Shown one piece after another: positions 1 through 52,271 of a stretch of DNA of 52,271 nt. The notes below the pieces were generated by a model. It ran no database searches and was not told the origin of the DNA. It was given only the letters and a program-made list of their open reading frames with translations. This stretch comes from a virus. The stretch is from IMG/VR virus record IMGVR_UViG_3300035070_002934, positions 1-52,271 of that record; one strand, 5' to 3'. How positions within the stretch are numbered: the stretch's first letter is position 1; each line of letters opens with the position of its first letter. A program made the position numbers and the translations under genes.

Positions 1-2
1 TA

Positions 3-338
3 GAGATTCGCAGCCTTAAAGAAAGGCTGCAAAAATGTGACAGTGACGATCACTTTTTTGTGAAAGATATTGCTAACCGACTTCCATCTGAACTGCTGCC
101 AAAAAACCCAACATGGGCGGCAATGCTGTCTGTAGTCACTATGTTAAAAACAGAGCGAAATAACGCTATTGCAGAAGCGGAGCGTTTAAAAGATGCGATA
201 AAAGAAACGATAGAAGAAAATTTAGATCTAGCAGATGGAGAAATCTGCACACTAATTAAACTAAAGCGAGCCATAAATTATGATGACAACAAACCGCTTA
301 CAGACGAAGAAATTGCATTTCAACGGTGGTGCGACTGA
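3..338 (+). CDS. Partial cassette protein, coiled-coil, function unknown
   Basis: The reading frame is open from the first bases of the window to the stop at 336-338, so the gene most likely starts to the left. A GTG at 60 is an internal alternative start, but no good ribosome binding site precedes it. The visible part is rich in Lys, Glu and Leu. The middle (around the run KTERNNAIAEAERLKDAI) is predicted to be a coiled coil. I do not recognise the family. The stop codon is followed directly by an attC-type palindrome, so this is the ORF of an integron cassette. Composition is AT-rich. Confidence 0.55.
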   Translation, partial: EIRSLKERLQKCDSDDHFFVKDIANRLPSELLPKNPTWAAMLSVVTMLKTERNNAIAEAERLKDAIKETIEENLDLADGEICTLIKLKRAINYDDNKPLTDEEIAFQRWCD

Positions 339-339
339 C

Positions 340-394
340 ACATAACCTCGCCAGCAACGGCAAGCGTAGCGCGTCCGTTGATGTTTTGTTATGT
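340..394 (+). repeat. attC site of integron cassette
   Basis: Starts with ACATAAC at 340-346 and ends with its exact complement GTTATGT at 388-394. Inner arms CAACGG (355-360) and CCGTTG (375-380) also pair. Spacing, length (55 bp) and placement directly after a stop codon match integron recombination sites. Confidence 0.8.
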
Positions 395-414
395 TCCAAT
401 TTTGAGGATTTGAA

Positions 415-633
415 ATGAGTAAGAACCTACATATAGCAACAAGCCCGCTTACTGGAACCATATTCGCGGGATCAGTTTTAAAAGATGGTAGAACGTGGAG
501 CGCAAACAAAAAAGACGTAACTATTGAGGCGTTAGTTGCTGTTGCTGAACATGCTTTGAAGTTTGGCAAACCTGTCGAAATAAGCAAAGCAGACGGAACG
601 CCAGAATTTAGAATTACAGTTGAACGATTATAG
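415..633 (+). CDS. Small cassette protein, function unknown
   Basis: 72-aa soluble protein with an ATG start preceded by a TGAGGATTTGAA leader that holds a GAGG ribosome binding site. The N-terminus (TSPLTGTIFAGSVLKDG) resembles small phage and cassette proteins that begin with an SPLTG..F.G motif, but no biochemical role is known to me. It lies between an attC site and a degenerate attC-like sequence, in the same orientation as the other cassette ORFs. Confidence 0.65.
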   Translation: MSKNLHIATSPLTGTIFAGSVLKDGRTWSANKKDVTIEALVAVAEHALKFGKPVEISKADGTPEFRITVERL

Positions 634-634
634 A

Positions 635-707
635 ACATAACACCTTATTAGAAGGATTCCATTGATTCAGAAAATAGACGGATTCCGTCTAGTTAAAATA
701 ATGTCGG
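635..707 (+). repeat. Degenerate attC-like cassette boundary
   Basis: An attC-like left core ACATAAC lies at 635-641, next to the stop codon of the preceding ORF. The right side has GTTAAAAT at 692-699 and no proper GTTRRRY core. An internal hairpin TAGACGGA/TCCGTCTA (675-691) is perfect. The 12-mer AAATAATGTCGG at 696-707 recurs at 946-957, on the other side of the next ORF. It is best read as a decayed or unusual cassette site. Confidence 0.4.
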
Positions 708-718
708 AGGTTTTAGTT

Positions 719-925
719 ATGGATATGCGCATTTATACAAAACATTGGGAAAATTGTATTGACAATGGCATAGAGCCGTATGCGTATGCTCAGTTGTTGG
801 ATGGGATCTGTGTCATTTGCGCGTCATGCTATTTACCCATAAAAAACGATGAGATAGGTAAAGCTGAAATTGCTGGGGAGTCAGCACACGTGAAGTGTGC
901 AGAGAAGTTCCTGAAGCAGTTTTAG
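719..925 (+). CDS. Small cysteine-rich protein, possible zinc ribbon
   Basis: 68 aa from the ATG at 719, chosen because GGAGG at 706-710 lies 8 nt upstream; the frame stays open further left. A cluster CVICASC with a later HVKC could bind one zinc ion. I do not recognise the family. The ORF is flanked by two copies of the 12-mer AAATAATGTCGG (696-707 and 946-957) instead of proper attC sites. It may be a cassette whose recombination sites have decayed, or an insert bounded by a direct repeat. Confidence 0.6.
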   Translation: MDMRIYTKHWENCIDNGIEPYAYAQLLDGICVICASCYLPIKNDEIGKAEIAGESAHVKCAEKFLKQF

Positions 926-978
926 TGCTCAGATATTGTGAAACTAAATAATGTCGGGAAAGAGAGTAGGAAAGGTAC

Positions 979-1212
979 ATGAAATTATTAAAGATTGAAT
1001 TACATAGCGACCCTTACTACAGACTTTTATACGGCGATGATGTTTTAGGCATGGTAGAAAAGGTCGAGAAAGGTTACTTGGTGATGGGCAAAAGAAAGCC
1101 CGTTGAAACACTGAAAGACGCCGCCAAGCAGCTACTTGATAAGCAGATGAATAGGTGTTTGGCAGATCATGAAAAATACCGAAAGACACTACGGTCAATA
1201 TTGGACACCTAA
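979..1212 (+). CDS. Small cassette protein, function unknown
   Basis: 77 aa with an ATG start and a ribosome binding site in AGGAAAGGTAC just upstream. The N-terminal half looks beta-rich (KLLKIELHSDPYYRLLYGDD), and the C-terminal half is a basic amphipathic helix. No family is recognised. The TAA stop lies inside the left core of the following attC site, the usual arrangement in integron cassettes. Confidence 0.65.
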   Translation: MKLLKIELHSDPYYRLLYGDDVLGMVEKVEKGYLVMGKRKPVETLKDAAKQLLDKQMNRCLADHEKYRKTLRSILDT

Positions 1213-1255
1213 CACCACAAGCACAACGGCCATTCCGTTGAACGCCTTGTTAGCT
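1207..1255 (+). repeat. attC site of integron cassette
   Basis: ACCTAAC (1207-1213) is paired with GTTAGCT (1249-1255). Inner arms CAACGG (1224-1229) and CCGTTG (1235-1240) form a perfect stem. Length is 49 bp. Confidence 0.85.
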
Positions 1256-1276
1256 GAACAGATTAGAGGGTTGAAG

Positions 1277-1519
1277 ATGAGTAGAAACACGCAAGCGTTT
1301 ATTGACCGCGTTGTTGAATACCGCGGGCTACCAAAATTAAAGAAAGGTATGCGATGTGAAGTCAATGGGAAGGCTGGGCGAGTTTGGGGCGGCAATGGCT
1401 CGGCAAATTTGGATGTGTTATTTGATGGCGAAAAACGGACCATGAACTGCCACCCCGACTGGAAGATGAAAATATTTAACGATGCTGGCGAGGTTATACA
1501 TGCCAGCGAAGACAGCTAA
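1277..1519 (+). CDS. Small cassette protein, function unknown
   Basis: 80 aa from the ATG at 1277, with AGAGGG about 7 nt upstream. The frame extends left into the preceding attC, but this start fits the ribosome binding site and the cassette boundary. The central part looks like a small beta-barrel (GMRCEVNGKAGRVWGGNG... DVLFDGEKRTMNCHPDW), the type found in KOW/SH3-like modules, though this is only a sequence impression. The stop codon falls inside the next attC left core. Confidence 0.65.
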   Translation: MSRNTQAFIDRVVEYRGLPKLKKGMRCEVNGKAGRVWGGNGSANLDVLFDGEKRTMNCHPDWKMKIFNDAGEVIHASEDS

Positions 1520-1567
1520 CCAGAGTATTCAGAGGTGCGAAGCATCCGCTGGAATAGGTTGTTATGT
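1514..1567 (+). repeat. attC site of integron cassette
   Basis: Left core AGCTAAC (1514-1520) and right core GTTATGT (1561-1567) with partially pairing inner arms; 54 bp, beginning at the stop codon of the preceding ORF. Confidence 0.75.
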
Positions 1568-1589
1568 GACGATTAACTAAGGGGTATTT

Positions 1590-1775
1590 ATGACTGATGA
1601 AGAAATATTGAAAGTTTTTGAAAGAAAGGGAATGAGGATCGAGTTGGGCGCGCAATTTTCCGCGCGCGGTCAAATTGCAGCATTACTAGATGCTGCCAAA
1701 GAGATTAGCAAAGAAAGCTATATGCGCGGATCGAATGATTGTTATGCGGCAATGATGGCGCACAAAGTCATATAA
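1590..1775 (+). CDS. Small cassette protein, function unknown
   Basis: 61 aa, ATG start preceded by AAGGGG (about 7 nt). Mostly helical with an acidic N-terminus and a conserved-looking MRGSNDCYAAMMAHKV tail, which is reminiscent of short ORFs common in integron arrays. No function can be assigned. The stop codon overlaps the next attC. Confidence 0.6.
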   Translation: MTDEEILKVFERKGMRIELGAQFSARGQIAALLDAAKEISKESYMRGSNDCYAAMMAHKVI

Positions 1776-1824
1776 CCTTTCTATTTTGCGGCTGCTTGCA
1801 GTCCGAAAGAATGGGTTGTTATAT
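1770..1824 (+). repeat. attC site of integron cassette
   Basis: ATATAAC (1770-1776) pairs exactly with GTTATAT (1818-1824). Inner arms around GCGG and CCGA and a short central hairpin are visible; 55 bp. Confidence 0.8.
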
Positions 1825-1850
1825 TTTATTTTTATTATTTTGGCCGAGCT

Positions 1851-2081
1851 ATGAGCATTAAAAATGATACAGGTTTAATTGAGAAGTACAAAGAACTTGA
1901 GAAGGTTGGCTCTGCAAAAGTTACGATCTTACATGACCAAGTTCTTGAGGTTGTTGTAGGTGACTTGATAGGCAAATATAAATCATGCAAGAAGTATGAT
2001 AATGACTCTGTAGCAAGTTTTGAAAAGGTGCTTAGGTTCTATCTTACAGATGACGAAATGAAAGAGATTGAAGAAATATAA
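1851..2081 (+). CDS. Small cassette protein, function unknown
   Basis: 76 aa, acidic and mixed alpha/beta, with an ATG at 1851 and only a weak upstream ribosome binding site (GGCCGAGCT). It ends in an amphipathic helix (DDEMKEIEEI). AT-rich composition contrasts with the next two cassettes. No family is recognised. The stop codon sits inside the following attC left core. Confidence 0.6.
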   Translation: MSIKNDTGLIEKYKELEKVGSAKVTILHDQVLEVVVGDLIGKYKSCKKYDNDSVASFEKVLRFYLTDDEMKEIEEI

Positions 2082-2135
2082 CCAATAAGTTAACCGGCGC
2101 CCGAATGGGCGTCCGAGTTGAACTGGCGGTTAGGC
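2076..2135 (+). repeat. attC site of integron cassette
   Basis: Left core ATATAAC (2076-2082) and right core GTTAGGC (2129-2135), with paired inner arms (GTTAACCGGCGCCCG with CGTCCGAGTTGAAC) in a 60-bp imperfect palindrome. Confidence 0.8.
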
Positions 2136-2164
2136 GTTTACTCACAAATGTAGAAGGATTGAAT

Positions 2165-2440
2165 ATGCATATTGATGACTGGCTGGATTTGCCGGCCAAA
2201 GACGATGCGGAGAAGTTGGCCAAGGAATTTCTGGAGCACTGCCGTAGACCAGCGGCAGAAAAGGACTATGCATGGATCAGGGCCAACCCCCTGTTTTGCA
2301 CATACAAGGGCGAGCGGTGGCGAGTAGTTGGCGCAAGCCGCCTAGGTGACGTGTGGCTGTCAAAGCAATTCGACCGTGAAAACGGCTACGAAATCCGCCC
2401 CGATGTGGACGCGTGCAGCGATTGGAGCAAAGACGCCTAA
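2165..2440 (+). CDS. Cassette protein, function unknown
   Basis: 91 aa from the ATG at 2165, preceded by GAAGGATTG (ribosome binding site about 7 nt upstream). The frame runs back into the attC, but the start after the site is preferred. GC content is clearly higher than in the cassettes to the left. A beta hairpin is suggested around FCTYKGERWRVVGASRLGD. No family is recognised. The stop lies inside a textbook attC. Confidence 0.65.
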   Translation: MHIDDWLDLPAKDDAEKLAKEFLEHCRRPAAEKDYAWIRANPLFCTYKGERWRVVGASRLGDVWLSKQFDRENGYEIRPDVDACSDWSKDA

Positions 2441-2488
2441 CCCAACAGCTAAGCGGCGCTCTGCGTCCGCTTGAGCGCCTGGTTAGGC
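2435..2488 (+). repeat. attC site of integron cassette (canonical)
   Basis: GCCTAAC (2435-2441) and GTTAGGC (2482-2488) are perfect inverted cores. The inner arms AAGCGGCGCT and GCGTCCGCTT pair with one extra base, the asymmetry expected of attC. This is the clearest integron site in the window. Confidence 0.92.
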
Positions 2489-2514
2489 CCGTTGCACAAC
2501 TGGAGATAGACAAG

Positions 2515-2856
2515 ATGACCGAGAAGCGAACTGTTTGGGTGGCATACACCAACACCGACCTCACCGAAGGGCGAGGCCATGACGTGCCGATTGCCGTGTG
2601 CTCCGCAGAAGCAACCGCGCTGCGCATGGCGCACAAGCAGTATGTGCAGGGCAGTGACGGCCCGGTGCGGTCGATGGAGCTAGTGAAGATCGACGGCAAG
2701 TGGTACGCGCCGAGCCCCGCAATCAATGTGGTGGAGCCAACCCGAGAGGACGTTGCTGCACAGGCCGCGATTGATGCCAAGCGCGATGCGGTGGCGAAGG
2801 CAAAGGCCGCAGGTTTGACGGACGCCGATCTGCTGGCACTTGGATTAAGGGCCTAA
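2515..2856 (+). CDS. Cassette protein, function unknown
   Basis: 113 aa from the ATG at 2515 with a GGAG ribosome binding site at 2502-2505. The N-terminal part (VWVAYTNTDLTEGRGHDVPIAVC) looks like a small alpha/beta domain. The C-terminal third is an Ala/Asp/Lys-rich helix of the kind found at the end of phage tail-assembly-like proteins. GC-rich. The TAA stop lies in the left core of an incomplete attC. Confidence 0.65.
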   Translation: MTEKRTVWVAYTNTDLTEGRGHDVPIAVCSAEATALRMAHKQYVQGSDGPVRSMELVKIDGKWYAPSPAINVVEPTREDVAAQAAIDAKRDAVAKAKAAGLTDADLLALGLRA

Positions 2857-2880
2857 CACTTTATTAGACGACAGTCGTCA
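2851..2880 (+). repeat. Incomplete attC left half, end of recognisable array
   Basis: GCCTAAC (2851-2857) starts at the stop codon as in the other cassettes, followed by the hairpin GACGACAGTCGTC. No GTTRRRY right core is found in the next 100 bp. The site is either truncated, interrupted, or a much longer divergent attC. Confidence 0.5.
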
Positions 2881-2974
2881 TAACGTGGCGTCTACGGCCT
2901 GTGGCAACACTGGATCGGGAGTTTTCCCGGCCGGCTCGCAAGGGCTTAACGGTAGACTAAGTAGGAGTCGATTG

Positions 2975-3121
2975 ATGTTCAAAAACATTCAGGCGCTACG
3001 TGGAAACATAGCGTGCTTTTATCTGGTTGGCGCGTATACAGAAGTTTGCTTTGAGAATGATGACGACAATCAAGGTGGCAAGGTTTTTATTAATGGCGTT
3101 TACCGCTATGCGTGTTACTAA
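2975..3121 (+). CDS. Very small ORF after the last cassette
   Basis: 48 aa from the ATG at 2975, with AGGAG at 2963-2967 at good spacing. The sequence suggests a small beta sheet (IACFYLVGAYTEVCFENDD... KVFINGVYRY). No family recognised. It lies between the broken attC and the excisionase-like gene, so it could be the last cassette ORF or belong to the flank of the prophage. Confidence 0.45.
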   Translation: MFKNIQALRGNIACFYLVGAYTEVCFENDDDNQGGKVFINGVYRYACY

Positions 3122-3213
3122 AAGACGATTAATACCCAGGCGGAAGAAAATGTTTTTGGTTGGGTCGAAACGCTGGATTTTATGGCGTAACATTTTAATG
3201 AGGAGCTGGCAAA

Positions 3214-3483
3214 GTGAATAACATTAACGTACATGATCTAGTAGTCGCACTGCGAGCCGTTGCTGTTGCCGTGCCGTTCGATCAGCAATGGTTTGATCTT
3301 GATCAGCTTGCTGCGTATCTGTGCTACTCAAAAACGCACGTAGAGCAACGGGTTTTAGGTCTGCCCGGATTCCCGGAGTCTGTAAAATGCGGATCAGGCA
3401 AGCGTTGGAGGGCGCGGGATGTTTGCAAGTGGTTGGAGTCGCAGACGGGTTCCTGTCGGCCTCGCAAGTCGGCATCAGGATAA
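3214..3483 (+). CDS. AlpA/excisionase-like DNA-binding protein
   Basis: 89 aa starting at GTG 3214, with GAGGAG about 8 nt upstream. Residues about 25-75 have the pattern of phage AlpA/excisionase winged helix-turn-helix proteins: DLDQLAAYLCYSKTHVEQRV (recognition helix), then GFPESVKCGSGKRWRARDV and CKWLES. Family members bind DNA next to the attachment site and steer the integrase towards excision, or act as activators. Its position just upstream of the integrase and of the TTACGCC repeats supports an excisionase role, but the substrate sites are inferred. Confidence 0.65.
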   Translation: MNNINVHDLVVALRAVAVAVPFDQQWFDLDQLAAYLCYSKTHVEQRVLGLPGFPESVKCGSGKRWRARDVCKWLESQTGSCRPRKSASG

Positions 3484-3488
3484 TTTTT

Positions 3489-3740
3489 TTGCGCCAAATT
3501 TACGCCAAACAGTTTTAAGTGTTTGATTTTTCAATCTTCTTGGTGCCGCCTCTGGGCACCATTATTATTTACGATATATCCCCGCAAAGCCGCATGAACA
3601 CTGGCTTGCAGCCAAACCAGCAAGGATGCTATGGCGTAAAAACTCTATACAAAATCCCCCATTTTTATGTATATTTTGCGACCCGTTACGCCAAATTTAC
3701 GCCCGGCGTTACGCCAACATTTTTATCAGTTACGCCAAGG
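3489..3740 (+). repeat. Direct repeats TTACGCC, putative integrase arm-binding sites
   Basis: The motif (G/T)TTACGCCAA occurs at 3499-3509, 3685-3695, 3708-3718 and 3729-3739. Shorter variants lie at 3489-3498 (GCGCCAAA) and 3696-3704 (TTTACGCCC), and an inverted copy TGGCGTAAA at 3632-3640. All lie in the 267-bp non-coding gap directly upstream of the integrase start. Clustered direct repeats in this place are typical of arm-type sites of tyrosine integrases and would put the attachment core nearby. The core itself cannot be named without the other prophage end. Confidence 0.55.
3542..3560 (+). terminator. Hairpin, possible weak terminator
   Basis: GGTGCC and GGCACC form a perfect 6-bp stem with a 7-nt loop, followed by ATTATTATTT rather than a clean T run. 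It lies 58 bp after the excisionase-like gene and could end its transcript. Confidence 0.35.
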
Positions 3741-3750
3741 ACAAGGACGA

Positions 3751-4719
3751 ATGGCAACAATACGCAAAAGAGGCAAATCATGGCGCGCCGAACTCTGCGT
3801 CAACACTGTGCGCGACTCTCGCACGTTTGACACCAAAAGCGAGGCGATGACATGGGCTGTGGCGAGGGAAGCTGAGCTGAAAGTCGTTGCGCCGGGTGAA
3901 GATGACCATTCAAAGCGCACCGGGCCGGATTTGTTTGGCCGTTATTTAAAAGAGGTAAGCTCAATAAAGCGCGGCGCGAAATGGGAAAAGATCAGGCTGT
4001 TGAAGTTTATGGATTACCACCACTTCAAACGGCCTTTACGCCAGATTACGCCAGATCATATTGCGCACTGGAAACAGGAGCGACTGAAATCTGTCTCACC
4101 GTCAACGGTACGGCGAGAAATGAATCTGTTAAGCCACTGCTTTGAGACTGCGCGCAAAGATTGGCGATGGCTATCTGATAACCCATGCACCGATGTTTCC
4201 AAGCCGCCAGACGGCAAAGCAAGGGATCGGCTGATCAGCAACGATGAAATTACACTCATCCGCCATGCGCTTGGCTGGCCGGTCGATGGAGTTGCAGCAA
4301 CAAAAATGCAGTCGGTCGCCGTCGGATTTATGTTTGCGATTGAAACCGGAATGCGAATGGGGGAAATCTGTGGGCTGACGCATGAGGACATTGTCGGCAG
4401 CGTCGCAACACTCCGGCAAACAAAAAATGGCACAGCCAGGCGCGTACCGCTGTCAAAAAGGGCGGTCGAGCTGCTGTCATTTGTACCTGACCTCTGGGAT
4501 ATGAAGCCGCACCAATTTGAAGCGCTCTTCAGAAAAGGGCGCGACAGATCTGGTGTGGTCGGATTGACCTTCCACGACACGAGGCATGAAGCAATCACGC
4601 GACTCGCCAAAAAACTGGACGTGCTGGAGCTGGCGCGAATGGTCGGGCACAAAAACATCAATCAATTATTGGTTTATTTTAACGCTAAAGCGGAGGATAT
4701 TGCAGACATGCTAGGCTAA
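3751..4719 (+). CDS. int: Tyrosine recombinase, phage integrase
   Basis: 322 aa from the ATG at 3751, chosen because AAGGA precedes it closely and because the product then starts with the usual arm-binding domain (MATIRKRGKSWRAEL). The open frame extends to 3667 but through repeats. A core-binding SAM-like domain covers about 55-155. The catalytic domain carries the full R-K-H-R-H-Y set: R202 (TGMRMGEI), K225, H275 and R278 (FHDTRHE), H300 (MVGHKN) and nucleophile Y309 (VYFN). The length is normal for lambda-type integrases. It catalyses integration and excision of the prophage and marks the left end of the element; attL should lie upstream in the repeat region. Confidence 0.95.
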   Translation: MATIRKRGKSWRAELCVNTVRDSRTFDTKSEAMTWAVAREAELKVVAPGEDDHSKRTGPDLFGRYLKEVSSIKRGAKWEKIRLLKFMDYHHFKRPLRQITPDHIAHWKQERLKSVSPSTVRREMNLLSHCFETARKDWRWLSDNPCTDVSKPPDGKARDRLISNDEITLIRHALGWPVDGVAATKMQSVAVGFMFAIETGMRMGEICGLTHEDIVGSVATLRQTKNGTARRVPLSKRAVELLSFVPDLWDMKPHQFEALFRKGRDRSGVVGLTFHDTRHEAITRLAKKLDVLELARMVGHKNINQLLVYFNAKAEDIADMLG

Positions 4720-5297
4720 ATATGCGTCCAGCATTTTCTATGCCTCACACTACTTATTGCTGCCGGAGATACACCAAACAGAAGGGCAAGTTCAACGCCC
4801 TTTTTATCGGACAACCTAATATAAATTACATCTTCTGCCTTTAGCTTTGATGAATAATGTTCGCTCCCTCTTTTTAATCTCTCTCTCTGCGTTCTTGATG
4901 GGTGCTCATCCCCTCTTTTAGAGCACTGAGAGCGATCATGAGCCCTGTTCTTCCTGATCATATCTTGGATATTTTCTTTTTGCGTACCTGCAAACAAGTG
5001 TGAAGGATTAAAGCAGCTAGGGTTGTCGCACGAATGGCACACATTCAACCCATCATCAATGCATCCATTAAGCATTTCAAATGAAAATCTATGCGCGTAG
5101 TGGTGTTTTGGCTTCCCATTTTCACATGAAACATATTGACCATACCCGGCGCTAGTCAAGCTTTTTGGCCAATTCCAACACCCATCAACCCCATCAAACT
5201 CCTTAGCAATAGAAACAAATCTACATTTCGGGGAGCAGTATGGCGCTTTTCTGGCGTTCCTTGATTCATATTCTTTTTCACATGTATGACACTTCAT
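4716..5297 (-). CDS. Free-standing HNH homing endonuclease (HNH_3 type)
   Basis: 193 aa, ATG at 5297 with GAGG 5 nt upstream. The N-terminus holds a Cys4 zinc motif (CHTC ... CSPKC). The centre has the HNH_3 pattern: GCWNW, GYGQY, AHRFSFE, CHSCDNPSCFNPSHLFAGTQ. The C-terminus ends with a helix-turn-helix (VELALLFGVSPAAISSV). The nuclease core is clearly related to that of the HNH in capsid intron 2 (CDNP.CFNP.HLF.G.Q..NI.D). It overlaps the integrase stop by 4 bp, tail to tail. It is not inside any recognisable gene, so it acts as a free-standing mobile nuclease; its target is unknown. Confidence 0.85.
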   Translation of the reverse strand: MKCHTCEKEYESRNARKAPYCSPKCRFVSIAKEFDGVDGCWNWPKSLTSAGYGQYVSCENGKPKHHYAHRFSFEMLNGCIDDGLNVCHSCDNPSCFNPSHLFAGTQKENIQDMIRKNRAHDRSQCSKRGDEHPSRTQRERLKRGSEHYSSKLKAEDVIYIRLSDKKGVELALLFGVSPAAISSVRHRKCWTHI

Positions 5298-5618
5298 GCC
5301 AGCCTCATATAAATAACATTAACCAAGGTATTATTATAACGATAAGCTGTATATATATCCAGCATTACAATGAGACAGCCGAGAATCTGGCAGCAAAATT
5401 GAATTAACCCGTCCGCAGGGATGCTAAAACGGGCGCGACACCTGCACAGTGGAGTGACTGCCGGGAGAGACTGGCGCAACACAAACTACATTCAAAGATT
5501 TTCCCCTTTCGGTTTCATTTTGCTACATTAACACCATGGCAACGGATTGACTCTTCCGCGTATCGGCAAGGGCGCCAATGACATTAAGCGAGAATCAAAT
5601 GTACCGATCAGGATTAGA
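5298..5618. other. Non-coding stretch with a candidate structured RNA
   Basis: No convincing gene lies in these 321 bp. Between 5408 and 5477 there is a GC-rich block in an AT-rich setting: CCCGT (5408-5412) pairs with ACGGG (5429-5433) around the segment CCGCAGGGATGC, followed by further short complementary segments (GCGCGACACCTGC, CTGGCGC). On the minus strand this pattern reminds me of phage C4-type antisense RNAs, but that is from memory and unverified. No terminator with a T run is seen. Confidence 0.3.
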
Positions 5619-5837
5619 ATGGATATATTGCGCGTACCTCTCATTCTATTTCTATTCATCGTAATAGCATTCGCCTTTTCAAATGGCTGGCCACCATTAG
5701 CGTTCCCGGCAGGCATTGGCATATATTACCTGATCAGTAGCGATAAAAGTGGTGCTGGCATCGAAGGCTTTTTTGCTCTACTCTTTGGTTTTCTCGTCAT
5801 TGGCGGGGGGATCATCCTACTTATGAGGCTATTCTGA
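5619..5837 (+). CDS. Small membrane protein, function unknown
   Basis: 72 aa from the ATG at 5619 (AGGA 6 nt upstream). Three hydrophobic segments are visible: about 5-19, 24-39 and 49-70, with few charged residues (SSDKSGAG in a loop). The stop TGA overlaps the ATG of the next gene (ATGA), so the two are translationally coupled. Position on the + strand at the edge of the prophage, opposite to the late operon, suggests expression in the lysogen (a moron), possibly in superinfection exclusion. That is inference from position only. Confidence 0.7.
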   Translation: MDILRVPLILFLFIVIAFAFSNGWPPLAFPAGIGIYYLISSDKSGAGIEGFFALLFGFLVIGGGIILLMRLF

Positions 5838-6016
5838 TGAAAAAAATAATCACAGCGCTCTTAATCTTGGCGGCGAGCACCGCTTACGCTACCGGGTTCT
5901 TGTCTGGTGAGCGTACAAGCGGCATGAAAAAGATCTGTTATTACGACACACCTAGCGGCACTGTCGCAATAACAATCAAGGCGGTTGAGCTTTGCCCGTT
6001 GACGATTAAGGATTAA
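5837..6016 (+). CDS. Small secreted peptide, function unknown
   Basis: 59 aa. Residues 1-18 form a signal peptide (MKK, hydrophobic core, AYA before the likely cut). The mature peptide is about 41 residues with two cysteines (KKICYYDT and AVELCPLTI) that could form a disulfide in the periplasm. Very similar short proteins with ..ICYYD...AITI.A..LCPLTI occur in many gammaproteobacterial phages; none has a role known to me. It starts in the stop codon of the membrane protein gene and its last 4 bp overlap the end of the giant gene on the other strand. Confidence 0.7.
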   Translation: MKKIITALLILAASTAYATGFLSGERTSGMKKICYYDTPSGTVAITIKAVELCPLTIKD

Positions 6017-9000
6017 AAAACCTCGTCCGTCAATTCGGCATACTTCTTGGCAATAGCATTACGCTTTTCAATGAGTCCGTCCATCTTCTCGCGCTTGGCC
6101 TCTGCCGTAATGATTCTATTGCGGCTGAGTTGATCCATTTGCTTTCTGATATCGCCAAGCTGGTTTCTTGCCTTGCCTAACTGCCTACGGTAGCGCAGTT
6201 TTTCCAGGTTATCAGCCCTCAATTCTTCCGCCTCTTCTGTGCGGCCTTCTTTCTTGAATGAGTTGATTGTCCTGAAAACCTGATCTATTTCAGACCATCT
6301 ATCGAAAACGTCAGTGGTGTATTGCGTGGACTTGTTGGTATCTCCACGATAGAGTGCTTTAATAACAGGCAGGTCTTCCAGTTTCCATTCTGGTTTATCT
6401 GCTCGCCCGGTCGCATAGTCTGCGAACATATCCGCAATACCAAGCGCATACATACCCATTGTTCCCAGGTAGCCATTCAGCAAGTGCTCTAGCTTCTTGG
6501 GTGAGTACCCAGTCCATTCGCCAAGCACGCGCATAGTCATACTGGTGTTTTCGTCGTACCTGGCGGATTCGATCTTGCCTTCATCGCTCATACCCTCAAT
6601 AGGCTGATCAAAGAAAAACTTACGGTTAGCCACGCTTTCAATTATCGGCATAGCGAATTGTGGCGTAGGATTGATAGCCATGGTTTCCCATAAGTTATGT
6701 TTGATCGACCACAACAATTTTTCGGCGTCTTGTGTACCTGTCAGTGTGTGCGTCAGCCTTTCGGGAATAGTCCCGAACACAATACCAATCTCAAACGGCT
6801 TGGGCAGTCTGTAATGATCATCACCTAGCCAGAAATGCCAGTTTGCATCCTTATCCCAATCAGGAAGCTCCTGATATCTCTCGTCGTCATCATTGAGCAT
6901 GGCTAGTGCAAACGAGAACAAAGCCAACTTGAAACCAGCCTCAACAAGTACCCGCTTAGGGTTCTCATGCGCCGCCCTGACAAGCTTTGACATACCCTGA
7001 AGTCTAGCATTCATAAATGGTACAAGGTCTATCATGTACTGCATCATGGCGAAATTACCGCGCAATGAGTAGTCCATTAAATCCTTAGATTCAAAAGCCG
7101 CCTGCAAGATTGATTTGCCGCTTTTCTTTGCCGCCTTGTATGTTGCCAGTCTGTTAGCATTCTCCACCTTGTCGCCTAGTTCGCGGTACTTCTGCCATCC
7201 TTGTTTTATCGCATCAAGCCCTTTCGCTGGCGTATCCAACAATGACGATTCGTAGGCATGTAGCGCACGAGGTGAAAGCCCTTTCTTCTCTAACGCTCGC
7301 CTAATGATTTGCGCCGAGGCTTCCGGGTCTGTGCCGTGAACATAGCCACCTTGGAACGATGCCCCGGCAAACATTAGCTCTCGGTAGTCGGGGTCTTCTC
7401 TTAAGGCATCCTTCAAGCCCTTAATGCTATCCACGCCAAGCTTAAATCCGTCCGGGTTGATTGCCCAGGCGTGAGCGGCATCTCGAATAAAGTTCCTAAG
7501 AATAAAATCAGGCGAAGAGGTTATCCCGGTTGTTAACAGGCGCTTCATGTAACGCCCAACCTTTGTCACTGGATCATGAAAGCCAGGGTGTGAAAGATGA
7601 GTTATGGCGCGAAGCAATGCCGGGTCGTTAACCTTGTAATACTCCGGTTTTCCGTCACGCTGAATACGAATGATATTCTTGTCAGACTTCTTGCCAACAA
7701 AGTCTACTGAATTTTCGCCTGCAACTTCTTCCAGGTAATCAGAGCCAGCGAGGTTATCAACCGTTTTAACTAGGGCGCTATTCTTCATCGAAGCATCGGC
7801 CAGCTTCATCCAGTTTGCAAGGATGTTTTCTAGTAGATCGTTTGTTGCTTGTCCGCCGCCTTTTAATTGCTTAATACCAGAGGTCTGGTGTGATAACCCC
7901 TTGCTGGTTCTCGGTGCGAGAAGTGAAACATTTCCCGCTTCATCTTCAATTTCACGATAAAAAGGAATATACCAATCAGACTCCCATTTGGCGCGGGACT
8001 CAGCAGAAATAAGGCCAGACTCTTGCGCCATATCAAGCATGGCTTTGTTGAGTTTTTTATATTCCCTATGGATTTCTTTGAATAGAGCCTCTTTGCCTTT
8101 AGCTCTCGACTTCAAATCATCGATATCGGCTTGAGTAAGGTTGTTCTCCCTCCCTTGCGCCATCAACTCTTCTGCCCGGTGAGCGCCAACCCAAGCAAGG
8201 TAACTATGAAGATCTTTCCCGGCTTTGCCAAGGATATCAAGCAAGCCTTGTGTGCCTTCCTTGTATTGCAGCGCACCGTCTTTCCACTTGGGCGCGCCGT
8301 AGTGAAGTATGGCGTGCATAACGTCAGCGATACCCGTTGCCAGCCTCGCGCCAATGTAGCCTCTATTCTCGGCACCAGACACACCTACCGCCTTTTCCGC
8401 CCGATCAATACCGATCAGACCATCAAACATACCCTCATAGGCGCGATGCTTGAACATAGACCATAATGATTTTTCATTTTCTGCGGCAACGACCTTGTTG
8501 ATTGCCTCGGATAGCTTGGCCTTCCTCTTGGCGCCAAGACCGAACTTGTTTAGGGCTTCGTCTGTTTTTGCTGATCTCAGGGAAAACATAGGCCCGGAGT
8601 CATCAACGTCCATCAGAGGAATATCTGTGTAATCAACATAGTTTTCTGACAATCGCTTATCGGACGCCTTGCTATTTGTTCGTGTGTTTCTTTCATCGCC
8701 ATCACCTACATTAAAAATAACTTCACTATTATTGCTATAGTTCTTAGGACCTTTCCCTTCTACGGCCAATCTCGCATTTTTTAACACCAACAACAATTCA
8801 TTGGTATCAACATCAGCTAACTTTAAAAATCCCCGGTCACGCAAAAACTGCCGGATCTTTCCTATTAGCTCCTTGAAGGCTCGCTTAATTCCTGGCTTAT
8901 TGCTTTGAGCAAGGTGCGCAAGCAACTCGTCCATCATGATTTGGATCTTTGCTTCCGTCGGCTGCTTCGCCAGCCCTTCGGCATAAGCTTTCAGGTCAAT

Positions 9001-12000
9001 ACCATTCTTCTGTGCAATCTCATTAAAGCCGCGAGCTCCACCAATGGCGTAAAACAGGCGCATCAATTCACGGCCTACGTTCTCGCCAAGCAGTTTTCTT
9101 ATGCCATAATGTCCATAACCTTCGTGGAAAATAGCTTCTTCGACTTCAAGCGCGCTCATCAGGTTCTCTCTAACAAGGTAGATCTTTCCTTCATGAAATA
9201 CGCCATTTATCTCATTCCTGCCTGCGCCATACTCCTTTGCCTGGCTCTTTATCGCCGACGGAAGATCATCAAACGACTCGACCAAAACGATGTTATCCCG
9301 CCCTTTACTCCAACTGGCTGTGATACGGTCGATAATTTCATTTGCTTTCGCAGAAGTGATGGCAGCACCCTTTCTGGCAGCGGTGATTTTCGGGTTGATG
9401 GAAAACAAAGTCGATGATTCAAGGAAGCTAATATCTTGCAGTTCCACACCATCCGGTTTATGCCTAACGCCTTTGACCTCTATATTTGCCTGCTTGTCTT
9501 TTTCTGCGTAAACGTGAACATACTCACCGGAGTTTATGTTCCGCGATGGATAAACGTCATAAAACAGATTCCCATTCTTTACTTTCATTCCTAGAGTTTT
9601 ATATGTTTCACCTTCAAACATTAATTCTATGGAATCTTCTCTTTTTGATTTTCCTGAACTCTTAACATTTCTTTTTCGCTCGCGCTCGATGTACTTGTTA
9701 GCCTGCGTACTGCGCCTTTGATCTTCTTTCGCATCAGCGACTTCCACTTCCACCGCTAACCAATCATTAAAACTGCGCTCTTCCTCAAGACGATCCTTTT
9801 CTTTGTGTGCGCTTTTCGATACCACTTTCTTGGCTTCAGCGTAAGCATTCTTTTCAGCTTCAATGGCCTGCAATGTTTCAGATATAACAGATGATTTTGC
9901 TCTTTCCGCAACAAGCGGATTTAGCTTGTTTAGCAAATCTTCTGATCCAATAAATGTCGCCATAGCTGGTTTTTCATAGCTATATATCGGCGTCCGACCA
10001 TGAAGATAAGTTATTTCAATATCATAGACAGTCTTGTCCTTGTCGCTGTAAAACGCATTCCTAGAAACATCCACTTCGAGGCTTGAGTTTTCCCCCAGGG
10101 CAATTGATCCACTCCATGAATTGACCTTAGCGTTAATCGCCTCCATTGCTGGCACGACAACCCTTTCATTCAGCAACTTCGTGTAATCGTGCGTTATTGC
10201 GTGGATTTTTGGCCTAATTGGTCTAACTGGCTTCTTGGCTCCCTTTTTTGCCTCATCACTTAACGCCTCATAGGATTCAAAAGCGGTTTCAAAAGCTGAT
10301 AATTCCTTCTCGAATTTTTTATTTTGCTCACTTACTGCCGCATCAAGTGATTGCATGTCAAATTCTGTAACGCTGAACTTATCAGCAGCCTCTTTACGGG
10401 CATACAATCGCGCCAAGTATTCATCATGGTTTTCTATGACTCTTTCGGCTCCGCTTCGGCTTGAACTTGCCGCATAGTAGTCCGTTTGCGCTTCAACCAA
10501 CCGAGCATCCGATTGCAACTTATGCTTATATATTGGATTGCCTGTAGAGGAAGCCTTAAATTCTGCATAACTATCCGCATCCCCCCCTTCATCATCCACA
10601 TATTCATCAAGACCACCAGAACGGAATTGTTCTATTGCTGCCGCTTTTCTTTCCAATATCTGCCACATAACGGGATCTGATGACCCTTGTGTCGCGTAGG
10701 CAACAATCTCAACCTCAAACCCTTCAGGATCACGGGTATACAGGTCGTTACCCTGACGAATGATCCGGCCTTCACGTTGCTCCATGTCGCTAGGCCGCCA
10801 GGGTGCATCCATGTGATGTAATGCAACCAATCGCTTCTGTGCATTGGTCCCAGCCCCCATCTTAGCGGACGAGCCAATTAATACGCGCACATCCCCGGAG
10901 TTCACTTGATCGAATAGCGCCTTTTTCTTATCAACAGAGTCATAATCATGGATAAACGCTATCTCATTCTCAGGGACCCCCGCTTCCATAAGCGATGCTT
11001 TAAGATCATCGTAAACACTAAAGCCCGTATCTGCCGTTAATACAGAAGACTCTAAACTGGATATCATGTCTTGTAGCGCCTCTTCCTGCGAGGCGTCTAT
11101 ATCTCCTGATTGCTGCGCCTTTTCTATCCGCGACACAATATCTTGCAATACTTTTGAGTAGGCATCCTCGTCATAGAAAGCGATACGTTCATTAACCAGT
11201 TTGGTCGCCGCTGCATCTGACATAGCCATTGACGCTAAAGCCTTTAACTCTTTTTTGACGGAGCCTTTTGCATACTTAGCAGGCGTTCCCATGTCACTAA
11301 ATACAAGTTGAGCACCTTTATCATTTTGCCATTGGTCATAAATCCGTTTGATATTCTTTGCTGCTCGTGCAACTTTCCCAGTAGGATCTCTGCGTGATGC
11401 AGGATCAACTAGCCGGATATCAAGCGAAGCCTTGCGAGCGTCAGACAAAACCCATAGAGGGTTATCAATGCTCGCGTATTCTTTTCGCTCTTGCCGCCCT
11501 TTGATCGCCTCAATTGCTGACATTCTAGCTATAAGGTAATCGTTGTACTCTCTCTGTGTTTCGGTTGCTGGCGCTAAATCCAATCTGCGCTGACCACCCT
11601 TTACTTTCGGTATAGGAAAAGCGGTAGAGTCGTTCGTTTTATTCTTCTCGTTCTTCTCTGCGGTATCTTCTGCAAAAATGTTCACCATATCCGCTCTGGT
11701 TATGACATCTGCAAATTGCCGATACTTTACCGACAACTCTTGCATGTTACTTAAACCTTTGAGAACCACCCGCTCTTTAACTGAACCCGTTGGCGTATAT
11801 TCGAGAGCCGTTTCAGTATTTAGAAATGAGCCAGCAAAAGCGTCATAGTGAGAGATAGATCCGTCTTTTAGTACGTCATAGCCGAGGTAATACATCATGG
11901 TATAAACCTCGACAAGACTGTTACTAATCGGCGTCCCAGTCATAAAGGTCACGCCGCCATTATCCAAACCTTGAACTACCCTTGTCTTGGTTAATAGATC

Positions 12001-15000
12001 AAGCGCCTTTTCAGAACCTTTAGGATCATTCATGCCAACAACACGATCACTACTTGTTGAGTAAGTCAGGTTCTTGAATTCATGCGCCTCATCGACAACC
12101 AGGTAATCAACGCCTAGATCAGAGAAATCAAAGCCTATAGCATCGTGCGAAGATTCTATCGCCTTTTTCTTCTTCTCTATCTTATCCACCATGCTAGAAA
12201 TGGAATCTTCAATCTGCTTGGTTGAAGACCCTCTTCGGCCTGATTCTTTTGCTTGAGACTTTGCCTCTTCCAAAGCCGCCCGAAGCTCAGATATCTTTTC
12301 ATTTACAACAGCCGCGAAGGAGTCAAGGCTATTCGGCAAGTAGCGCAAATGGGAATGACCGATGATCACAGCATCATAATCACCCGTAGCAATCCGAGAG
12401 AAGAATTGCTTTCTATGTGCAGGTTTCATCTGCTTTTCAGTCGCGGTAAGAATGTTCGCGCCAGGATATAGTTCATAGAAGTCGGCAGTGAATGCGCCGA
12501 TAATATGGTTAGGCACAACCACCATTGGCTTCTTGCTCAAGCCGAGGCGTTTACGCTGCATTATCCCGCTGATGGATGTAAATGTTTTTCCAGCACCTAC
12601 CGTATGATCCAGCAAAACATTTTTGCTCTGAACCATTCGTAGTGCGCCATCTAACTGCGTCTTACGCATTTCAATAGTGGGGTTCTGTCCAACAGGTGTA
12701 AAATAAAGCCGCCCGTTAAATTTGCGCTCGATATGCGTATTCACGCGCTCGTTAAAGTTTTTGGCGATTCTATCCATTATAGAACTGTTATTGCTCGCCC
12801 AGGTGTTGAATACCTGCGCCATCTTGTTCACCAAGACATTTACCTGCTTTGTTCCCTCTTCATGCTTTACCTGATTACCGTTACCATCCTTAGTGTATAT
12901 AACCAAGGATTTACCCGCCGCCGCCGCTTCGAATAACTCAGGGATACCCTTGTAATCGTTTTTGAACTGCGCTCCAATTTCGGTATTGGACGATCCATTT
13001 ACCGTTGCAATTCGCACCGTTCCAAGTTGACGATTAACATTAACCTTTGCCTTAATGCCTACGTCCTGTAAAAACTGCTCGAATACTTCCGCATCCATCC
13101 AAGACGCACGAACAGAAGCCTTTATTTTATTAACGGGCTTATCTTTTGGCAGCACACTCTTCAACAGCTTTTCGTTAACAACGAGGCCAGCATCTTTTGC
13201 TTCATGGTATTTGCGCTTAACATTGCCAGACAAATAGTCGTCAATAAACACAAGCTCATCTATTGCAGGATCTTTTAACAAATATGGCCTGTTGCCCTTT
13301 GTTAGTGATTCACGCGCTTGTAGCTTTGAAACTCCAAGCAACTTAGCAATGTAACCAATGTCAACCTTGCCATGTTCGCGAATCGAATAATTCACCGCAT
13401 CATGGATATCCGAAGCCTTTGTCGGTTTCTTGTATGGCTGCATCATCCGTTGTGAAAATATCTTATGCTTTTTCACGTTGCCTTTTTTATCAACGCTATC
13501 AAGGCCAGATTCAATGCTGATATCGTCACGCAGAAGATTAAGACTTGCAGATATAGAGGCAGGCTTGTTCTTACTGCCATACGTTTTAGCAAACGCATCA
13601 TATTGCTTATTTAGCCTTGCCCTAAACTGCTCAATCGTTCCGAGATCCTGTTTCTCTGCGCGAATTAAAGATAATGCGGTATTTCTAATGGCTAAAAGGT
13701 CTTTCAGCTTGTTGTATTTGTCGCCAAGTGACGATGAGGCTATGCCGCTATCAAGCTCACGCTCCAAAGTGGCTTTCGATATTTCACGCTTACTATATGC
13801 CTGGATAGCTTTAAAAGGTTTTGATGTGTACCCAGACTTTAACGCGCCACCATTGTTCGTTAAATTTTCCCTGAAAGCTGTCTCGAATGCCGTTTCATCA
13901 TTGAGTAATTTGTCTCTCAGTTCCGCAAGTAATTCGCCGTTGGCCGTCCATGGTGTAGAAGGCGTCACTTCAACAATGCTTGCGCCAAGCTCTGTATCAT
14001 CCCCTCGCATCTGAATCTTGCCGTCTGCATCAAGCATCATGCCACCAATAGGCAAAGAACTTTCTGAAAGCAACACCTCGCCTGCGAGAGAGTCCTTTAT
14101 CTCATCTGTTAACGCAAGGTTATAACCTTTAGCCATTTCCTTTAATGCAATAGACACCGCCGAACGAATATCACCATATTCTTCTGTTGGATGAACCGTT
14201 AACTCTTCCTTTCCAGCCCTTAATGTCCCATCATTCGCTAATCGCCCAAGGATGTTTTGTGGATTGCTTTCAAAGTATTTATTAATCCTGATACCATCAA
14301 TGTTGCCGTTAACATCCGTCCAAACAGTATTGCTCGACTTCTCGCCATTCTTTAATTTGCGGAATACAACGATATCGGTAGTAACTTCCGTCCCGGCATT
14401 GGATTTAAACGCCGTATTTGGTAGTCGGACAGCGCCAACGAAATCTACAACACTGGACAAATTGCGGTGATTTTCGTTTAAGGTATCTAAGAATCGATGG
14501 GTAACGACCATCATCATCAAGCCGTCTTCATGCAACAGTTTGGCGCTTTTCGCAATCATATAATTGTGAATGCGTAAACCTGAAATATCCGGGTTCCTTT
14601 CATCTGTGATTGTTTCACTTCCGAAAGGCGGATTACCAATCGCCAACGAAAAGACATTGCTCTTAAATGGTGTATCCTGGAATCCTCGCACCTGGATATT
14701 CGCGTCATCATAGATCAGCTTTGCTATATTCCCTGTTACCGTATCCAGTTCTGAAGCCGACCACTTGGATTTTTCGCGCATAGCAGAAGGTTGCCAGCCG
14801 ATAAAATTCCCTGAACCGACCGAAGGCTCGACAACATTCATGGCCGAACCACCAAGACCGAACGCCTCAACGCCCTGCCACATAGCCTTCACTATTTCTT
14901 TTGAAGTGTAAAACGCCGTCCTGGTAGAAGATCGAGCATTGTTATATTCAGTTGGAGTTAAAAGCGCCTTTAACTCTGTGTGCGCTTCTTGTGCAAACTT

Positions 15001-18000
15001 CTTTTTCGTAGTGTGGTCGAATACGAAAGACAGACCACCCCATCCAACGTATTTCGCTAGAACATTCTTTTCATCGGTTGTCGCATAACGGCCACTGGAT
15101 TGAATCTCTTTCATTAGCCTGATTGCGGCCAAGTTTGCATCAACCCTTTGTTTATCAGTTCCGTTTGCAATCCCTTCAATGTTTTCTAAAGAAAAGCCTG
15201 GTGCTTCAGGATTATTCGTATTGCTTCGCTCTGAGCTGTCGCTTTCCCCGCTCCCGATGCCATCAATACTTCCATTTCGTCCATCACCATCGCTGCCAGG
15301 GCTTTTGTCTCCCTCTCCAATTCCGTCTGCCCCATCTTCGCGTATCTCCCCTGATCCGCCACGCTGCTCTTCACTATTTCCTGTATTGATTTGATTGTCA
15401 TCTGCCGATTCCTCTAATTGACCATTTCTGATATCTTGCGCAAACCTTACTATGTAGGGTTTCACGCCTACCCCGAAATTGTCAAGAATCGCTCGAATAA
15501 GATCTTTCAAATCTTTTCCTGCCGCCTGAAAATCTCTAAGCATGGAAACAAAGTGAGGCTTGGCTTTTTCGTAAGTTTGCTCGTCAAAAGTAAGGCCGCT
15601 TGATAGTGTGCCTTTCCCTCCAAACAATTCAGCTAGGCCATTGATCGCGTTCATTCCTGCCTTGCTGACATTAACGCCCATGCTCTTGGCTATTTCAGCC
15701 GCCGCTCTTTCTTTGTCTGATTCAGAAGGTGCAGACTCTAACTTTTCGGCTTTTGTTTTTCTTGGTGTTAGCTTGCGCTTGCCGCCTTCTTTTTTGCTTG
15801 AAGGCTTACGCTCTTTGACAGGCTTTGTGTTGTCTACAGGATTTGACTCGTTAGCGACTTCATCTATTAGAGCCAGTAGATCATCATCTGACATAGCGGC
15901 CATTTGCTCTGCTAGTCCAGTATTTTGGCTTTCAGCTTGGTCGCTTTTTGGTGTAGCTTGGTCACTTTTGCCAAGTAAATCAGCTAATTTGTCCCTAACT
16001 GAACTTTCCCTACTCTTCGGAAACATCCATCCTTGCTGTCTTGAATGCCACTTCCCGCCAGCGGCCTTTATCCTGTCCTTATGCGTTCTAGTGTCACCCT
16101 TAACTAGAATTGCCTTATCAGATATTTCCTCGATGTATAACGGGCTGTCAGATTCAATAACCGCATCCTGAAGTGCATCTTTCGGTTTCTTGGCTTGATC
16201 ACTCTCTGACTTCTGCCCTTCAGCCCTCCTTATCCGGTGCGCCTCTCTAAACTCGATAGCATGCTTGTTGCCAATCTCGCTCATCATCATGATGTAATCG
16301 TAGCCGACAGGTGAGTTTGTAATCTCTTTGATAACCCGCTCTTCTGTGCCGTGCTTTGCCGCCAGATCTGATATTTCGCTGTCTGTTAATCTGCGGCCAT
16401 GCTTAATGGTTATCTCTGCAATATCGCGTGCTATTTCCTTTTTTGAACTAGCTTCAACATTAGCCCTGAGCAGTGCTGATATCTTGGAGTTCTCAGGATC
16501 ATAAGCTTTTTCACTCTTTGGCTTTGGCTTTGGCTTGACCTTTGGCTCTTTTGGTTTCGACTCTTCATTTCTCGCTTCCATTTCAAATGGAGTCGAGGAA
16601 TTGTCCTCCTGCTGTCCCTTGCTCTCTGTTTTTGATTCTGGTGTATCAGCAAAAATATCCGTCTGACCATTCGCCATAGCGATATCAGCGGCGCTATCGG
16701 AACCAGACAAGGTGAAACTATCCACCTCTTTGTCGGCATCGATGCGTGCTTCTTCTTGCGCCTTGGCTTCGGCTTCTGCCTGGTTAGCTTTGGTAGCTTC
16801 GGCCTCTTGTTGCGCTAATGATTCTTCGGTTTGCGTTTCAAGCTGGAAGTCTTGCCCCGATACTTCGCTTTGAATTTCGCGCAATAGATCCGGGTGCTTA
16901 TGCCACTCTTCATACCTTTCCGCTTCTGCCGTCAATTCGGCAATGCGCCTCTTCAGGCTTTCAGGATCTTTAACGTCCACGCCTTCTTGCTTGGCCAGCT
17001 TTGGATTCTTAGCCGCACCTTTGACAGCGGCAATACGCTCTTTTATTTGTCTCTGCTTTGAAGAGGCGGCCTTAGCCATTGCCTCGGCTTGTTTCATGGC
17101 AGAGTCATCAAAGCCAAACAAATCACCCTCTTGTGTCATGTCTGGTTTGCTTTTCAGCGTCTTGGCGGCACGAATCATATTGACTGCTACCGACTGCGTC
17201 TTGCCATCCTGAATGGCCTTTAAGCCTATTGCCTGGTAAGCCTCATCTTTCGGCGCTACTCGGGTAATGGCTTCTGCCGCTGCCTCGGTGATTTGATCGT
17301 TACGAAGGGCGGTAACGAGGCTATCACTTCCCTCTTTTGCGATGGTGTAAGCCCTTCGCCCCAATTGGCGAGAGGTGATTCCGAGCTTTTCACTTTCTTG
17401 TTCGGTGATTCCTGATGATCGGAAGAATTCGACATAATCTTTTACGCTCCCTTGGTTGTCTCTAATGTTCAATATAGCATCAAGCGCTTTACCATGATCT
17501 GCGGTGAATCCGTCAGCTTCATAGTGCAATTGTGCGGGAATGTCTTTCTGATTGCTACGCTTGGCAAGGTCGAACCTGTGACGACCTGTCAGGATCTCTT
17601 TCTTGCCATTCTTTCTCACCCACACCTGAATGGGGGCCATGCCCACTTCATCATACTCGCCGCGCAACTGTTCAACCACGCCATCTTTACTAGCACCGGA
17701 TTTGAACTGTGGCACATCCTCAGACAATGTTAGCTCGTCCAGATTAACCCTGGCCTGTTTGCGCTTGGGATCAAACGATTGGCCGCTATCAGTGCTCTCG
17801 TTGTCCAGTTTAGCTACTTTGGCCTTTTCCATTGGCGGCGGCAAGGCTAGTCTTTCCCTGTCATTCCTGCGGGTAATAAGAGGCTTGTCTTCTTTGCCTA
17901 TCCAGTTGTCGGGACCACCTAGTTCCGGGTCGCCCTGTTGTCCGTCAATGAAGGGACGATCAAGGCGCAATCGGTCAATGCCTAGCTGCGGATCTTTCTC

Positions 18001-19242
18001 AAGCAATTCGCCTTCCAATGGCGGCAACTCGGGCATAGTGTTTCTTGCTTCTGCCGGGTACGTTGCGTTTATTTCGTTTGGCACAATGGCAAGCGGGTTA
18101 TTCTGTACGGGTTGTACAGGCTCAAACGGTGGCGGCGTAAACTGCGGATTAGTCCTATCCATTGGGTGCCAGGCTTTTACCGCGCTCAATAATCCGCCTG
18201 CGCCTGCTGTAGCCTGGTCTAGTGAGTCACCACCATTTGCCCTGGTTTCTTCTTGGGCTTTTTGTATGTCGTCGATGGGGTTGGTTTCTGGCTTCTGTCT
18301 GAATGGTGCAGTAACTCCGGCAGACACACCACCCATTAATGCGCCAGCGGCGGCAGCATCGATAATTTCTTTCCAGTGCTCAGGCTGGAACATGCCCTGA
18401 TTATTATCTAGCCAATACTTCGCATGTTGTTCAACAATGGTTTGCAAACCTTCGGTAGAGCCTTCGGCCAGCATCTGCTTACCAACAAACTTCTTCACAC
18501 TTTCCGCTATCTGGTCGGTAGCTTCTCTGCCAACGCCTAATTTGTGAAGGATTCTCATCTGCGGTAAGGCATCTAACAGGCCAGCGACAGCACCATGAGC
18601 GAAGGCGTTGCCAGCCTTGTTCTCTCCTTCAATATCGGCTGTTTCGCCATAAATAGACCCCGTTTCCATCCCTGCGCTTGACCCATAAGCGCCAGCAAGA
18701 GCCCCCCTTGACGCCGCTTTAGCCAAGTGAGATGCGGCTGTTTTTTTGGCAATATCTAGTGAAACCCCTTTGGCAACCTCTGCGGCAATAATCTTCTCTG
18801 CGGCACTGGTTGCCAACTTCTTAGCGGCAATCGCACCAACGCCGCCAGACAACAAGCTAGCTGCAAGCATTGGCCCTTGCTCACCCGCGGTATATAACGC
18901 CCAATCAACCGCATCACCAAAGCCTTCGATGTCCGTAAAGCCTCGAACATTACCCGCATTTTCTTCGGCTTCCCTCATGTTGGCTTCGTAGCCTGAAAGC
19001 CCCCACTCCTTCAGTGACTCACTGCCAAGCGCATCACCGAAAGCGGAGACAAGGCCATAACTGATGCCTTGTAGGTGATCTACGCCAGCTTTAGCCCCCT
19101 TAGTTATCTGCCAAGATTCTTTTTTTGGTGCAGCTTGCGCTTCCTCTGGCGGCAAATAATCCGGGGCGCTCCCCACATCATACCAATCCTCATTTCTCTG
19201 TATGGTGTATTTGCTGATATCTTCAGGCTTAAAGAATGACAT
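6013..19242 (-). CDS. Giant polyvalent virion protein (DarB-like, methyltransferase-helicase-peptidase)
   Basis: 4409 aa, a quarter of the window, and the last gene of the late operon. Domains seen in order: an N-terminal Ala/Gly-rich amphipathic region (about 110-320) as in ejection proteins; a ParB/sulfiredoxin-like domain (ILTGRHRFDLAKR, G553); Glu/Lys-rich linkers; a short motif domain at about 1050-1085 (KGDTRTHKDRIKAAGGKW); an adenine methyltransferase (EPSVGSGNF from 1472, NPPFG 1537-1541); an SNF2/SF2 helicase (GAGKT 2216-2220, DEAHEF 2384-2389, GTPISNS, QREGRIIRQG from 2822); a metallopeptidase-like motif HEGYGH (3373-3378); and a C-terminal polyvalent-associated domain (about 3880-4300, SSPDFILRNFIRDAAHAW). 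Bcep22-type phages and phage P1 (DarB) carry related proteins, which enter the cell with the DNA and counter restriction. Methylation or translocation of incoming DNA is the likely role; substrate specificity is unknown. No frameshift is seen. Confidence 0.9.
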   Translation of the reverse strand: MSFFKPEDISKYTIQRNEDWYDVGSAPDYLPPEEAQAAPKKESWQITKGAKAGVDHLQGISYGLVSAFGDALGSESLKEWGLSGYEANMREAEENAGNVRGFTDIEGFGDAVDWALYTAGEQGPMLAASLLSGGVGAIAAKKLATSAAEKIIAAEVAKGVSLDIAKKTAASHLAKAASRGALAGAYGSSAGMETGSIYGETADIEGENKAGNAFAHGAVAGLLDALPQMRILHKLGVGREATDQIAESVKKFVGKQMLAEGSTEGLQTIVEQHAKYWLDNNQGMFQPEHWKEIIDAAAAGALMGGVSAGVTAPFRQKPETNPIDDIQKAQEETRANGGDSLDQATAGAGGLLSAVKAWHPMDRTNPQFTPPPFEPVQPVQNNPLAIVPNEINATYPAEARNTMPELPPLEGELLEKDPQLGIDRLRLDRPFIDGQQGDPELGGPDNWIGKEDKPLITRRNDRERLALPPPMEKAKVAKLDNESTDSGQSFDPKRKQARVNLDELTLSEDVPQFKSGASKDGVVEQLRGEYDEVGMAPIQVWVRKNGKKEILTGRHRFDLAKRSNQKDIPAQLHYEADGFTADHGKALDAILNIRDNQGSVKDYVEFFRSSGITEQESEKLGITSRQLGRRAYTIAKEGSDSLVTALRNDQITEAAAEAITRVAPKDEAYQAIGLKAIQDGKTQSVAVNMIRAAKTLKSKPDMTQEGDLFGFDDSAMKQAEAMAKAASSKQRQIKERIAAVKGAAKNPKLAKQEGVDVKDPESLKRRIAELTAEAERYEEWHKHPDLLREIQSEVSGQDFQLETQTEESLAQQEAEATKANQAEAEAKAQEEARIDADKEVDSFTLSGSDSAADIAMANGQTDIFADTPESKTESKGQQEDNSSTPFEMEARNEESKPKEPKVKPKPKPKSEKAYDPENSKISALLRANVEASSKKEIARDIAEITIKHGRRLTDSEISDLAAKHGTEERVIKEITNSPVGYDYIMMMSEIGNKHAIEFREAHRIRRAEGQKSESDQAKKPKDALQDAVIESDSPLYIEEISDKAILVKGDTRTHKDRIKAAGGKWHSRQQGWMFPKSRESSVRDKLADLLGKSDQATPKSDQAESQNTGLAEQMAAMSDDDLLALIDEVANESNPVDNTKPVKERKPSSKKEGGKRKLTPRKTKAEKLESAPSESDKERAAAEIAKSMGVNVSKAGMNAINGLAELFGGKGTLSSGLTFDEQTYEKAKPHFVSMLRDFQAAGKDLKDLIRAILDNFGVGVKPYIVRFAQDIRNGQLEESADDNQINTGNSEEQRGGSGEIREDGADGIGEGDKSPGSDGDGRNGSIDGIGSGESDSSERSNTNNPEAPGFSLENIEGIANGTDKQRVDANLAAIRLMKEIQSSGRYATTDEKNVLAKYVGWGGLSFVFDHTTKKKFAQEAHTELKALLTPTEYNNARSSTRTAFYTSKEIVKAMWQGVEAFGLGGSAMNVVEPSVGSGNFIGWQPSAMREKSKWSASELDTVTGNIAKLIYDDANIQVRGFQDTPFKSNVFSLAIGNPPFGSETITDERNPDISGLRIHNYMIAKSAKLLHEDGLMMMVVTHRFLDTLNENHRNLSSVVDFVGAVRLPNTAFKSNAGTEVTTDIVVFRKLKNGEKSSNTVWTDVNGNIDGIRINKYFESNPQNILGRLANDGTLRAGKEELTVHPTEEYGDIRSAVSIALKEMAKGYNLALTDEIKDSLAGEVLLSESSLPIGGMMLDADGKIQMRGDDTELGASIVEVTPSTPWTANGELLAELRDKLLNDETAFETAFRENLTNNGGALKSGYTSKPFKAIQAYSKREISKATLERELDSGIASSSLGDKYNKLKDLLAIRNTALSLIRAEKQDLGTIEQFRARLNKQYDAFAKTYGSKNKPASISASLNLLRDDISIESGLDSVDKKGNVKKHKIFSQRMMQPYKKPTKASDIHDAVNYSIREHGKVDIGYIAKLLGVSKLQARESLTKGNRPYLLKDPAIDELVFIDDYLSGNVKRKYHEAKDAGLVVNEKLLKSVLPKDKPVNKIKASVRASWMDAEVFEQFLQDVGIKAKVNVNRQLGTVRIATVNGSSNTEIGAQFKNDYKGIPELFEAAAAGKSLVIYTKDGNGNQVKHEEGTKQVNVLVNKMAQVFNTWASNNSSIMDRIAKNFNERVNTHIERKFNGRLYFTPVGQNPTIEMRKTQLDGALRMVQSKNVLLDHTVGAGKTFTSISGIMQRKRLGLSKKPMVVVPNHIIGAFTADFYELYPGANILTATEKQMKPAHRKQFFSRIATGDYDAVIIGHSHLRYLPNSLDSFAAVVNEKISELRAALEEAKSQAKESGRRGSSTKQIEDSISSMVDKIEKKKKAIESSHDAIGFDFSDLGVDYLVVDEAHEFKNLTYSTSSDRVVGMNDPKGSEKALDLLTKTRVVQGLDNGGVTFMTGTPISNSLVEVYTMMYYLGYDVLKDGSISHYDAFAGSFLNTETALEYTPTGSVKERVVLKGLSNMQELSVKYRQFADVITRADMVNIFAEDTAEKNEKNKTNDSTAFPIPKVKGGQRRLDLAPATETQREYNDYLIARMSAIEAIKGRQERKEYASIDNPLWVLSDARKASLDIRLVDPASRRDPTGKVARAAKNIKRIYDQWQNDKGAQLVFSDMGTPAKYAKGSVKKELKALASMAMSDAAATKLVNERIAFYDEDAYSKVLQDIVSRIEKAQQSGDIDASQEEALQDMISSLESSVLTADTGFSVYDDLKASLMEAGVPENEIAFIHDYDSVDKKKALFDQVNSGDVRVLIGSSAKMGAGTNAQKRLVALHHMDAPWRPSDMEQREGRIIRQGNDLYTRDPEGFEVEIVAYATQGSSDPVMWQILERKAAAIEQFRSGGLDEYVDDEGGDADSYAEFKASSTGNPIYKHKLQSDARLVEAQTDYYAASSSRSGAERVIENHDEYLARLYARKEAADKFSVTEFDMQSLDAAVSEQNKKFEKELSAFETAFESYEALSDEAKKGAKKPVRPIRPKIHAITHDYTKLLNERVVVPAMEAINAKVNSWSGSIALGENSSLEVDVSRNAFYSDKDKTVYDIEITYLHGRTPIYSYEKPAMATFIGSEDLLNKLNPLVAERAKSSVISETLQAIEAEKNAYAEAKKVVSKSAHKEKDRLEEERSFNDWLAVEVEVADAKEDQRRSTQANKYIERERKRNVKSSGKSKREDSIELMFEGETYKTLGMKVKNGNLFYDVYPSRNINSGEYVHVYAEKDKQANIEVKGVRHKPDGVELQDISFLESSTLFSINPKITAARKGAAITSAKANEIIDRITASWSKGRDNIVLVESFDDLPSAIKSQAKEYGAGRNEINGVFHEGKIYLVRENLMSALEVEEAIFHEGYGHYGIRKLLGENVGRELMRLFYAIGGARGFNEIAQKNGIDLKAYAEGLAKQPTEAKIQIMMDELLAHLAQSNKPGIKRAFKELIGKIRQFLRDRGFLKLADVDTNELLLVLKNARLAVEGKGPKNYSNNSEVIFNVGDGDERNTRTNSKASDKRLSENYVDYTDIPLMDVDDSGPMFSLRSAKTDEALNKFGLGAKRKAKLSEAINKVVAAENEKSLWSMFKHRAYEGMFDGLIGIDRAEKAVGVSGAENRGYIGARLATGIADVMHAILHYGAPKWKDGALQYKEGTQGLLDILGKAGKDLHSYLAWVGAHRAEELMAQGRENNLTQADIDDLKSRAKGKEALFKEIHREYKKLNKAMLDMAQESGLISAESRAKWESDWYIPFYREIEDEAGNVSLLAPRTSKGLSHQTSGIKQLKGGGQATNDLLENILANWMKLADASMKNSALVKTVDNLAGSDYLEEVAGENSVDFVGKKSDKNIIRIQRDGKPEYYKVNDPALLRAITHLSHPGFHDPVTKVGRYMKRLLTTGITSSPDFILRNFIRDAAHAWAINPDGFKLGVDSIKGLKDALREDPDYRELMFAGASFQGGYVHGTDPEASAQIIRRALEKKGLSPRALHAYESSLLDTPAKGLDAIKQGWQKYRELGDKVENANRLATYKAAKKSGKSILQAAFESKDLMDYSLRGNFAMMQYMIDLVPFMNARLQGMSKLVRAAHENPKRVLVEAGFKLALFSFALAMLNDDDERYQELPDWDKDANWHFWLGDDHYRLPKPFEIGIVFGTIPERLTHTLTGTQDAEKLLWSIKHNLWETMAINPTPQFAMPIIESVANRKFFFDQPIEGMSDEGKIESARYDENTSMTMRVLGEWTGYSPKKLEHLLNGYLGTMGMYALGIADMFADYATGRADKPEWKLEDLPVIKALYRGDTNKSTQYTTDVFDRWSEIDQVFRTINSFKKEGRTEEAEELRADNLEKLRYRRQLGKARNQLGDIRKQMDQLSRNRIITAEAKREKMDGLIEKRNAIAKKYAELTDEVF

Positions 19243-19249
19243 AGTTTAC

Positions 19250-20356
19250 CTATTTGGATTTGCCAAGGATTTGGGTGATTAACTCTTGCGCTTGCTGAAC
19301 TGAAATCTTATGCCGCTTCGCCATTTCTTCGGCATAGTAAGGGATTTGCCTTTGGTCAATAGACCCGCCAACAGATTGAATATCTCGCTCAATAGCTGCG
19401 GCTGCATTTGTAATAGAAGTTCGATTTGCGGCCTTATCAGCGCCTTTTGCTGTCATGCCTTGCTCGGCGCTTGGTTGTCTGTTTGATACCGCATATTGAG
19501 GCGCAAAAGATGGGTTAGTATTCTCTGAGAGCATTTGTAACAAGCCCTTTTCTTTCGGCTTGTTATCACTCAATATTGGCTGTGCTTGATCACTTCTCGC
19601 TCGACCAGACGACAATCTAGCTCGGAGCAAGTCTGCGGAACCCGACCCAAAGATTGTGTCAGCATCCGACAGGGCGGAATCTAAATCCTTCCCGCTAAGG
19701 CTAGATAGATTATAATCTTTAATTAACTGATCAACTTTCCCAGGGTCGAGACTGGTACTGGTTCTCTGCTTTCCTCCAGTCAGAAGGTTTAACTCATTAA
19801 TTAGCTGTCTCTTCTGGTCTTTGACGCGATTCATTTCTGAAATTTCTTTCTCAGACATTTGAATTGGATTGCCACTTTCATCAGTGCCAGACATGCGCTT
19901 GGTGAAGTACATATCCATATCGTGAAGCTCTTTCAGTCTTGACTCTATGGTTTGCCTTCGGTGCAAACTATCCTCGCCATCTCCACCCTTTCCTGTGCGC
20001 CTCAGATCCGTCAACGAACCATCCTTACCACGCTGAAATGCTGGCACTCCAGTCCCGTTCTCAACAAGGTTCCCACTGTCATCAATGTACAGGTCTGTCT
20101 TTTGGTCGCGCTGATCCAACGCCCACTGCCTGTCATTCTTGGTTCGTTCTCGCGCCTGCGCATCTTGCTTATCAGCAATGGCCTCATTGTTAGAGAATCG
20201 TGTGGCCTCAAGCTCTTGCGCCTGTCCAAACTTCTGATCATTCAGTGCCGCTTCTCTGGCCGCTGCCGCCTCTTTTCTGATTCTGTCGCCGATACCCTGT
20301 CCAACATTCGCCGCCGCGCCAAGGCCCATCTGTGCAAGCATTCCACTCATTCCCAT
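19250..20356 (-). CDS. Putative internal virion/ejection protein
   Basis: 368 aa, starting with a Met/Gly/Ala-rich hydrophobic segment (MGMSGMLAQMGLGAAANVGQ), then a long charged helical region rich in Gln, Arg and Glu (about 30-90) and a disordered Gly/Ser/Asp-rich middle. The C-terminus resembles a small helical domain (YYAEEMAKRHKISVQQAQEL). Its ATG overlaps the stop of the upstream gene (TAATG). It sits between tail genes and the giant polyvalent protein, where podoviruses keep proteins that are injected with the DNA. No motif proves the function. A second ATG at 20344 is possible. Confidence 0.6.
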   Translation of the reverse strand: MGMSGMLAQMGLGAAANVGQGIGDRIRKEAAAAREAALNDQKFGQAQELEATRFSNNEAIADKQDAQARERTKNDRQWALDQRDQKTDLYIDDSGNLVENGTGVPAFQRGKDGSLTDLRRTGKGGDGEDSLHRRQTIESRLKELHDMDMYFTKRMSGTDESGNPIQMSEKEISEMNRVKDQKRQLINELNLLTGGKQRTSTSLDPGKVDQLIKDYNLSSLSGKDLDSALSDADTIFGSGSADLLRARLSSGRARSDQAQPILSDNKPKEKGLLQMLSENTNPSFAPQYAVSNRQPSAEQGMTAKGADKAANRTSITNAAAAIERDIQSVGGSIDQRQIPYYAEEMAKRHKISVQQAQELITQILGKSK

Positions 20357-20931
20357 TATCTCACCCCTTGCGGCATTTGCTGTTGTGCATTATTTTGCAT
20401 TGGCTGTTGCTGCGCCTGGCCTTGTGACGGTTGCTGCTGTGCGCCCCCCGCCGCTTTTGATTCCATTTGCTCCAGTAGATCCAGCAATTGCGCGTACTGC
20501 TCCCGGTCGGAGGGTGTTAACGCCTCTTCTCCGGCCTCTTGAGCAAATAGGGTAACGCCATTATAAAAGGCGTCCTCGGTCATTTGCTTTTCGTTTTCTT
20601 TTGTCAATACGCCTTGCTTTTGCCCAAGCTCTGACATGGCTCTTGCCACTTCCATTCCTGCTTGAAACAAAACTTTTGGAGGGATTTTCTTGCCTGCCAA
20701 TGTCGCACTTTGGGCGCTCATTACCATGAGCCTGCCAAGCATGTTTGCCATGCCTGCCGCCGGATCTTGAGTGCTAAGATTGGTTTGCAACGCCTGCATG
20801 CCTGGCTTGGAGTACAGATAAGTGAGGGCTTGCCCGGCAACAACGTCATATTGCTCCTGAGTGCCTTCTACTGTTTTCGTTTGTGGTTGCTGTGGTTGCG
20901 GTGGTCGGCCGCCTGAAAGAATGCCTTGCAT
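20356..20931 (-). CDS. Virion-associated protein, Gln-rich tail
   Basis: 191 aa. A helical core at about 25-150 contains YDVVAGQALTYLYSKPGMQ and a hydrophobic stretch around GMANMLGRLMVMSAQSATLAG, long enough to sit in or on a membrane. Both ends are low-complexity: PPQPQQPQ near the start and a Gln/Pro-rich C-terminus. Small Ala/Gln-rich proteins of this kind accompany ejection proteins in podoviruses. Start and stop overlap or abut neighbours in the late operon. Family not recognised. Confidence 0.55.
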   Translation of the reverse strand: MQGILSGGRPPQPQQPQTKTVEGTQEQYDVVAGQALTYLYSKPGMQALQTNLSTQDPAAGMANMLGRLMVMSAQSATLAGKKIPPKVLFQAGMEVARAMSELGQKQGVLTKENEKQMTEDAFYNGVTLFAQEAGEEALTPSDREQYAQLLDLLEQMESKAAGGAQQQPSQGQAQQQPMQNNAQQQMPQGVR

Positions 20932-20958
20932 AGATAACGCCTTCTATTTTGCTTGCTA

Positions 20959-22062
20959 TTAGCTGGTACGAGAGGCAATGGGAGCGTCCCTATTATACCC
21001 GATTAGCGATGGTGTTGAAGAAAAGTGTTGAGAGGGTGATTTTGCCGGCTGCGGAGCGCTTGGCGACCTCATGGCCGCTGACGCCTTGGCTCTTGATGAG
21101 CCAGAAACTTGGCCACCGGAATTCTTTTCATTACCCTCTGTCGATGGTTGGTTAGGGTTGGCCATATCTCGGTTGCGGTACATCTCCATCATGGTTGGCG
21201 CTGCAATACCCAGTGGTGGAGCCACCATTCCAAGGCCAAATCCTATAGCGCTTTCCATTGTGGTTGGCTCTGCCATTTGCTCACCAAGAGCAAAGCCGTC
21301 CTCTGAATAGGTATGTCTTGCGTCTTCCGGCTTCATGGTCTCCATGCCAAGATTTGATGCCAGCATGCCGCCAAGTTTGGCAACACCTGGAATTGCACCC
21401 AGAGCGCTTGCCGCTTTTGTAATTCCTCCCGACAAAATGCCGCCAATAGTATTTTTGGCCCGCTCATGAGTCATCCCGGCTCGAATGCCGTTCAACGTAT
21501 CCTTCTCAGTCGGGTTTAGCGTCCCTTGCTGCTCTTTGTGCGCAAGCGTTCTGCCGTAGGAATCGTCTTTGTGCGCCAGCGCTGCCCTTGCTCTGGCTCT
21601 CGCGGTATGATCAATACCGGTTATCCCTGCCTTTTGCAGATCCCCATCATTGAGTCCTCCGGGGCCGGTCTCTGATAGTCCTCGATTATTGATATTCCCG
21701 TGCGGATTCATTCCTTCTGGACCAGCTATCCCGACATCGTTCAGGTCTTTCTCTGAAAATCCATAGTCGGCGCGGAATCCGCCAAATCCGCCAGTGTCTC
21801 TGTCGCCGTTATCGGCGCTGTCGCCAGTGGGTGAATTCTTGCCACCAACATCTGCCTGGCCGCCCCGACCCTGTTGGGCGGATTGATTGCTTCCAGCGCC
21901 AGACGAACCGCGACCACCCCCGGATCTGCCGCCGCCATCGCCTACGCCGGAACCGCCGCCATGAGCACCACCATCACCGCGATCATTGCCAAGGCCGCCA
22001 CCCATGCCAATAGAATGAATAGCGCCTTTCGATATAAGGCGCTCAAGCATATTGAAACGCAT
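20959..22062 (-). CDS. Gly-rich putative internal virion protein
   Basis: 367 aa from the ATG at 22062, which lies 4 nt after the stop of the upstream gene; a longer frame to 22113 would overlap that gene. Residues about 18-80 are extremely Gly-rich (GMGGGLGNDRGDGGAHGGG). The C-terminal half has a hydrophobic glycine-zipper-like region (GILSGGITKAASALGAIPG, and later IGFGLGMVAPPLGIAAP), typical of proteins that insert into membranes during DNA ejection. The last 60 residues are Ser/Pro/Lys-rich and probably disordered. The virion role is inferred from position and composition. Confidence 0.55.
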   Translation of the reverse strand: MRFNMLERLISKGAIHSIGMGGGLGNDRGDGGAHGGGSGVGDGGGRSGGGRGSSGAGSNQSAQQGRGGQADVGGKNSPTGDSADNGDRDTGGFGGFRADYGFSEKDLNDVGIAGPEGMNPHGNINNRGLSETGPGGLNDGDLQKAGITGIDHTARARARAALAHKDDSYGRTLAHKEQQGTLNPTEKDTLNGIRAGMTHERAKNTIGGILSGGITKAASALGAIPGVAKLGGMLASNLGMETMKPEDARHTYSEDGFALGEQMAEPTTMESAIGFGLGMVAPPLGIAAPTMMEMYRNRDMANPNQPSTEGNEKNSGGQVSGSSRAKASAAMRSPSAPQPAKSPSQHFSSTPSLIGYNRDAPIASRTS

Positions 22063-22066
22063 TATT

Positions 22067-22471
22067 TCACGCCCCTTGCTTCTTGGTGAGTGATCCATTC
22101 GTGAGCAATCCATTCGTCAATGATCCATAAGAACCCATGCCGGGGCTGCCACCCACAAAGTAACGCCTATCCTCCCTGTCTTCGCGCCTGTCTAGCGCTT
22201 TCATGTATTGTTCGTTTGCGTCTTTCTGCACCATATAATTAAGTCCGGCAGACGCGCCACCAGCCAGCATATTTGCAGCCCATTCGTTATTGTCGATGTA
22301 ATTAAATGCACTGGTAAATCCGCTACTTACCGTGTCAACGATAGGTGAAAACCAGCTGGAAGAGCTTGCCGCATCCCCGATATAACCATAATCCGGCTCA
22401 AATTCGAACGTCTGCGTAAGAGCGTCCGCCGACGAGCTGGCTGCATCCCCGATAAAATCAAGTATCCCCAT
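22067..22471 (-). CDS. Small virion-associated protein with internal duplication
   Basis: 134 aa. IGDAASSS occurs twice in the first 40 residues, separated by an acidic aromatic segment (FEFEPDYGY). A Gly/Ala-rich hydrophobic part follows (NMLAGGASAGLNYMVQ), then a highly charged helix (ALDRREDREDRR) and a short repeat SLTNGLLTNGSLTKK near the end, matched by direct repeats in the DNA at about 22084-22125. No known family. Same operon as the ejection-like proteins. Confidence 0.6.
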   Translation of the reverse strand: MGILDFIGDAASSSADALTQTFEFEPDYGYIGDAASSSSWFSPIVDTVSSGFTSAFNYIDNNEWAANMLAGGASAGLNYMVQKDANEQYMKALDRREDREDRRYFVGGSPGMGSYGSLTNGLLTNGSLTKKQGA

Positions 22472-22473
22472 AA

Positions 22474-23796
22474 TTACACCCCTACCGACGGAAACTCGGC
22501 TTGATTAAAATTATAGTTCCACATAGGTTGCGCCTCATAAACAGAGTTGAGAAAAACAAGATCAGCCTCGCGCATCCCAGTAACTTTTCGTGCGCCTGGC
22601 TGTTCTGTGTCGTACTGCTTTCCATTTTCGTCTACCCAGTAGCCATTAATTTTGTTAATGGCGGCCTGACCGGGAGAAACGCCGGTCTTTTCGTCAACCG
22701 CCCCCCACATGGAAGCGTTGGTCATGATGTCAGTAATTTTGGTGCTGTAACGATCAGTAATGATTCCTGCATCGGTTAGGTACTTCCCCTGAAGGTTATG
22801 GGCAACATTTCTATCGACCACCCCTGCGTCTACCGCCTCTTTCATCTTGGCGGTGACAATCTCGTGATCCCGCGCCCGCTCTGCTTCCCACACCTTCAAA
22901 TCCGCCGCAACTTTGTCCGCCGCCGCTGTATTCGCATACCCGGCATTGGCTACGCTAACGGTTGTTTGCTGAATTGCGTTCTCCCTGGCCGCGTTATTTG
23001 CCGCGTTCGCCGCAAATTCTGATTGTCGGTTTTCGGCATTCAGATAGTCCTGCCAAAATTGATTTTCCCGCTCAGCGTTGGCCCTGCTTACTTGTGTCTG
23101 ATTATTTGCATTGGCAACATTCACGTTCGTCTGATTATTGGCATTGCTGATGCTTACGTTGGTCTTGTTGGTCGCATTGGTTCGCCTGGCAGTATTCTCT
23201 TCGGCGATGTGCGTTAATGCTCGCTCGTTATAAGTGCCCGCATCCTGCGAGGCTATGGGCATTGCCCGGTCAATGGCTGCCCCATGCGCCGCGCCTGCTG
23301 CCATGGTGGTATTTAATAGCCCTCTGGCATTGGCTTGCTGAAGCCCTTCTGTTTTTGCCCGCTTAATGTAGTCACTGTTCCCATCAAGCAACTTTTGTAG
23401 GTGATAACTGGTCAGATCCTCTTTTGCTACCGCCTGTTTGTATGCCTCGTATTCATGAGCCTGCGCCATGGCTGCCGCCGCCGTTGCTGCCTTGGCTTTT
23501 GCTACGTCCGCCGGGTTCATTTTTGTCGTGGTATAGCCTGTTGAGCCATATTCGGTTACTGTGGCATTCGTTGGCGTGTACCCGGTATTCGGCTTGAGTA
23601 GTCCGCTTTTTGTGTCTGTCGCGGTATTTCTTGGTGGCTGCTCCGGGGTTGGTGCACTCAATAACGGCTGTTGTGTTGTGCTGGTTGAAGTCGTTGCTGA
23701 TCCCGCTTGTCCGGCCTTTGGTGCTAGTGCCGACCAGTCGCCCTTACTCCACTCATCTGGCAGTGCAAAGTTTGCTGATACATTTGTTAGAGCCAT
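22474..23796 (-). CDS. Putative internal virion/tail protein with hendecad repeats
   Basis: 440 aa. The first 90 residues are Thr/Pro/Gly-rich and probably flexible. Residues about 100-320 are Ala-rich and helical, containing three consecutive 11-residue units (N..TNVSISNA, NNQTNVNVANA, NNQTQVSRANA), the spacing of a right-handed coiled coil. The C-terminal 120 residues form a separate mixed domain (GYWVDENGKQYDTEQPG). Such long Asn/Ala helical repeats are seen in phage proteins that span the tail or periplasm. Role inferred only. Confidence 0.55.
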   Translation of the reverse strand: MALTNVSANFALPDEWSKGDWSALAPKAGQAGSATTSTSTTQQPLLSAPTPEQPPRNTATDTKSGLLKPNTGYTPTNATVTEYGSTGYTTTKMNPADVAKAKAATAAAAMAQAHEYEAYKQAVAKEDLTSYHLQKLLDGNSDYIKRAKTEGLQQANARGLLNTTMAAGAAHGAAIDRAMPIASQDAGTYNERALTHIAEENTARRTNATNKTNVSISNANNQTNVNVANANNQTQVSRANAERENQFWQDYLNAENRQSEFAANAANNAARENAIQQTTVSVANAGYANTAAADKVAADLKVWEAERARDHEIVTAKMKEAVDAGVVDRNVAHNLQGKYLTDAGIITDRYSTKITDIMTNASMWGAVDEKTGVSPGQAAINKINGYWVDENGKQYDTEQPGARKVTGMREADLVFLNSVYEAQPMWNYNFNQAEFPSVGV

Positions 23797-23799
23797 ATC

Positions 23800-24249
23800 T
23801 TAAACCCATCCTGTTGTTACATCGTAAGCCTCGATGTCGGCATACTCGGTCAGTGCGTTGATTGCTTCATAATGCGCCTTCTCAGCGGTAAAACAGGCTT
23901 GCACATGGTTGGCTACCGCCTTGGATAATGCGCTTGCCGTGGCGTAGTCGATGGTTACAAAGGTGCTGCCAGCCTTGAAGTCGATTGCGCTTGGGTAGTC
24001 GGTGTCCGTCTGCGCCAAGGTCAACACGGTTAACACGGAGTTAATCGCCGCCTGGTCTTCTTTGTCCGTGCCAACGGTTGCGCCGCCGAAGGATACACCG
24101 CCTTGCTCGTATTGCTTGCGTAGGGCGGTGACTTCGTTCAGTCGGGCTTGACGTAATTCGTCAATCGTCGGGGTGCTCTCTGCGATAATTGCGGCAACCT
24201 CACCTTCAGTCAGCTCCACACGTACACCGTTCACTAATCTAGTAGCCAT
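23800..24249 (-). CDS. Tail-fibre-associated protein, DUF4376-like
   Basis: 149 aa. The region from about 35 to 140 fits the DUF4376 pattern: a basic helix (ELRQARLNEVTALRKQYEQ), then GVSFGGATVGTDKEDQAAIN, a helix and FVTIDYATASALSKAV. Proteins of this family lie next to tail fibre genes and are thought to help their assembly or form part of the fibre. Here it directly follows the fibre-like gene with a 1-bp overlap. Confidence 0.7.
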   Translation of the reverse strand: MATRLVNGVRVELTEGEVAAIIAESTPTIDELRQARLNEVTALRKQYEQGGVSFGGATVGTDKEDQAAINSVLTVLTLAQTDTDYPSAIDFKAGSTFVTIDYATASALSKAVANHVQACFTAEKAHYEAINALTEYADIEAYDVTTGWV

Positions 24250-25379
24250 TATTTAACCCCGTATAGCTTCATCGTCCCTGTCAGCATAGTGCCTGAACCT
24301 GGGTATATTCTTATTGCGTCCACATCAGCCAAGGCCAGGCGGCAACCCATCCCGTGCGCAAAGTTATGTAGCCCGCTATCTCGGTTGGCGAACATGCTGT
24401 ATTTCACGACTGTCTCGCCTGACTCCGCTGGCGCAAACACCTCGATAGTTCCGTTTGTCCCGCTCTTAGCCGTACCAGACAACCAGATAGATGCACCTCC
24501 GACATTTCCCTTATTCCTGAACGTCAGCGTCGTGTCGTCGTCGTCGGCCTCAGTGGTTACAAATGCGTAATCGCTCGCCCCGGCATCGAAGGTGCTGCCA
24601 CCATTCGTGGAGGTACGCATGTACATCGAAACCACCGCCGATGTTGTGACATTCAGAATATCGACGATGTATTTTGTGTACCCGCTGGGGAGAACAAAAT
24701 CTACCGACGAATCCGAAGACACCACTGCGGTACTCAGTAGTTCCGCATACACCGTTAAGGTTTCCCATGATTTATTCACGCCGTCCGTGTACAACCATTT
24801 CCCGCCCTCGCCTGCGACGGGTGGAATATTCAAGGTGTCGGCAGCATCTTCAGCTAACCCCTGTGCAACAATTGCGGCATCCCTTGCGTCTTCTGCTAGA
24901 CCTTGTGCGGTTTCGGCGGCCCCTTGTGCGGTGACGGCTGCATTCTTCGCATTTACTGCGGTATTTACTGCGCCCTGCATAACGCTCGTAATCTGGAATT
25001 TTGTGCCATCGTAAACGGCAGTGATCATCGCCCCGGCAACGACATCGCCGGATTGCAACACCGATCCATCTGTATTAACCAGCGACTTAGCGCCAAGGCC
25101 ATTTACATTTATTGTGCTGGATGTGGTGTTGGCATTAGCGGCCTTAAATTGAATGGTGTAGCCATCATAAAGCGACAATGGAACCTGTGGCATCGTCACC
25201 ACGTAAGCATTCGCCGCCCCGGTATCAACGGCATAGTTAAGCTGCCCTGATTTTAGTTGCGCCTCTGTTGGTAGCTTGTCTAGCCCGGTAACAATCGCTT
25301 GAAATTCTGCCGCTACATCCTCGGCATTGGCTGTTGTGCCGCCAATAAGGGTGTCGCCATAGGTATAAAATTCATTCAC
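24249..25379 (-). CDS. Putative tail fibre / receptor-binding protein
   Basis: 376 aa. The N-terminal about 130 residues resemble phage tail-fibre attachment domains (beta-rich, with YTIQFKAANANTTSSTINVNGLGAKSL). A central Ala-rich coiled coil (about 140-185, AAETAQGLAEDARDAAIVAQ) repeats QGLAEDA twice, as trimeric fibre stalks do. The C-terminal domain (about 210-376) is beta-rich with Gly/Thr/Ser and acidic clusters (EADDDDTTLTF), a plausible receptor-binding head. It overlaps its upstream neighbour by 4 bp. Short for a fibre, but consistent with a small podoviral fibre. Confidence 0.7.
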   Translation of the reverse strand: MNEFYTYGDTLIGGTTANAEDVAAEFQAIVTGLDKLPTEAQLKSGQLNYAVDTGAANAYVVTMPQVPLSLYDGYTIQFKAANANTTSSTINVNGLGAKSLVNTDGSVLQSGDVVAGAMITAVYDGTKFQITSVMQGAVNTAVNAKNAAVTAQGAAETAQGLAEDARDAAIVAQGLAEDAADTLNIPPVAGEGGKWLYTDGVNKSWETLTVYAELLSTAVVSSDSSVDFVLPSGYTKYIVDILNVTTSAVVSMYMRTSTNGGSTFDAGASDYAFVTTEADDDDTTLTFRNKGNVGGASIWLSGTAKSGTNGTIEVFAPAESGETVVKYSMFANRDSGLHNFAHGMGCRLALADVDAIRIYPGSGTMLTGTMKLYGVK

Positions 25380-26944
25380 CTGATAATTCTCCTGAGAGAG
25401 TATTGAACAGTTACATCATGCACGGTGTAGGGGAGGGTGACTCCTTTACTGTAAACGTGAAGAGACATATTCTTTTCAGTGCCAGTAATGTCGATGATTG
25501 CCTCATCAACCGACTGAGCAGACCAGACGAATTCTCCCCACTTCGATACATCCCAAATACCACCACCACCGTTCATGTCAGCATCCACCTTGCGGTGAGT
25601 TGATATTTTTGTTGAGCCATAGCCAAATTCAGGCTTTACGGATATTGAAAATGAACCATCCGATGCCATCCCGAAAAGCGCCTGCCTAAATCGCTTCCTG
25701 AGCTCTGGTGATCCGTAGTGGTGGTAGGCCAGCTTGAAGTAAGCCTCGATTTCTTCACCATCAAAGCTGTCGCCAACTTCGAGCCGGTAAACAAATCCAT
25801 CCGTGGCGCCAACAAGAATCATTTCATTGCCATCACCATCTTCCGACGAGCATACGCAATTGGTTGTAAATGGGTAAATAAGCCTTCCGTAGCCCTGCAA
25901 TCCGTTTGATCCGAATGTCAGCGTAAGCACCTCGGTTCCGCTGTCGTGGTCGAAGAACAGCCAGTATTGGCTTTGAGAACGATTCAGGCATGACGCTACG
26001 GCGTGCGACTTGCGAAACAGGATGAACTCTTTGATCTGCTGATCAATCGTGCTCGAATTAAAGTTTCCGAAGGTCTGCGCCTGTTGAATGCTGGTCAGCC
26101 CTCTGTCGTCCAGATAGACAATATCATTGCCAATTGACTGCATTGTGAACGGGTATGCGCCGGACTCTTCCGATTGCTGTCTCAAATCGCTGCTTTGCCA
26201 GTCTGCTTGGCTTGATCCATAAAGCATACTCACCCGGTTACGCATGAAAATAGCTAACGCACCACCCACTGTAGATCGCAATCCAACAATGTCGTCGCCT
26301 GTTCCGCCCGCGCCCGCGCCTTCTGTGGTAGCATTCCATTTCTGTGGATCACCGATTCCTGAATGCACCCACTGGCCTTGCGGGTATGTCAAGAATAAGT
26401 GATTACTATGACATCGCAAGTGTTCCGGCTTGACCGTCTCGCCATCCACGCTCAGTTGCGTGAAGGTTGTTCCGTCAAACATGAACGCCTTGTTGACGCC
26501 ATCCACACCATACATCCGCTTTAAGGCTGAAGCCGCAAAGAAGTTGTAATTATCGAACTCATAACGCCCATCAGGATCAAGCGTTACGCCAGTGGTCACT
26601 TCCGACCATCCGGAGACTGTCGATTTGTACATCTTTGCCGAAGCGCCGCCAGTTGCGTTTCTGAATGCATAGACATTGCCATCAAAGATCCAGACACCAA
26701 GAACGCCATCCTCTCCCGGCACAGCTGTAATCGCCGCTCTTGCTGTTTCAGGATCTTCACTAGCATAGGGTGAAGCTTGACCATCGTAACGCTCATAGCC
26801 GCCAACCCTTGTGTAGCCGCCACCATTCTTTGCATGAAAGTTCTTGCAAGCAATCATGCCTCCCGGATTGATCTTTGTTGGATTGCTTTCCAAATCAAGA
26901 CCGCTTTCACAGGTGATTGTCTGGTGCCTTGGTCGCTGCATCAT
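25376..26944 (-). CDS. Putative tail hub/nozzle protein (P22 gp10-like position)
   Basis: 522 aa, almost entirely beta-rich with recurring Gly-Trp/Tyr blades (LGVWIFDGNVYAFRN, FMFDGTTFTQLSVDGE, VYRLEVGDSFDGEE), which suggests a beta-propeller. The opening (ESGLDLESNPTKINPGGMIACKNF) is typical of podoviral proteins that follow the head-tail adaptor. In P22-like phages the protein at this place (gp10) forms the nozzle that seals the packaged DNA. Homology is inferred from fold impression and gene order, not from a clear motif. Confidence 0.55.
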   Translation of the reverse strand: MMQRPRHQTITCESGLDLESNPTKINPGGMIACKNFHAKNGGGYTRVGGYERYDGQASPYASEDPETARAAITAVPGEDGVLGVWIFDGNVYAFRNATGGASAKMYKSTVSGWSEVTTGVTLDPDGRYEFDNYNFFAASALKRMYGVDGVNKAFMFDGTTFTQLSVDGETVKPEHLRCHSNHLFLTYPQGQWVHSGIGDPQKWNATTEGAGAGGTGDDIVGLRSTVGGALAIFMRNRVSMLYGSSQADWQSSDLRQQSEESGAYPFTMQSIGNDIVYLDDRGLTSIQQAQTFGNFNSSTIDQQIKEFILFRKSHAVASCLNRSQSQYWLFFDHDSGTEVLTLTFGSNGLQGYGRLIYPFTTNCVCSSEDGDGNEMILVGATDGFVYRLEVGDSFDGEEIEAYFKLAYHHYGSPELRKRFRQALFGMASDGSFSISVKPEFGYGSTKISTHRKVDADMNGGGGIWDVSKWGEFVWSAQSVDEAIIDITGTEKNMSLHVYSKGVTLPYTVHDVTVQYSLRRIIR

Positions 26945-27591
26945 GACACCTCAATAATCATGTTTGGATTTGACCACGCATGATTATGCGCCATGGGTAG
27001 TTGCGATGATTCAAGCCTCGGCAATCGCTCCATGAGTCTGTCTTTTGCCCGCTGAAGCACCTCGTCGGCGGCCTCATAGTAGGCGTAGTTCACCAAGGCA
27101 TAGAGCCAGATCACATCATGATAGGTTTCTGGAATGCGCGGAATGTCGGCATTATCAGTCAGCTCTTGCGGAGACAGGTAATAATCGCCAGTAACCGTGT
27201 AAATGGCGTCCGGCGTTGGAACGAACATCAGGCTGTTGTTAGGCATAACAACAATCTGGGAAGGCTTTCCGCTCGATACTGCGCCAAAATCTGACCATTC
27301 AGCATAGTCGATACTTGGCACTACCTCGCCATCAATCTTGAATCTGGATCTATCCCAGCTTTCAAGGTCAGAAGGAGCTGTATTAATGCTCACTCCAATG
27401 GACGTAGTATCGCTCGACTGAGCAAAATTAAACTTCCAGTTTGCCCATAACGATTGAATATCAGAATTGGCTCGGCGTATCCACTCAACAAACCGCAGAT
27501 TCTCGCCTATCGCCCCGGTCACAGTGGTTAACGTGCTGCTTGACGCGCCGCTTTCTCTCGCCAGAGTCTGGCAAAGGGTTAGGAAGTTCAT
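26941..27591 (-). CDS. Head-tail adaptor protein
   Basis: 216 aa. The pattern FVEWIRRANSDIQSLWANWKF followed by a beta domain and a C-terminal helix with PETYHDVIWLYALVNYAYYE is that of podoviral adaptor proteins that dock under the portal ring. Such proteins extend the DNA channel between portal and tail nozzle. Gene order agrees: capsid and decoration genes upstream, nozzle-like gene directly downstream with a 4-bp overlap. Confidence 0.65.
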   Translation of the reverse strand: MNFLTLCQTLARESGASSSTLTTVTGAIGENLRFVEWIRRANSDIQSLWANWKFNFAQSSDTTSIGVSINTAPSDLESWDRSRFKIDGEVVPSIDYAEWSDFGAVSSGKPSQIVVMPNNSLMFVPTPDAIYTVTGDYYLSPQELTDNADIPRIPETYHDVIWLYALVNYAYYEAADEVLQRAKDRLMERLPRLESSQLPMAHNHAWSNPNMIIEVS

Positions 27592-27770
27592 TTATTCTCG
27601 CCGGAAGGTTTCATTTTGAGGGTTGTAGTTCGCTTGTCCTTCTCTATGATCTCGCCGTCCCAGTTCAGCTCTTCATCTTTCGAATTAAAAATTCTGGCGC
27701 CTTGCTGGTATTTCGCGCCCATCGGGTTTGGACCGTCAAAAGTGGTGAATGGCTTACTTCGATCCAGCAT
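27588..27770 (-). CDS. Small virion-operon protein, function unknown
   Basis: 60 aa, charged, probably a small beta sheet (DEELNWDGEIIEKDKRTTTLKM). It overlaps its downstream neighbour by 4 bp and its upstream neighbour by 17 bp, so it is embedded in the adaptor operon. No family recognised. Confidence 0.55.
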   Translation of the reverse strand: MLDRSKPFTTFDGPNPMGAKYQQGARIFNSKDEELNWDGEIIEKDKRTTTLKMKPSGENK

Positions 27771-27954
27771 TGCACACTCCCGTATTCTGAATGTAGCGGT
27801 CGTTCATGCGCTTATTGCTTGCCAATCCATCTTTCACGCCTTCAGGAATGAACTTATTGATCCCGGTATTCATGTCGCGCTCAAAATCCTCCCAAGAGTC
27901 AGGTTGCGGCTTGTCTATCACCTTCTTTCGCTCATCCTCGAATCTGCTGTACAT
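27754..27954 (-). CDS. Small virion-operon protein, function unknown
   Basis: 66 aa, helical and strongly charged (YSRFEDERKKVIDKPQPDSWEDFERD). First gene after the terminator at 27966-27990, so it either starts a new transcript or is reached by read-through. No family recognised. Confidence 0.55.
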   Translation of the reverse strand: MYSRFEDERKKVIDKPQPDSWEDFERDMNTGINKFIPEGVKDGLASNKRMNDRYIQNTGVCNAGSK

Positions 27955-27965
27955 ATTGATACTCC

Positions 27966-27990
27966 AAAAAAAAGGGAGCCGAAGCCCCCT
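27966..27990 (-). terminator. Intrinsic terminator after the decoration-protein gene
   Basis: On the minus strand a 6-bp stem GGGGGC/GCUCCC with one G.U pair and a UUCG tetraloop is followed by eight T residues. It lies 10 nt after the stop of the 28000-28398 gene. Confidence 0.85.
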
Positions 27991-27999
27991 ATGATTAAC

Positions 28000-28398
28000 T
28001 TAGAACCATTCAATAATAACGATCACAGACGCAATTCCGGCAGGTGTGCCGCCAGTGGGCGAGGTGAACTTCACCTGTACCAGCGAATCTGCCGCAATCG
28101 TGTCGCTTAGGATGAAGTTGGTAGCCGTTTCAGTTGCAGCACCCGCTGAAGCGGTGGCCGCCGCCGCCGTAACCAAACAATCCATCTGCGCATAGGCATC
28201 CGGATCAGCCACGGTCCCGACCTGAATTTTGCCGGTTAATGTGGTGTCGGTAAACGTTTCGGTGACATCAACCAGTAGAATGTCTTTTACTCGCCCTGTC
28301 ATTCCGGCCGGGCCGCGTATTTCATTGGTTGCTGCACCAGCGCCAAAATCATGCGCCGTCCATTTGTATGTGACTGGTAGTGTATTATCGTAAGCCAT
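28000..28398 (-). CDS. Putative capsid decoration protein
   Basis: 132 aa, beta-rich, Ala/Thr/Gly-rich and acidic, with no cysteine cluster apart from one Cys in YAQMDCLV. It begins with an AAGGA ribosome binding site at suitable spacing. Its position directly after the capsid gene and the predicted all-beta fold (VKDILLVDVTETFTDTTL, VKFTSPTGGTPAGIASVIV) match head decoration or stabilisation proteins. No family motif is certain. Confidence 0.5.
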   Translation of the reverse strand: MAYDNTLPVTYKWTAHDFGAGAATNEIRGPAGMTGRVKDILLVDVTETFTDTTLTGKIQVGTVADPDAYAQMDCLVTAAAATASAGAATETATNFILSDTIAADSLVQVKFTSPTGGTPAGIASVIVIIEWF

Positions 28399-28407
28399 AA
28401 TGGTTCC

Positions 28408-28548
28408 TTATGCTCTGTCGCTGCCTTTGGGCATCCGTTGGGATTTGTCGTGCGGCTTGTTCATATCCTTGACCTTGACTGTCTCTTTGGATTTCAAGCC
28501 TTCGCTGATTGCGCTTTCGTTGCCTTTTGCGCCTGATTTGTCTTGCAT
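28408..28548 (-). CDS. Very small lysine-rich protein next to the capsid gene
   Basis: 46 aa from the ATG at 28548, with GGAG 8 nt upstream. Composition is dominated by Lys, Ser, Gly and Asp (KSKETVKVKDMNKPHDKS), so it is probably disordered and may bind DNA. The overlapping longer frame (28385-28570) lacks a ribosome binding site and is Arg/Gln-rich in an unlikely way, so I prefer this one. Located between the capsid terminator and the decoration gene. Confidence 0.6.
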   Translation of the reverse strand: MQDKSGAKGNESAISEGLKSKETVKVKDMNKPHDKSQRMPKGSDRA

Positions 28549-28568
28549 AATCTTTACTCCAAAATATC

Positions 28569-28591
28569 AAAACAAAGGGGGCAAAGCCCCC
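28569..28591 (-). terminator. Intrinsic terminator after the major capsid gene
   Basis: A perfect 6-bp stem GGGGGC/GCCCCC with a 3-nt loop (28577-28591) is followed on the minus strand by TTTGTTTT. It begins 7 nt after the capsid stop codon. Confidence 0.85.
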
Positions 28592-28597
28592 AATTGA

Positions 28598-28702
28598 TTA
28601 AGCTGCTGAATCCCACTTAATGATTCGTGAGTTCGCTGCAACGGTATGGCAGATGCCAAAGCCGCCTACATACATCCAGGCCATACCTCTTGACCTTCCA
28701 TA
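28598..28702 (-). CDS. Major capsid protein, exon 3 (C-terminal 34 residues)
   Basis: Encodes YGRSRGMAWMYVGGFG through RIIKWDSAA and the stop. Capsid proteins of the N4 gp56-like family end with the same pattern (DYGRS.G.AW...GGFG...AA..RI.KWDSA), which ties this fragment to exon 2. The exon start at 28702 is set by the requirement for a codon boundary, for a preceding intron-terminal G (28703) and for agreement with the family at the joint (PGD|YGRS). Confidence 0.85.
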   Translation of the reverse strand, partial: YGRSRGMAWMYVGGFGICHTVAANSRIIKWDSAA

Positions 28703-29630
28703 CATACATTCGACGCCATTCGCTACTATGACGTCCGCCCCATAAACTCTTGATACCCTTTCCCGCGCTTCATATCCTTTACGGTATCAACAGGAACACC
28801 TACCAATCTCGCTATCTCAACGGAGTTCAACTTACCGTCTTGCAGCAATCTCGCAACCTTATACGCCTCTTCATCGCTCATTTTGCGCTTAGGGCTTGGC
28901 TGATTCTTCCTGGCGTATCCCGCCTTTATCCTGCTGACATGAGAAGGCGAGAGGCCTGTTAGCTCGCTAACCTTTCTGCCAGTCCTGCCTTCATCAAGAA
29001 GGTGCTTAACTTCTCTAATCTGCTCGTCAGAATATTTGCTAAGGTTACTCTCTGTTCCTGAGAAACCTCTATTCTTGTCGAAGCAGTCTTTGATGTTGTC
29101 GCTTTGAGACCCAAGGAATAAGTGGTCTGGATTAAAGCACTTAGGGTTGTCGCAGTGATGGCAAACAAAGACATCATCAGGTATCAGCTCACCCTTGAAT
29201 GCGGTGTAAGCTGCTCGATGAGCCATAATCTTTTTGCCCTCAAACACGCCGGGTATTCTAAATGATCCATACCCAATGGTTGTGGACCCTTGCCACTCCC
29301 AACAACCTTTTTTGCTTATCTCCATCTTTGTTACTAAGAGTTTTAGGACTGCCTCACGTTTCCATGAGGATTGGACTATATCTTCACCCAATCTATTAAA
29401 TTGGGGCTGGGCGCTTCCATCCTGCTTAGGATGTACTCTACTAACTGCACTTGTTGATTGTGCGTTTTCGATAGTCTCTGAACGTTCCCCTTTCGGGGCT
29501 TCGCTGCTGATTGTCATCTTATAATACCTCTCAATACCTCGATTGAGTCCATATTATACATTAGAGTTCCAGCAATTCACCCAGTTTTTAGCATTAGATC
29601 ACTCTAATGGGAGACCACAGTATAGGTCGA
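28703..29630 (-). ncRNA. Group I intron 2 in the major capsid gene
   Basis: 928 nt. The 5' exon end GGAGAU pairs with GUCUCC inside the intron (about 29610-29615), giving P1 with the obligatory U.G at the splice site. CUGUG just before it can pair with UAUGG of exon 3 (P10, wobble-rich). P segment GUGAAUUGCUGG at 29569-29580, Q segment around AAUCAGCAGCGAAGC, and P7 from GACUA (29472-29476) and UAGUC (29374-29378) are all present. The intron ends in G at 28703. It carries an HNH gene in sense orientation whose frame runs through the catalytic core. Splicing joins exon 2 to exon 3 in frame. Confidence 0.85.
28726..29517 (-). CDS. HNH homing endonuclease of capsid intron 2
   Basis: The frame from ATG 29517 (GAGG 9 nt upstream) encodes 263 aa, but its first about 60 residues are translated from the intron core itself. 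The protein may instead begin at ATG 29325 (199 aa, MEISKKGCWEW). The HNH_3 core shows GCWEWQG, GYGSF, AHRAAY, CHHCDNPKCFNPDHLFLGSQ. Two helix-turn-helix units follow (SELTGLSPSHVSRIKAG and VEIARLVGVPVDTVKDM), which would read the target DNA. It probably cuts intron-less capsid alleles and drives spread of the intron. The stop lies 23 nt before the 3' splice site. Its nuclease core resembles that of the HNH gene at 4716-5297. Confidence 0.85.
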   Translation of the reverse strand: MTISSEAPKGERSETIENAQSTSAVSRVHPKQDGSAQPQFNRLGEDIVQSSWKREAVLKLLVTKMEISKKGCWEWQGSTTIGYGSFRIPGVFEGKKIMAHRAAYTAFKGELIPDDVFVCHHCDNPKCFNPDHLFLGSQSDNIKDCFDKNRGFSGTESNLSKYSDEQIREVKHLLDEGRTGRKVSELTGLSPSHVSRIKAGYARKNQPSPKRKMSDEEAYKVARLLQDGKLNSVEIARLVGVPVDTVKDMKRGKGYQEFMGRTS

Positions 29631-30200
29631 ATCTCCAGGTAACTTAGCTCTGATCTGCTCTGGCTCGACAATCGCCTCCGCCACGGTGTCAGCGCCGAAG
29701 AAGAAGGCCGCATCAGACTTAGCGTTATTCCAGGCTTCATAGGCGATATTGGTCTGCGTGAAGAAACGAATTCCCTCATAACGACCGATTTCACCCGCTG
29801 CAATCCGACTAAAACCAGATTCGATATAGAAACTGATAGCTTCCAGATCGTCCTTAAAGGCGCGGAAGGTTGACGGACGCGCCAATGCACAGTAGTTCTC
29901 ACCGTCATAAGGCGTGATATTGCGCTCTGCCATCGCATCAGCGATTAACTTCACATGCTCTTTTCGCAATGCTACGTTGTTGGTGACACCGCCTGCCGTG
30001 CCATCAGTATTAATAGCACTGATCGTGGTGGCAGAATCACCCGTACCGCCTGCGGTCACTGTCAACTTGGTTTTGTTGAACTCAGTGTAAGCCGCGGCGT
30101 CCAGCGTTTTACAAGCATCATTCTTCAACACCTTGTCAATCACACGCTCGCAAGAGTGCTTAGATAGGATATCGACCTTGCGAGTGTAGGGAACAGAGTT
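29631..30200 (-). CDS. Major capsid protein, exon 2 (central 190 residues)
   Basis: Encodes NSVPYTRKVDILSKHSCERV through IRAKLPGD. The sequence matches the N4 gp56-type capsid family (ALARPSTFRAFKDDLE, GEIGRYEGIRFFTQTNI, FFFGADTVAEAIVEPEQIR). The frame alone would read 3 codons to the left (ATG 30203) and to a stop at 29604, but both extensions are intron sequence. Joining 31227-31499, 29631-30200 and 28598-28702 yields one uninterrupted 315-aa protein, a normal length for the family, that forms the icosahedral shell of the head. All joints fall on codon boundaries. Confidence 0.9.
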
Positions 30201-30489
30201 CATTGTGTTATCGCGGCTTTTTTAATTGCACCGCTTCTGCATGTTTCCATGCAGTTCAGACTATATCTTCGCTTTCGCGTCCCGCACTCTTGGAGCTATA
30301 CCGTCCACTTGGGACTCCATGCTCTAGTCGTTGAACCTTCAGCCTATTGCTAGGTAGCTTGGCTGCTGATTGCCCAATCCAAACAATTTTCAAACATTCA
30401 CGCCTGCCGTTACCAGCTACGTTGTAGTTTATTTGGCTCTAAGGGTGTCCCAGCAATTCACGGGATTTTCTACAATTCCATGTTTCGTG

Positions 30490-30517
30490 TATAATGTTCC
30501 GATATACGAAATGGAGG
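30490..30517 (+). promoter_or_regulatory. Promoter -10 box and ribosome binding site of the antisense HNH gene
   Basis: A perfect TATAAT lies at 30490-30495 on the + strand with only a poor -35 (TTCTAC at 30468-30473). GGAGG at 30513-30517 precedes the ATG at 30523 by 5 nt. This allows expression of the nuclease independently of, and antisense to, the capsid transcript. Confidence 0.6.
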
Positions 30518-30522
30518 CCATA

Positions 30523-31203
30523 ATGGGTGTATCAAAAAAGCAACAAGAACGAGTTAGCCAGATCTGCAAGTGTGGATGCAATCAACAATTCATGGCTTTC
30601 CCAGCGTACCGCCCCAAATCAGAGGGTGGAGGGCTGCGAGTGCCTGAATATAAACGAGGGCATCACCCAACAAGCAAAGCAAAGTTAAGCAAAGACGTGC
30701 CGTGGAATAAGGGTCTAACCAAGAATGATCACCCATCCATTGCGAAAATGGGGTTTCAGCCTGGCCATGAACCATACAGCGACTGGTCTAAGGTTAACGA
30801 TAAGCTAGCAAATGATCCTAAAATTAGAGAAAGATGGCTTAAAGCAAAAAAAGGTCAGATCCCTTGGAACTCTGGGCTGACCAAAGACCAATATGCCACC
30901 GACTTTCCTGTTGGTGAAGATCACGGCAACTGGAAGGGTGGTCACCGGGGCGTGGTTGATACCGCCGCCTGGAAATCGCTTAGACTCAGCATTCAGCGAA
31001 GAGACAAATTTACCTGTCAAGAATGCGGAGATAAAAACTACAAAGGGCGCGGTTCACGCATCAGGCTTGAAGTTCATCATATTCAAGCTTTGTGTGATCG
31101 ACCAGATCTTGCGTTGGAGCCATCCAACTTAATTCTTCTTTGTCACTCCTGTCATGTAAAAACACACAATTATGGCACTAAGGCTTGGCAAAATAAGTCT
31201 TAG
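30523..31203 (+). CDS. HNH homing endonuclease, antisense inside capsid intron 1
   Basis: 226 aa from the ATG at 30523 (GGAGG 5 nt upstream). The N-terminus has a Cys motif (CKCGCNQQF) and NUMOD-like basic segments (EYKRGHHPTSKAKL, WNKGLTKNDHPS, WNSGLTKDQ). The C-terminal nuclease is a canonical HNH: RRDKFTCQECG, EVHHIQALCDRP, NLILLCHSCHVKTHN, with the zinc cysteines in CxxC pairs. It belongs to a different HNH group from those at 28726 and 4716. It reads against the capsid gene, and its stop lies 24 nt from the 5' splice site. Likely role: intron homing. Opposite orientation to the host intron is uncommon. Confidence 0.88.
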   Translation: MGVSKKQQERVSQICKCGCNQQFMAFPAYRPKSEGGGLRVPEYKRGHHPTSKAKLSKDVPWNKGLTKNDHPSIAKMGFQPGHEPYSDWSKVNDKLANDPKIRERWLKAKKGQIPWNSGLTKDQYATDFPVGEDHGNWKGGHRGVVDTAAWKSLRLSIQRRDKFTCQECGDKNYKGRGSRIRLEVHHIQALCDRPDLALEPSNLILLCHSCHVKTHNYGTKAWQNKS

Positions 31204-31226
31204 TGAACTGTAGCGGCAACTAATTT

Positions 31227-31499
31227 ACCGTACTCAGTAATCGTCATACTTTCTTGGGTGATAGTGAAATTGGTTTCAGGCATTGCGTCTGTTTCGGGGA
31301 GCGCTGCGCCTTGGGTTGCTACATCGCTGTAGACGTTCCAAGAGAAGGTGTCACCTGTGCCTTTGTCTTTCGCATCTTCCACATCGCAGAAGTTACGGAA
31401 ACGGGTCAGGGGTTGAAGTTTGGTACGGAGAGTGTCGGACAATTGGTCCGAGTACATGAATCCGCCCAGGGTATCGGTAGTCCATAATTGGCCTGCCAT
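31227..31499 (-). CDS. Major capsid protein, exon 1 (N-terminal 91 residues)
   Basis: Starts at ATG 31499 with GGAG about 9 nt upstream and encodes MAGQLWTTDTLGGFMYSDQL through TITEYG. Reading on into the intron would add eight residues and a stop. The exon boundary at 31227 is fixed by the U.G pair with the internal guide and by family agreement at the joint (ITEYG|NSVPY). The N-terminal segment is the flexible arm and first helix of the capsid fold. The scaffold gene lies just upstream. Confidence 0.9.
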
Positions 31500-31520
31500 A
31501 GTGTATTACTCCTAAATTAT

Positions 31521-32516
31521 TTATAGTGTCGCTGCGCCACGCGCTGCCCTGATATCGTTCAGAACATCGTTGCGTGACTTTGGTTTGGGTGCTGGATTAC
31601 CTGCGCGTCTTGCACTGTTGCCGCTCATACCGCCACTGGCTTTCTGCTTGCGCTGCACACGAGTGTCGTTACTTTTCATGCCATACCAGTCGCGAGTTCG
31701 CTTGCCCGCTTCCGTCACCACTTCTTTGGGTGATAGGTTCGGGTTTTCTTGCATGATCTCGATGGTAAATTTGTCGGCCACATCGTAAAGAATCTTGTCT
31801 TTCGCAATGTCGGCAAACTCGGTAGAAAAGAACTGTTGTGCGTCCCGTAGCTCTGCCTGGCGTTTTTCTGCGGCGTTACGTTGCTCAATCGTTCGGTAAA
31901 TGTTGTCTGCTAATTTCGACTCATCGAGGGTAGGCATCTGCCGCCCTTGGTTTTGAATCTCTATCAGTAGCTCGTCTGCGCGATCATCGTTGCCGTCCAG
32001 CAAGGCTTCGTGATACTCCCGCGCTTTTTGCTTGAGTTCGTCAGAACCCATTTTCTTGCCAACGTCCTGGGCGGATGGTTGACCTTTTGCGGCTTTCGCC
32101 TCAAATTCTCGTAGTTGCGCCTCTCTTAATTCCGCCTCTTGCATTCGGCGTGAGGCTTCCTGTAGCCGTAAATCTGCGGCTTCAGACTTCTGGGCAATAG
32201 CAATGACTTGCTCCATTGTCATTTCGCGCTCTTGCCCATTGACCTTCAGCTTGACGGTTTTCGGGGCTTTGTCGGTAACGCCTTCGTCGTCGTCACCGTC
32301 TAGCACTTCCTCTTCGTCATCATCATGGTCGCCGTTATATTCGCGCTCTGCTTCTGCCAAATCTTCATTGAGTCGTTCGGCTTGCTCTGCAAGGATTGCT
32401 AACGAATCATCTTCGTCCTGCTCTTTGTCTTCTTTTCTGGACGCCGATATTGCGTTGATCTTTGCTAGTCGATCACTGCCGAAACCAGAAACGTCCTCAT
32501 GGATAGCTTCACTCAT
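31521..32516 (-). CDS. Putative capsid scaffolding protein
   Basis: 331 aa. The N-terminal third is strongly acidic (EYNGDHDDDEEEVLDGDDDEG). A long coiled coil follows (about 105-235, RLQEASRRMQEAELREAQLR), and the C-terminus is basic and Ser/Gly-rich (RVQRKQKASGGMSG, PKPKSRNDV). An acidic head, coiled coil and basic tail, with the gene directly upstream of the capsid gene, are characteristic of podoviral scaffolds, which use a basic C-terminus to bind capsid subunits. Sequence similarity to a named scaffold was not checked. Confidence 0.7.
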   Translation of the reverse strand: MSEAIHEDVSGFGSDRLAKINAISASRKEDKEQDEDDSLAILAEQAERLNEDLAEAEREYNGDHDDDEEEVLDGDDDEGVTDKAPKTVKLKVNGQEREMTMEQVIAIAQKSEAADLRLQEASRRMQEAELREAQLREFEAKAAKGQPSAQDVGKKMGSDELKQKAREYHEALLDGNDDRADELLIEIQNQGRQMPTLDESKLADNIYRTIEQRNAAEKRQAELRDAQQFFSTEFADIAKDKILYDVADKFTIEIMQENPNLSPKEVVTEAGKRTRDWYGMKSNDTRVQRKQKASGGMSGNSARRAGNPAPKPKSRNDVLNDIRAARGAATL

Positions 32517-32544
32517 TTATAACTCCATACTTTTCTTTTGACAT

Positions 32545-32565
32545 AAAAAGGCCGCTTATGCGACC
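32545..32565 (-). terminator. Probable intrinsic terminator before the scaffold gene
   Basis: On the minus strand GGTCGC-ATAA-GCGGCC pairs with one mismatch and is followed by five T residues. It separates the portal segment from the scaffold/capsid segment, so capsid genes may be expressed partly by read-through. Confidence 0.55.
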
Positions 32566-32584
32566 CGGTTAACTTGACTCGTGA

Positions 32585-32839
32585 TTAGTAGTACGTCCCG
32601 GATTCATGCATTCTTGTGTCTACGCACACATCTATGATGTCGCGCTCAAGTAAGCGTATTTCACCCAGCATTGCTACCGGGCGTGTATGGCAATGAAAAA
32701 CCGTTCCGGTGGTTGCTGCTGGCCCTGCAAAGGCTACGGCAACTGAAAGGATTTCCCCTTGCTTTGCAAGATCGAGCAAATTCTCTAGCACCTCGATGCA
32801 TTCCGGACTTTTCTGGGCCAACTCAACTGGCGATACCAC
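32585..32839 (-). CDS. Small protein of the portal segment, function unknown
   Basis: 84 aa, beginning with a helical part (VELAQKSPECIEVLENLLDLA) followed by hydrophobic beta strands (LSVAVAFAGPAATTGTVFHC). Overlaps its upstream neighbour by one base. Similar small proteins accompany portal genes in many podoviruses, but I can assign no role. Confidence 0.55.
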   Translation of the reverse strand: MVSPVELAQKSPECIEVLENLLDLAKQGEILSVAVAFAGPAATTGTVFHCHTRPVAMLGEIRLLERDIIDVCVDTRMHESGTYY

Positions 32840-33126
32840 TATCGACCCTCCTCGGCATCCATCTCACGAAGTTTGAATTCTGCTTCTTCTCCAGCGTTGA
32901 TGGCTTCTATTATCCAGTTGATCGCATCTCTTGCCCGTTGCGCATCTTTCTGGTGTGTCACCATGGATGAATTCAGGAAAGCCTCAAAGCACTGCTCAAT
33001 ATCCTGTACCGCGCACCCGACAAGATATTTGCCAACGCGAGAATTGAGAAAATTTTGCGCCTCGGTGCCAAGGTCGAACTGGGCAAAAAGGAACTTCTCG
33101 GTATCGTAGAGGTTAGAATGTATCAT
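32839..33126 (-). CDS. Small protein of the portal segment, function unknown
   Basis: 95 aa, helical. The centre (YLVGCAVQDIEQCFEAFLNS) and the basic segment HQKDAQRARDAINWIIEAINAG suggest a compact helical bundle. It overlaps the end of the portal gene by 14 bp. Family not recognised. Confidence 0.55.
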   Translation of the reverse strand: MIHSNLYDTEKFLFAQFDLGTEAQNFLNSRVGKYLVGCAVQDIEQCFEAFLNSSMVTHQKDAQRARDAINWIIEAINAGEEAEFKLREMDAEEGR

Positions 33127-35179
33127 GACCCTGCCTCAAGTTGGTTGCCTGCAACGCCTGCTGTGCCTGCTGAAGCGTCAGCCTTGTGCCTTCAATTTGC
33201 CGTTGTGTGGCAAGCTTCTGTTCTTCCATGCCCAGCTTCTTGTAGAGCTCTTCCAGCTTCATGTTCTGCGTTGCAGCAATCTTCGCCATTTCGATTTCTT
33301 GGCGCATCTGCAACTCCGCTTGTTTGTACTGCATTTCAAACTGCAATCGTTGCTGGTCTATCTGCACCTTAGCCATTGCTACTGGATCTACTGGCGGCTG
33401 TGGTGGCTGCGCATTCTCATCGATCGGCTTAAAGAATCGCTGACCGTCCCGGTAGCCGGACTTGCCGAATACCTCTTTGGCAATCTCATCACCATCCAGT
33501 CTCTCAGCCATACCCGGAAGCATAGCCACGCTTTGGATGGCGTAGTTCAGCCTTTCCAGCTTCTGTTGCGGGTTAGTGTTGCCAAAGCCCACATTGACGT
33601 TAACGGTTAACTGCGCACGCAATAGCTCATCTGTCACCTGATCCACGCCAAACTTCTGATAAAGCTCTGCCCTGTCTGCGGCAATGCCAAGTATTTTATG
33701 GTCAGTCTCGTAATGCTGCTCCATTCGCACCAGTTGACGAATAACGGGCTCCATCCAGGTTTCAATAAACACCCGGAAGGAATACTCGGACATTGAATCC
33801 GCGCCCTGACTCATCAGGTTCATGCCGCCCACGGTTTCATTCAGGTTTCGGTTGTTTTGTACCGACTGCTGACTGAATGCCCCGGTGATTTCATCGATCT
33901 GTAAATCAAGTCTATCCTGCTCTTGGTAGCTAGATCCGGTGATATCCGGCGTATCCACCACGCGCACATCACCAACAGGGTCGTTCACCATAACAGTGCC
34001 GCCGGGGACGTTACGCGCCAGTGATTGCAGATCAGCACCGGTAGCCCCTCGACGGATAAAGTAACGCTTGTTCAGCACCAGCTTGACGTTATCAAAGCGC
34101 TGGTTAGCAATGTCGTTAGCATCTGTTTGTAAATGCTCAATCAATGCCGTGGGCGATTTCGGGTAATTCTTGTGGGCTTCTAATACGCAATAGCCCAACA
34201 CGACCGGGCGCTCACCAAACTCCAGGTGGGGATACATTTCTTGTACTGGCACCGGATCAGAAAGTAAGTGCTTAGTGCCTAGCGTCCAATAAACGTAATC
34301 GTCACCGTCCGGCAGTCGAATATAGTTCTCATGTAACCAGATCAACTCAAATTCATTGTGCCGGGCTTCTGATTCACTGGGATCGATGCGCCCTTTGCCT
34401 TCCCGATTCTTTCTGGTGCTGTCGTCCTGCGCTTCACTGGCGGAGGTGCAATAAGTGCCTAACGAGTATTCACGCCAGCCTCTTGCCTCTGCCTTGGCTT
34501 TCGCCTCGCCTGCGTACATTGGGACCAGACGCACCATGTAAGGTGAGGTGTTAATAGGGTCGCGCCAATCTGCGGAAGGCTCAAACCGGATATTCTCAGG
34601 CGGCAATAGATCGATAGTCGGCTCATCCTTGCGCACCTGGTCGCCAATAGCGTCATACTCCCATGCCTGGTACGAGGCGCACACCCCATAGACTCGGGCA
34701 TCTTGAAACGCACCCATAACAGTGAGAAACCACGGAATGGTATGCGTTAACCGATACTGCAATAACTGCTGGTTAATGTCGGCACTCGCCGCCTGCATCT
34801 CGTCATTGTCATTAATGGCTGTAATGGACACCAGATCATTGGTTGCAAACACCGCTCTGGCGAATTGTGCTTCGGCGTTGAGGTTGTTCGCCCTTGTCTT
34901 TGGCCTGAATGTCTTGGATCTCGCCCGGTATGCGTCCGTATGGTACTTGCTGCCGGGGGCATGCTCTCCATTCTGGTGAGCAATAGCCGTTTCCCAATCC
35001 TTGCGAATATTTGAATCAAGGTAGTCGGTAGAGGAATCATACGCATCTCGCGCCATCGACAACCAATAATCATCATCATATTCTGGTTCTTTATCTGTGC
35101 CGAAATCAGATTGCAGTTCGTCAAGTTCAGACTGGTAGCGCTCTTGCAATCCATCCAGCGTAGTAATGTCGTCCATCAT
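33113..35179 (-). CDS. Portal protein
   Basis: 688 aa, the size of podoviral portals of the N4/Bcep22 type. The sequence has the expected mix: an acidic N-terminus (YQSELDELQSDFGTDKEPEYDDDYW), a clip/stem region with LPPENIRFEPSADWRDPINTSPYM, the motif GTVMVNDPVGDVRVVDTPD, and a long C-terminal coiled coil (about 600-680, QLQFEM-like heptads rich in Gln and Lys). Twelve copies would form the ring at one vertex of the head through which DNA enters and leaves. The gene lies between terminase and scaffold/capsid genes, as usual. Confidence 0.8.
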   Translation of the reverse strand: MMDDITTLDGLQERYQSELDELQSDFGTDKEPEYDDDYWLSMARDAYDSSTDYLDSNIRKDWETAIAHQNGEHAPGSKYHTDAYRARSKTFRPKTRANNLNAEAQFARAVFATNDLVSITAINDNDEMQAASADINQQLLQYRLTHTIPWFLTVMGAFQDARVYGVCASYQAWEYDAIGDQVRKDEPTIDLLPPENIRFEPSADWRDPINTSPYMVRLVPMYAGEAKAKAEARGWREYSLGTYCTSASEAQDDSTRKNREGKGRIDPSESEARHNEFELIWLHENYIRLPDGDDYVYWTLGTKHLLSDPVPVQEMYPHLEFGERPVVLGYCVLEAHKNYPKSPTALIEHLQTDANDIANQRFDNVKLVLNKRYFIRRGATGADLQSLARNVPGGTVMVNDPVGDVRVVDTPDITGSSYQEQDRLDLQIDEITGAFSQQSVQNNRNLNETVGGMNLMSQGADSMSEYSFRVFIETWMEPVIRQLVRMEQHYETDHKILGIAADRAELYQKFGVDQVTDELLRAQLTVNVNVGFGNTNPQQKLERLNYAIQSVAMLPGMAERLDGDEIAKEVFGKSGYRDGQRFFKPIDENAQPPQPPVDPVAMAKVQIDQQRLQFEMQYKQAELQMRQEIEMAKIAATQNMKLEELYKKLGMEEQKLATQRQIEGTRLTLQQAQQALQATNLRQGHDTF

Positions 35180-35526
35180 GATAAGTCACCTATGGCACTA
35201 CCGCGCAAATCACGCTTGAGGTCGAGCACTTGTGCTTCATCCATGCCCGAACGAGACACCCGGTAACGCTCCAGTATCTCGCCGCCTGCATGAATGATCT
35301 TCTTGTTGTGATTGTCGATCTTGTCAAGGTGCAGGTAAAAACCGAACTCACCCGATAGCGCCAGGTTTTGCACGGTCGCAATGTTGTTCTTCACATCAGC
35401 ATGGACGGCCCACATATAACCAGGGAAATGCTTGTGCAAACACTCACCTATTCGCTTAGACCACGCCATAGACTGCATTTCCGCCTGAATGTCGCTGTCA
35501 TCTTCTGCAAGAATGATATCAACCAT
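35176..35526 (-). CDS. Small protein between terminase and portal, function unknown
   Basis: 116 aa, alpha/beta. Strands around YMWAVHADVKNNIATVQNLAL and FYLHLDKIDNHNKKIIHAGGEILERY suggest a compact fold. It overlaps the portal gene by 4 bp and begins inside the end of the small upstream ORF. No family recognised; it may help packaging or portal assembly given its place. Confidence 0.6.
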   Translation of the reverse strand: MVDIILAEDDSDIQAEMQSMAWSKRIGECLHKHFPGYMWAVHADVKNNIATVQNLALSGEFGFYLHLDKIDNHNKKIIHAGGEILERYRVSRSGMDEAQVLDLKRDLRGSAIGDLS

Positions 35527-35677
35527 GATTTATATTTGAGTCCACTGAGTGAGTGCTTTCGCCTGGCGGCTTAGGGTTTTGAGTAAACTGCTTTTGTCCG
35601 AATTGATAAGTCGGCTCTTTTGGTTTCTGTCCTGCTGCGTGATTAACGAGCGTGGCCCAATCGATTGTCTTTGCCAT
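35519..35677 (-). CDS. Very small protein downstream of the terminase gene
   Basis: 52 aa from the ATG at 35677, which overlaps the terminase stop (TAATG). It ends 8 bp inside the next gene in another frame. Composition is Gln/Pro/Lys-rich (AAGQKPKEPTYQFGQKQ), probably unstructured. The tight overlaps on both sides argue that it is translated. Confidence 0.6.
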   Translation of the reverse strand: MAKTIDWATLVNHAAGQKPKEPTYQFGQKQFTQNPKPPGESTHSVDSNINHG

Positions 35678-37245
35678 TAGTCATAGTCCGGTTCGTATGA
35701 ATCAATACCGTCATACATGCGGAAGCCTCGCGCCATCTGCTGGAAGGCATCATTCCCATGTGACGACCAGTCGTGCCGGGGAATTGATTTGTAACACCCC
35801 ATCTTGTCGTTCCATTCTTTCCTGTAGTGATCTAACGCTTTAATTCCTGGCGCACACTTCTCTTCATCGAACCAGCACAGCGGCAAAATATCCCGCACTG
35901 CATGGATAGCATCGAGCTTGTCCGGCACCCTTGGCACCACTTCCACTCGAAAGCCTGCATCCTCTGCTATCTGTCTGCGTGATTTATTGTCGCCCTGCGA
36001 TAGATCCACAATGTCCGCATCGTGCGGCATGTACACTGTGCCGTAGAGGTAGTCGTAGTCTTTCCTTAGCTTGCGCAAGTAGAATTGAAGGCTTTCACCG
36101 CTGTTTTCGTAGTAATCGATCATGCGGTACTGGTTATTTGCGTACTGCATAAACCAGATAGCCATCGAATCGTTACGGCCCAGATCCCAAAACGTGTAAA
36201 CAGGTAGCCGCTGATCATATGGGAGCTTGAGAATCTGCCCCTTCTCCCTGATCTTCGCCATGATAGTCGCGTAGTACGCGCCATCAATTGACTGCTCAAA
36301 GGCTTCATCAGGTGTGCTTGGGTACTCGCGCTTCATGTCGTCCTGCAACACATCAGACTTCTTGACGTACCATGCACGCTGTCTATTCGTGGTTTTGATT
36401 CCGAAATCAGATTCAAGCCGCTCAAAATACGCCAGGCTTTGACTATCAATGACCACATGCTTAGGGTCCATCTGATAGTCTTTGTTCTCGTGCCACGGAT
36501 AGAAGTGAAAACGAAAATCCAGGAGCGTCAGCCCTTTCTTTTGCTTCTTTCTGTCCTGCGCTTCTTTGCAGTAGCTATAAAAATAGCCTTCCTGCCCTTC
36601 TGCCGTGCTTTCAATCGTTAGCACGCCATTAAGTGCCACCGCTTCAAACGCGCCTGTTACGATCTCCTGCGCCTTCTCCGGGTACTTGCGACATATCTTG
36701 CCAAACTCGGAAACGTGCAATCTTTGCAATGTACCGCCCCGGTATGAAACACCCACCCGGATTGACGATCCATTGCTGAAAACATAACCCTCATTCTTGT
36801 CTGTGGTCGGCGTAGGGAATGCCAATCCAATCAGGTCGAATATCGCCATCCACTCGCTTTCAATCAGTCGCTCATACGCAAACTTGATCTTGTTACGAAA
36901 GATATCCTTCGCATCGTCCAGCGTGTGAGCTATACAGCCAGCGGCGAAGTTGTCCGTAAACAAACAATCGTCCGTTGCATCAATCATCTCAAACGTGGTG
37001 AAGCCAAGTTGCCTGGCTTTTAGAATCACGTTTCGATTGTGGTTATCGATATACCGTTGCCGTTGCGCCTCATTCGGCGTAAACCGCACCACACGACCAT
37101 CTTTATCTTTGATCTTGTATAGCGCACAAAGCCTAAACCACTTCAGATTCAGTGCTTTTATCAAATCCTTTGGATTGTTTAACTCTTTGTTGTCTAACCT
37201 GGTTAAGTAGATATCAGCTTGTTTGACTTCTTCGGTTCTAATCAT
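35677..37245 (-). CDS. terL: Terminase large subunit
   Basis: 522 aa. ATPase domain: a Walker A variant KARQLGFTT (about 76-84), Walker B VSEFG (178-182) with catalytic Glu, and the coupling motif STAEG (213-217). The RNase H-like nuclease starts with FWDLGRND (D354) and includes YMPHDAD further on. It cuts phage DNA and pumps it into the head through the portal. It overlaps the small subunit gene by 8 bp. The length is normal for podoviral terminases. Confidence 0.92.
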   Translation of the reverse strand: MIRTEEVKQADIYLTRLDNKELNNPKDLIKALNLKWFRLCALYKIKDKDGRVVRFTPNEAQRQRYIDNHNRNVILKARQLGFTTFEMIDATDDCLFTDNFAAGCIAHTLDDAKDIFRNKIKFAYERLIESEWMAIFDLIGLAFPTPTTDKNEGYVFSNGSSIRVGVSYRGGTLQRLHVSEFGKICRKYPEKAQEIVTGAFEAVALNGVLTIESTAEGQEGYFYSYCKEAQDRKKQKKGLTLLDFRFHFYPWHENKDYQMDPKHVVIDSQSLAYFERLESDFGIKTTNRQRAWYVKKSDVLQDDMKREYPSTPDEAFEQSIDGAYYATIMAKIREKGQILKLPYDQRLPVYTFWDLGRNDSMAIWFMQYANNQYRMIDYYENSGESLQFYLRKLRKDYDYLYGTVYMPHDADIVDLSQGDNKSRRQIAEDAGFRVEVVPRVPDKLDAIHAVRDILPLCWFDEEKCAPGIKALDHYRKEWNDKMGCYKSIPRHDWSSHGNDAFQQMARGFRMYDGIDSYEPDYD

Positions 37246-37759
37246 CCGCTACTTTTGCGAGCAAATCAGCCAGAGAGCCCTTGGTAGTGATCTCTGTTTC
37301 CACTTTGTCAGTAAACAACTTCAGATGCTTGCCCAGCTTTTCCAGCGCATTCATCTTGTCGTTCAGCTTGTAGCGTCGCTCAACAATGGGCAGATCATTG
37401 CCGCCCGCCACCCGCTCAGTAAACTCCTGCACTGCCGCCATGTGCTCGCGCTTGATCCGGCCAGGCGGTAACATTTGCCCTTCTTCGTCCACAAAATCGG
37501 CCAGATTGATAAATGCAACCTTGGCAATCTCTTGCAGCACCATATCAGCCGTAATCTGTGTGCGCTTGGATCTTTCGGCCATGAGCTCGGCGATATACGA
37601 CTGCACTGCGGGCTTCTTTAGGTTCTTCGAGCCTATTTTTTGGGCATTGTCTTTCGACTTTACCTTATAGCCTGCCGCAATGGCTGCCTTTCCAGCGTCT
37701 AAGGTTTCAGTCGCCACATACTCTTCACAAAATAGCTTTAATAGCCCGGTCATTTTCAT
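37238..37759 (-). CDS. terS: Terminase small subunit
   Basis: 173 aa from the ATG at 37759, chosen for GGAG 8 nt upstream; a longer frame to 37789 has no such site. The N-terminus fits the Terminase_2 helix-turn-helix pattern (FCEEYVATETLDAGKAAIAAGYK followed by a second helix with IGSKNLKKPAVQSYI). The C-terminal half is helical (NDKMNALEKLGKHLKLF) as in oligomerising small terminases. It recognises the packaging site and recruits the large subunit encoded next to it. Confidence 0.85.
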   Translation of the reverse strand: MKMTGLLKLFCEEYVATETLDAGKAAIAAGYKVKSKDNAQKIGSKNLKKPAVQSYIAELMAERSKRTQITADMVLQEIAKVAFINLADFVDEEGQMLPPGRIKREHMAAVQEFTERVAGGNDLPIVERRYKLNDKMNALEKLGKHLKLFTDKVETEITTKGSLADLLAKVADD

Positions 37760-37802
37760 CGTGTTTTCTCCGTCCAGGGATAGGAGCATTGCTTATTGAT
37801 CG

Positions 37803-37821
37803 CGGTGATTTGCTCTCACCG
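37803..37821. other. Inverted repeat upstream of the terminase genes
   Basis: CGGTGA (37803-37808) and TCACCG (37816-37821) form a perfect 6-bp stem with a 7-nt loop, 44 bp upstream of the terminase small subunit start. No T run follows on either strand, so a terminator is unlikely. It could be part of a packaging or regulatory site; nothing more can be said. Confidence 0.35.
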
Positions 37822-37861
37822 TGATTGACGGTGTACCCGCCCCGTTGCTTGAACGTCAACA

Positions 37862-38143
37862 TCATGCATCTCTTTGCATCACATATGCATCAATGGATGG
37901 AGCTCCAGCGCCGTTGCTGGTCCGCAGTCTAATAACGGCGCCCCGCCATAGCCTGACCAGTTTTTCATTGCTGGATGTCAGCTCGCCATCCGCAAGCGGG
38001 TTGTAGCTTCCATCATCGCGTTTGCGCTCAATAAATACCGACTCACCATCAAAAGTTCCATCTACAATAATGACTACGTCAGCCTTTGCGAAGGCTATAT
38101 CTATGCTGGACGTGTTTTTCCCTGCACTTGATAGCACTCTCAT
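37862..38143 (-). CDS. Minor phage protein, function unknown
   Basis: 93 aa, all-beta by appearance (DVVIIVDGTFDGESVFIERK, LVRLWRGAVIRLRTSNG). Small beta proteins of this kind upstream of terminase genes are often tail or head accessory proteins. It overlaps the upstream gene by one base. Confidence 0.55.
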   Translation of the reverse strand: MRVLSSAGKNTSSIDIAFAKADVVIIVDGTFDGESVFIERKRDDGSYNPLADGELTSSNEKLVRLWRGAVIRLRTSNGAGAPSIDAYVMQRDA

Positions 38144-38361
38144 TATTTTTTACCTGTCAGCTCTTCCAGCTCATTTTGAAGCTTGCGCTTCATCTCTTGC
38201 AGCTTGTCCTGCTTGAGCCTTAGTTTGATTCGCTTCGCTTCGAGCCTTGCCTTGCGCCCCGCTTTTCTGAGCTCCGCAACCATAGCCCAATCCGTACGCC
38301 ACGCAATTACTGCAACAATGACGATCGACACAGCAAGAAAACCAATCAGATCATTACTCAT
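38143..38361 (-). CDS. Small membrane-anchored coiled-coil protein
   Basis: 72 aa. Residues about 5-22 are a transmembrane segment (LIGFLAVSIVIVAVIAW), followed by a highly charged coiled coil to the end (KLRLKQDKLQEMKRKLQNEL). The layout resembles i-spanin or phage membrane-associated proteins, but the gene is far from the endolysin, so a lysis role is only a possibility. Confidence 0.6.
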   Translation of the reverse strand: MSNDLIGFLAVSIVIVAVIAWRTDWAMVAELRKAGRKARLEAKRIKLRLKQDKLQEMKRKLQNELEELTGKK

Positions 38362-38371
38362 TATCAGCCCC

Positions 38372-38776
38372 TTACAGCTTGAATATCTTGTTTGCGCCAG
38401 AATCCCAGGTGACGTTTATGTCACCGCCGTTTGGAGTGACCGGTAACGAACTGTCCGATGTTTGATCAATATAAGCTATCAGCTTGTCCGTGCTGTCACC
38501 TGCGACATGCTGATATGCCACAAGATAGGAGCATTCAGCGCCCGTCACAGCTGTAAAAGTAATATCTGCCGCATCCGCAACGCCTGCCGTTGTTGTTTTC
38601 GATGCCAGCGCGCCCGATGTTGCAACTACGTTAGCGCCTAGATCAGACACTGTCGTGTGCGTTGAAGCGTTAGGCGTATATGCCGTTGCCACAAGCTTTA
38701 CCCTGATATCATCCGTGTCATACGAGATATCACCCTTCAAAAAAAGTTCCCGCGCATTGTCATACAAGCCGCTCAT
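38372..38776 (-). CDS. Minor virion protein, function unknown
   Basis: 134 aa from the ATG at 38776, preferred over 38809 because GAGGG precedes it. Opening LYDNARELFLKGDISYDTDDI followed by VKLVATAYTPNASTHTTVSDL is common in phage genes near terminase or tail fibres. The remainder is beta-rich and Ala/Thr-rich. Probably a structural protein; the partner is unknown. Confidence 0.6.
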   Translation of the reverse strand: MSGLYDNARELFLKGDISYDTDDIRVKLVATAYTPNASTHTTVSDLGANVVATSGALASKTTTAGVADAADITFTAVTGAECSYLVAYQHVAGDSTDKLIAYIDQTSDSSLPVTPNGGDINVTWDSGANKIFKL

Positions 38777-38795
38777 TTGTTGACCCTCTAAAACG

Positions 38796-38819
38796 AAAAA
38801 GAGCCGCACAAGGCGACCC
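38796..38819 (-). terminator. Intrinsic terminator after the LamG-like gene
   Basis: On the minus strand GGGUCGC/GCGGCUC forms a 7-bp stem with two G.U pairs and a 5-nt loop, followed by TTTTT. It lies just after the stop at 38843. Confidence 0.65.
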
Positions 38820-38842
38820 GTAAATTGAATAAAACTGTCAGT

Positions 38843-40327
38843 TTACGCTGCGATTGCTGTAACCACAGACTGAACAACCCCCGTCACAACTGGCGAAACA
38901 ATGGCGTAATCACTGGAAACGTATGTGAAATCGCCGCCAACAATGACCACGCGACCAAACGTCATACCTGAATAAATGCCTTCCGGTCTGATAAATAGTT
39001 GCGCAAGCCTTACCTCTGGCTGACCCATAACCTCGCCATTATTGGCAGATGTGACCGATACCGTAACATCGCCAACCAGAATCATGGGTTCGCCAATGAG
39101 TGCCGAAGAGCTGACACCCGTAGCGCTAATTGTCACCGCCTCTCTTGGTACCGATGGCAAGCCAAATGCTTCAAGAGACCCAATGCCAACCGGGGAAATG
39201 TCAACGCTTAGCGCCTGAACTTCTGGCTGTCCAAGCGCCTCGACAGATGTGATTCCGTCCGGCCTTACATAGGTACCTGCCGCAATTGACACAACCCCAA
39301 CAGCCTCACCAGAAGCAATGCCAAGCGTGGATATTGTCACTGAACCAGCGCTAACCGAGCACAGCCCGAACGCTTCCAGGCTAGGGATTCCTGACGGGAA
39401 TAGCTGCCTTGTCGTGTCTATTGTCACCTGCCCGAACGCCTCGCCAGATGCAATGGCGGACACTGACAGCGCTATTGCATTGAAGCTGATAGATGGCTGA
39501 CCGAACGCCTCACCTGTGACGATGGATGATACGAGCAGGGTTTGTGTGCTTGGGCCGCCGCCACCAGACTGCACAGGGAAATAGTACAGATCGTTAACAA
39601 GTTTTAGGATCTGATACGGATTATCTGACAATGACCTGATTTCACTGGCAGATAACGACCGGTCAAACATCAACACAAAATAAATATTGCCTGTGAAGAA
39701 ATCGGCGGGGTTTGTCCCGTTCGCTAATCGAAACCTCGTACCGATTGCGAGCGCTGCGGCATCCGTATCCATTGCCCCGGTTACGTTAAGAGCAGCGTCC
39801 TGTACGCCATTAACAAAAACCTTGGCCGTGGCAACGGTCAGGCTTGCGTCATACGTTGCGGCCAATGCGTATGACTTATTAGCTGTCAGTGTCGTTGCGC
39901 CAGTCAATGTTTTAGCTGCGTTGGCAACGAATGGGATAAACTCCAGCTTTGCGCCGGCCGTAATTCTAAACTGAAAATTTGCCAACCCCGACAGGTCGCT
40001 ATGACAGCCGACGATATTCCCGTTCCCAGTAAATGATGCGGGCTTTGCAACAGCCAGCACGGTAAAGCTTCCGTTGTGCGGCGACCTGTTGCCACACAAT
40101 AGGCCACTCCCGCCAGCAAAAGATCGACCCGAGCCATCTAAATCCATGATTTTTTGCTGGGTGCCGTAGGTGATCAATTGGCTTTTGTTGGCTGGGTCAT
40201 ATAGGTCATCAACCGCGATTAGACGTGTTAAGCCTCTTGCAATTGGATTACCACAATCAATCTCAACCAGGCCAGTCGGCTTGATTTTTGGCTGAGGAAA
40301 ACTAAACGATTTTGGGAGCTTTAACAT
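38843..40327 (-). CDS. LamG-like virion protein with nine EAFG-type repeats
   Basis: 494 aa. Residues about 25-245 look like a concanavalin/LamG fold (GSFTVLAVAKPASFTGNGNIVG, YALAATYDASLTVATAKVFVNG, FDRSLSASEIRSLSDNPYQI), a module that binds sugars or forms trimeric spikes. After a Gly/Ser linker, about 260-470 holds nine units spaced about 24 residues apart with the core I.S.EAFG.P.V (for example IASGEAFGQVTI, IGSLEAFGLPSV). The last two or three units are degenerate. Such repeats would build an elongated beta structure. Likely a surface or adhesion protein of the virion. Start supported by GGGAG upstream. Confidence 0.7.
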   Translation of the reverse strand: MLKLPKSFSFPQPKIKPTGLVEIDCGNPIARGLTRLIAVDDLYDPANKSQLITYGTQQKIMDLDGSGRSFAGGSGLLCGNRSPHNGSFTVLAVAKPASFTGNGNIVGCHSDLSGLANFQFRITAGAKLEFIPFVANAAKTLTGATTLTANKSYALAATYDASLTVATAKVFVNGVQDAALNVTGAMDTDAAALAIGTRFRLANGTNPADFFTGNIYFVLMFDRSLSASEIRSLSDNPYQILKLVNDLYYFPVQSGGGGPSTQTLLVSSIVTGEAFGQPSISFNAIALSVSAIASGEAFGQVTIDTTRQLFPSGIPSLEAFGLCSVSAGSVTISTLGIASGEAVGVVSIAAGTYVRPDGITSVEALGQPEVQALSVDISPVGIGSLEAFGLPSVPREAVTISATGVSSSALIGEPMILVGDVTVSVTSANNGEVMGQPEVRLAQLFIRPEGIYSGMTFGRVVIVGGDFTYVSSDYAIVSPVVTGVVQSVVTAIAA

Positions 40328-40339
40328 AGAAAACTCCCG

Positions 40340-40789
40340 TTAGGCGTGAGGGCCTATTGTTTTAGGCGTTATGTACAACGCCCAGTCTGAATCAATAGTC
40401 TGTCCACCGTTGTTTTGGATGTAAAAGTCGTACTGCTGGCTTGTTTGCGTGTTTGGCAGTCTAATATCAATCGCAATATATTGCTGAGTCGTCACATCGT
40501 TGAGCGGGAATGACCCAACATAAATGTGTCCAAAATTAGCGTCCGGCACATCGCCATCATTTGTAGACTGGATGTTGAGCGGACACAGGTAGAGATTGAC
40601 TGATCTGTTAGCAGTCGGCGCAGTAGTGTACGATGCAGACAAAACAACCGAGGCCATAGGCGCATCGTCGTCATTTGTCCATGTTGTAGCCGCCGCACCA
40701 AAAGCACCATCTACAACAGTTGAGCCGCTACCTGTAATTGTGTCCTGAGTGCCAAAAAATTCTATTGCTGCATTAGTAGTAATAGCCAT
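40340..40789 (-). CDS. Beta-rich minor virion protein, function unknown
   Basis: 149 aa, Thr/Ala/Asp/Asn-rich, probably an all-beta sandwich (SVNLYLCPLNIQSTNDGDVP, YIAIDIRLPNTQTSQQYDFYI). It overlaps its upstream neighbour by one base and precedes the LamG-like gene, so both may be part of the same surface structure. No family recognised. Confidence 0.55.
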   Translation of the reverse strand: MAITTNAAIEFFGTQDTITGSGSTVVDGAFGAAATTWTNDDDAPMASVVLSASYTTAPTANRSVNLYLCPLNIQSTNDGDVPDANFGHIYVGSFPLNDVTTQQYIAIDIRLPNTQTSQQYDFYIQNNGGQTIDSDWALYITPKTIGPHA

Positions 40790-41229
40790 TATTCAGCACC
40801 TCTGATATTTACAACGTCTACCATTCGGATATTGGGAAACTCAAGTTCAACAGTTTGGCCAATCTGCATGATTGCCGCCTTAACCACATCTGGATTAATA
40901 GATTGCGCTGCCAGCATGGCCGCAACGGTCGCATCCGCCAGAAACTCATCCAGAACAGCAACATTGCTGGCAACGGACAGATCGACCTGACCATCAGGCC
41001 CAAACCTTTTTTCCAGCGCGATACACATATTGCGTAGTGGAGTGTGTTCACCAACCGCGTTTTTCTGATCTTCGACCAGCGACAGCAGTCCGACAGACAG
41101 CAGGACACCGCTGATTTCTGCACCCGCTGCCATGCCATATTTAGTGACTGTTCTAGCGCGTAGTTGATCAAGCATCTCTTGATGACTTTGACCAGATTCT
41201 AGCTCCGCTATTGCTGTTTCAAGACTCAT
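40789..41229 (-). CDS. Helical phage protein, function unknown
   Basis: 146 aa, almost all helix with a hydrophobic central part (GAEISGVLLSVGLLSLVEDQ, DATVAAMLAAQSINPD). It overlaps its upstream neighbour by 11 bp. No motif or family recognised. Confidence 0.55.
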   Translation of the reverse strand: MSLETAIAELESGQSHQEMLDQLRARTVTKYGMAAGAEISGVLLSVGLLSLVEDQKNAVGEHTPLRNMCIALEKRFGPDGQVDLSVASNVAVLDEFLADATVAAMLAAQSINPDVVKAAIMQIGQTVELEFPNIRMVDVVNIRGAE

Positions 41230-41476
41230 GCGTCAAATCCTTGTTTTTATGTTCCCACTTAACTTTCTTCGCGCCCAGCGTTTCACAGTGCGTCAAAATT
41301 GCGCGGAAAACTGGTATTGAAAAATGCCCGTGCGCGGCGTAAACGTAGGCCGTGTCGTCGCCGCAGTATTTGATTTGTGCGACTGCGTCATATGTCTCGC
41401 GGTTTGCGTAGCTGTCTGCATTGCCGTTGACGTAAACGCGGCAGCTCTCTTCCTCAACTTTGAAATGCACGTGCAT
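41219..41476 (-). CDS. Small alpha/beta protein, function unknown
   Basis: 85 aa. A beta sheet is suggested by HVHFKVEEESCRVYVNGNAD and AQIKYCGDDTAYVYAAHG, and a C-terminal helix by VFRAILTHCETLGAKKV. Compact globular protein of unknown role; its start overlaps the stop of the upstream gene by one base. Confidence 0.55.
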   Translation of the reverse strand: MHVHFKVEEESCRVYVNGNADSYANRETYDAVAQIKYCGDDTAYVYAAHGHFSIPVFRAILTHCETLGAKKVKWEHKNKDLTHES

Positions 41477-41868
41477 CAGATTTGCTCCGCCAGCACTGCA
41501 ATAACATGCACTGCAAACAGCGCTCCCGCGATTGACACCCAGCCAGCCCAGCCAGAGGGGTAATTCACAGTGCTTGGCCTATCGTGCTCGATCGCGTTGT
41601 TGCAATGATCATGCTCATCTCTGAGCATTAAAAACAGTCGATCTATAGTGTCAGCAAGTAGCGCCCAAACACCTTGATTTCTGTGCTTTCGGCGATTCAC
41701 TCCACAGCGGCCTGAAAAAGATTGATCTGGATGTCCGCCGGTCAGGGTGTTTAGAAACTGCGTTGCAGTCATCAGCAAGTGCCGCGAATATAATCCTAAC
41801 GCCGAGTTTGCAGGCGTGAATGCAGCTGATGCTATGACGACAATCCAAAAAGCTATGATGTAGCTCAT
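41476..41868 (-). CDS. Small membrane protein, function unknown
   Basis: 130 aa with two hydrophobic segments: the N-terminal one (YIIAFWIVVIASAAF) may be a signal anchor, and the C-terminal one (WAGWVSIAGALFAVHVIAVLA) spans the membrane. The middle part is hydrophilic and His/Arg-rich (GRCGVNRRKHRN, DEHDHC). It lies in the lysis-adjacent part of the late operon. Function unknown. Confidence 0.55.
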   Translation of the reverse strand: MSYIIAFWIVVIASAAFTPANSALGLYSRHLLMTATQFLNTLTGGHPDQSFSGRCGVNRRKHRNQGVWALLADTIDRLFLMLRDEHDHCNNAIEHDRPSTVNYPSGWAGWVSIAGALFAVHVIAVLAEQI

Positions 41869-41871
41869 TGA

Positions 41872-42174
41872 TCAGCCCTCAAATAGCCGCTGCTTTAATA
41901 GATAGCCTTCCAGCATCCAGATTTTGTTTCGCGCATTTTCAAAAGCTATTTTCTCGCCCAGTTCTTTATTGAAGTTCGCAGGGCTTGCGCAGGCTGACTC
42001 GCCCGTCACTGCGAATCCGTTTTGCAGTGTCAGGCAACAAACAGTCAAGCAGGTGTCACCGAAGACATGGAAAGCCTTGTCCTTTACCGCTTTATCGATT
42101 AGTTCCGGCGTCAACCTTGGTGCAGTCAACCCTTTATCTTGAATCTCTTGCTCTACCGCCGCTTCATTGCTCAT
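41872..42174 (-). CDS. Phage gp49/gp66-like protein
   Basis: 100 aa from the ATG at 42174, which overlaps the stop of the upstream gene (ATGA); the frame is open further upstream but through that gene. The sequence fits the family named after N4 gp49 and Sf6 gene 66: FGDTCLTVCCLTLQNGFAVTGESAC, then NFNKELGEKIAFENARNKIW at the end. The role of the family is unknown; members occur widely in phages with replicative and accessory genes. Confidence 0.75.
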   Translation of the reverse strand: MSNEAAVEQEIQDKGLTAPRLTPELIDKAVKDKAFHVFGDTCLTVCCLTLQNGFAVTGESACASPANFNKELGEKIAFENARNKIWMLEGYLLKQRLFEG

Positions 42175-42731
42175 AGTGTCGCCCCCAGTGCCATCATGTA
42201 AGTGAGTGTTGCGCACAGGCCGCCCCGGATCAGCTCTTGCAACTGCCAGGTGTTTTTGTGCTTGTATTTGCCGCCCAGCTCGCGCGCCACTACAACGGCG
42301 ACCGGCATGGCGACCGGCATGGCGACAAAAATGTAAATAAACTCTGGATACCAGCATGACATAAGCAGAGCGGGTAACGCCCAGATCCCGCCTCGCGCAA
42401 TCAACGCAAGCACCGGATTAGTTTTTAGAATGCCGACTTGCCAGCGCTCTAAACCGGTTTTGCCCATCTCAGTGTCATAAAGTAGCGCACCCAGTGGCGC
42501 ACCCCAGCCGGGCCATTCACAGACCGCGAAAAGCAGGGCAAATCCGAGCGTAATTGCGGCCGTTTCAGACAGTCCATAGTCGCTGTAGATAGTAGCGAGC
42601 AACGCCAGACATGCGCCCATGAGCATGGCCTCGGCGAAATTGCTGATAATGGTCAGTTCTTTTGACCCACGGCACTTATCAAAAATAGAGCACATCGTTA
42701 TCAAAATGATCGCGATTATGAATTCTGTCAT
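42171..42731 (-). CDS. Polytopic membrane protein, function unknown
   Basis: 186 aa with about five hydrophobic segments (for example FIIAIILITMCSIF, MLMGACLALLATIYS, ITLGFALLFAVCEW, IWALPALLMSC). A 12-bp tandem repeat in the DNA (GCGACCGGCATG, near 42299-42322) produces AMPVAMPV in the fourth segment, a likely slippage product. Lying next to the holin-like gene, it may belong to the lysis cassette, but it is longer than usual holins. Confidence 0.6.
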   Translation of the reverse strand: MTEFIIAIILITMCSIFDKCRGSKELTIISNFAEAMLMGACLALLATIYSDYGLSETAAITLGFALLFAVCEWPGWGAPLGALLYDTEMGKTGLERWQVGILKTNPVLALIARGGIWALPALLMSCWYPEFIYIFVAMPVAMPVAVVVARELGGKYKHKNTWQLQELIRGGLCATLTYMMALGATL

Positions 42732-43099
42732 TTTCCCAGCACCCCTTTTAATCCCTTAATCCCGAACGACGCACAAATTGCCGCCATGAATGACCACTGA
42801 TACCACTCGGGAGTTTTTGCCATCGCATCAAACCCGGCAATGATGTACGGCACAGCGCTAGGAAAGAACGATGCAAGAAAAGGCGCGGATAGAATCAGCG
42901 TTAAATACTCATCTTTCCAGCTGGATTCTGCCGCCTTCGCCTGCAACTGCTCCCAGCTCGCCACACTCTCTGCCGCAATCAGCATGGCCTTGGATTCGGC
43001 TTCGACTCTAACTATCTGCTTTTGCTGCTTACCTTTGATGTAGCTAGAGCCTAGCTCGATCAAATCACTGATAATAGGGATACCAGACAGCCAACTCAT
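42728..43099 (-). CDS. Putative holin (3-TM type)
   Basis: 123 aa from the ATG at 43099, whose ATGA overlaps the preceding stop. An amphipathic N-terminus (MSWLSGIPIISDLIELGSSY) is followed by a charged helix and SSWKDEYLTLILSAPFLASF, the signature region of phage 3-TM holins, then two membrane segments up to GIKGLKGVLGK. It would form membrane holes that release the amidase encoded two genes upstream. Gene order amidase, coiled-coil membrane protein, holin supports this. Confidence 0.7.
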   Translation of the reverse strand: MSWLSGIPIISDLIELGSSYIKGKQQKQIVRVEAESKAMLIAAESVASWEQLQAKAAESSWKDEYLTLILSAPFLASFFPSAVPYIIAGFDAMAKTPEWYQWSFMAAICASFGIKGLKGVLGK

Positions 43100-43368
43100 A
43101 ACCACCCCTTAACCAATGCGCCGACAAACGCAGCAACGATGAGCCAGCCGACTTTTGCAAAGGCTCCCGTCCAAACACTATTTTGAGAGACTGCCACCTC
43201 GATTTTTTCAACGCGCCCGGCAAAGCGTTCGAGTTTTTTAAGTATGATCTGCGTCAATTCTTCGTTGTTCGCTTGCCGCTCTTCGATTCTTGCCATACTG
43301 ACAAGCACTTCTTGTATCTTGTCGAGCTTGTTTTCGATCCTGAGCAACCGATTATCCGTGTTGTCCAT
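43096..43368 (-). CDS. Coiled-coil protein with C-terminal membrane anchor (XhlA-like)
   Basis: 90 aa from the ATG at 43368 (GGGG ribosome binding site). Residues about 5-60 form a coiled coil (LLRIENKLDKIQEVLVSMAR, EELTQIILKKLERFAGRVEK) and 68-90 a transmembrane segment (GAFAKVGWLIVAAFVGALVK). This layout is that of XhlA-type lysis accessory proteins. It overlaps the end of the amidase gene by 17 bp and the holin start by 4 bp. Confidence 0.65.
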   Translation of the reverse strand: MDNTDNRLLRIENKLDKIQEVLVSMARIEERQANNEELTQIILKKLERFAGRVEKIEVAVSQNSVWTGAFAKVGWLIVAAFVGALVKGWL

Positions 43369-43774
43369 ACCAACCCCGCACATCAAAGCACGGGCAGTCC
43401 TTTGCCACCTCCGGGAAATCTCTATGACCCATCAATTGTGCGCCAGGGTATCTCGTCTGCATTTCATCTATGATGCTTCGTAGCGTGGTGAATTGAGCTT
43501 CTGTGAAGTTGTTCTCATCTTTGCCATCATCGTCAATACCGCCTACAACACAGATACCGACACTACAATGATTATGGCCGTACACGTGTGCGCCGACTGA
43601 ATTGAGTGCTCTACCAATCTCTAGCGAGCCATCGCGCCTGATGATCAGGTGATAACCAATGTCTTTCCATCCACGAGCCTTGTGCCAGTAGCGTATTTCT
43701 TCCGCGCCAATGTCCATACTTGTCGTTGTCGCACTACAATGCACCACGATGTAATCGGTTTTTTTTCGCTGCAT
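43352..43774 (-). CDS. Endolysin: N-acetylmuramoyl-L-alanine amidase, T7 lysozyme type
   Basis: 140 aa, a single Amidase_2 domain. The zinc ligands of the T7 enzyme are all present: H12 (VVHCSAT), H117 (MGHRDF) and C129 (KDCPCFDVRGW), plus catalytic Tyr41 (IGYHLIIRRDG) and Lys125. It cuts the amide bond between muramic acid and the stem peptide at lysis. No signal peptide, so it depends on the holin encoded downstream. It is the first gene after the terminator at 43.8 kb, so its expression needs antitermination or a separate promoter. Confidence 0.93.
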   Translation of the reverse strand: MQRKKTDYIVVHCSATTTSMDIGAEEIRYWHKARGWKDIGYHLIIRRDGSLEIGRALNSVGAHVYGHNHCSVGICVVGGIDDDGKDENNFTEAQFTTLRSIIDEMQTRYPGAQLMGHRDFPEVAKDCPCFDVRGWYGQHG

Positions 43775-43798
43775 GGATACTGCCTAACTCCAAATTTT

Positions 43799-43838
43799 GA
43801 GCAAAAAAAAAGCCCGGATATTTGACTATCCGAGCTTT
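43799..43838 (-). terminator. Intrinsic terminator upstream of the lysis/late genes
   Basis: On the minus strand AGCTCGGATA-GTCAAA-TATCCGGGCT forms a long stem around a 6-nt loop, followed by nine T residues. It separates the promoter-proximal segment (43907-45039) from the endolysin gene and is a natural target for late antitermination. Confidence 0.85.
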
Positions 43839-43906
43839 GGGTTGACTTATTGCAATTATGGGGATTTTACCCCCTATTTTTGCGTAAAGCTAGTATTGCT
43901 GTGTTT

Positions 43907-44308
43907 TCATACAGGTTTTTCCCAAAACCTTTGAGTCATATCAATGACCGCTAACCGCTCCGCTGCATTCCATCCCCGCGCCTTTGCCTTAAACTCTTCG
44001 TGATCAATGCCGTGGTGCGTTAGCAGCTCGGCCACATTCCCGTCGTACTTAATCGCCTCACTTACCTGCCAATCTAGCCCGGCAACTTCTTGCATCACAT
44101 CATCCGCCAACATATGCCCATTGTATGCCTGGCATAGCGCCAGCTTCTCACCTTCTGCAAGCTCCGGCATTACCGCCGCTATCAGTATGTTGTATCTCTG
44201 TGCGAGAGAGTTCAGCGACCCAGACCAGTTGGTCTCGCCGTTTTGCGTTAAGATTTTGCATAGCTTGATGGTTTCATCCACCAAGCGTACTGATTTTTTA
44301 ATAGCCAT
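43907..44308 (-). CDS. Phage protein of the late leader, function unknown
   Basis: 133 aa, helical, starting with MAIKKSVRLVDETIKLCKIL. The segment EGEKLALCQAYNGHMLADDV and the C-terminal RGWNAAERLAVIDMTQRFW are characteristic but not recognised. The gene is bounded by terminators on both sides and preceded by GGGGGAATT as ribosome binding site. Function unknown; it may act on late expression or host physiology. Confidence 0.6.
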   Translation of the reverse strand: MAIKKSVRLVDETIKLCKILTQNGETNWSGSLNSLAQRYNILIAAVMPELAEGEKLALCQAYNGHMLADDVMQEVAGLDWQVSEAIKYDGNVAELLTHHGIDHEEFKAKARGWNAAERLAVIDMTQRFWEKPV

Positions 44309-44317
44309 AATTCCCCC

Positions 44318-44337
44318 AAAAAAGGGGCTTTCGCCCC
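44318..44337 (-). terminator. Intrinsic terminator in the late leader
   Basis: On the minus strand GGGGC-GAAA-GCCCC is followed directly by six T residues. It lies between the acidic protein gene and the next gene. Confidence 0.9.
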
Positions 44338-44346
44338 ATGTTTTAT

Positions 44347-45039
44347 TTATGCGTTAGCAAACTCCCTTAACTCTTCCATCCACTCGCTATCATCGCAAGT
44401 GTGATTGTCGATGAGGAGTTTCGCAACATTGGCCGGAATATCGTCACCGCTGTATAGTGCATCTGCCCAAAGATCCAGCAATTCGGATTTCATCGAATCA
44501 ACATCATTGAAAGACGAACTAAAGAAATATCCATTATCACCATCACAATCCAACAAGTCTTGTGCGTACTCGTCGAAACTCTTGCCCTCCGGTAGATATC
44601 CTCTGCCATCCAGCCACTCGCCAAGATCGTCAATCATGCCGCCCTCGTGGTCGCAGCAAAAGCCGTTTCCGTAGTCGTCCAATCTTTCGTAGACTTCTTG
44701 AGCCTCTGCGTTCAGCTTACCGACATAGTTATTGCCGTCCCACACCACATCAGCGCCATCCAGTATCTGCTGGAATGCTTCAGCGTTATCATTAATGATC
44801 TGTTCGATCTGATCCGCTGTTGATTGTGGGTTGATTGCAAACCGGATTACGATGCCGTGCCAGACACGTGCAGGTACTGCATTGCCTATCTCGCTAGTGT
44901 AATCAGCATCAATGTCGCCATCTTCAAGATCAAGCGTTATAAATGCTGGCTGGGCATTAAACTGCCCAGGGTATTTGCAATAGACTGGGAATCTTTCTGT
45001 TTTTTCGGAAGCGTTGAAAAGAATATTTAATGTGGTCAT
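44347..45039 (-). CDS. Highly acidic protein, possible DNA mimic
   Basis: 230 aa with AAGGA 9 nt upstream of the ATG. A short alpha/beta N-terminal domain (FITLDLEDGDIDADYTSEIG, VWHGIVIRFAINPQSTADQI, VVWDGNNYVGKL) occurs in accessory proteins of phages and plasmids. The C-terminal half is very rich in Asp and Glu (YERLDDYGNGF, EYAQDLLDCDGDNGYF, LLDLWADALYSGDDIP). Such charge is typical of DNA mimics that block restriction or other DNA-binding proteins, but the assignment is inference. It is the first gene behind the strong promoter at 45.1 kb. Confidence 0.65.
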   Translation of the reverse strand: MTTLNILFNASEKTERFPVYCKYPGQFNAQPAFITLDLEDGDIDADYTSEIGNAVPARVWHGIVIRFAINPQSTADQIEQIINDNAEAFQQILDGADVVWDGNNYVGKLNAEAQEVYERLDDYGNGFCCDHEGGMIDDLGEWLDGRGYLPEGKSFDEYAQDLLDCDGDNGYFFSSSFNDVDSMKSELLDLWADALYSGDDIPANVAKLLIDNHTCDDSEWMEELREFANA

Positions 45040-45106
45040 GATGTTTATCCTTACTTACGCCCTCATTGAAGGGGCTGATTAGTTGGTGTACTCAAGGTAC
45101 GATTTA

Positions 45107-45136
45107 ACTATATCTCACTCGTATCGCACCTGTCAA
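45107..45136 (-). promoter_or_regulatory. Strong sigma70-type promoter, late leader
   Basis: On the minus strand TTGACA (45136-45131), an 18-nt spacer and TATAGT (45112-45107). It lies directly downstream of the Q-like gene block and about 68 bp before the ATG at 45039. With two terminators downstream it has the layout of a lambda pR'-like late promoter. Confidence 0.8.
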
Positions 45137-45300
45137 CACTTTATTTTATTTCCCCCTACGCAATTAATCCCCACCAGGTGCTCCTTCGGCAGAAGAAGAA
45201 ACGGGCCTTGCTCTGCATCCCAGGCGGTCAATGCAATCATTTCTGTGTTATTTTCCGCCGCCACTACTAACGTACCATCATCGTCAAAATAAACTTTCAC
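45133..45300 (-). CDS. Small protein coupled to the antiterminator gene
   Basis: 55 aa starting at GTG 45300, which overlaps the stop of the Q-like gene (GTGA), so translation is probably coupled. Beta-rich (VYFDDDGTLVVAAENNTEM, GPFLLLPKEHLVG). No family recognised. A longer frame to 45360 would lie inside the upstream gene and is not preferred. Confidence 0.6.
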   Translation of the reverse strand: MKVYFDDDGTLVVAAENNTEMIALTAWDAEQGPFLLLPKEHLVGINCVGGNKIKC

Positions 45301-45866
45301 ACCGCCACCCTCTCGCCAAATAGTTTCGCATCCATGATGTATAGCGTGCTGGTTTCCCACTCCCCAACCTTTGCCTGAAAGAACTTAAACAGATCGATAT
45401 ACTTCCGATTTCTAAATGTGTGCCTGTCTATGTCGCACAGTTCCGCCAGTTTCGATTCACTGAATGTTACGCGCCCGGCCCCATCGCATCGCTTGCACGG
45501 TTGCAGCAACCCTCGAACGATGACCTCTTTTCTCCCTTGGCACTTTGGGCAACGGTCCAATCCTGGCTCAACTTCAAAATCCACAATGATTTCTGACAAC
45601 TTCTGCGCGTCCTCTTGCTCAATCAGACTTTTCTCACCCATCATCAGTAGCGGGTGAACCAGCAAATTAATAGCTTTTACCCGCGCATTAGTATCACGCG
45701 AATACTTTGCTAAACAGACATAACTACCAATCTTTGGACATCCAGCCATAGCGCCCATTACATCCAGTCCATTTATGAGCGGCGCACGTCCACCTGGAAT
45801 GTGTGGTTCTATCCCTGGAGACTTTACAGCCGCTTTTGCTAACATCATTTTTACTCGCTCGCTCAT
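45297..45866 (-). CDS. Putative late antiterminator, Q-like, with zinc finger
   Basis: 189 aa, GAGG 5 nt before the ATG. A DnaJ-type zinc finger is clear: C106, C109 (CPKC) and C124, C127 (CKRC), each followed by Gly-rich turns. Behind it comes a helix-turn-helix-like part (SKLAELCDIDRHTFRNRKY). Lambda Q-type antiterminators share this order of CxxC finger and DNA-binding helices, and the gene occupies the Q position: end of the early operon, just before a promoter-terminator segment and the lysis genes. It would let RNA polymerase pass the terminators at 44.3 and 43.8 kb. Identity is inferred from motif plus position. Confidence 0.65.
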   Translation of the reverse strand: MSERVKMMLAKAAVKSPGIEPHIPGGRAPLINGLDVMGAMAGCPKIGSYVCLAKYSRDTNARVKAINLLVHPLLMMGEKSLIEQEDAQKLSEIIVDFEVEPGLDRCPKCQGRKEVIVRGLLQPCKRCDGAGRVTFSESKLAELCDIDRHTFRNRKYIDLFKFFQAKVGEWETSTLYIMDAKLFGERVAV

Positions 45867-45923
45867 AATGCCTCGCTGATTATTAGTGTTGTCTGCCGAT
45901 GCCGCTGTGCCGTTTGTGCTCTG

Positions 45924-46151
45924 TTAGTCCGCACGATTTGCTTTTGTCGATTGGTGTAATGACCAGGCAGTTTGATTTTTATGTGTCACTCGCCACGCCG
46001 GGAATCTGTAAAACCGCTCCGCGCTGTTTGCAATTTTGACCAACTCCCCGACCGTTTTTTTTAGTTCTGGCGACAGGGCTTTGTAATGTCGCACCTGCTC
46101 CGCTCTATCTGTCATATCCAAAATTTTATTAGCTTCGTCGTGGCATCTCAC
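45924..46151 (-). CDS. Small early-region protein, function unknown
   Basis: 75 aa, basic and helical (DRAEQVRHYKALSPELKKTV, FPAWRVTHKNQTAW). Its ATG overlaps the stop of the upstream zinc-finger gene (ATGA). No family recognised; it belongs to the nin-like block of small genes. Confidence 0.55.
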   Translation of the reverse strand: MRCHDEANKILDMTDRAEQVRHYKALSPELKKTVGELVKIANSAERFYRFPAWRVTHKNQTAWSLHQSTKANRAD

Positions 46152-46426
46152 ATCATGCCGCGAATGACACTGTTTGCCGCTTTAACGTCCCATGCGCACT
46201 TTGTAAATTCGCTCCAATCCGTGAGATGTCTATTTTCTGCGCGTGCCAGTCGATTGATGTGTCCTGCTCGCCAGGCGGCAACGTATTTGCTTTTGCATAG
46301 CCTGCACGTTGTCGCGCGGCTCTGTGTGCCGTCCTTTTTGATGTCGCTCATCAGCGCATAGTCGTCGTCTGTTAAGTGCCCGTTCCGCGGGTTCTCGCAC
46401 GTTTTTGATTTGCATTTTGCACTCAT
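46148..46426 (-). CDS. Small zinc-finger protein of the nin-like region
   Basis: 92 aa from the ATG at 46426 (GGAG 8 nt upstream). Cysteines in CKSKTC and TCRLCKSKYVAAW could form a small zinc-binding module of the HNH/McrA treble-clef kind, but the catalytic histidines are not evident. It overlaps the next gene by 4 bp. A DNA-binding role is plausible but unproven. Confidence 0.6.
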   Translation of the reverse strand: MSAKCKSKTCENPRNGHLTDDDYALMSDIKKDGTQSRATTCRLCKSKYVAAWRAGHINRLARAENRHLTDWSEFTKCAWDVKAANSVIRGMM

Positions 46427-46428
46427 AA

Positions 46429-46791
46429 TCAAAACTCCTCAGATATTTCAGTGATGTATATTTGCCCAGTGTCGCCCCACACCTTGCGGCTATGCAGTTG
46501 CCAGATGTGCGAGTCCTCGGTCAGCACGGCATCTAGTAGAGCCTTGTCCAAATTGTCCAGATCCGGCCTTTGCCTGTGCGGCTTCCCGCGCATCTGCTCA
46601 CGCTTTTTCTGCGACCAGCTCGCAGGCATCGGGATAGTGTATTCAACGCTTGCCGACTCCGGAACGTTAACGCCGTGCGCCCGGCACTGGTCTTTAAAAT
46701 TCCGGTATCTGATGACGCAATCGCGCTTTTTCCACCTGTCAGATTGCGTCATCCTTGGCTTCGGCATCGGCTCGATATCAAACAGAGGCAC
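46429..46791 (-). CDS. rusA: RusA-like Holliday junction resolvase
   Basis: 120 aa from the GTG at 46791 (GGAG 8 nt upstream); TTG 46815 would be a longer alternative. RusA features: the N-terminal IEPMPKPRMTQSDRW, the active-site block RPDLDNLDKALLDAVL with D77, D79 and K83, and a following acidic TEDS. The enzyme cuts four-way junctions formed during phage replication and recombination. It lies in a block with NinB and a DUF1364 nuclease, as in lambdoid nin regions. Confidence 0.88.
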   Translation of the reverse strand: MPLFDIEPMPKPRMTQSDRWKKRDCVIRYRNFKDQCRAHGVNVPESASVEYTIPMPASWSQKKREQMRGKPHRQRPDLDNLDKALLDAVLTEDSHIWQLHSRKVWGDTGQIYITEISEEF

Positions 46792-47146
46792 TGCGAGCAC
46801 TCCGGTACAGAGCAATGAATTTCAGCGCATCGGTCTTGCGGAAATGCGCCTCTCTGCCGCGCCAGTCGCCAGCTCTGGCGCTGTAGCTATGCACTGGCGG
46901 CAACGCCACACCATAGCAGACGCCATTGATTTGAGCCGCCCTCAGTTGCAGCGGAGCCAGCCCTGTTTGACGCGACAACCAGTCAAGATCTACCAGCTCG
47001 ACCTGCTCGCTACCGGCGGCACAAGTGACAATCTCGCCGCCTTTAGCCATAAACGACTCTATGTCGGCAGCCAGTCTCGCTCTGTGCGCGTCTTTTTGGC
47101 TCTTTGACGTGATTACGTCATCTTCTCTAAACGCAATGCTGCTCAT
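46778..47146 (-). CDS. Early-region protein, function unknown
   Basis: 122 aa. The N-terminus is basic and helical (KSQKDAHRARLAADIESFMA). The middle (LDWLSRQTGLAPLQLRAAQI) reads like a helix-turn-helix, and YSARAGDWRGREAHFRKTDALKF follows. It overlaps RusA at its end, and its ATG overlaps the stop of the upstream small gene. Possibly DNA-binding; no family named. Confidence 0.55.
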   Translation of the reverse strand: MSSIAFREDDVITSKSQKDAHRARLAADIESFMAKGGEIVTCAAGSEQVELVDLDWLSRQTGLAPLQLRAAQINGVCYGVALPPVHSYSARAGDWRGREAHFRKTDALKFIALYRSARSASV

Positions 47147-47298
47147 TTTGTTACCGCCTCCATCACTTTTTTCAATCTGTTTTCTGCTACTCTCAGCGCA
47201 TCCTGATAACGCGCCGCCACCTCCTTGGCAGCGCTTAGCATTCCGCCCAGCCGCAATATCTCTTGCTTTTGTCGCTCGATGATTTCTGACTCGCTCAT
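47143..47298 (-). CDS. Very small coiled-coil protein
   Basis: 51 aa, one long helix (EIIERQKQEILRLGGMLSAA, VAENRLKKVMEAV). ATGA overlaps with both neighbours (47295-47298 and 47143-47146) support translation. Unknown role in the nin-like block. Confidence 0.6.
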   Translation of the reverse strand: MSESEIIERQKQEILRLGGMLSAAKEVAARYQDALRVAENRLKKVMEAVTK

Positions 47299-47603
47299 TT
47301 CAGCCCCTTAACTGTTACCAATCCGATCTCAATCCATCGCCGCCACGTTCTCACCATTGCCCGGCGCAAGTACCACTCCCTATCTGATTCGAGCTCTGCC
47401 GATTTAAAGCGCCGATCAATTGCGTCATGGCACGAACTGCAAGAATAACAAACGCTAATGTCGTCACTTTTTTTGCCCATCCCGCCGGACTCATCGGGCA
47501 GGTGTGCTAAAACCGTTGTCTCTGTGTCGCCGTTGCAGAGGCCGACGATTTGCAATGTGCAAACCTCGCCTCTTGCCGATTCTCGTAGTGCGTTTGATCT
47601 CAT
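47295..47603 (-). CDS. DUF1364-type putative nuclease
   Basis: 102 aa. The family pattern is clear: LRESARGEVCTLQIVGLCNG, DTETTVLAHLPDESGGMGKK, and VCYSCSSCHDAIDRR. The Cys and His residues form an HNH/treble-clef-like site (CYSCSSCHD). Members sit in nin-like regions of lambdoid phages and are thought to be nucleases acting in recombination. It overlaps NinB by 4 bp. Confidence 0.8.
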   Translation of the reverse strand: MRSNALRESARGEVCTLQIVGLCNGDTETTVLAHLPDESGGMGKKSDDISVCYSCSSCHDAIDRRFKSAELESDREWYLRRAMVRTWRRWIEIGLVTVKGLK

Positions 47604-48034
47604 GACTGCGCCTCTCCGTAATAATCAAATGCCTCTAATGCCGGATCAGACCACTTGACGCCATGCTCGGCCCCGAAAGCGTTTATCAGCTCGAACAGGT
47701 CAGAAAACCATGGCTTGCTCTTGCCGCGAGTCGAAACGCCCAACACAACAAAGCCGCCATTCACGCCGGGAACCGCTTGCTGTTTTTCGATCGCCGATGA
47801 AAAAACGTGTTTCCAGTCCTCTTCACACAGCTTTTGCCCGTACCACTCAACTTGCCCGGCAACATCCCTCAAAACTGCCCACAGTCTGCGATTCTGAGCC
47901 GGCGTTCTAGTTTCGCGCCCGAGCGTCACCACAACAGGACCGCCTTTGATGCCTCTGCTAACCAGGTCGAATATCTGCGCCAGCTTGCCGGGTACGTCCT
48001 TTGCATCGTTGACCGTAATTTTTAATTCACTCAC
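47600..48034 (-). CDS. ninB: NinB-like recombination mediator
   Basis: 144 aa from the GTG at 48034, which overlaps the stop of the upstream mini-ORF; a longer ATG start at 48073 would cover that ORF. NinB hallmarks: GPVVVTLGRETRTPAQNRRL, WAVLRDVAGQVEWYGQKL, EEDWKHVF, GGFVVLGVSTRG and a C-terminal ELINAFGAEHGVKW. The lambda protein (Orf/NinB) binds SSB-coated single-stranded DNA and helps recombination by replacing RecFOR. Confidence 0.85.
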   Translation of the reverse strand: MSELKITVNDAKDVPGKLAQIFDLVSRGIKGGPVVVTLGRETRTPAQNRRLWAVLRDVAGQVEWYGQKLCEEDWKHVFSSAIEKQQAVPGVNGGFVVLGVSTRGKSKPWFSDLFELINAFGAEHGVKWSDPALEAFDYYGEAQS

Positions 48035-48114
48035 AGAGTCACGATCCACGCCGAGAGCCAGACACAAGCGCAAAATCCGCCGATTAAAACTGAAACCATT
48101 AATCTATCGTTCAT
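48031..48114 (-). CDS. 27-residue hydrophobic peptide
   Basis: A single transmembrane helix (VSVLIGGFCACVWLSAW) from the ATG at 48114 with GGTG/GAG sequences just upstream. Its TGA overlaps the GTG start of NinB (GTGA). Such mini membrane peptides are common in early phage operons, but translation is unproven. Confidence 0.45.
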   Translation of the reverse strand: MNDRLMVSVLIGGFCACVWLSAWIVTL

Positions 48115-48117
48115 CGC

Positions 48118-48303
48118 TCACCACCTTCGGTATTTTGCAGGGATCGTGCTTGCGTCTCGTACCACAGCCGATTGCGATACGAGATACGCCAGAGCGACAG
48201 CGACCCTCTCAGATCCGACATGCAGCTGGAGAGCGATTTCATCCAGCGTGATCCACTCATCGCGCTCCAACACTTCAAAAACCATTTTCTGATCATTTGT
48301 CAT
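48118..48303 (-). CDS. Small winged-helix-like protein
   Basis: 61 aa from the ATG at 48303 (GAGGGGCGG upstream). The sequence WITLDEIALQLHVGSERVAVALAYLVSQ looks like a winged helix-turn-helix. It probably binds DNA. It belongs to the early replication/recombination operon; the frame open to 48417 is not used because of the ribosome binding site. Confidence 0.6.
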   Translation of the reverse strand: MTNDQKMVFEVLERDEWITLDEIALQLHVGSERVAVALAYLVSQSAVVRDASTIPAKYRRW

Positions 48304-48436
48304 TTCCGCCCCTCTGTTTTTGTTAGAGTTTGCAGTCTTTCCCGCTGCCAGCCCGTCACACCCGTGAGATTTCGAGACAAGGAGCGGGTGCCGAACTGCC
48401 GAGGTTATTAGCCCCACTCACGGCTTGGGTGATCTG

Positions 48437-49183
48437 TTAGGCGCCCATGCCAGCCCGCAATTCCCTCAAAACATCCAGACCTTTCTGTCTGCACTTTTGC
48501 GCGTATATCGGATCTTTCATTTTTTCGGCATGCTCCCGACCCTTTTGCTCTTCCTCGGTCTCTATCTGCAAAGGTGGCCGCTCAAACTCGTGCCCACCCT
48601 TTGCAAGCCTGATAGCTTCTTTGTATTTCCGAGCGAATACGGTTCGCGAGTCCTTTTCATTCATGCGAGCCCACGAATATGCGTTTATATTTTTATACAT
48701 CCAGTACATGGCTGGCGGCAGGACGCTAAAATCCTTTTGCTTGCCGAATGGCGGCATGCTAGTAACAAACCCAAGCAGCGCAAGGTATGCGGCCTCTTCG
48801 CTATCCAGCCCGATTTTTTCGGCAACATTACCGATACACAAGTCGCGAAATTGCGGCAGGTTTGGCGGGTATCGCGGGAGATCGTCGAAAAGCCGCTCAA
48901 CGCCTGCTGCGATGTCGTTGATGCTCATGCCAGCAAGCGCTTTGCACCACGTGGCCCACCCGCTTCCACCGTTCTCGCCGTACTGATTAACCCACGCAGC
49001 TCCGTAGATCTCGCCCATCCGGGTCCACAACCTCGTAACAGCTGCCGATGTCATTTTCAGCTGCTTCGATTTCTGCGATTTCTCGCATAAGTCTTGCTTC
49101 GATTTCTGCGCCCTTGCGGCTATTTCGCTCAACTGTTGAGAGTTTTTGCTGATTATCGCCGCCTGAATTCCAGTTACGCTCAT
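48437..49183 (-). CDS. Putative helicase loader, lambda P-like
   Basis: 248 aa from the ATG at 49183, chosen for a clean GGAG 8 nt upstream. This start overlaps the initiator gene by 197 bp in another frame; later ATGs (49053, 49018) lack a ribosome binding site but would cut the overlap. The core TRLWTRMGEIYGAAW, GWATWCKALAGMSINDIAAG and LPRYPPNLPQFRDLC is the pattern of replication protein P family members, which bring host DnaB to the phage origin. It follows the initiator gene as O-P do in lambda. Confidence 0.75.
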   Translation of the reverse strand: MSVTGIQAAIISKNSQQLSEIAARAQKSKQDLCEKSQKSKQLKMTSAAVTRLWTRMGEIYGAAWVNQYGENGGSGWATWCKALAGMSINDIAAGVERLFDDLPRYPPNLPQFRDLCIGNVAEKIGLDSEEAAYLALLGFVTSMPPFGKQKDFSVLPPAMYWMYKNINAYSWARMNEKDSRTVFARKYKEAIRLAKGGHEFERPPLQIETEEEQKGREHAEKMKDPIYAQKCRQKGLDVLRELRAGMGA

Positions 49184-49964
49184 GTGCCTGTCTCCCGTTT
49201 TTATCCCACTCAATGGCCGCTTGCAGGTAGCCGTCGAACTTTTCCGCGCCGTAGATCGTTGCAGGCTGGATGTACTGGCGCATTCTTGGGTCTTTTGCCC
49301 ACTCAAAAACCTTGTGCTCGGCAACGAGCGCAAGGTCCTGGTAGCTGTTACCGTCAGACAGCCGGCCACTTATCAGCCGAAGATTTGACTTCACTGTTTT
49401 AAATGATTTCCCTGACACGCTGTTGAGGTGTGAAATAACAAGCCTTGCGACTTCATGATTTTTTTTAGTTTTATCTGACACCGGTTCGGCTTCAGCCGGA
49501 CAAGAGTGTTTTAAAACATCTTTAATTGGTGAAGGTGAAGGTGAAGGTGAAGGTGAAGGGCATTCCTCATGCATTGCTTGTTTTATGCTTGGAGCATTGC
49601 TTGGAGCATTTTGGTTGTTGTTTTTGCCGTTTTTCCATCTTGCCGAAGCTGCTTTTGTCGCTTTCTCTTGGGCCATTGCCTTTTTAGCAGACGCTTGAGC
49701 AAGCTCTTCTTCGATCCTTTTATGCTTCCAGCATCCATTTTCTATTCTAAAAAAATGCTTGAGGATGTGCTTGGAGCATTCCCATTGCTCAGCGTTCATT
49801 CTGGTGATGTTTGCTAACACCTGGTCGCTATCCGGGAGCGGGCCGTTCATCCAGTAGTCCATTATCAGTAGCAGGTACGCGCCATGCTGCTCGACCGTCA
49901 ATCGAGATGTTCCGGCGAGGTAATCGCCGATATATAGCGGCATAAATACGTCCGGCCTATTCAC
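48987..49964 (-). CDS. Replication initiator, DUF1376 plus phage C-terminal domain
   Basis: 325 aa. The N-terminal about 95 residues fit DUF1376/YdaU (FMPLYIGDYLAGTSRLTVEQ, GAYLLLIMDYWMNGPLPDSD). The linker is low-complexity and repetitive (NAPSNAPS, then Pro-Ser dipeptides), caused by short tandem repeats in the DNA. The C-terminal domain (about 165-265, VISHLNSVSGKSFKTVKSNL, MRQYIQPATIYGAEKFDGYL) is the conserved phage replication C-domain. It would bind the origin repeats inside its own gene, as lambda O does. Functional details are inferred. Confidence 0.8.
   Translation of the reverse strand: MNRPDVFMPLYIGDYLAGTSRLTVEQHGAYLLLIMDYWMNGPLPDSDQVLANITRMNAEQWECSKHILKHFFRIENGCWKHKRIEEELAQASAKKAMAQEKATKAASARWKNGKNNNQNAPSNAPSIKQAMHEECPSPSPSPSPSPIKDVLKHSCPAEAEPVSDKTKKNHEVARLVISHLNSVSGKSFKTVKSNLRLISGRLSDGNSYQDLALVAEHKVFEWAKDPRMRQYIQPATIYGAEKFDGYLQAAIEWDKNGRQAHERNWNSGGDNQQKLSTVERNSRKGAEIEARLMREIAEIEAAENDIGSCYEVVDPDGRDLRSCVG
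49528..49780. repeat. Iteron-like repeats inside the initiator gene, putative origin
   Basis: Five perfect tandem copies of GGTGAA (49528-49557). Three exact copies of the 12-mer GCTTGGAGCATT at 49587-49598, 49599-49610 and 49769-49780, with a degenerate copy near 49755. They fall in the linker of the initiator gene, the same place where lambdoid phages keep ori iterons. Confidence 0.55.
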
Positions 49965-49966
49965 TC

Positions 49967-50170
49967 TCAGACTCCATAATTCGCTGAATCATTTTTGACT
50001 GCCTTTCGTGGCCCTTTTTTGGCCACAAAACGGGTGATTTTATTTAGATTGACCATGTGTGACTGAACAAACTCACTCACGACCTGATCTATTGATATGC
50101 CTCGATCCCTCGCGATCTCGCAGAGCTGTTCCGTGCGCTCTGGTGTTAGCGTTATGTCGTACTGCGGCAT
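49967..50170 (-). CDS. Small ribbon-helix-helix-like protein
   Basis: 67 aa from the ATG at 50170 (AGGG 7 nt upstream). MPQYDITLTPERTEQLCEIA followed by a helix pair (DQVVSEFVQSHM) has the beta-helix-helix look of Arc/MetJ-type DNA binders. A basic tail follows (KKGPRKAVK). Probably regulates early phage genes. Confidence 0.6.
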   Translation of the reverse strand: MPQYDITLTPERTEQLCEIARDRGISIDQVVSEFVQSHMVNLNKITRFVAKKGPRKAVKNDSANYGV

Positions 50171-50202
50171 TGGTAAACCCTGTTTTTTTGGCTGGCGTTT
50201 GG

Positions 50203-50397
50203 TCACGCGCAACGGTTTATATTGTTGTTATTCTCGGTAGCGTAGGACTCAAGATGAGCCTCAATAATTTCAGCCAAAAAAGAGGCCGCTTGCTTCCTGT
50301 GCAGAGCGGCCAAGGCTTCTACAGCAGCGGCTTGATAGTGGTTCAGATTGACCCTGAACCGGACTTCCTTTTTTGCTTTGGGGTCTATGTGTGCCAT
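50203..50397 (-). CDS. Small ribbon-helix-helix-like protein
   Basis: 64 aa from the ATG at 50397, with AAGGA upstream; the frame is open to 50496 inside the cro-like gene. KEVRFRVNLNHYQAAAVEAL followed by a helix pair (KQAASFLAEIIEAHLES) is typical of a ribbon-helix-helix protein. Second gene of the leftward early operon; a role like CII or a plasmid-type regulator is possible. Confidence 0.6.
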   Translation of the reverse strand: MAHIDPKAKKEVRFRVNLNHYQAAAVEALAALHRKQAASFLAEIIEAHLESYATENNNNINRCA

Positions 50398-50407
50398 GGC
50401 ATTTTCC

Positions 50408-50617
50408 TTATGCGGCTTTGGGTTCTTCGCTGTTGAGGTAGTCTTCGATGGCTTGCATTGTTTTTGCTGTTGGGTTGCTTTTTTCCCCGCACGCAAGCTT
50501 TGTTATGTGCGAATACGTCAGCCCCGTTCTTTCGGCGACTTCTCGCCATGTGATTTGTTTGCTTTTTTTATGAGCAATCAGGCGTTTGATTATTTGCTTA
50601 TACATGACCGTTTCCAT
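50408..50617 (-). CDS. Cro-like repressor (XRE helix-turn-helix)
   Basis: 69 aa from the ATG at 50617 (an in-frame ATG at 50605 is also possible). Residues about 22-55 form the helix-turn-helix (ITWREVAERTGLTYSHITKL, ACGEKSNP). First gene of the leftward early operon, directly behind the promoter at 50640-50668 that contains the operators. By analogy it acts as Cro, competing with the rightward repressor for the same sites. Confidence 0.75.
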   Translation of the reverse strand: METVMYKQIIKRLIAHKKSKQITWREVAERTGLTYSHITKLACGEKSNPTAKTMQAIEDYLNSEEPKAA

Positions 50618-50623
50618 TTCTAT

Positions 50624-50639
50624 TTCCACTTTATTGGAC
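50624..50639. promoter_or_regulatory. Operator O1 (TTCCAC-N4-TTGGAC)
   Basis: Imperfect copy of the 16-bp operator, just downstream of the -10 box of the leftward early promoter, so a bound repressor would cover the start site. Centre is 24 bp from O2. Confidence 0.6.
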
Positions 50640-50668
50640 AGCATACTTTCCACCATTGTGGAAGTCAA
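50640..50668 (-). promoter_or_regulatory. Leftward early promoter (PR-like)
   Basis: On the minus strand TTGACT (50668-50663), a 17-nt spacer and TATGCT (50645-50640). The spacer holds operator O2 exactly. It drives the cro-like gene and the replication/recombination operon. Confidence 0.75.
50648..50663. promoter_or_regulatory. Operator O2 (perfect palindrome)
   Basis: TTCCAC-CATT-GTGGAA is a perfect 16-bp palindrome between the -35 and -10 boxes of the leftward promoter. A degenerate half site (ATGGAA at 50679-50684) lies about one and a half turns further on, towards the repressor gene. Confidence 0.75.
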
Positions 50669-50713
50669 GAGTGACATAATGGAAACAAGTCGGCGTGACA
50701 GGGGTTGGTGTCC

Positions 50714-51079
50714 ATGAGAGCAAAATACACATTTGGCAAGCGCGTCGCTGCAAAACGCGAGCGACTAGGGTTTACGTTGGCTGGGCTGGGTAAAAAGGCT
50801 GGCGTTGGCAAGTCCACAATCGGTTATGTCGAAAACGCCGGAGAAAAAAGCAATGTCAGCCTGGATAAAGCCGAAGCAATAGCCGAATCTCTGGGCGAGC
50901 CGCTGTGGTACATGCTTATGCCTGATGATAAGTATCAGAGCGGTGATGACGCGCCGATTAATGAGGTGTGCGCATTGTTTTGCAGGCTGGAAGCCACATC
51001 AAGAGACAAGGTTTTATCGTATCTGCGCGACCAGGTTGCATTGCAGAATTCAAATATGCCAAAAAACCATTATTTTTGA
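50714..51079 (+). CDS. Small XRE-family phage repressor (CI-like)
   Basis: 121 aa from the ATG at 50714 (GGGG about 10 nt upstream; a TTG at 50705 is in frame). Helix-turn-helix at about 8-40: RVAAKRERLGFTLAGLGKKA, VGKSTIGYVENAG. The C-terminal part (about 80-121) is short and helical and lacks the Ser/Lys peptidase of LexA-type repressors, so SOS cleavage is unlikely and another inducer or an antirepressor must act. Divergent from the cro-like gene across the O1/O2 operators, the usual immunity layout. Confidence 0.78.
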   Translation: MRAKYTFGKRVAAKRERLGFTLAGLGKKAGVGKSTIGYVENAGEKSNVSLDKAEAIAESLGEPLWYMLMPDDKYQSGDDAPINEVCALFCRLEATSRDKVLSYLRDQVALQNSNMPKNHYF

Positions 51080-51102
51080 TATTGATACTTAATCAGGAAA
51101 TA

Positions 51103-51116
51103 TGACGCAAACGTCA
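51103..51116. promoter_or_regulatory. Short palindrome, possible regulator site
   Basis: TGACG-CAAA-CGTCA is a perfect 14-bp inverted repeat 40 bp before the 57-aa ORF and differs from the TTCCAC operators. It may bind another regulator. TATACT at 51120-51125 could be a -10 box. Confidence 0.4.
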
Positions 51117-51155
51117 GTCTATACTTTCGCGACTTAACCAATCGCGGAGATAGAT

Positions 51156-51329
51156 ATGCATCCCACACGCACGCAAACTGAACAGGCTTTAGGTGAAGCT
51201 GAGGCGCTATTGCTTCATCTGAAATCGCAGGATATTACAGATATCCATCCCGATGTTTTTGCCATCCTGATTGACTCCACAATACAAAGAATACAGACGG
51301 CATCTGAATTCATAGAAAATATAAAATAG
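51156..51329 (+). CDS. Small protein in the immunity region, function unknown
   Basis: 57 aa from the ATG at 51156 (GGAG 7 nt upstream). Helical and acidic (TEQALGEAEALLLHLKS, FAILIDSTIQRIQTASEFIE). It ends one base before operator O3. Unknown family; similar short helical proteins occur between repressor and antirepressor genes. Confidence 0.6.
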   Translation: MHPTRTQTEQALGEAEALLLHLKSQDITDIHPDVFAILIDSTIQRIQTASEFIENIK

Positions 51330-51345
51330 TTCCACTATAGTGGTT
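51330..51345. promoter_or_regulatory. Operator O3 (TTCCAC-N4-GTGGTT)
   Basis: TTCCAC-TATA-GTGGTT, two mismatches from the O2 palindrome in the last half. It overlaps the -35 box (TTTACA, 51344-51349) of the putative promoter of the Rha-type gene. Confidence 0.65.
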
Positions 51346-51372
51346 TACAATACGTCCGCGTTATGCCATGAT
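51344..51372 (+). promoter_or_regulatory. Putative promoter of the Rha-type gene
   Basis: TTTACA (51344-51349), 17-nt spacer and CATGAT (51367-51372). It is flanked by operators O3 and O4, so it should be silent in the lysogen. Confidence 0.5.
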
Positions 51373-51374
51373 TA

Positions 51375-51390
51375 TTCCACGATATTGGAA
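51375..51390. promoter_or_regulatory. Operator O4 (TTCCAC-N4-TTGGAA)
   Basis: TTCCAC-GATA-TTGGAA, one mismatch from the O2 palindrome, placed just after the -10 box of the putative promoter of the Rha-type gene. Confidence 0.7.
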
Positions 51391-51410
51391 TTGCCATAGC
51401 AGAGGGCGAA

Positions 51411-52160
51411 ATGACAAACATAGTGACAATCGAAAGCGGCGAGGCGGTAACAACGTCGATGGCAATTGCTGACGGCGTTGGTTATGACCACGCAACGGTT
51501 ATCCGGCTTGTTCGCGATAACAAAGATGACCTTGAAGACTTTGGAAGGGTCGGATTTCAAATCCAACCCTTAGAAACCGCCGGAGGATTGCAGCAGCGCG
51601 AAATTGCCCTGCTCAACGAACAGCAAGCAACGTTGCTGATTACCTACATGCGAAATAACGACGTTGTGCGGGCTTTCAAAAAGCAGCTGGTCAAGGCGTT
51701 TTATGAAATGCGAGTTCAGCCAGGCATTACCCTGCCGAAATCACTGCCGGAGGCTCTAAGACTTGCCGCAAAGCTTGCAGAAGAGCGCGATGAGGCTATC
51801 CGCACCAAGGCACAGATCGGCAGCAGCCGGGAAGCGTCTGCGATGGCAAGAGCATCTGCGGAGACGCGAAGAGCAAACAAGCTTGCGGAACAGATCGGCG
51901 ACGGTCGCGACTGGAAAGCGGTTAAGTCTATTGACTGGCTGGGCGAAGTTTTTGAAATCACCAAGGTGATGTACCAGCAGGTCGGCAAAAAGCTGAAAGC
52001 GATATCGGCTGAAATGGATCTTGACGTTAAAGACATTGAAGACTCTGCATACGGCGTGATCAAAGCGTATCACATCGACGCTATCAGCGAGCTGCACAAT
52101 CGGCTGCTTGAAGACAGCAACCTGTTAGCGAAGTACAGGCAGCAATCAAAAGCAGCATAG
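51411..52160 (+). CDS. Rha-type phage regulator / antirepressor-like protein
   Basis: 249 aa. The N-terminal about 95 residues match the pRha pattern (TTSMAIADGVGYDHATVIRL, RDNKDDLEDFGRVGFQIQPL, REIALLNEQQATLLITYM, VRAFKKQLVKAFYEMR). A charged helical linker (about 115-160) and a C-terminal domain (WLGEVFEITKVMYQQVGKKL, AYHIDAISELHNRL) follow. Rha-type proteins modulate lytic development, for example when the host lacks IHF, and can act as antirepressors. The gene lies under a promoter bearing two repressor operators, so it is probably made when repression fails. Confidence 0.78.
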   Translation: MTNIVTIESGEAVTTSMAIADGVGYDHATVIRLVRDNKDDLEDFGRVGFQIQPLETAGGLQQREIALLNEQQATLLITYMRNNDVVRAFKKQLVKAFYEMRVQPGITLPKSLPEALRLAAKLAEERDEAIRTKAQIGSSREASAMARASAETRRANKLAEQIGDGRDWKAVKSIDWLGEVFEITKVMYQQVGKKLKAISAEMDLDVKDIEDSAYGVIKAYHIDAISELHNRLLEDSNLLAKYRQQSKAA

Positions 52161-52170
52161 GAGGGGAATC

Positions 52171-52236
52171 ATGAGAGTAGTTATCACAACACATCTTGGA
52201 CTGGCGGCACAGTGGAGGCTTCATGAAACTGAATAA
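52171..52236 (+). CDS. 21-residue mini-ORF with strong ribosome binding site
   Basis: ATG at 52171 preceded by AGGAGGGG at 7 nt or less. It encodes a 21-aa peptide (ITTHLGLAAQWRLHETE end) and overlaps the next start by 14 bp. It may be a leader that couples translation of the next gene. Confidence 0.4.
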   Translation: MRVVITTHLGLAAQWRLHETE

Positions 52237-52271
52237 ATCAGCTACGCAAACTCAGCTTGCCGCCTTCTTTG
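52223..52271 (+). CDS. Partial CDS at the right edge
   Basis: ATG at 52223 with GGAGG at 52214-52218; only 16 residues are visible (KLNKSATQTQLAAFF). The opening is compatible with a DNA-binding or excision-type phage protein, but too little is present to name it. Confidence 0.45.
   Translation, partial: MKLNKSATQTQLAAFF

Follow-up and report, generated by a model that had tools for sequence, protein, structure and literature searches.

Two group I introns in a phage major capsid gene, one with its HNH nuclease gene in antisense orientation

The major capsid protein (MCP) gene of a virus contig (IMG/VR record IMGVR_UViG_3300035070_002934; the whole analysed stretch of 52,271 nt is called the window) appears in the DNA as three separate ORFs, with stop codons in both gaps. 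Is this a broken gene, or are the ORFs exons of one gene that is restored by splicing? An earlier examination of the letters and ORFs of this DNA (the sequence-only reading) had proposed the latter, with a group I intron and a nuclease gene in each gap.

The three exons lie on the minus strand at 31227..31499 (exon 1, codons 1–91, with the 3′ end GAG TAC GGT), 29631..30200 (exon 2, codons 92–281) and 28598..28702 (exon 3, codons 282–315 and the stop). Spliced, these 273 + 570 + 105 nt encode 315 aa plus the stop in frame, and both joints, EYG|NSVP between exons 1 and 2 and PGD|YGRS between exons 2 and 3, are in phase 0. The exon coordinates, the protein length and the joints given in the sequence-only reading are exact to the base, and intronless relatives are colinear with the spliced product: full-length relatives are 53–76% identical to it, and uninterrupted ones at 55–76% identity align gap-free across both joints. 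The spliced protein matches Phage_capsid_4 (PF25209, 30.9 bits with a cut-off of 27) and phrog_1357 (E 1e-13); in 57 phage records a homologous capsid has a single place spanning at least 80% of the query. A tblastn search of the spliced protein against the whole contig, which may itself be incomplete, found the three exons only, and hence no intact second capsid gene, the observation that the earlier reading had named as telling against it. Directly 3′ of the MCP stop is a terminator-like hairpin (28575..28591, minus strand; a pattern match).

A search with the Rfam group I model RF00028, proposed earlier as a check, matched both gaps over the full length of the model (positions 1–253) with scores above the curated cut-off of 50 bits. 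Intron 1 (30201..31226, minus strand, 1026 nt) occupies site 1, EYG|NSVP, and its match at 30237-30543 (minus strand) scores 75.1 bits (E 2e-17). Intron 2 (28703..29630, minus strand, 928 nt) occupies site 2, PGD|YGRS, and its match at 29352..29633 (minus strand) scores 100.1 bits (E 8e-25). Judged by these scores, both gaps are group I introns. The conserved ribozyme core of intron 1, P3–P9, was placed at 30237..30470 (minus strand) by the RF00028 match and a consensus fold; the order of elements in this intron is P1 at the 5′ end, an antisense nuclease gene, P2, the P3–P9 core and the terminal G. The consensus fold of five cores related to intron 1 has compensatory changes in 31 of 57 pairs.

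The group I signature that had been described for each gap was recovered with one reservation. Both introns have a U.G pair at the 5′ site and a terminal G, as do their same-site relatives, and their P7 strands (GACUA/UAGUC) are identical. In P1, exon CGGU pairs with guide GCCG in intron 1, and exon GGAGAU with guide GUCUCC in intron 2. The reservation concerns P10, which is AGUU/AACU in intron 1 but weak, with mostly G-U pairs, in intron 2. From these elements we would expect both introns to be spliced in vivo.

Three ORFs parted by gaps with stop codons could also be the remains of a pseudogene, decayed and broken by unrelated insertions, in a defective phage. We consider this very improbable, given that the gaps are complete group I ribozymes whose ends fall exactly at codon junctions of intact relatives, and that the nuclease ORFs in the two introns are both intact. 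Moreover, all three exons are under strong purifying selection: in comparison with the capsid gene of L018, pN is 0.16 and pS 0.86 in exon 1, 0.16 and 0.79 in exon 2, and 0.18 and 0.65 in exon 3. The best-supported reading is an MCP gene of three exons and two group I introns, each with an HNH nuclease gene.

That each intron has a nuclease gene of its own, as had been stated, is borne out by domain matches to PF01844 in intron 1 and PF13392 in intron 2; the antisense strand of the first gene had gone unnoticed. This gene, HEG1, encodes a 226-aa HNH homing endonuclease and lies between P1 and P2 at 30523..31203 on the plus strand, antisense to both capsid gene and intron, with an SD-like GGAGG 5′ of its ATG. 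GC-rich coding DNA often holds antisense ORFs, and some relatives show long shadow ORFs on the sense strand; it could be argued that the HEG1 frame arose by chance and that what the intron really contains is something different. We find this scarcely credible in view of the HNH match (PF01844, E 9e-9) and of homologues in 13 other distinct loci (most of them full-length at 48–64% identity, four at 31–38%), whose orientation is always antisense. Among eight family members, divergence at codon positions 1, 2 and 3 of the antisense frame is 0.36, 0.31 and 0.62, so that there is twice as much variation at third positions as at the other two, and all seven aligned members share the HNH residues H186, N202 and H211 and the zinc CxxC pairs without variation. 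By this comparison of sequences the antisense frame is under purifying selection and is a real gene. Family membership suggests that HEG1 and the nuclease of intron 2, HEG2, are active enzymes.

A single-sequence HEG1 search of viral contigs gave partial matches at 30–39% only and did not reveal the family. A capsid-profile search of bacterial genomes yielded L187 (an Aromatoleum anaerobium LuFRes1 prophage) and L188 (a Deltaproteobacteria MAG), in both of which the capsid is broken at the site-1 region around an antisense HEG1 homologue; profile searches with the nuclease, in which these two were used, yielded L204–L209 and L211–L218. Once identical contigs were merged (L188=L208; L212/L213/L214), there were 14 distinct carriers, the window included. 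In all 14 the nuclease gene is antisense and within the capsid gene, at one of two sites. Eight carriers (the window, L187, L204, L205, L206, L209, L211 and L213) have it at site 1 (...GGU|AAY, after the codon before NSVP), and six at site 1b (AAY UCN GU|N CCN), exactly 8 nt downstream. Rfam calls a group I ribozyme in every carrier but L207, in which P7-like elements are present, and L217; the match in L218 is to its second intron, not to the site-1b intron. In L188 (2890-3666) a tandem duplication of ~29 nt close to the start apparently shifts the frame of the antisense nuclease gene, which is possibly a decaying copy.

The 5′ exon ends in CGGU in most site-1 copies and in several 1b copies, and the guide GCCG is found at both sites. 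Where the exon end is GGGU the guide is GCCC (L209, L213), and where it is CCGU the guide is GCGG (L188, L215, L217). P10, read by eye, shifts with the site, from AGUU/AACU at site 1 to GGA/UCC and GGGA/UCCC at 1b. This comparison, in which P1 and exon covary at site 1 as well as at 1b, speaks strongly for the splice sites as predicted; the guide fits both places, which hints at a way for the intron to shift by 8 nt. The divergence of HEG1 follows that of the capsid (Spearman 0.59; mean identities 56% and 59%), which points to long residence and led us to reject the idea that intron 1 had swept recently.

Being antisense, HEG1 would not be translated from the capsid transcript and would thus need a promoter of its own. 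A candidate −10 box, TATAAT, is located approximately at 30490..30495 (plus strand) in the DNA of the P2 hairpin, with no good −35 box. It emerged by family comparison; a scan for consensus promoters did not list a HEG1 promoter in the window. TATAAT or a one-base variant (TATAGT, TATCAT) stands 5′ of the nuclease start in nine of the 14 family members, and in L212–L214 it is paired with a TTGACT box at 17 nt. As the box is in P2 hairpin DNA, RNA pairing may account for part of its conservation. Most likely, HEG1 would be expressed from this putative promoter and the ribosome-binding site after it.

Would the plus-strand RNA end with HEG1? The HEG1 stop is only 24 nt from MCP exon 1, and a pattern scan found no strong plus-strand terminator 3′ of HEG1 within intron 1. 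The RNA might continue into exon 1 and, as a cis-antisense RNA, keep either the capsid gene or the ribozyme inactive at an early stage of infection, and the antisense order, fixed in 14 phages over deep divergence, agrees with such a role. However, common descent of one intron–nuclease unit explains the fixed orientation equally well, and we regard regulation of this kind as rather improbable.

HEG2 (28726..29517, minus strand), a 263-aa HNH_3 + HTH homing endonuclease gene (PF13392), is in sense orientation. Its frame opens inside the ribozyme core, in the Q element, and shares its first ~55 codons with P6-P7-P3-P8. In L098, a divergent phage contig, the identical codon junction (DD|YGRS) holds a group I intron, and the sense gene in it encodes a nuclease 54% identical to HEG2 over its length. 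P1 at this site is GGAGAU/GUCUCC in the window versus GACGAU/GUCGUC in L098, a difference of two compensatory changes. Both nucleases have the same MTISS start at an ATG in the Q element of the core; their first ~55 residues are poorly conserved, with the frame still open. One capsid gene thus holds opposite solutions, an antisense HEG1 and a sense HEG2 running through the ribozyme core, which are comparable in one transcript. The fixed antisense orientation bears on a known question, how a homing intron can express its nuclease while keeping ribosomes from interfering with the ribozyme or with the host gene.

Further introns were found in this capsid family. A site after GMAW + 1 nt is used in L006/L007/L010 and L013 and by the second introns of L205, L209 and L211; a site near codon 261 in L185 and by the second intron of L206; and a site near codon 190 in L216, while the second capsid intron of L218 lies near the capsid C-terminus. 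The family is a hotspot of introns, with at least five positions (codons ~91/94, ~190, ~261, 281 and 290) and often at least two introns per gene; its intron frequency has to be read with the biased sampling of searches that rank intact capsids first. In L211 (1145-3759, minus strand) there are three apparent capsid insertions, at codon 35, site 1 and site 3; the codon-35 insertion, of ~240 nt, has P7-like GACUA/UAGUC and no Rfam call. When 14 ribozyme cores were placed in a tree, the two from site 2 grouped with good support (98/94), the site-3 pair L010/L013 with 86/82 and the site-1 cores more weakly with 80/92. With modest overall support, the ribozymes cluster loosely by insertion site, which fits site-specific homing lineages.

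The capsid intron of L013 (2441-3387; Vibrio phage 1.232.O, MG592596) is without a nuclease, and just 3′ of the last exon (2902-3387) is a homologue of the nuclease housed in the same-site intron of L010. This looks like a stage of collaborative homing in which intron and nuclease are apart, before or after joining. In the same phage the unannotated intron cuts the deposited capsid protein, AUR96742.1, short at 290 aa. Public records thus contain capsid genes misannotated as truncated, as the sequence-only reading had expected of a gene so easily taken for a broken one.

In the window, the MCP gene has an SU10-type portal gene, a terminase gene and tail genes as neighbours, and an integrase gene lies at 3667-4719; together these indicate a temperate tailed phage. 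The DNA had earlier been called a prophage, which the integrase gene makes plausible; the record itself is a virus contig from which integration is not evident. A free-standing HNH_3 nuclease gene (phrog_59; 4716-5297, minus strand), with no group I match near it, abuts the integrase gene. A quarter of the contig (6013-19242, minus strand) is a single gene for 4409 aa with DarB-like antirestriction and methyltransferase-helicase profiles.

It is very likely, in our view, that a temperate tailed-phage MCP gene is here interrupted by two mobile self-splicing introns and gives one coat protein, with homing by HNH nucleases and with an antisense HEG1 under its own promoter. Each intron would fold in the late capsid transcript and excise itself by means of an external guanosine, with P1 as the guide (CGGU/GCCG in intron 1, GGAGAU/GUCUCC in intron 2), and translation would yield the 315-aa coat protein. 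Each HNH nuclease would presumably cut uninterrupted capsid alleles of co-infecting phages, into which the intron would then be copied; such cleavage and homing are what gene content suggests. The lineage of intron 1 is dedicated to one stretch of capsid codons, with its nuclease gene antisense between P1 and P2.

A more specific proposal, which we offer tentatively and think possible rather than probable, is that in this lineage, bound to one codon stretch, the nuclease gene is obligatorily antisense with its promoter in P2 hairpin DNA. The nuclease would then be made early, independently of the late capsid transcript; the antisense RNA may curb the capsid until late; and the site could shift by 8 nt since CGGU stands at both places and GCCG pairs with it equally well.

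Are antisense nucleases usual in phage introns? We rejected this idea after a survey of annotated phage introns, in which 13 cases had a gene on the same strand next to the core and none was clearly antisense; the survey is small and relies on record annotation, with many genes annotated as hypothetical only. Several introns per capsid gene are already known. In the literature searched, which included few subscription papers, no article described a family of phage introns whose nuclease is invariably antisense, and the present family was previously unremarked there. The sequence-only reading had called two introns in a capsid gene unusual; the two are real, but the cases of LittleE and a crAss-like phage are published, and seven of the 14 site-1/1b carriers have one or more further capsid introns.

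Splicing of the capsid intron of mycobacteriophage LittleE was proven by RT-PCR and N-terminal sequencing, and, as in the window, the major capsid gene holds a group I-like intron with a nuclease-like ORF on the bottom strand (PMC3706429). Unlike the window, LittleE has one intron, an unrelated HK97-type capsid and a LAGLIDADG-like ORF rather than an HNH one, and it is a single case as against the site-1/1b family of 14 at one site. A capsid intron of Tuc2009 is cited in the same article (PMC3706429). The MCP gene of the crAss-like Zeta group (OLRF01000054) resembles that of the window in that several group I introns divide a single capsid gene, there into five fragments, with group I intron protein domains in three of the four gaps; it belongs to another phage group, and its frames are described as co-directed, an antisense nuclease not being described there (PMC7886860). 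The MCP intron of Bacillus phage SP-15 (KT624200) has an endonuclease gene and a core 77% identical to that of intron 1 over 143 nt; it differs from intron 1 in its T4-type gp23 capsid, its other site and the sense orientation of its nuclease. HEG2 shares its domain make-up with HNH_3 + HTH homing endonucleases of the I-HmuI / phrog_59 type. I-HmuI is located in SPO1-type DNA polymerase introns, unlike HEG2, which is located at MCP site 2. Didymium I-DirII is a His-Cys nuclease. As cited in PMC3073962, it comes from the antisense strand of a nuclear rDNA group I intron and has its own promoter, as predicted for HEG1, and it differs in its setting, which is eukaryotic rDNA with a Pol II promoter and a spliceosomal intron. 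T4 segD is, like HEG1, a homing-type nuclease gene antisense beside the major capsid gene (PMC2988022); unlike HEG1, it is a free-standing GIY-YIG gene without an intron.
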